A stretch of DNA of 13,249 bases, taken from positions 1 through 13,249 of the forward strand of contig JAAEQP010000622.1 of assembly GCA_024231375.1 (NCBI GenBank). The letters run 5' to 3'. A model generated the notes under the pieces. That model was not told the DNA's origin and searched no databases. It worked only from the letters and a program-made list of their open reading frames with translations. The translations under genes were made by a program, and so were the position numbers. This stretch comes from a bacterium (GTDB taxonomy: Bacteria > Hydrogenedentota > Hydrogenedentia > Hydrogenedentiales > SLHB01). Below are positions 1-13,249 of the stretch, in pieces (the first letter of the stretch is position 1; the number at the start of each line of letters is the position of its first letter).

Positions 1-409
1 CGAAGGATTTCTCGAAGGTGTCGGTGGCTTTGCGCAGGCGGTCCCAGCATTTGGCCTGGTGTTCGACCATGGGATTTAGCTTGCGGGGGCGGGGGGTCGC
101 GGGCGCGACAGGTTCAGGGTCGTTGGCCTTGGGTTCAGGTGCAGGTTCCTCGACGACTATGCCGTCTTGGGTGATGGCGCCTTGCATTTCGCGGGACACC
201 ATGGCTTGGGTCAGGACGTCAATCACGCGGAGTTCGAGAATGGGCGTGAGTTGGACGTTTTGTTGTTGGAAGGTGCGTTCGATGCCGATGGCGGCACGGA
301 TGAGGTATTCGCGGGTTTCGAGGGAGATGCCGCAGGATTCCTGGTCGAGGTGGAACCATGCGATGACGCGGTCGGTGAGTAGGGATTCGGGCTTCTTCTT
401 CGTGGCCAT
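1..409 (-). CDS. Hypothetical protein, N-terminal part, runs off left edge
   Basis: The reverse strand is open from an ATG at 409-407 to the window edge, giving 136 residues without a stop. A GAGGAG ribosome binding site at 423-418 lies 8 bases upstream, which fixes the start. There is no signal peptide or membrane segment, so the protein is probably cytoplasmic. It begins MATKKKPESLLTD. A predicted alpha-helical region (about residues 10-80) contains ETREYLIRAAIGIE and LELRVIDVLTQAMVS. A Pro/Ala/Glu-rich linker follows (about 87-110), then a second charged helical segment (KCWDRLRKATDTFEKSF, 120-136) cut by the edge. I do not recognise the family. A small phage- or plasmid-type DNA-associated protein is conceivable, but nothing seen proves it. 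The gene is transcribed away from the rest of the window. Confidence 0.75.
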   Translation of the reverse strand, partial: MATKKKPESLLTDRVIAWFHLDQESCGISLETREYLIRAAIGIERTFQQQNVQLTPILELRVIDVLTQAMVSREMQGAITQDGIVVEEPAPEPKANDPEPVAPATPRPRKLNPMVEHQAKCWDRLRKATDTFEKSF

Positions 410-466
410 GGTGCGATCTCCTCTATTAGATTGGATCGGGATGTTGTCTGTTTTTGGGAGAGGCTT

Positions 467-586
467 TCAGCTTTCTGCTGTCAGCTTTCGGCTAAGAAGG
501 GAAGGATGCCGGAATCGGTCGGATCGGACTGATCGGAGCGATGGAGAGGGATGTTAACCACGGATTTCACGGATGACACTGATGGG
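467..586. repeat. Intergenic patchwork of short degenerate direct repeats (spacer 410-694)
   Basis: The spacer between the divergent genes at 409 and 695 carries three repeat types in a row. TCAGCTTTC occurs at 467-475 and 481-489. An ATCGG-based run covers about 511-538. A CACGGAT-based run covers about 557-586 (CCACGGATTTCACGGATGACAC). Repeats of this look are common between genes in large environmental bacterial genomes (recalled from general experience, not checked). No coding potential is evident here, and no convincing promoter apart from the weak one inside the 636-736 repeat. Confidence 0.5.
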
Positions 587-635
587 GAATAGGAAGACAG
601 ACCCTCTTCTTCCTACCAATCCATGCGGATTCTCT

Positions 636-736
636 CCGCCTTGATTCCGCCCGTCGAATCGCGCACCATCGTAGCGAATCCAAGGGGGTGTGCAGTGATT
701 CGGAATTGGATTGGTTCTTGTCTGGTATTGGCCGCG
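636..736 (+). repeat. Leader/signal-peptide direct repeat, copy 1
   Basis: About 96 bases (641-736) match 1145-1240 without gaps and with seven mismatches by eye. The repeat spans the untranslated leader, the AAGGGGGTG ribosome binding site, the start codon (GTG here, ATG in copy 2) and the first 14 or so codons of a lipoprotein signal peptide. A weak promoter-like pair, TTGATT at 641-646 and CACCAT at 664-669 with a 17-base spacer, lies inside both copies. Similarity stops abruptly inside the signal-peptide hydrophobic core. Confidence 0.85.
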
Positions 737-1138
737 GCCACGGGGTTGTGTGGATGTGTGCGTTCTGCGACACCGCAACTCGCTCAGGAGAATCGCCAAC
801 CGGAGGGGAATCTCGTCCTCTACGTGTCCAACCAGAGCTTCGACAAGCCAAAGGTTGATATCTCAATCACAATCGACGGGAATCGGATTATAGCCGACAC
901 TTTTCGCGTTAAGGATCAGCATTGTTGGGAGGAGTACTCGCTGAACCTGCCTGCGGGCAGCCATCGCTTGAAAGCCCAGGTGGATGATGGCGCCTATGAA
1001 CTCGAAACGGAGTTCGACACAGAAGGGAAACACTGGGCGGTTGTCTCCTTCTGGTTCAAAGAGGGCAAAAAGGGAAAGACTTCCTATCCTCCAAGGATCA
1101 CCTTCGAGATTTCCGACACACCGGTCATGTTCCTCTGA
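695..1138 (+). CDS. Small beta-rich lipoprotein of unknown function
   Basis: Encodes 147 residues from a GTG at 695, chosen because AAGGGGGTG sits just upstream and because the second copy of this leader has ATG at the same point. The reading frame stays open upstream to 623, but that would add 24 residues before the signal peptide. Residues 1-21 form a lipoprotein signal (IRNWIGSCLVLAAATG) with lipobox L18-C19-G20 and Cys21 as the lipidation site, so the mature protein should be membrane-anchored on the outside. The mature part (about 37-147) alternates hydrophobic and polar residues, as in a beta sandwich: NLVLYVSNQSF, VDISITIDGN, YSLNLPAGSHRLKAQ, HWAVVSFWF, ITFEISDTPVMF. The family is unrecognised; a carbohydrate- or protein-binding role is only a guess. 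Codon use shows fewer G/C third positions than the enzymes downstream. The stop lies 60 bases before the next gene, so co-transcription is likely. Confidence 0.82.
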   Translation: MIRNWIGSCLVLAAATGLCGCVRSATPQLAQENRQPEGNLVLYVSNQSFDKPKVDISITIDGNRIIADTFRVKDQHCWEEYSLNLPAGSHRLKAQVDDGAYELETEFDTEGKHWAVVSFWFKEGKKGKTSYPPRITFEISDTPVMFL

Positions 1139-1139
1139 C

Positions 1140-1240
1140 CCGCCTTGATTCCGCCCGCCGAATCGCGCACCATCGTATCGAAACCAAGGGGGTGTGCGAT
1201 GATTCGGAATTGGGTTGGTTCTTGTCTGGTGTTGGCCGCG
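1140..1240 (+). repeat. Leader/signal-peptide direct repeat, copy 2
   Basis: Second copy of the 636-736 element, beginning two bases after the stop codon of the small lipoprotein gene. It supplies the whole spacer, ribosome binding site, start and first signal-peptide codons of the next gene. The offset between copies is 504 bases, so the small lipoprotein gene sits exactly between the two repeats. Confidence 0.85.
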
Positions 1241-2029
1241 TGTTGCGGTCTCTGGGGGTGTGCCGGGATGCGGGAAGGTGCGCCGCCCGACACAGCATTC
1301 GACAGACCGTTCATTTTGTACTGGGCCTCGGATCCCGAGACGCTGACTCACATCACGCATGTGACGCCGCAGGTGGGGCTTGAGGCGGAGGATGAGAAGA
1401 ATCCGGCCTATGTTCAGGATGCCTGGCTGGCGCGGGGTGTGATGCCGCTGAAATGGAAGGGCGGTTGGTGCTACAAGGACCGCACAGAAGATGAGTTTGT
1501 ATCGGATTTCTGCGGTGCGGCGGACGCGGGGTATGTCGGTATCGCGGTCGACGAATGGGGCGGCGGCGACGCGGAGTTCGACGCGAAACTGGGCCGGGCG
1601 CTGGTTCGCACCAAGGAGGCCCGACCCGATCTGTTCGTGGCCGTGTGGTGTTTTGGTACATTTCGACCGCGCCAGGCGGAGTGGTTGCGCGACGGCGCGG
1701 ATGTGGTGATGGTGGAGCGCTATTTCGGTGGCGCTGACCCGTCGCGGTATCCAGGACGGTTCGCGGGACCCATCCGTGTGGCACGGGAAGCGGGCATCCT
1801 CCACAAGACGGTGTTTGCCCTGGGCATGAACGACCGTGCGAAACAAAAAGAGCACGACAAACTCGGCGAGTGGGCCAACACGCCGGAGGAACTGGAAGCC
1901 CAGATGCGCTGGATTCGCGAGAACGCGCCCGAGATGCCGGGCATCTCGTTTTTCTCGCCGCGGTGTAGTCCGGAGATGCTGAAGCTGTCCGACGAACTGG
2001 CGGGGGAATTGTGGGGGAGCAAGCGATGA
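1199..2029 (+). CDS. Secreted TIM-barrel-like lipoprotein, possible glycoside hydrolase
   Basis: Encodes 276 residues from the ATG at 1199, preceded by AAGGGGGTG. Residues 1-21 are a lipoprotein signal (MIRNWVGSCLVLAACC) with L18-W19-G20-Cys21, so the protein is predicted to be lipid-anchored. The mature part reads like a (beta/alpha) barrel, with hydrophobic strands each ending in acidic or aromatic residues: FILYWASD (38-45), YVGIAVDEWGGG (112-123), LFVAVWCFGTF (145-155), ADVVMVERYF (167-176), KTVFALGMN (203-211) and PGISFFSP (247-254). The D118-E119-W120 cluster at a strand end and E173 are plausible catalytic or sugar-binding acids, by analogy with clan-type glycoside hydrolases. No named family is recognised. 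The gene is translationally coupled to the next one (ATGA overlap), which argues that both products act together on one substrate. Confidence 0.85.
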   Translation: MIRNWVGSCLVLAACCGLWGCAGMREGAPPDTAFDRPFILYWASDPETLTHITHVTPQVGLEAEDEKNPAYVQDAWLARGVMPLKWKGGWCYKDRTEDEFVSDFCGAADAGYVGIAVDEWGGGDAEFDAKLGRALVRTKEARPDLFVAVWCFGTFRPRQAEWLRDGADVVMVERYFGGADPSRYPGRFAGPIRVAREAGILHKTVFALGMNDRAKQKEHDKLGEWANTPEELEAQMRWIRENAPEMPGISFFSPRCSPEMLKLSDELAGELWGSKR

Positions 2030-3612
2030 CGGTGCGACTTCAGATGGTGGCCGTGTTGATGGCGCTTGCGGCGACGGGCGCTTTGGCGCAGCCGTCGGAG
2101 CTTCCCGCGACACCGCCGGGACCTCATGTGGGACTCGACGCGGCGGCTCACGAAGGGGCGGCCTCCGCGACCTTCGGGGACCCGATCGTCGGCACAAGCT
2201 ATTTCTACTGGTACGACATCGAGGTGAATGGGCATATCATCAACCATGACGGCTCGGACGCGATGACGACGCATCCGGCGGACATGTCAGACCTGAGTTT
2301 CAAGCATGCCTCGTGGCATCGGACGCAGATGCTGGACGTCATGGACGCGGGCATCGATTTCATCATGCCGGTGTATTGGGGCGTGCCGGGTCAGTACGAG
2401 GGGTGGAGCTTCGCGGGGTTGCCGCCGCTGGTGGAGGCCCACGACGCCCTCATTGAGGAAGGGGTGGAGCCGCCGCACATCGGCCTTTTCTACGACACAA
2501 GTGTTCTTGAGTGGAACGAGTTCAACACAGACGGCACGAACTACCACGTCGATCTGTCGACCGAATTCGGCCGACGCTGGTTCTACGCGGCCATGCGCGA
2601 CTTCTTCAGCATGATTCCGCCGAGCAAGTGGGCGCGGGTGGACGGAAAGCCCATCGTGTTTCTTTACGCGGGCGGGTTCGCCAAGGGGCAAGACCCGGAC
2701 CAGTTCACGGATGTGCGGGAATGGTTTAGGAAAGACTTTGGATGCGAACCTTTCCTCGTGAAGATGCGTGATTGGCAGGGCGATGCGGACGCGGTGTACA
2801 TGTGGGGCGGCGCAGTCAGCATGCAGTTGGACGAGCACGTGGCGGCGTTGGGGCCGGGCTACGACCACGCCAATGTCCCTGGCCGGACGCCGCTGGTGGT
2901 CGACCGTCGCGAAGGCGGCAAGTACATCGACGAGTGGCAGAGGTTGATGCGGATGAATCCGGATACGCGGCCGTGGATGGTTCACGTGGAGACATGGAGT
3001 GAATGGCACGAAGGCACCGACATTGCCGATTCGCGCGAGTACGGGCGGCAGTACATCGTGTTGACCCGGATGTTCGCGGACATGTGGCGGGCGAGGCAAC
3101 ACCTGAAACCGGTGGGTGCGTATGTGACGGCCGATTCGGTGGCGTGGCGCGAGGGCAAGGACAAGGGCATCGCGCCGGGTGTGTGCGATGGCGACGGCAT
3201 TTGGGAGCTGGTGGAGAAGGCAGGCAAGAAAGGCATTGTGTCGCGGTACAGCGACCGGTCGCCGGAAGCCCGGTATCTCTACTTCGACGTGAACGACGGG
3301 TTCGCGCTGACTGTGGAAGGCGAGACGGTCAAGGTGACGGTCACCTATCTCGACAAGGGGTGCGACGGGATTCTTGTGCAGTACGACAACACGAATCGCG
3401 AGATTGGGTCAGTCTCGGGCGCGTTTAGGGAAGGTGGCGAGGTGACGTTGGGCGGCACGGACGAGTGGCGCACGGCGACCTTCGAATTGCCGGACGTTCT
3501 GTTCGCGAACCGGGCGAATGGGTCGGACCTGCGGTTCCAGGCCGTGGGCGGCGCGATGGAGTTGACGATCAGTGAAGTGGTGGTGGTGCGGGCTGTGGGC
3601 GAAGGGGAATAG
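2026..3612 (+). CDS. Secreted DUF5010/GH99-like putative glycoside hydrolase
   Basis: Encodes 528 residues. The ATG at 2026 overlaps the previous stop (ATGA) and has GGGGGAG upstream. Residues 1-21 are a classical signal peptide (MVAVLMALAATGALA, cleavage likely before Q22), with no lipobox. Residues 50-360 have the character of the DUF5010/GH99-like group, a TIM-barrel family related to endo-mannosidase-type enzymes: GTSYFYWYDIE (56-66), an AGIDFIMPVYWG strand (108-119), HIGLFYDT (151-158), KPIVFLYAGGF (208-218) and VETWSEWHEGTDI (321-333). The last resembles the TWNEWHEGT signature of this superfamily, where the acidic residues are usually functional. Residues 405-522 form a separate beta-rich domain (LYFDVNDGF, VTVTYLDKG, TFELPDV) resembling a carbohydrate-binding or accessory module. 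The substrate cannot be deduced. A hairpin at 3627-3678 lies just downstream. Confidence 0.88.
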   Translation: MTVRLQMVAVLMALAATGALAQPSELPATPPGPHVGLDAAAHEGAASATFGDPIVGTSYFYWYDIEVNGHIINHDGSDAMTTHPADMSDLSFKHASWHRTQMLDVMDAGIDFIMPVYWGVPGQYEGWSFAGLPPLVEAHDALIEEGVEPPHIGLFYDTSVLEWNEFNTDGTNYHVDLSTEFGRRWFYAAMRDFFSMIPPSKWARVDGKPIVFLYAGGFAKGQDPDQFTDVREWFRKDFGCEPFLVKMRDWQGDADAVYMWGGAVSMQLDEHVAALGPGYDHANVPGRTPLVVDRREGGKYIDEWQRLMRMNPDTRPWMVHVETWSEWHEGTDIADSREYGRQYIVLTRMFADMWRARQHLKPVGAYVTADSVAWREGKDKGIAPGVCDGDGIWELVEKAGKKGIVSRYSDRSPEARYLYFDVNDGFALTVEGETVKVTVTYLDKGCDGILVQYDNTNREIGSVSGAFREGGEVTLGGTDEWRTATFELPDVLFANRANGSDLRFQAVGGAMELTISEVVVVRAVGEGE

Positions 3613-3626
3613 GGGCTGGGACAAGA

Positions 3627-3678
3627 CCCCTCACCCTCCCCTCTCCCTCCTGCGGCGGGCAAGCCCGTAGGGCGAGGG
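3627..3678. repeat. REP-like hairpin, possible bidirectional terminator between convergent genes
   Basis: CCCTCTCCC at 3639-3647 pairs with GGGCGAGGG at 3670-3678 (8 of 9). Between them CGGG-CAAG-CCCG forms a compact inner hairpin (3656-3667). The left arm is preceded by ACCCCTCACCCTCC, almost the same as the arm at 8937-8960, so both belong to one dispersed repeat family. It lies in the 101-base gap between two convergent stop codons, where a bidirectional terminator would be expected. There is no clear T-tract, so the terminator role is inference. Confidence 0.6.
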
Positions 3679-3713
3679 TAAGAGAAGGCCGGCGGCTGTG
3701 AACACGCCCGAAC

Positions 3714-5357
3714 TTATTCGTAGATGTTGGCCATCTGCCAGGCGTCGAGGGATGTCAGCGTGGCGTCGCGGCCTTGGGAGCGAAGCGAGACGCCGATGCT
3801 GTCCTCACGATCAGGATAGACGCGCATGGCGACGCACTGCTTGCCGTTCACGAACACTTCTACGACGCTCTTGTCGACGAACACACGCAACCGCAGGGGT
3901 TCGTCGTTGGCGAGGGCGACGGGCGCGGTCTCCGGTGCGCGGGACTGGACGCTGGAGTGGCGTGACGAATAGGACGAGTCGAGGGTCACGATGCTCTCGC
4001 GCGGACTGGATTTGTCGTAGCGGTAGGTGTAGCCGCGGCCTTTGAAGAAGGCGATGCGAGTGTACTCCTCCTTGTCGGGCGACCGGAGCACATTGAGTTC
4101 CACCATGGGGGCGTGGCCCACGTCGATCTCGGCGATAAGCTCCATGGCGTCACCTTCTACATCCTTGAGCACGATTTCCTTGTTCGCGGGCAAGGTCATG
4201 TTGTCCACGCGCTGATGGTCGCGGCGCAGCGATTCCACCGCGGCGACGGGTTCGATGTTGAGCGCGTCGCGTCCGGCCAAGGTCAGACGGCGCGGCAGCG
4301 TCATGATTTGGTTCCAGCCTTTGGTTGGGCGCGCGGGGTTCATGTTAAACAGGACGATGACGCCGCCTTCGCCGTCGGGCGCAGCGGAAGGAGCATGCAC
4401 GCCGGCCGGATTGGACGCTCCATGGTTGAAGTTGCCGTGGGAGGTGACGACGAACTTGTCACGTTCCGTGTCGTAATCGCCAAGGAGGTATTGGCCGCCG
4501 CTCATGTGGCTGTAGAACAGCAGGATGTGTCGGTCGCCGATGGGCCAGAAGTAGGGGCATGCGCCGTCATCGCCGACCATGGTGAACCGGTCGCCTTCGA
4601 TGAAGGGATGCATGTACTCCCAGGTTGCCAGGTCGTCGGACCGGAACAGGAAGTTGGCGCGGATGTGCTTGCCGCCCGGACCATTCGGCAGGGTGCCGCC
4701 GGACAAGGAGTAGTAGACGCCGTCCTTCTTCCAGATGCACGGGTCGAACACGCGGTAGGGCCAGGGCGATCCGTCGGGTTGGGCGATGGGGATGACGGCG
4801 TTTCCGGTGACCTTCTCCCAGTTGAGAAGCAGCGCGTCGTCGGACACGGCCACCATGTTGCCCACCTCGGTTCCGTGATACATGGCGATGACGCGGTCTT
4901 CCTCGACCAGGGCCGCGCCCGAGTAGCAGCACCGCTCGGGGTTCGGGTAGATGGCGTAGGGCAGGTCGCGCCAGTGAACGAGGTCGTCGCTGACGGCGTG
5001 CCCCCAATGTTGGCGTCGGTCTTCGGGCGGATAGGCTTGGTAGAAGAGATGCCAACAGCCCTTCCAGAAGCACAGCCCGTTTGGGTCGTTTAACGTGCTT
5101 TCCGGGTTGATGTAGTGGTAGATGGGACGGAACCGGTCGCTGGCCATGCTGCGCCGCGACGCGATGAGGCGCTGCATGAGGGGGTTCTTGTCGAGGGCGG
5201 CTTCCTGGTCTACCAAGGCGTTGGGGTACTCGAACTTCGGCACTTTCGATGTGTAGTCCACCTTCTTCTCTCCCGCGAAGGCGTTGCCGCCGGTTGCTGA
5301 ACCCAACAGTGTCACGGCGATTGCCGCCGCCAAGCCGATTATGCACATTCTCAGCAT
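3714..5357 (-). CDS. Secreted GH32-type (levanase/invertase-like) protein with altered acid/base motif
   Basis: Encodes 547 residues from the ATG at 5357, which follows CAGGAGTAG on the reverse strand; the frame is open further upstream but without comparable signals. Residues 1-28 are a signal peptide (MCIIGLAAAIAVTLLGSATG), so the protein is exported. Residues 75-370 match the five-bladed beta-propeller of glycoside hydrolase family 32: INPESTLNDPNG (83-94, probable nucleophile Asp91), WHLFYQAYPP (102-111), HWGHAVSDDLVHW (117-129), FDPCIW (204-209; the family usually has RDP) and DDGACPYFWPIGD (263-275; the family usually has Glu where Ala266 stands). Residues 395-545 are the C-terminal beta sandwich, with the hallmark LRVFVDKSVVEVFVNGKQ followed by MRVYP. 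Known GH32 enzymes hydrolyse fructans or sucrose-type sugars; because the acid/base position is changed, activity and substrate are uncertain. Promoter at 5399-5427. Confidence 0.9.
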   Translation of the reverse strand: MLRMCIIGLAAAIAVTLLGSATGGNAFAGEKKVDYTSKVPKFEYPNALVDQEAALDKNPLMQRLIASRRSMASDRFRPIYHYINPESTLNDPNGLCFWKGCWHLFYQAYPPEDRRQHWGHAVSDDLVHWRDLPYAIYPNPERCCYSGAALVEEDRVIAMYHGTEVGNMVAVSDDALLLNWEKVTGNAVIPIAQPDGSPWPYRVFDPCIWKKDGVYYSLSGGTLPNGPGGKHIRANFLFRSDDLATWEYMHPFIEGDRFTMVGDDGACPYFWPIGDRHILLFYSHMSGGQYLLGDYDTERDKFVVTSHGNFNHGASNPAGVHAPSAAPDGEGGVIVLFNMNPARPTKGWNQIMTLPRRLTLAGRDALNIEPVAAVESLRRDHQRVDNMTLPANKEIVLKDVEGDAMELIAEIDVGHAPMVELNVLRSPDKEEYTRIAFFKGRGYTYRYDKSSPRESIVTLDSSYSSRHSSVQSRAPETAPVALANDEPLRLRVFVDKSVVEVFVNGKQCVAMRVYPDREDSIGVSLRSQGRDATLTSLDAWQMANIYE

Positions 5358-5602
5358 GAAACTACTCCTGTTTGGACCCGGGCATGTCCCATGGGCGAAT
5401 CTTAGGGAAGCCCGTGGTGCGATGCAAACGGGAGGGGACAATCGAGAGAAGGGGATATGGAGATTGATGGAGATGGGGAGATGGGGAAGAAGGAAGCGAG
5501 CAACCTCCAACCCCAAACGGCCAAGTCGGGAGCGGAGAACCTAACATGGATGCAGAGGAGGAAGAGGATTGTGAGTCAATCCGGTCAGACTTTGTGAATG
5601 CG
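5355..5602 (-). repeat. Duplicated promoter/upstream region, copy 1 (GH32-like gene)
   Basis: From the start codon of the GH32-like gene outwards, this stretch matches 6254-6546 in the same orientation. Shared blocks are ACTCCTG near the ribosome binding site, CGAATCTTAGG, GCCCGTGGTGCGATGCAAACG, GGAGATTGATGGAGATGGGG, AAGAAGGAAGCGAGC, GGCCAAGTCGGGAGCGGAG, AACCTAACATGGATGCAGAG and CAATCCGGTCA, ending at TGAATGCG. This copy has an extra AGATGGGG tandem unit and lacks the CGCAGAG insert of copy 2. No gene is seen here. Confidence 0.85.
5399..5427 (-). promoter_or_regulatory. Probable sigma-70-type promoter of the GH32-like gene
   Basis: On the reverse strand, TTGCAT (5427-5422) and TAAGAT (5404-5399) are separated by exactly 17 bases. 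The predicted start of transcription is near 5392, giving a leader of about 35 bases to the ATG at 5357. The same pair with the same spacing occurs at 6323-6295 before the upstream gene, which supports it. No operator palindrome is obvious. Confidence 0.6.
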
Positions 5603-5620
5603 CGGGCTTGGAAGCAGGTC

Positions 5621-6256
5621 TCAGTCCGCGGGCGGGGTATTCAGGAAGTCGATGACTGCCTTCTTGTGTTTGGACATCTTGTCCTTCAGCGCCTTCCGTG
5701 GGTCGGGGTCGGTCTGACCTTTGGCGTCCATCAGTTCCAGCCTGAGCCTGGCGTTCTCGTACATCTGATATTCCATCCAGGCTTTCAGGAATCTGCTATG
5801 GTTGATTTCGCCAAGAACCATGGACTCCCATGGGGGCATTCCAAGGTCGACGAATTGTGTCTTGGAGAATGAAACTGTGATTGTCGCGTCGTCAGGCAGT
5901 TTCTCTGCGCCTGCACCGGCGAACGTGTACGGATTGCTGTTGGTGCCGGGGTCATAATCACCGAGATTCGATTCGTGCATGAATGCCTCATAGAATCTGC
6001 CGCAGAATTGGAGCAGATCATCGAGGTGCCCATAGGACTGGCGCACGCTCTCGTCGGAGAACCGCTGCTTCATGTAGGACCTATCGTCGAATCTCGCCCC
6101 CATGCCGCCTTCGTGAGTTTCTACTTGCCCGACTTGCCCATTGCCTGTGTCCCCGTCAGCCTCGGCGGCTTCGCTCTTGGAGGGCGCGGCGTTGCCGCGC
6201 ACACCTGTCAGGGCAACGAGGACCAACGCCAGACCGATTGCGCGCAATGTGAACAT
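5621..6256 (-). CDS. Small secreted protein of unknown function
   Basis: Encodes 211 residues from the ATG at 6256, preceded by CAGGAGTG. Residues 1-24 are a signal peptide (MFTLRAIGLALVLVALTGVRG, likely cleavage after GNAA). A Gly/Glu-rich low-complexity stretch (25-55) links it to the mature domain. Residues 60-97 look helical (VRQSYGHLDDLLQFCGRFYEAFMHES). Residues 108-133 look extended (PYTFAGAGAEKLPDDATITVSF). The C-terminus is helical and highly charged (FLKAWMEYQMYENARLRLELMD, then KALKDKMSKHKKAVIDFL). No family recognised and no catalytic motif seen. It lies 263 bases upstream of the GH32-like gene on the same strand, but each gene carries its own copy of the same promoter region, so they are probably transcribed separately yet in the same conditions. 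Its codons include AGA, AGG and mixed third bases, less biased than the large neighbours. Confidence 0.78.
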   Translation of the reverse strand: MFTLRAIGLALVLVALTGVRGNAAPSKSEAAEADGDTGNGQVGQVETHEGGMGARFDDRSYMKQRFSDESVRQSYGHLDDLLQFCGRFYEAFMHESNLGDYDPGTNSNPYTFAGAGAEKLPDDATITVSFSKTQFVDLGMPPWESMVLGEINHSRFLKAWMEYQMYENARLRLELMDAKGQTDPDPRKALKDKMSKHKKAVIDFLNTPPAD

Positions 6257-6294
6257 GGAATCACTCCTGGTTGGATTCGGGCCACTGTGGACGA

Positions 6295-6323
6295 ATCTTA
6301 GGGGAGCCCGTGGTGCGATGCAA
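6295..6323 (-). promoter_or_regulatory. Probable sigma-70-type promoter of the small secreted protein gene
   Basis: TTGCAT (6323-6318) and TAAGAT (6300-6295) with a 17-base spacer on the reverse strand, identical in hexamers and spacing to the promoter at 5427-5399. The predicted start is near 6288, leaving a leader of about 32 bases to the ATG at 6256. Confidence 0.6.
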
Positions 6324-6340
6324 ACGGGAGGGAAGGATTG

Positions 6341-6377
6341 AAACGCAGAGTCGCTGAGAACGCAGAGGTTCGCAGAG
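6341..6377. repeat. Degenerate CGCAGAG tandem repeat
   Basis: Four imperfect units (AACGCAGAG, TCGCTGAG, AACGCAGAGG, TTCGCAGAG) lie side by side. They sit in an insertion that distinguishes this copy of the duplicated upstream region from the one at 5355-5602, so they arrived after, or were lost since, the duplication. No function is evident. Confidence 0.6.
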
Positions 6378-6614
6378 CAATCGGGAGAGGAGAATCAAGA
6401 GAAAGGGATGTGGAGATTGATGGAGATGGGGAAGAAGGAAGCGAGCGACCTCCAATCCCGACGGCCAAGTCGGGAGCGGAGAACCTAACATGGATGCAGA
6501 GGATAAAGAGGATTCATGGCCAATCCGGTCATTTTCCATGAATGCGGAGTGTTGGCGGCGAGGTTTCGGCCCTCGGGCTGACGATCGGGTGGAGGTGCAG
6601 GTTCCAGGCGGTCT

Positions 6615-6623
6615 TGCTACAAT
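6615..6623 (+). promoter_or_regulatory. Extended -10 promoter of the ceramidase-like gene
   Basis: TGC directly before TACAAT (6618-6623) makes an extended -10 element. No good -35 hexamer stands 16-18 bases upstream. Transcription would start near 6630 and give a short leader of about 25 bases with GGAGG before the ATG at 6655. Confidence 0.5.
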
Positions 6624-6654
6624 GTGGTCACGGGAAAACCCACGGAGGCAGCCA

Positions 6655-8103
6655 ATGAAACCGCTTCGACTGGATTTGGTATTGATGGGGTTAATGGTGT
6701 TGACGTGTCTTTCGCCGGCGTTGGGCCATGCGGAGGAGGAGGCGGTGCCGGTGTTTCGGGCGGGTGCGGCGACGAGTAACATCACGCCGCCGCTGGGGGT
6801 GTCGATTGTTGGCAATTGGCGATCGCCGAAGGCCAGCTACATCCATGACGAGTTGCACGCGCGCTGCATTGTCCTGGACGACGGCGAACGGCAGTTGGCG
6901 ATTGTCATCTGCGACAACCTGTCCATGGACCGGGAGGTCTACGACGCGGCGAAGGCGCGGCTTCACGAGAAGACCGGCATTCCGCTCGAACACATGCTGA
7001 TGGCGTCGACCCACACGCATTCGGGGCCGCCTGCGCGGGAAGGCAACTGCCTGGAACCCTACGAGGACCTGAGCGACTACCAACGGTTCGCGGTGGACCG
7101 GATTGTGGACGGCGTCCATTGCGCCATCAACAATCTGGAACCGGCGGAGATTGGGTGGGGCAGTGGCGAGGAGCCGAGCCAGGTACACAACCGGCGCTGG
7201 CACTTGAGCGATTACAGTCTCATGGTCAGCCCGTTCGGCGACCCCGACAAAGTGCGCATGAACCCTCCCAGGGGTCACAAGGCACTGGTGAAACCGGCTG
7301 GCCCGACGGACCCGGAGATCGCGTTCCTGGCGGTGCGGTCGGTGGATGGACGGCCCATCGCGCTGCTGGCCAACTACTCGCTCCACTACGTGGGCGGCGT
7401 ACCCAACGGCCACATCTCGGCGGACTATTTTGGCGCTTTTGCCGACCGCATCCAGGAGTTGATTGGCGCGGATCGGCTTGATCCGCCGTTCGTGGGCATC
7501 CTGTGCAACGGCACCAGCGGAGACATCAACAACATCAACTTCCGCGAGCCAAGTCCCAAGCGGGAGCCGTACGAGCAGATTCATCGCGTGGCCAATATGG
7601 TCGCGGCCGAAGTATACGGGGCGTACCAGACGACGGAGTATGAGGATCACGTCACGTTGGGTGGACGGATGAGCGAACTGACGCTCGGCGTGCGCAAGCC
7701 CGACGAGGCTACCGTGGCCTGGGCCCATGGGATTCTCAAGAAACCAGAGGGCGAGACAGAACTCAAGGAACGTATCTACGCGAACCGCACGCTGATGCAA
7801 GACAAGAGCCCGGACACTGTGGACGTCTGGTTGCAGACGCTACGCATCGGCGATGTGGGCGTTGCGGCTATCCCGTTCGAGGTCTTTGTGGAGACGGGCC
7901 TGCAACTGAAGGCGGACGGGCCGCTGCCGGTCACGTTCACCATCTCGCATGCGAACGGGGCCTACGGTTACCTGCCGACACCGGCGCAGCACGAGTTGGG
8001 CGGCTACGAGACGTGGTTGGGTACGAACCGGGTCTCGAAGGAGTCGGAACCGGCGATTGTAGCGACGCTCTTCGAGCAGTTTGGTGAACTTGCCGGGGAG
8101 TAG
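6655..8103 (+). CDS. Secreted neutral/alkaline ceramidase-like amidohydrolase
   Basis: Encodes 482 residues from the ATG at 6655, with GGAGG 7 bases upstream; the frame is open back to 6490 but that part lies in repeat DNA. Residues 1-26 are a signal peptide (LVLMGLMVLTCLSPALG). The rest fits the N-terminal catalytic domain of the neutral/alkaline non-lysosomal ceramidase family, zinc amidases that cleave the N-acyl bond of ceramides. Visible family marks are FRAGAATSNITPPLG (34-48), HARCIVLDDG (68-77), LMASTHTHSGP (115-125, zinc-ligand type His120/His122), ANYSLHYVGG (239-248, His244), CNGTSGDINNIN (284-295), IPFEVFVETG (406-415) and GYLPTPAQHELGGYE (438-452). The usual catalytic Ser of the GNLSPN-type motif is replaced by Asn292. 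The C-terminal immunoglobulin-like domain of longer ceramidases is absent. The substrate may therefore be another amide, so the call is to the fold rather than the activity. Confidence 0.88.
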   Translation: MKPLRLDLVLMGLMVLTCLSPALGHAEEEAVPVFRAGAATSNITPPLGVSIVGNWRSPKASYIHDELHARCIVLDDGERQLAIVICDNLSMDREVYDAAKARLHEKTGIPLEHMLMASTHTHSGPPAREGNCLEPYEDLSDYQRFAVDRIVDGVHCAINNLEPAEIGWGSGEEPSQVHNRRWHLSDYSLMVSPFGDPDKVRMNPPRGHKALVKPAGPTDPEIAFLAVRSVDGRPIALLANYSLHYVGGVPNGHISADYFGAFADRIQELIGADRLDPPFVGILCNGTSGDINNINFREPSPKREPYEQIHRVANMVAAEVYGAYQTTEYEDHVTLGGRMSELTLGVRKPDEATVAWAHGILKKPEGETELKERIYANRTLMQDKSPDTVDVWLQTLRIGDVGVAAIPFEVFVETGLQLKADGPLPVTFTISHANGAYGYLPTPAQHELGGYETWLGTNRVSKESEPAIVATLFEQFGELAGE

Positions 8104-8120
8104 GCGGTGGCGGCCGGGCC

Positions 8121-8260
8121 GCGAAACGGGGGACAGTCGAGTTGTTGATGAAGTGATGGTCTCCGGTGCGCAGCCCGCGATAACCTGGGGACAGCCACCC
8201 ATTGTTGCCCTAAGAAGGTCAATAATGGGACGTAAGAACTTGGCAGTCCCCGTTTGTCGC
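8121..8260. repeat. MITE-like inverted-repeat element with nested hairpin
   Basis: GCGAAACGGGGGACAGTC at 8121-8138 is mirrored by GGCAGTCCCCGTTTGTCGC at 8242-8260, an imperfect inverted repeat of about 18 bases. Inside, CCCATTGTTG (8198-8207) pairs with CAATAATGGG (8220-8229), 9 of 10, around a 12-base loop. GGGGACAGCCACCC (8187-8200) resembles the outer arm. GGGGACAG-type arms are typical of small elements mobilised in trans, such as REP elements associated with Y1 (RAYT) transposases; that link is recalled, not shown. No transposase gene is present. The spacer 8104-8323 holds nothing else. Confidence 0.55.
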
Positions 8261-8323
8261 TTCTGTTCAGGCGGGCGCGCAAAGGCGGGACGGGGTAAAG
8301 CTGGTGGAGGGCGCGGAGGGGCG

Positions 8324-8818
8324 CTAGCCCTCCGTGGCCTTCTGGTAGACCATGAGATAGACCTTGTAGTCAGGTGTTGTAAGCCAGAGGTGTCTGCCCG
8401 GCCGTGTGTCGCGGAGGCCGAACAGGAAGGTCTCGCCGGTTGCAAGGGTCACGCCGGCAAAGGCGCGTCCGCTGTAGCCGCGATGCGCGTCGATGGTGTA
8501 GTTTGGTCCGAAGTCGTAATTGCGTAGAGCTTCGACGCTTTGGCGCATCTCATCGGGCATCTCGTCGGCCAGGTCGGGCAGCTTCCCGTAGTGGAGTTCA
8601 TTCACCACAGTCTCGACGTATGTCCGGGCATAGCTCTGGAGGAGCAGGCGGTCGGCAAGCTGTACTGTGATCGATGCACACACCACGGCGAGAAGCGCTT
8701 GAAGGATGAACGCTTTCGGTCCTTGAACGCCGTTGCGCCATTTGCGGAAGCCGAGCGCCGCAGCCACGACGTTGAACGGGGCCAGTGATCCAAAGATGAT
8801 GAGAAACGCGAGATCCAT
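8324..8818 (-). CDS. Small membrane protein with C-terminal extracytoplasmic domain
   Basis: Encodes 164 residues from the ATG at 8818, preceded by CGGGAGGATTGGCC. The longer open frame up to 9016 runs through a hairpin repeat and was not used. Two hydrophobic segments are clear: residues 4-24 (AFLIIFGSLAPFNVVAAALGF) and 38-60 (ILQALLAVVCASITVQLADRLL), separated by a short positive loop (RKWRNGVQGPK) likely to be cytoplasmic. By the positive-inside rule the N-terminus and the rest of the chain face outward. Residues 65-164 are soluble: a helical part with LADEMPDEMRQSVEAL (83-98), then a beta-rich part (SGRAFAGVTLATGETFLFGL, HLWLTTPDYKVYLMVYQ). No family is recognised. It faces away from the alpha-2-macroglobulin gene and has its own promoter, so no operon link is visible. 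Confidence 0.72.
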   Translation of the reverse strand: MDLAFLIIFGSLAPFNVVAAALGFRKWRNGVQGPKAFILQALLAVVCASITVQLADRLLLQSYARTYVETVVNELHYGKLPDLADEMPDEMRQSVEALRNYDFGPNYTIDAHRGYSGRAFAGVTLATGETFLFGLRDTRPGRHLWLTTPDYKVYLMVYQKATEG

Positions 8819-8874
8819 GGCCAATCCTCCCGCCGCTGCGCGTGTGCCCCGGTCCGCGCGCGGGTCTACAGACC

Positions 8875-8883
8875 ACTGTACCA
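8875..8883 (-). promoter_or_regulatory. Extended -10 promoter of the small membrane protein gene
   Basis: On the reverse strand TGG precedes TACAGT (8880-8875), an extended -10 pattern like the one before the ceramidase-like gene. No -35 hexamer is seen at the right distance. The leader to the ATG at 8818 would be about 50 bases. Confidence 0.4.
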
Positions 8884-8936
8884 CAAGATGGGTTGGTCGC
8901 GAGTTTCCAGACTCGACACAATGCCGGGACCCGCAA

Positions 8937-8972
8937 GACCCCTCACCCCACCCCTCTCCCGATGGGAGAGGG
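8937..8972. repeat. REP-like perfect hairpin
   Basis: CCCTCTCCC (8952-8960) and GGGAGAGGG (8964-8972) form a perfect 9-base stem around a GAT loop. The preceding ACCCCTCACCCCACC closely matches the left arm of the element at 3627-3678. There is no T-tract and it lies between two divergent genes, so it is not a terminator for either; a dispersed repeat is the better reading. Confidence 0.65.
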
Positions 8973-9108
8973 CGCGAGAAACGGGGGAAGCGGGATTCGT
9001 CCCGAATATGGGGCATCTTCGGCCCAACGCGAGCCGGAATCTCCTGCCACTCTTGCGGCCGCGGACATGCCTGAATGAAGATCGGGCATTCCTGTGCGCG
9101 ACACCCTC

Positions 9109-9137
9109 TTGACGCCGGAACTGTTTGGGCCTAGGGT
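9109..9137 (+). promoter_or_regulatory. Probable promoter of the alpha-2-macroglobulin gene
   Basis: TTGACG (9109-9114) and TAGGGT (9132-9137) are 17 bases apart. The -35 hexamer is one base from consensus; the -10 is weak. Transcription would start near 9144 and leave an unusually long leader of about 140 bases to the ATG at 9285. No riboswitch or attenuator could be recognised in that leader. Confidence 0.45.
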
Positions 9138-9284
9138 GGATAGAAGAGTGGCGTGAAGGGGTATCGAACCCTGACGCGGGAATGGTGTCCTAAGGAGCGA
9201 GGCTGAGGTGCGAGCCGGCGATTGCGGTGCCCTCGCCTCCGTTGATTCGAGCGACGAAACACGGATCCAGGAGGATGCTTTGCT

Positions 9285-12200
9285 ATGCGAAACCTGTTTG
9301 TCTGCCTGACTTTGCTTGCCGCGGTGTTGGCGTTGACCGTCGGCACGCAGGACGTGGAGTCCGCGGCGGTGCGGGAATGGGTCGGCCGGAAGGCCATCGA
9401 AGTGGAACACACCCACGCCGGGCTGGTGGCCCGGTTCCCCATCTTGAACCCCACGGGGCAACGCGTCGACGCCAAAATGACGGTGCGGATCGTCGATCTG
9501 AATGGCAAGGAGCAGGCGGCCGCGACGGTCGACCTGAAGCTGCAACCCAACAAACGCAAATACGAGGTGAACCTGGTCGGCGACATCCCTTCGGACCAGA
9601 TGCCGTTGTACGTGATCCAATACACGTTGCAGACGCCGTCGGGCATGGAACGCGGCGCGCGGAGTCTGATGGCGGTTCTGGCGCAGTTGGAGACGCGGGT
9701 CGTGGCCTACCGCGACCTGTTGGCCGGTAGCGACGCGTCGGTGCGCGTGGTGGCGCTGAATCATGCCACGGGGAAGCCCGTGAAAGGCGCTACGGTCGCA
9801 ATCGCGCTCGTCCAGGGCGAAGAGGTGACGTCGCTCTACAAGGGACGTACCAACGGCAAGGGCACGTTGGATGCCGCGTTCGCGGTGCCCGACATGGACG
9901 AGGCCAAGGCCCAGCTTCGGGTGAAGGTGTCGCATGCCCGGCTCGGAAAGGACGAGGCGACCGTGCCGGTGACCGTCCAACGACGCGCCAAACTGCTCCT
10001 GAACACGGATAAGCCCATGTACCAGCCCGGCCAGCAGATTCAGATGCGGGCGCTGTGCCTGGGCGTTGGCAGTCTCAAGCCGGAGGCGGGCAAAGACCTG
10101 ATCTTCGAGGTGATGGATTCCAAGGGCAACAAGGTATTCAAGCACCCCACCCAGACCAGCGAATACGGCGTGGCTTCGGCGAAATTCCAACTGGCGAGCG
10201 AAGTGAACCAGGGCGCGTATACCGTGCGTGCCATTCTCGGCAAGACCCAGAGCGAGAAGCAGGTGACCGTCGAGCGGTACGTGTTGCCCAAGTTCAAGGT
10301 ACACGTGGCGACGGAACGCGACTACTACCTGCCTGGCGAGACGTTGAAGGGCACGATTCAGTCCGATTACTTCTTCGGCAAACCCGTGGCGGGCGGGACC
10401 GTGGAGATTGTGGCGTCGAAATTCGAGATCGAGTTCCAGGAATTCGCCCGAATTGAAGGCAAACTCGACGCGGAAGGGCATTGGGAGTTCGAGATTCCCT
10501 TGCCCGACTTCTTCGCCGGCACACCGCTCGAACAGGGCGAAGCGTCGGTGCGGTTGGAGGCGTTCGTGACCGATACGGCCGACCACCGGGAAGAGAAAGT
10601 GACCATGACGCCCGTGGCGGCCGCGCAATTGAACATCTTCGCCGTGCCCGAGAGCGGAGGTTTGGTGCCGCGTCTGGACAACCGGGTCTACGTGCTGGTG
10701 TCGTACCCGGACGGCACGCCGGCGAAGGGCGCGCGCCTGGCCGTCACCGGCCGGGGCGTCGATGCCGCATCGGCGGAACTGATAACGGATGAACTGGGCA
10801 TTGCCACGGTTACCGTGAAGGCCCCGGCTGCCGCACCCACGAAGCTGCGCGTGCGCGCCAGCGACAAGCAGGGGCATACGACGTCGAAGGAATTCGATCT
10901 CGCGAACAGGGGGGGCGATGACGCCCTCATCCTGCGCACGGAGCAGGTGCTGTATTCGGCGGGCGATACGCTCCGGGCCGATGCCTATACCACCAAGCCT
11001 GCGGGCACGGTGTATTTCGACTTGGTTCGGAACGGGCAGACGGTGATGACGCGCGCGGCGGACCTTGTCGCAGGCCGCGCCTCGTTGGTGATGGACCTGG
11101 ATGAAGGAACTTCGGGGAGCGTGGTGTTGCAGGCGTACGTGTTCACCGGCGCCGCGGACATCCTCCGCGACGCGCGGTTGCTGTACGTCAACCCCGCCGA
11201 TTCGCTTCAACTCGACATATCCCTCGACAAAGACACGTACCAACCAGGGCAACACGCGCAGATTCGGTTCGTGACGCGGAACAAGGCGGGCGCGGGCACG
11301 CCGTCGGCCATTGGTGTGACCATTATCGACGAGAGCGTGTACGCGTTGCAGGAGATCCATCCCGGTCTCGAGAAGGTGTACTTCACCCTCGAGAAGGAGA
11401 TCATGCAGCCTCGTTACGAAATCCATGGGTACAAGCTGGACGACATCGTCAGCGGTCAACCCGGGCTTCCCGTGAGGCCCGGCGGCATGGCCAAGGGGCA
11501 GTGGACCGATACGCAACAGGAAGCCGCGCGGGTGTTGCTGGCATCGGCTCCGGCCGTGCCCGAACCGCCGGTCCGGCTCAACACCTTCATCCAACGGCAG
11601 CGCCAGGCCGACACGGCTGTCCGGGAACGGTTCGAGAAGGACTACCAGCATATCCAGCGGGCCGTGCAGAAGTACTTCAGGGCCCGCGACGGCAAGCTGC
11701 CGCGCGATCTGCTTTCGGCGTTGCTGCGCGGCAAGCATCTTCGCCCCAATGAATTGCTGGACCCGTGGGGCAACATGTACGAGTTCGACTTCTCCCAAGC
11801 GGCGGACTCGGGCGGCTTCTTCACCATGCGGTCGAACGGCCCGGACGAAGTGAAAGACACACCCGACGACCTGACGACCGACCATATGTTCAAGCAGATG
11901 CGCCGGGGCCGTATGCGCCTTGGCGCCGAAATGATGGTAGCGGACGCCATGCCCATGCCCGCGCCGATGGCGGCCAAGCGCGCCGAGATGGAAATGGCGG
12001 ACGGTGACATGGCCTTCGGCGGCATCGCAGGCGTCCCTGCAGATGAGGCCGCTGGCGGCCCGCAGCCACCGCGCCTGCGCGAATACTTCCCCGAGACGCT
12101 GCTGTTCGAACCATCGCTTATTACGGACGCCACGGGCACGGCGGTCCTTGACCTGACGTTGGCGGACAGCATCACCACGTGGCGCATGTCGGCCATGGCG

Positions 12201-13249
12201 TCGTCGGCCTTGGGCGCGTTGGGCAGCAAGGAAACACCGTTGCGCGTGTTTCAGGACTTCTTCGTGGACCTGGACCTGCCGGTGGCGTTGACGCAGAACG
12301 ACCGCGTGTCCATCCCCGTGGTGATGTACAACTACCTGACCGAAGCGCAGGACGTGCGGCTGAAGTTCGACGAGGAACCGTGGTTCACACTCGACGGTGA
12401 AGCTGAGCAGACGATTCGGTTGGCCCCGGAAGAAGTGAAGGCCATGTACTTCCCCATCGAGGTGAAGGAACTGGGCCGGCACCGGCTCACGGTGTGGGCC
12501 TACGGTTCGGAGATGAGCGACGCCATCCGCCGCGAAGTGGATGTGACGCCGGATGGCCAGGAACAGAACATCACGTTCAGCGACCGGCTCAGCGGCAAGA
12601 CCGAACACACGGTCCTGATTCCGCCGAACGCGGTCGAGGGCGCCAGCAAGGTGCTGGTGCGGGTGTATCCCGGCATGTACAGCCAGATCGTGGACGGGCT
12701 CGACAGCATGTTGCAGATGCCGTGCGGATGTTTCGAACAGACCACGGCATCGACCTATCCGAACGTGCTCATCGTGCAGTACATGAAAGCCACGGAACAG
12801 TTGAATCCCGAGACCCAAATGAAGGCGGAGGGTTTCATCAACAACGGGTACCAACGCCTGCTGGCGTACGAAGTGCAGGGAGGCGGGTTCTCGTGGTTTG
12901 GCGAGGCCCCGGCCAACAAGGCGCTGACCGCCTTGGGCGTGAAGCAGTTCTACGACATGGCCGAGGTACACGAAGTCGACCCGGCCGTCATCGACCGCAC
13001 GCGGGCGTGGCTCCTGTCACGGCAGGAGGCCGACGGGTCGTGGAAGCCCGACGAACAGTATCTACACGCCGACACCTGGAGCGGCATCCAGAGCAGCGGC
13101 GTGCTGGTGACGGCCTACATCCTTGAGGCCATCCTGAGTACGGGCGACACCGGTCCCGGCACTCAGAAAGCCATCGACTACCTGCGCGCCAATTGGCAGG
13201 ATGCCAAGGACGCGTATACGTTGGCGTTGCTTTCCAACGCGCTGGTGGC
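9285..13249 (+). CDS. Giant alpha-2-macroglobulin with GspG-like insert, C-terminus beyond right edge
   Basis: The ATG at 9285 follows AGGAGG (9269-9274); 1321 residues are open to the edge. Residues 4-20 are a hydrophobic export signal without a lipobox. Macroglobulin-type beta domains follow, with LLLNTDKPMYQPGQ (237-250), another DKDTYQPGQ repeat near 648, and GVTIIDESVYAL (677-688), the bait-region-domain signature. Residues 784-866 look like a GspG pseudopilin C-terminal domain (DPWGN 826-830, then SNGPDEVKDTPDDL). A Met/Pro/Ala-rich stretch (about 880-930) is the probable bait. YFPETLLFEPSL (934-945) and SITTWRMSAMASS mark the next macroglobulin domain. MPCGCFEQT carries the thioester pair Cys1149 and Gln1152, inside the helical thioester domain (GGGFSWFG, LSRQEADGSW) that is cut by the edge. 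Such proteins trap proteases: bait cleavage exposes the thioester, which bonds to the attacker. Bacterial relatives act in the periplasm or at the envelope. No penicillin-binding protein 1C gene is visible nearby. Confidence 0.93.
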   Translation, partial: MRNLFVCLTLLAAVLALTVGTQDVESAAVREWVGRKAIEVEHTHAGLVARFPILNPTGQRVDAKMTVRIVDLNGKEQAAATVDLKLQPNKRKYEVNLVGDIPSDQMPLYVIQYTLQTPSGMERGARSLMAVLAQLETRVVAYRDLLAGSDASVRVVALNHATGKPVKGATVAIALVQGEEVTSLYKGRTNGKGTLDAAFAVPDMDEAKAQLRVKVSHARLGKDEATVPVTVQRRAKLLLNTDKPMYQPGQQIQMRALCLGVGSLKPEAGKDLIFEVMDSKGNKVFKHPTQTSEYGVASAKFQLASEVNQGAYTVRAILGKTQSEKQVTVERYVLPKFKVHVATERDYYLPGETLKGTIQSDYFFGKPVAGGTVEIVASKFEIEFQEFARIEGKLDAEGHWEFEIPLPDFFAGTPLEQGEASVRLEAFVTDTADHREEKVTMTPVAAAQLNIFAVPESGGLVPRLDNRVYVLVSYPDGTPAKGARLAVTGRGVDAASAELITDELGIATVTVKAPAAAPTKLRVRASDKQGHTTSKEFDLANRGGDDALILRTEQVLYSAGDTLRADAYTTKPAGTVYFDLVRNGQTVMTRAADLVAGRASLVMDLDEGTSGSVVLQAYVFTGAADILRDARLLYVNPADSLQLDISLDKDTYQPGQHAQIRFVTRNKAGAGTPSAIGVTIIDESVYALQEIHPGLEKVYFTLEKEIMQPRYEIHGYKLDDIVSGQPGLPVRPGGMAKGQWTDTQQEAARVLLASAPAVPEPPVRLNTFIQRQRQADTAVRERFEKDYQHIQRAVQKYFRARDGKLPRDLLSALLRGKHLRPNELLDPWGNMYEFDFSQAADSGGFFTMRSNGPDEVKDTPDDLTTDHMFKQMRRGRMRLGAEMMVADAMPMPAPMAAKRAEMEMADGDMAFGGIAGVPADEAAGGPQPPRLREYFPETLLFEPSLITDATGTAVLDLTLADSITTWRMSAMASSALGALGSKETPLRVFQDFFVDLDLPVALTQNDRVSIPVVMYNYLTEAQDVRLKFDEEPWFTLDGEAEQTIRLAPEEVKAMYFPIEVKELGRHRLTVWAYGSEMSDAIRREVDVTPDGQEQNITFSDRLSGKTEHTVLIPPNAVEGASKVLVRVYPGMYSQIVDGLDSMLQMPCGCFEQTTASTYPNVLIVQYMKATEQLNPETQMKAEGFINNGYQRLLAYEVQGGGFSWFGEAPANKALTALGVKQFYDMAEVHEVDPAVIDRTRAWLLSRQEADGSWKPDEQYLHADTWSGIQSSGVLVTAYILEAILSTGDTGPGTQKAIDYLRANWQDAKDAYTLALLSNALV

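Follow-up and report, generated by a model that had tools for sequence, protein, structure and literature searches.

The bait domain of an alpha-2-macroglobulin (A2M)-family protein encoded in the window, the 13,249-nucleotide stretch of Hydrogenedentota DNA analysed here, holds the head domain of a GspG-type pseudopilin. The identity and the place of this insert are near certain. Calculation supported both, along with the fold predicted for it, the residues of its calcium loop and the fact that a large subfamily has retained it. We tentatively propose that the head acts as a calcium-locked stopper on the N-terminal side of a bait formed by the second of two linkers (linker 2); the mechanism set out below is a reasoned guess.

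Pfam families MG2, MG3, MG4, A2M_BRD, A2M and TED each scored above cut-off in the window protein, which by these domains and its thioester motif is, at the level of sequence, an A2M (Table 1). The N-terminus resembles a Sec signal and has no lipobox, as judged by eye. PF07677 (receptor-binding/MG8) was listed for most longer relatives; the window ends before that region. The nearest solved structures found with the full profile were A2M, A2ML1, CD109, insect TEP1 and complement, the best 60 of 108 chains all being of the metazoan kind. The closest named relatives were from Candidatus Hydrogenedentes, and a Hydrogenedentota contig (L001) encodes a relative with 62% identity to the window A2M over the best segment. 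The protein is probably secreted and of metazoan-like A2M type, with a thioester, and would probably serve to trap foreign proteases. Of the 185 insert-group proteins (window counted), 160 had the YVLPKF pattern; its equivalence to the MG2-MG3 linker motif follows the description in PMC9156758, not a structure.

Table 1. Features of the A2M-family gene and its bait region (window positions; residue numbers in brackets).
Feature	Position	Strand	Comment
A2M-family gene	9285..13249	+	1321 codons within the window; window end cuts the gene
YVLPKF (332-337)	10278..10295	+	Counterpart of the motif of the MG2-MG3 linker that lines the plug channel
DESV..EIHGY	11328..11432	+	Junction of first MG6 half and bait-region domain, from alignments; 682-715 mean identity 80%
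Linker 1 (716-742)	11430..11510	+	Variable, 14-54 aa, 34% mean identity; pLDDT mostly <50
QQEAARVLLASAP (744-756), bait-domain segment	11514..11552	+	Conserved, 61% mean identity; immediately precedes the insert
GspG-type pseudopilin head domain (766-868)	11580..11888	+	Profile match, predicted fold
DPWGN motif (826-830)	11760..11774	+	D826 in 164/164, W828 in 162/164
Putative calcium loop NGPDEVKDTPDD (851-862)	11835..11870	+	Ligands by homology with 3G20
Linker 2 (869-929)	11889..12071	+	Hypervariable, Ala/Gly/Met/Pro/Arg-rich, 52-117 aa, 28% mean identity
R932-E-Y-F935-P936	12078..12092	+	Plug of the plug-in-channel trigger (Arg730..Pro734 of A2ML1); role from PMC9156758
GCFEQ thioester motif (1148-1152)	12726..12740	+	Motif in 181/185 insert-group proteins

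An earlier note, made from the sequence alone, had recognised in this protein a helix followed by DPWGN-x-Y, S-x-GPD and T-x-DDI, in the order typical of GspG. This order was borne out: the helix EKDYQHIQRAVQKYF precedes DPWGN-x-Y (residues 826-832), which is followed by the loop at 851-862. Shuffling the window protein 20,000 times never produced the motif order DPWG-x(10,45)-G-x-D-x6-DD. Taken alone, the window gave a suggestive match to Pfam T2SSG (PF08334), with E-values of 0.15 for the whole protein and 0.005 for a 158-aa piece; the 105-aa domain scored 19.2 bits (E 0.0013), below the cut-off of 21. The identity is nonetheless settled because the inserts of relatives match PF08334. All 14 rows compared (the window and 13 inserts hand-picked from 120) matched it at E <= 1, the best at 4.5e-13, and T2SSG was the sole family common to all of them. 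In the PDB, too, the insert profile matched T2SSG/GspG significantly and nothing else, and no anaphylatoxin chain appeared below E 10. NCBIfam listed no family for the window piece.

Structure prediction agreed with this assignment. The 50 Foldseek matches listed for a 500-residue model were A2M and complement chains, uninformative on the insert, so an insert-only model was used. Compared with known structures, this model had a GspG-like fold, the best Foldseek E-value being weak (0.06); type IV pilins ranked below pseudopilins in the structure lists and were not taken as a separate relationship. A macroglobulin beta sandwich was ruled out as the fold of the insert by the PDB profile match together with the GspG-like prediction. 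The earlier note was thus right about the domain but not about its start, which it had set at residue 784. A long helix predicted at 768-800 belongs to the head, so the domain begins at residue ~766 (base ~11580), about 18 residues earlier.

The absence of the pseudopilin methylation site and membrane helix, also claimed at that stage, held. A prepilin signal of the GFTLIE type was absent from the insert in insert-group proteins; the pattern occurred in one of the 185 (P0044), near residue 128 and far from the insert. No N-terminal membrane helix ahead of the head was seen by eye. Lacking the prepilin signature, the insert is a GspG-head homologue and not a pseudopilin. Its sequence identity among relatives was low outside the folding core. 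In P0118, P0071, P0091 and others, a C-x-x-C pair (e.g. WCNSCKTYH) lies downstream of DPWG and ahead of the calcium loop; it may indicate a metal or a disulphide. P0081, an A2M of 1986 aa, has four tandem GspG heads (DPWG ... GPD/GID ... DD) at the same site, within residues ~884-1186.

In known A2Ms, LNK and the bait form a single MG6 insert, and the post-bait strand (Arg730-Pro734 in A2ML1) plugs a channel until cleavage permits its retraction (PMC9156758, PMC9352918). The domain had been suspected to lie inside or beside the bait region; structure prediction and alignment with an insert-less sister group placed it beside the bait, inside the MG6 insertion, and located it more exactly. The order in the insert group was bait-domain segment, GspG head, variable stretch and plug. 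The segment QQEAARVLLASAP, weakly predicted as a helix (pLDDT about 50-66), contains AARVLLAS and aligned with AGLQVLAS of the sister group, and both groups end in R-x-x-F-P-E-T. Directly downstream of this segment the sister group has a short variable stretch, whereas the insert group has the GspG head followed by a variable stretch of greater length. The median distance from DESV to FPET was 254 residues in the insert group and 107 in the sister group (span readable in 175/185 and 116/120 proteins, outliers present; 173/185 and 116/120 in a second reading). Confidence of the model was low on both sides of the insert, with pLDDT <50 over 877-936 and low values in parts of 686-766. Columns 869-934 were rich in A (17.5%), G (13.5%), R (9.4%), M (7.5%) and P (7.4%). 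The plug residues R932, F935 and P936 were retained in 164/164 aligned proteins, and the plug pattern was present in all 185 insert-group proteins.

A search with residues 690-940 returned 538 proteins, and all of the best 120, window counted, carried the insert. Since this query contained the insert, a second search was run with the insert-free residues 936-1200. It returned 4274 proteins; among the best 120 listed, the insert was present in 113/113 that could be assessed (window counted). Fifty-five of the 120 were already in the first list, all with the insert, which 58 of the 65 new ones also carried; the remaining 7 (726-751 aa) start downstream of the site and are hence not assessable. 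Source names among the listed proteins included Armatimonadetes, Planctomycetota (Phycisphaerae, Sedimentisphaerales), Hydrogenedentes, Abyssubacteria, KSB3 and Vecturithrix. Relatives retrieved with the insert-less A2M of genome G047 formed the sister group, and none of the 120 listed had the insert; the site is present in 116 of them, and the other 4 are too short. The insert marks an A2M subfamily. The sister group (P0186-P0305), made of metazoan-like A2Ms, includes archaea (ANME-2, Methanosarcinales) alongside Planctomycetota.

Among 60 genomes of the phylum of L001, 10 encoded the insert within a long open frame (1077-1690 aa). Other matches to the insert profile, in those 10 and in 45 more genomes, lay in frames of 94-211 aa, except for three of 359-575 aa. 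A strong PF00207 match (75-96 bits) was found in 12 of the 60 genomes. Ten were the insert carriers; of the other two, G040 appears to be cut at REYFPET by a contig end and G047 has no insert. None of the 48 weaker PF00207 matches in these genomes (29-59 bits) coincided with an insert match, and the insert profile had no match in the ORFs of at least 400 aa of L053 and of seven loci with other A2Ms (Pseudomonas, Robertkochia, Anaerolineae, cyanobacteria). In one genome (G029) the A2M is split between two overlapping frames (L072 7335-11432 and 11108-12286, both +), so either the gene or its assembly contains a frameshift; the second frame matched a stretch of other A2Ms.

An unrooted backbone tree built without the site columns (34 insert and 27 sister proteins) separated the two groups by one branch with an SH-aLRT of 100. 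The proteins for this tree and for the empty-site alignment were drawn from 164 insert proteins and from 108 sister proteins >1290 aa; further alignments with the window used 41 and 35 of 119 listed relatives. A second unrooted tree, with every third insert (40/120) and 24 pseudopilins of one phylum, also split inserts from pseudopilins by one branch (100/100). Insert and backbone distances were correlated (Mantel r 0.82, with 0/999 permutations as high). The Mantel test and the residue counts used 164 of the 185 proteins, window included, proteins <=1270 aa and P0081 being omitted. As the other A2Ms checked are without the insert, a single gain is the simplest reading: most simply, the GspG head entered the A2M lineage once.

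In the structure 3G20, calcium is bound within PGPDGVPNTEDD by main-chain P114 and V119 together with D117, T122 and D125; the T122 contact is given as side-chain in the results and, as position 8, as main-chain in the discussion (PMC3396595). The window loop NGPDEVKDTPDD aligned to it without gaps, the counterparts being D854, T859 and D862. By homology, the putative ligands would be the side chains of D854 and D862 and the side or main chain of T859. The acidic residues to which calcium binding had been ascribed at the outset proved almost invariant among homologues: D854 was kept in 163/164 (N in P0148), T859 as T or S in 163/164, and D861 and D862 in 164/164. In the 24 pseudopilin-like ORFs of the phylum, retrieved with the insert profile, D854 was present in 23, D862 in all and D861 in 15, so that D861 is kept more strictly in the inserts. 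PulG crystallised free of calcium showed misfolding close to the calcium site (PMC6692295). The head domain likely binds calcium.

Since the head precedes the variable stretch and the plug, the order is that of C3. From this C3-like order we infer that residues 869-929 are likely the bait proper and that the head, which would bind calcium and fold as a knot in the bait strand N-terminal to linker 2, would be a calcium-locked stopper. In the native state the post-bait strand would thread the channel as a plug, and cleavage would allow its retraction and spring the trap. A cut in linker 2 would leave the knot on the MG6 side and free the plug, as in C3 cleavage. Following a cut in linker 1, a folded domain of ~100 residues would remain on the plug and should not pass the channel. 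As the two outcomes differ, triggering would depend on the position of the cut. Loss of calcium would loosen the knot. The human A2M bait has 39 residues; when built with 10-20 more, the protein tends to take a collapsed form, and lengthening the bait after folding did not spring the trap (PMC9352918). Given the tendency of longer-bait human A2M to collapse, 100 added residues are more likely to be tolerated if they form a compact domain, and a compact knot would allow the native form to be reached despite a bait region of ~200 residues.

An inert spacer, inserted by chance in a tolerant loop, kept as hard to remove and merely lengthening or exposing the bait, would agree with the vertical descent seen in the trees and the Mantel test, with the low identity apart from the folding core and with the low-confidence stretches around the domain. 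We consider it somewhat unlikely because no loss was found among the 113 assessable near relatives and because the collapse of longer-bait human A2M makes a neutral insertion of 100 residues unlikely to have been harmless at the start. Alternatively, the domain could be a specificity element or decoy, recognised by a protease or partner that meets pseudopilins (a protease exiting via type II secretion, or the pseudopilus surface) and bringing the target to the bait. Its relation to GspG fits this idea, and all 10 insert-carrying genomes of the 60 also had separate short pseudopilin-like frames. Such frames were nearly as common without the insert (45/50 genomes), so there is no special link; with no prepilin signature in the insert or in the ORFs picked around the A2M at 8 loci, a decoy seems improbable. 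Among the roles first suggested for the domain, we favour a folded module stabilised by calcium over a spacer or a decoy.

Release of a signal or adhesion fragment, in which cuts on both sides would free a calcium-bound domain of ~12 kDa akin to an anaphylatoxin, appears highly improbable. The variable, low-confidence linkers, a topological place identical to that of the anaphylatoxin domain and the four tandem copies of P0081 speak for it; against it, a conserved surface outside the folding core was not evident. Finally, the window's Pfam score of 19.2 bits and the best Foldseek E-value of 0.06 could suggest that a macroglobulin or coiled stretch is GspG-like merely by chance, which we reject with practically no reservation on the insert-profile match to GspG, the Pfam rows and the model comparison together.

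Compared with GspG/PulG/EpsG (PF08334; PDB 3G20, 1T92, 5O2Y, 3GN9, 3FU1), the insert shares the predicted head fold, the DPWG motif and the G-x-D-x6-D-D calcium loop with its ligand positions as in 3G20; it differs by having no prepilin signal or membrane helix and by lying inside an A2M, which in relatives has ~1600 residues. Human A2M, A2ML1 and CD109 likewise have MG2-MG7, TED, the thioester and the plug R-x-x-F-P, but their bait is short and contains no folded domain. The anaphylatoxin fold is held by disulphides. With complement C3, C4 and C5 the resemblance is one of layout only, a folded domain that stands in for the bait in MG6 and precedes the plug strand. In complement proteins it is an anaphylatoxin domain that replaces the bait, and furin processing takes place (PMC9156758), whereas the insert is a pilin head bearing a calcium loop. 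PERCAL inserts of bacterial animal-type peroxidases have the loop consensus G-x-D-G-x-x-[GN]-[TN]-x-D-D, and a peptide bearing this motif binds calcium (PMC3396595). This consensus was matched exactly by 62/164 inserts; PERCAL inserts are short loop insertions, unlike the whole pseudopilin head found here. E. coli ECAM and Salmonella SaA2M share the A2M fold, thioester and bait (PMC5764988). The 48 weaker PF00207 matches, none of which coincided with an insert match, were assumed to be of the ECAM/SaA2M kind. The best 60 PDB matches of the window family were metazoan, not ECAM.

ORFs from 8 loci and the window, each compared with all others, revealed no conserved neighbour. Apart from A2M pieces and antisense frames, the sole shared neighbour was between L070 and L072, which argues against a conserved partner. 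No prepilin signature was present in the picked ORFs of at least 110 aa around the A2M at the 8 loci, and of 8 window neighbours scanned, 3 had a Pfam match, none to type II secretion. An open frame of 1342 aa lies antisense to the A2M gene (8943-12971, -), with similar ones in relatives; such frames are expected in high-GC coding DNA. Elsewhere in the window, adjacent ORFs at 623-1138 and 1145-2029 (+) have near-identical leaders with a lipobox-like Cys (ESRTIV..PRGCA.IRNW.GSCLVLAA...C) and different bodies. The sequence GLEVARFLLPHL recurs in two otherwise unlike ORFs (-), near 5500 (3714-5516) and within 6261-6815, suggesting a repeated intergenic sequence.

No paper pairing alpha-2-macroglobulin with pseudopilin, or macroglobulin with T2SSG or Hydrogenedentes, was found in the open-licence literature; macroglobulin with GspG gave papers that, by their titles and the start of their abstracts, appeared unrelated. 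The main text of an A2M review (PMC12939704) has no word starting with 'pilin' and no 'secretion system'. P0045 and P0128, two A2M relatives, are called 'type II secretion system protein GspG' by their sources; the insert is evidently the reason, and it thus accounts for the GspG naming of some A2Ms in source annotation.

For research on A2Ms, this subfamily amounts to a natural experiment on the way in which a cut in the bait triggers trapping: it has kept a folded domain, probably one sensitive to calcium, in the bait across several phyla. The layout resembles that of complement C3-C5, the two folds being unrelated. The insert also gives the pseudopilin head a location outside secretion. A bolder possibility, which we think unlikely, is that bacteria independently reached the complement layout, with a calcium-dependent bait domain serving as a one-way gate and, in some lineages, freed as an active anaphylatoxin-like fragment. 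If the one-way gate were true, extracellular calcium would arm the trap.
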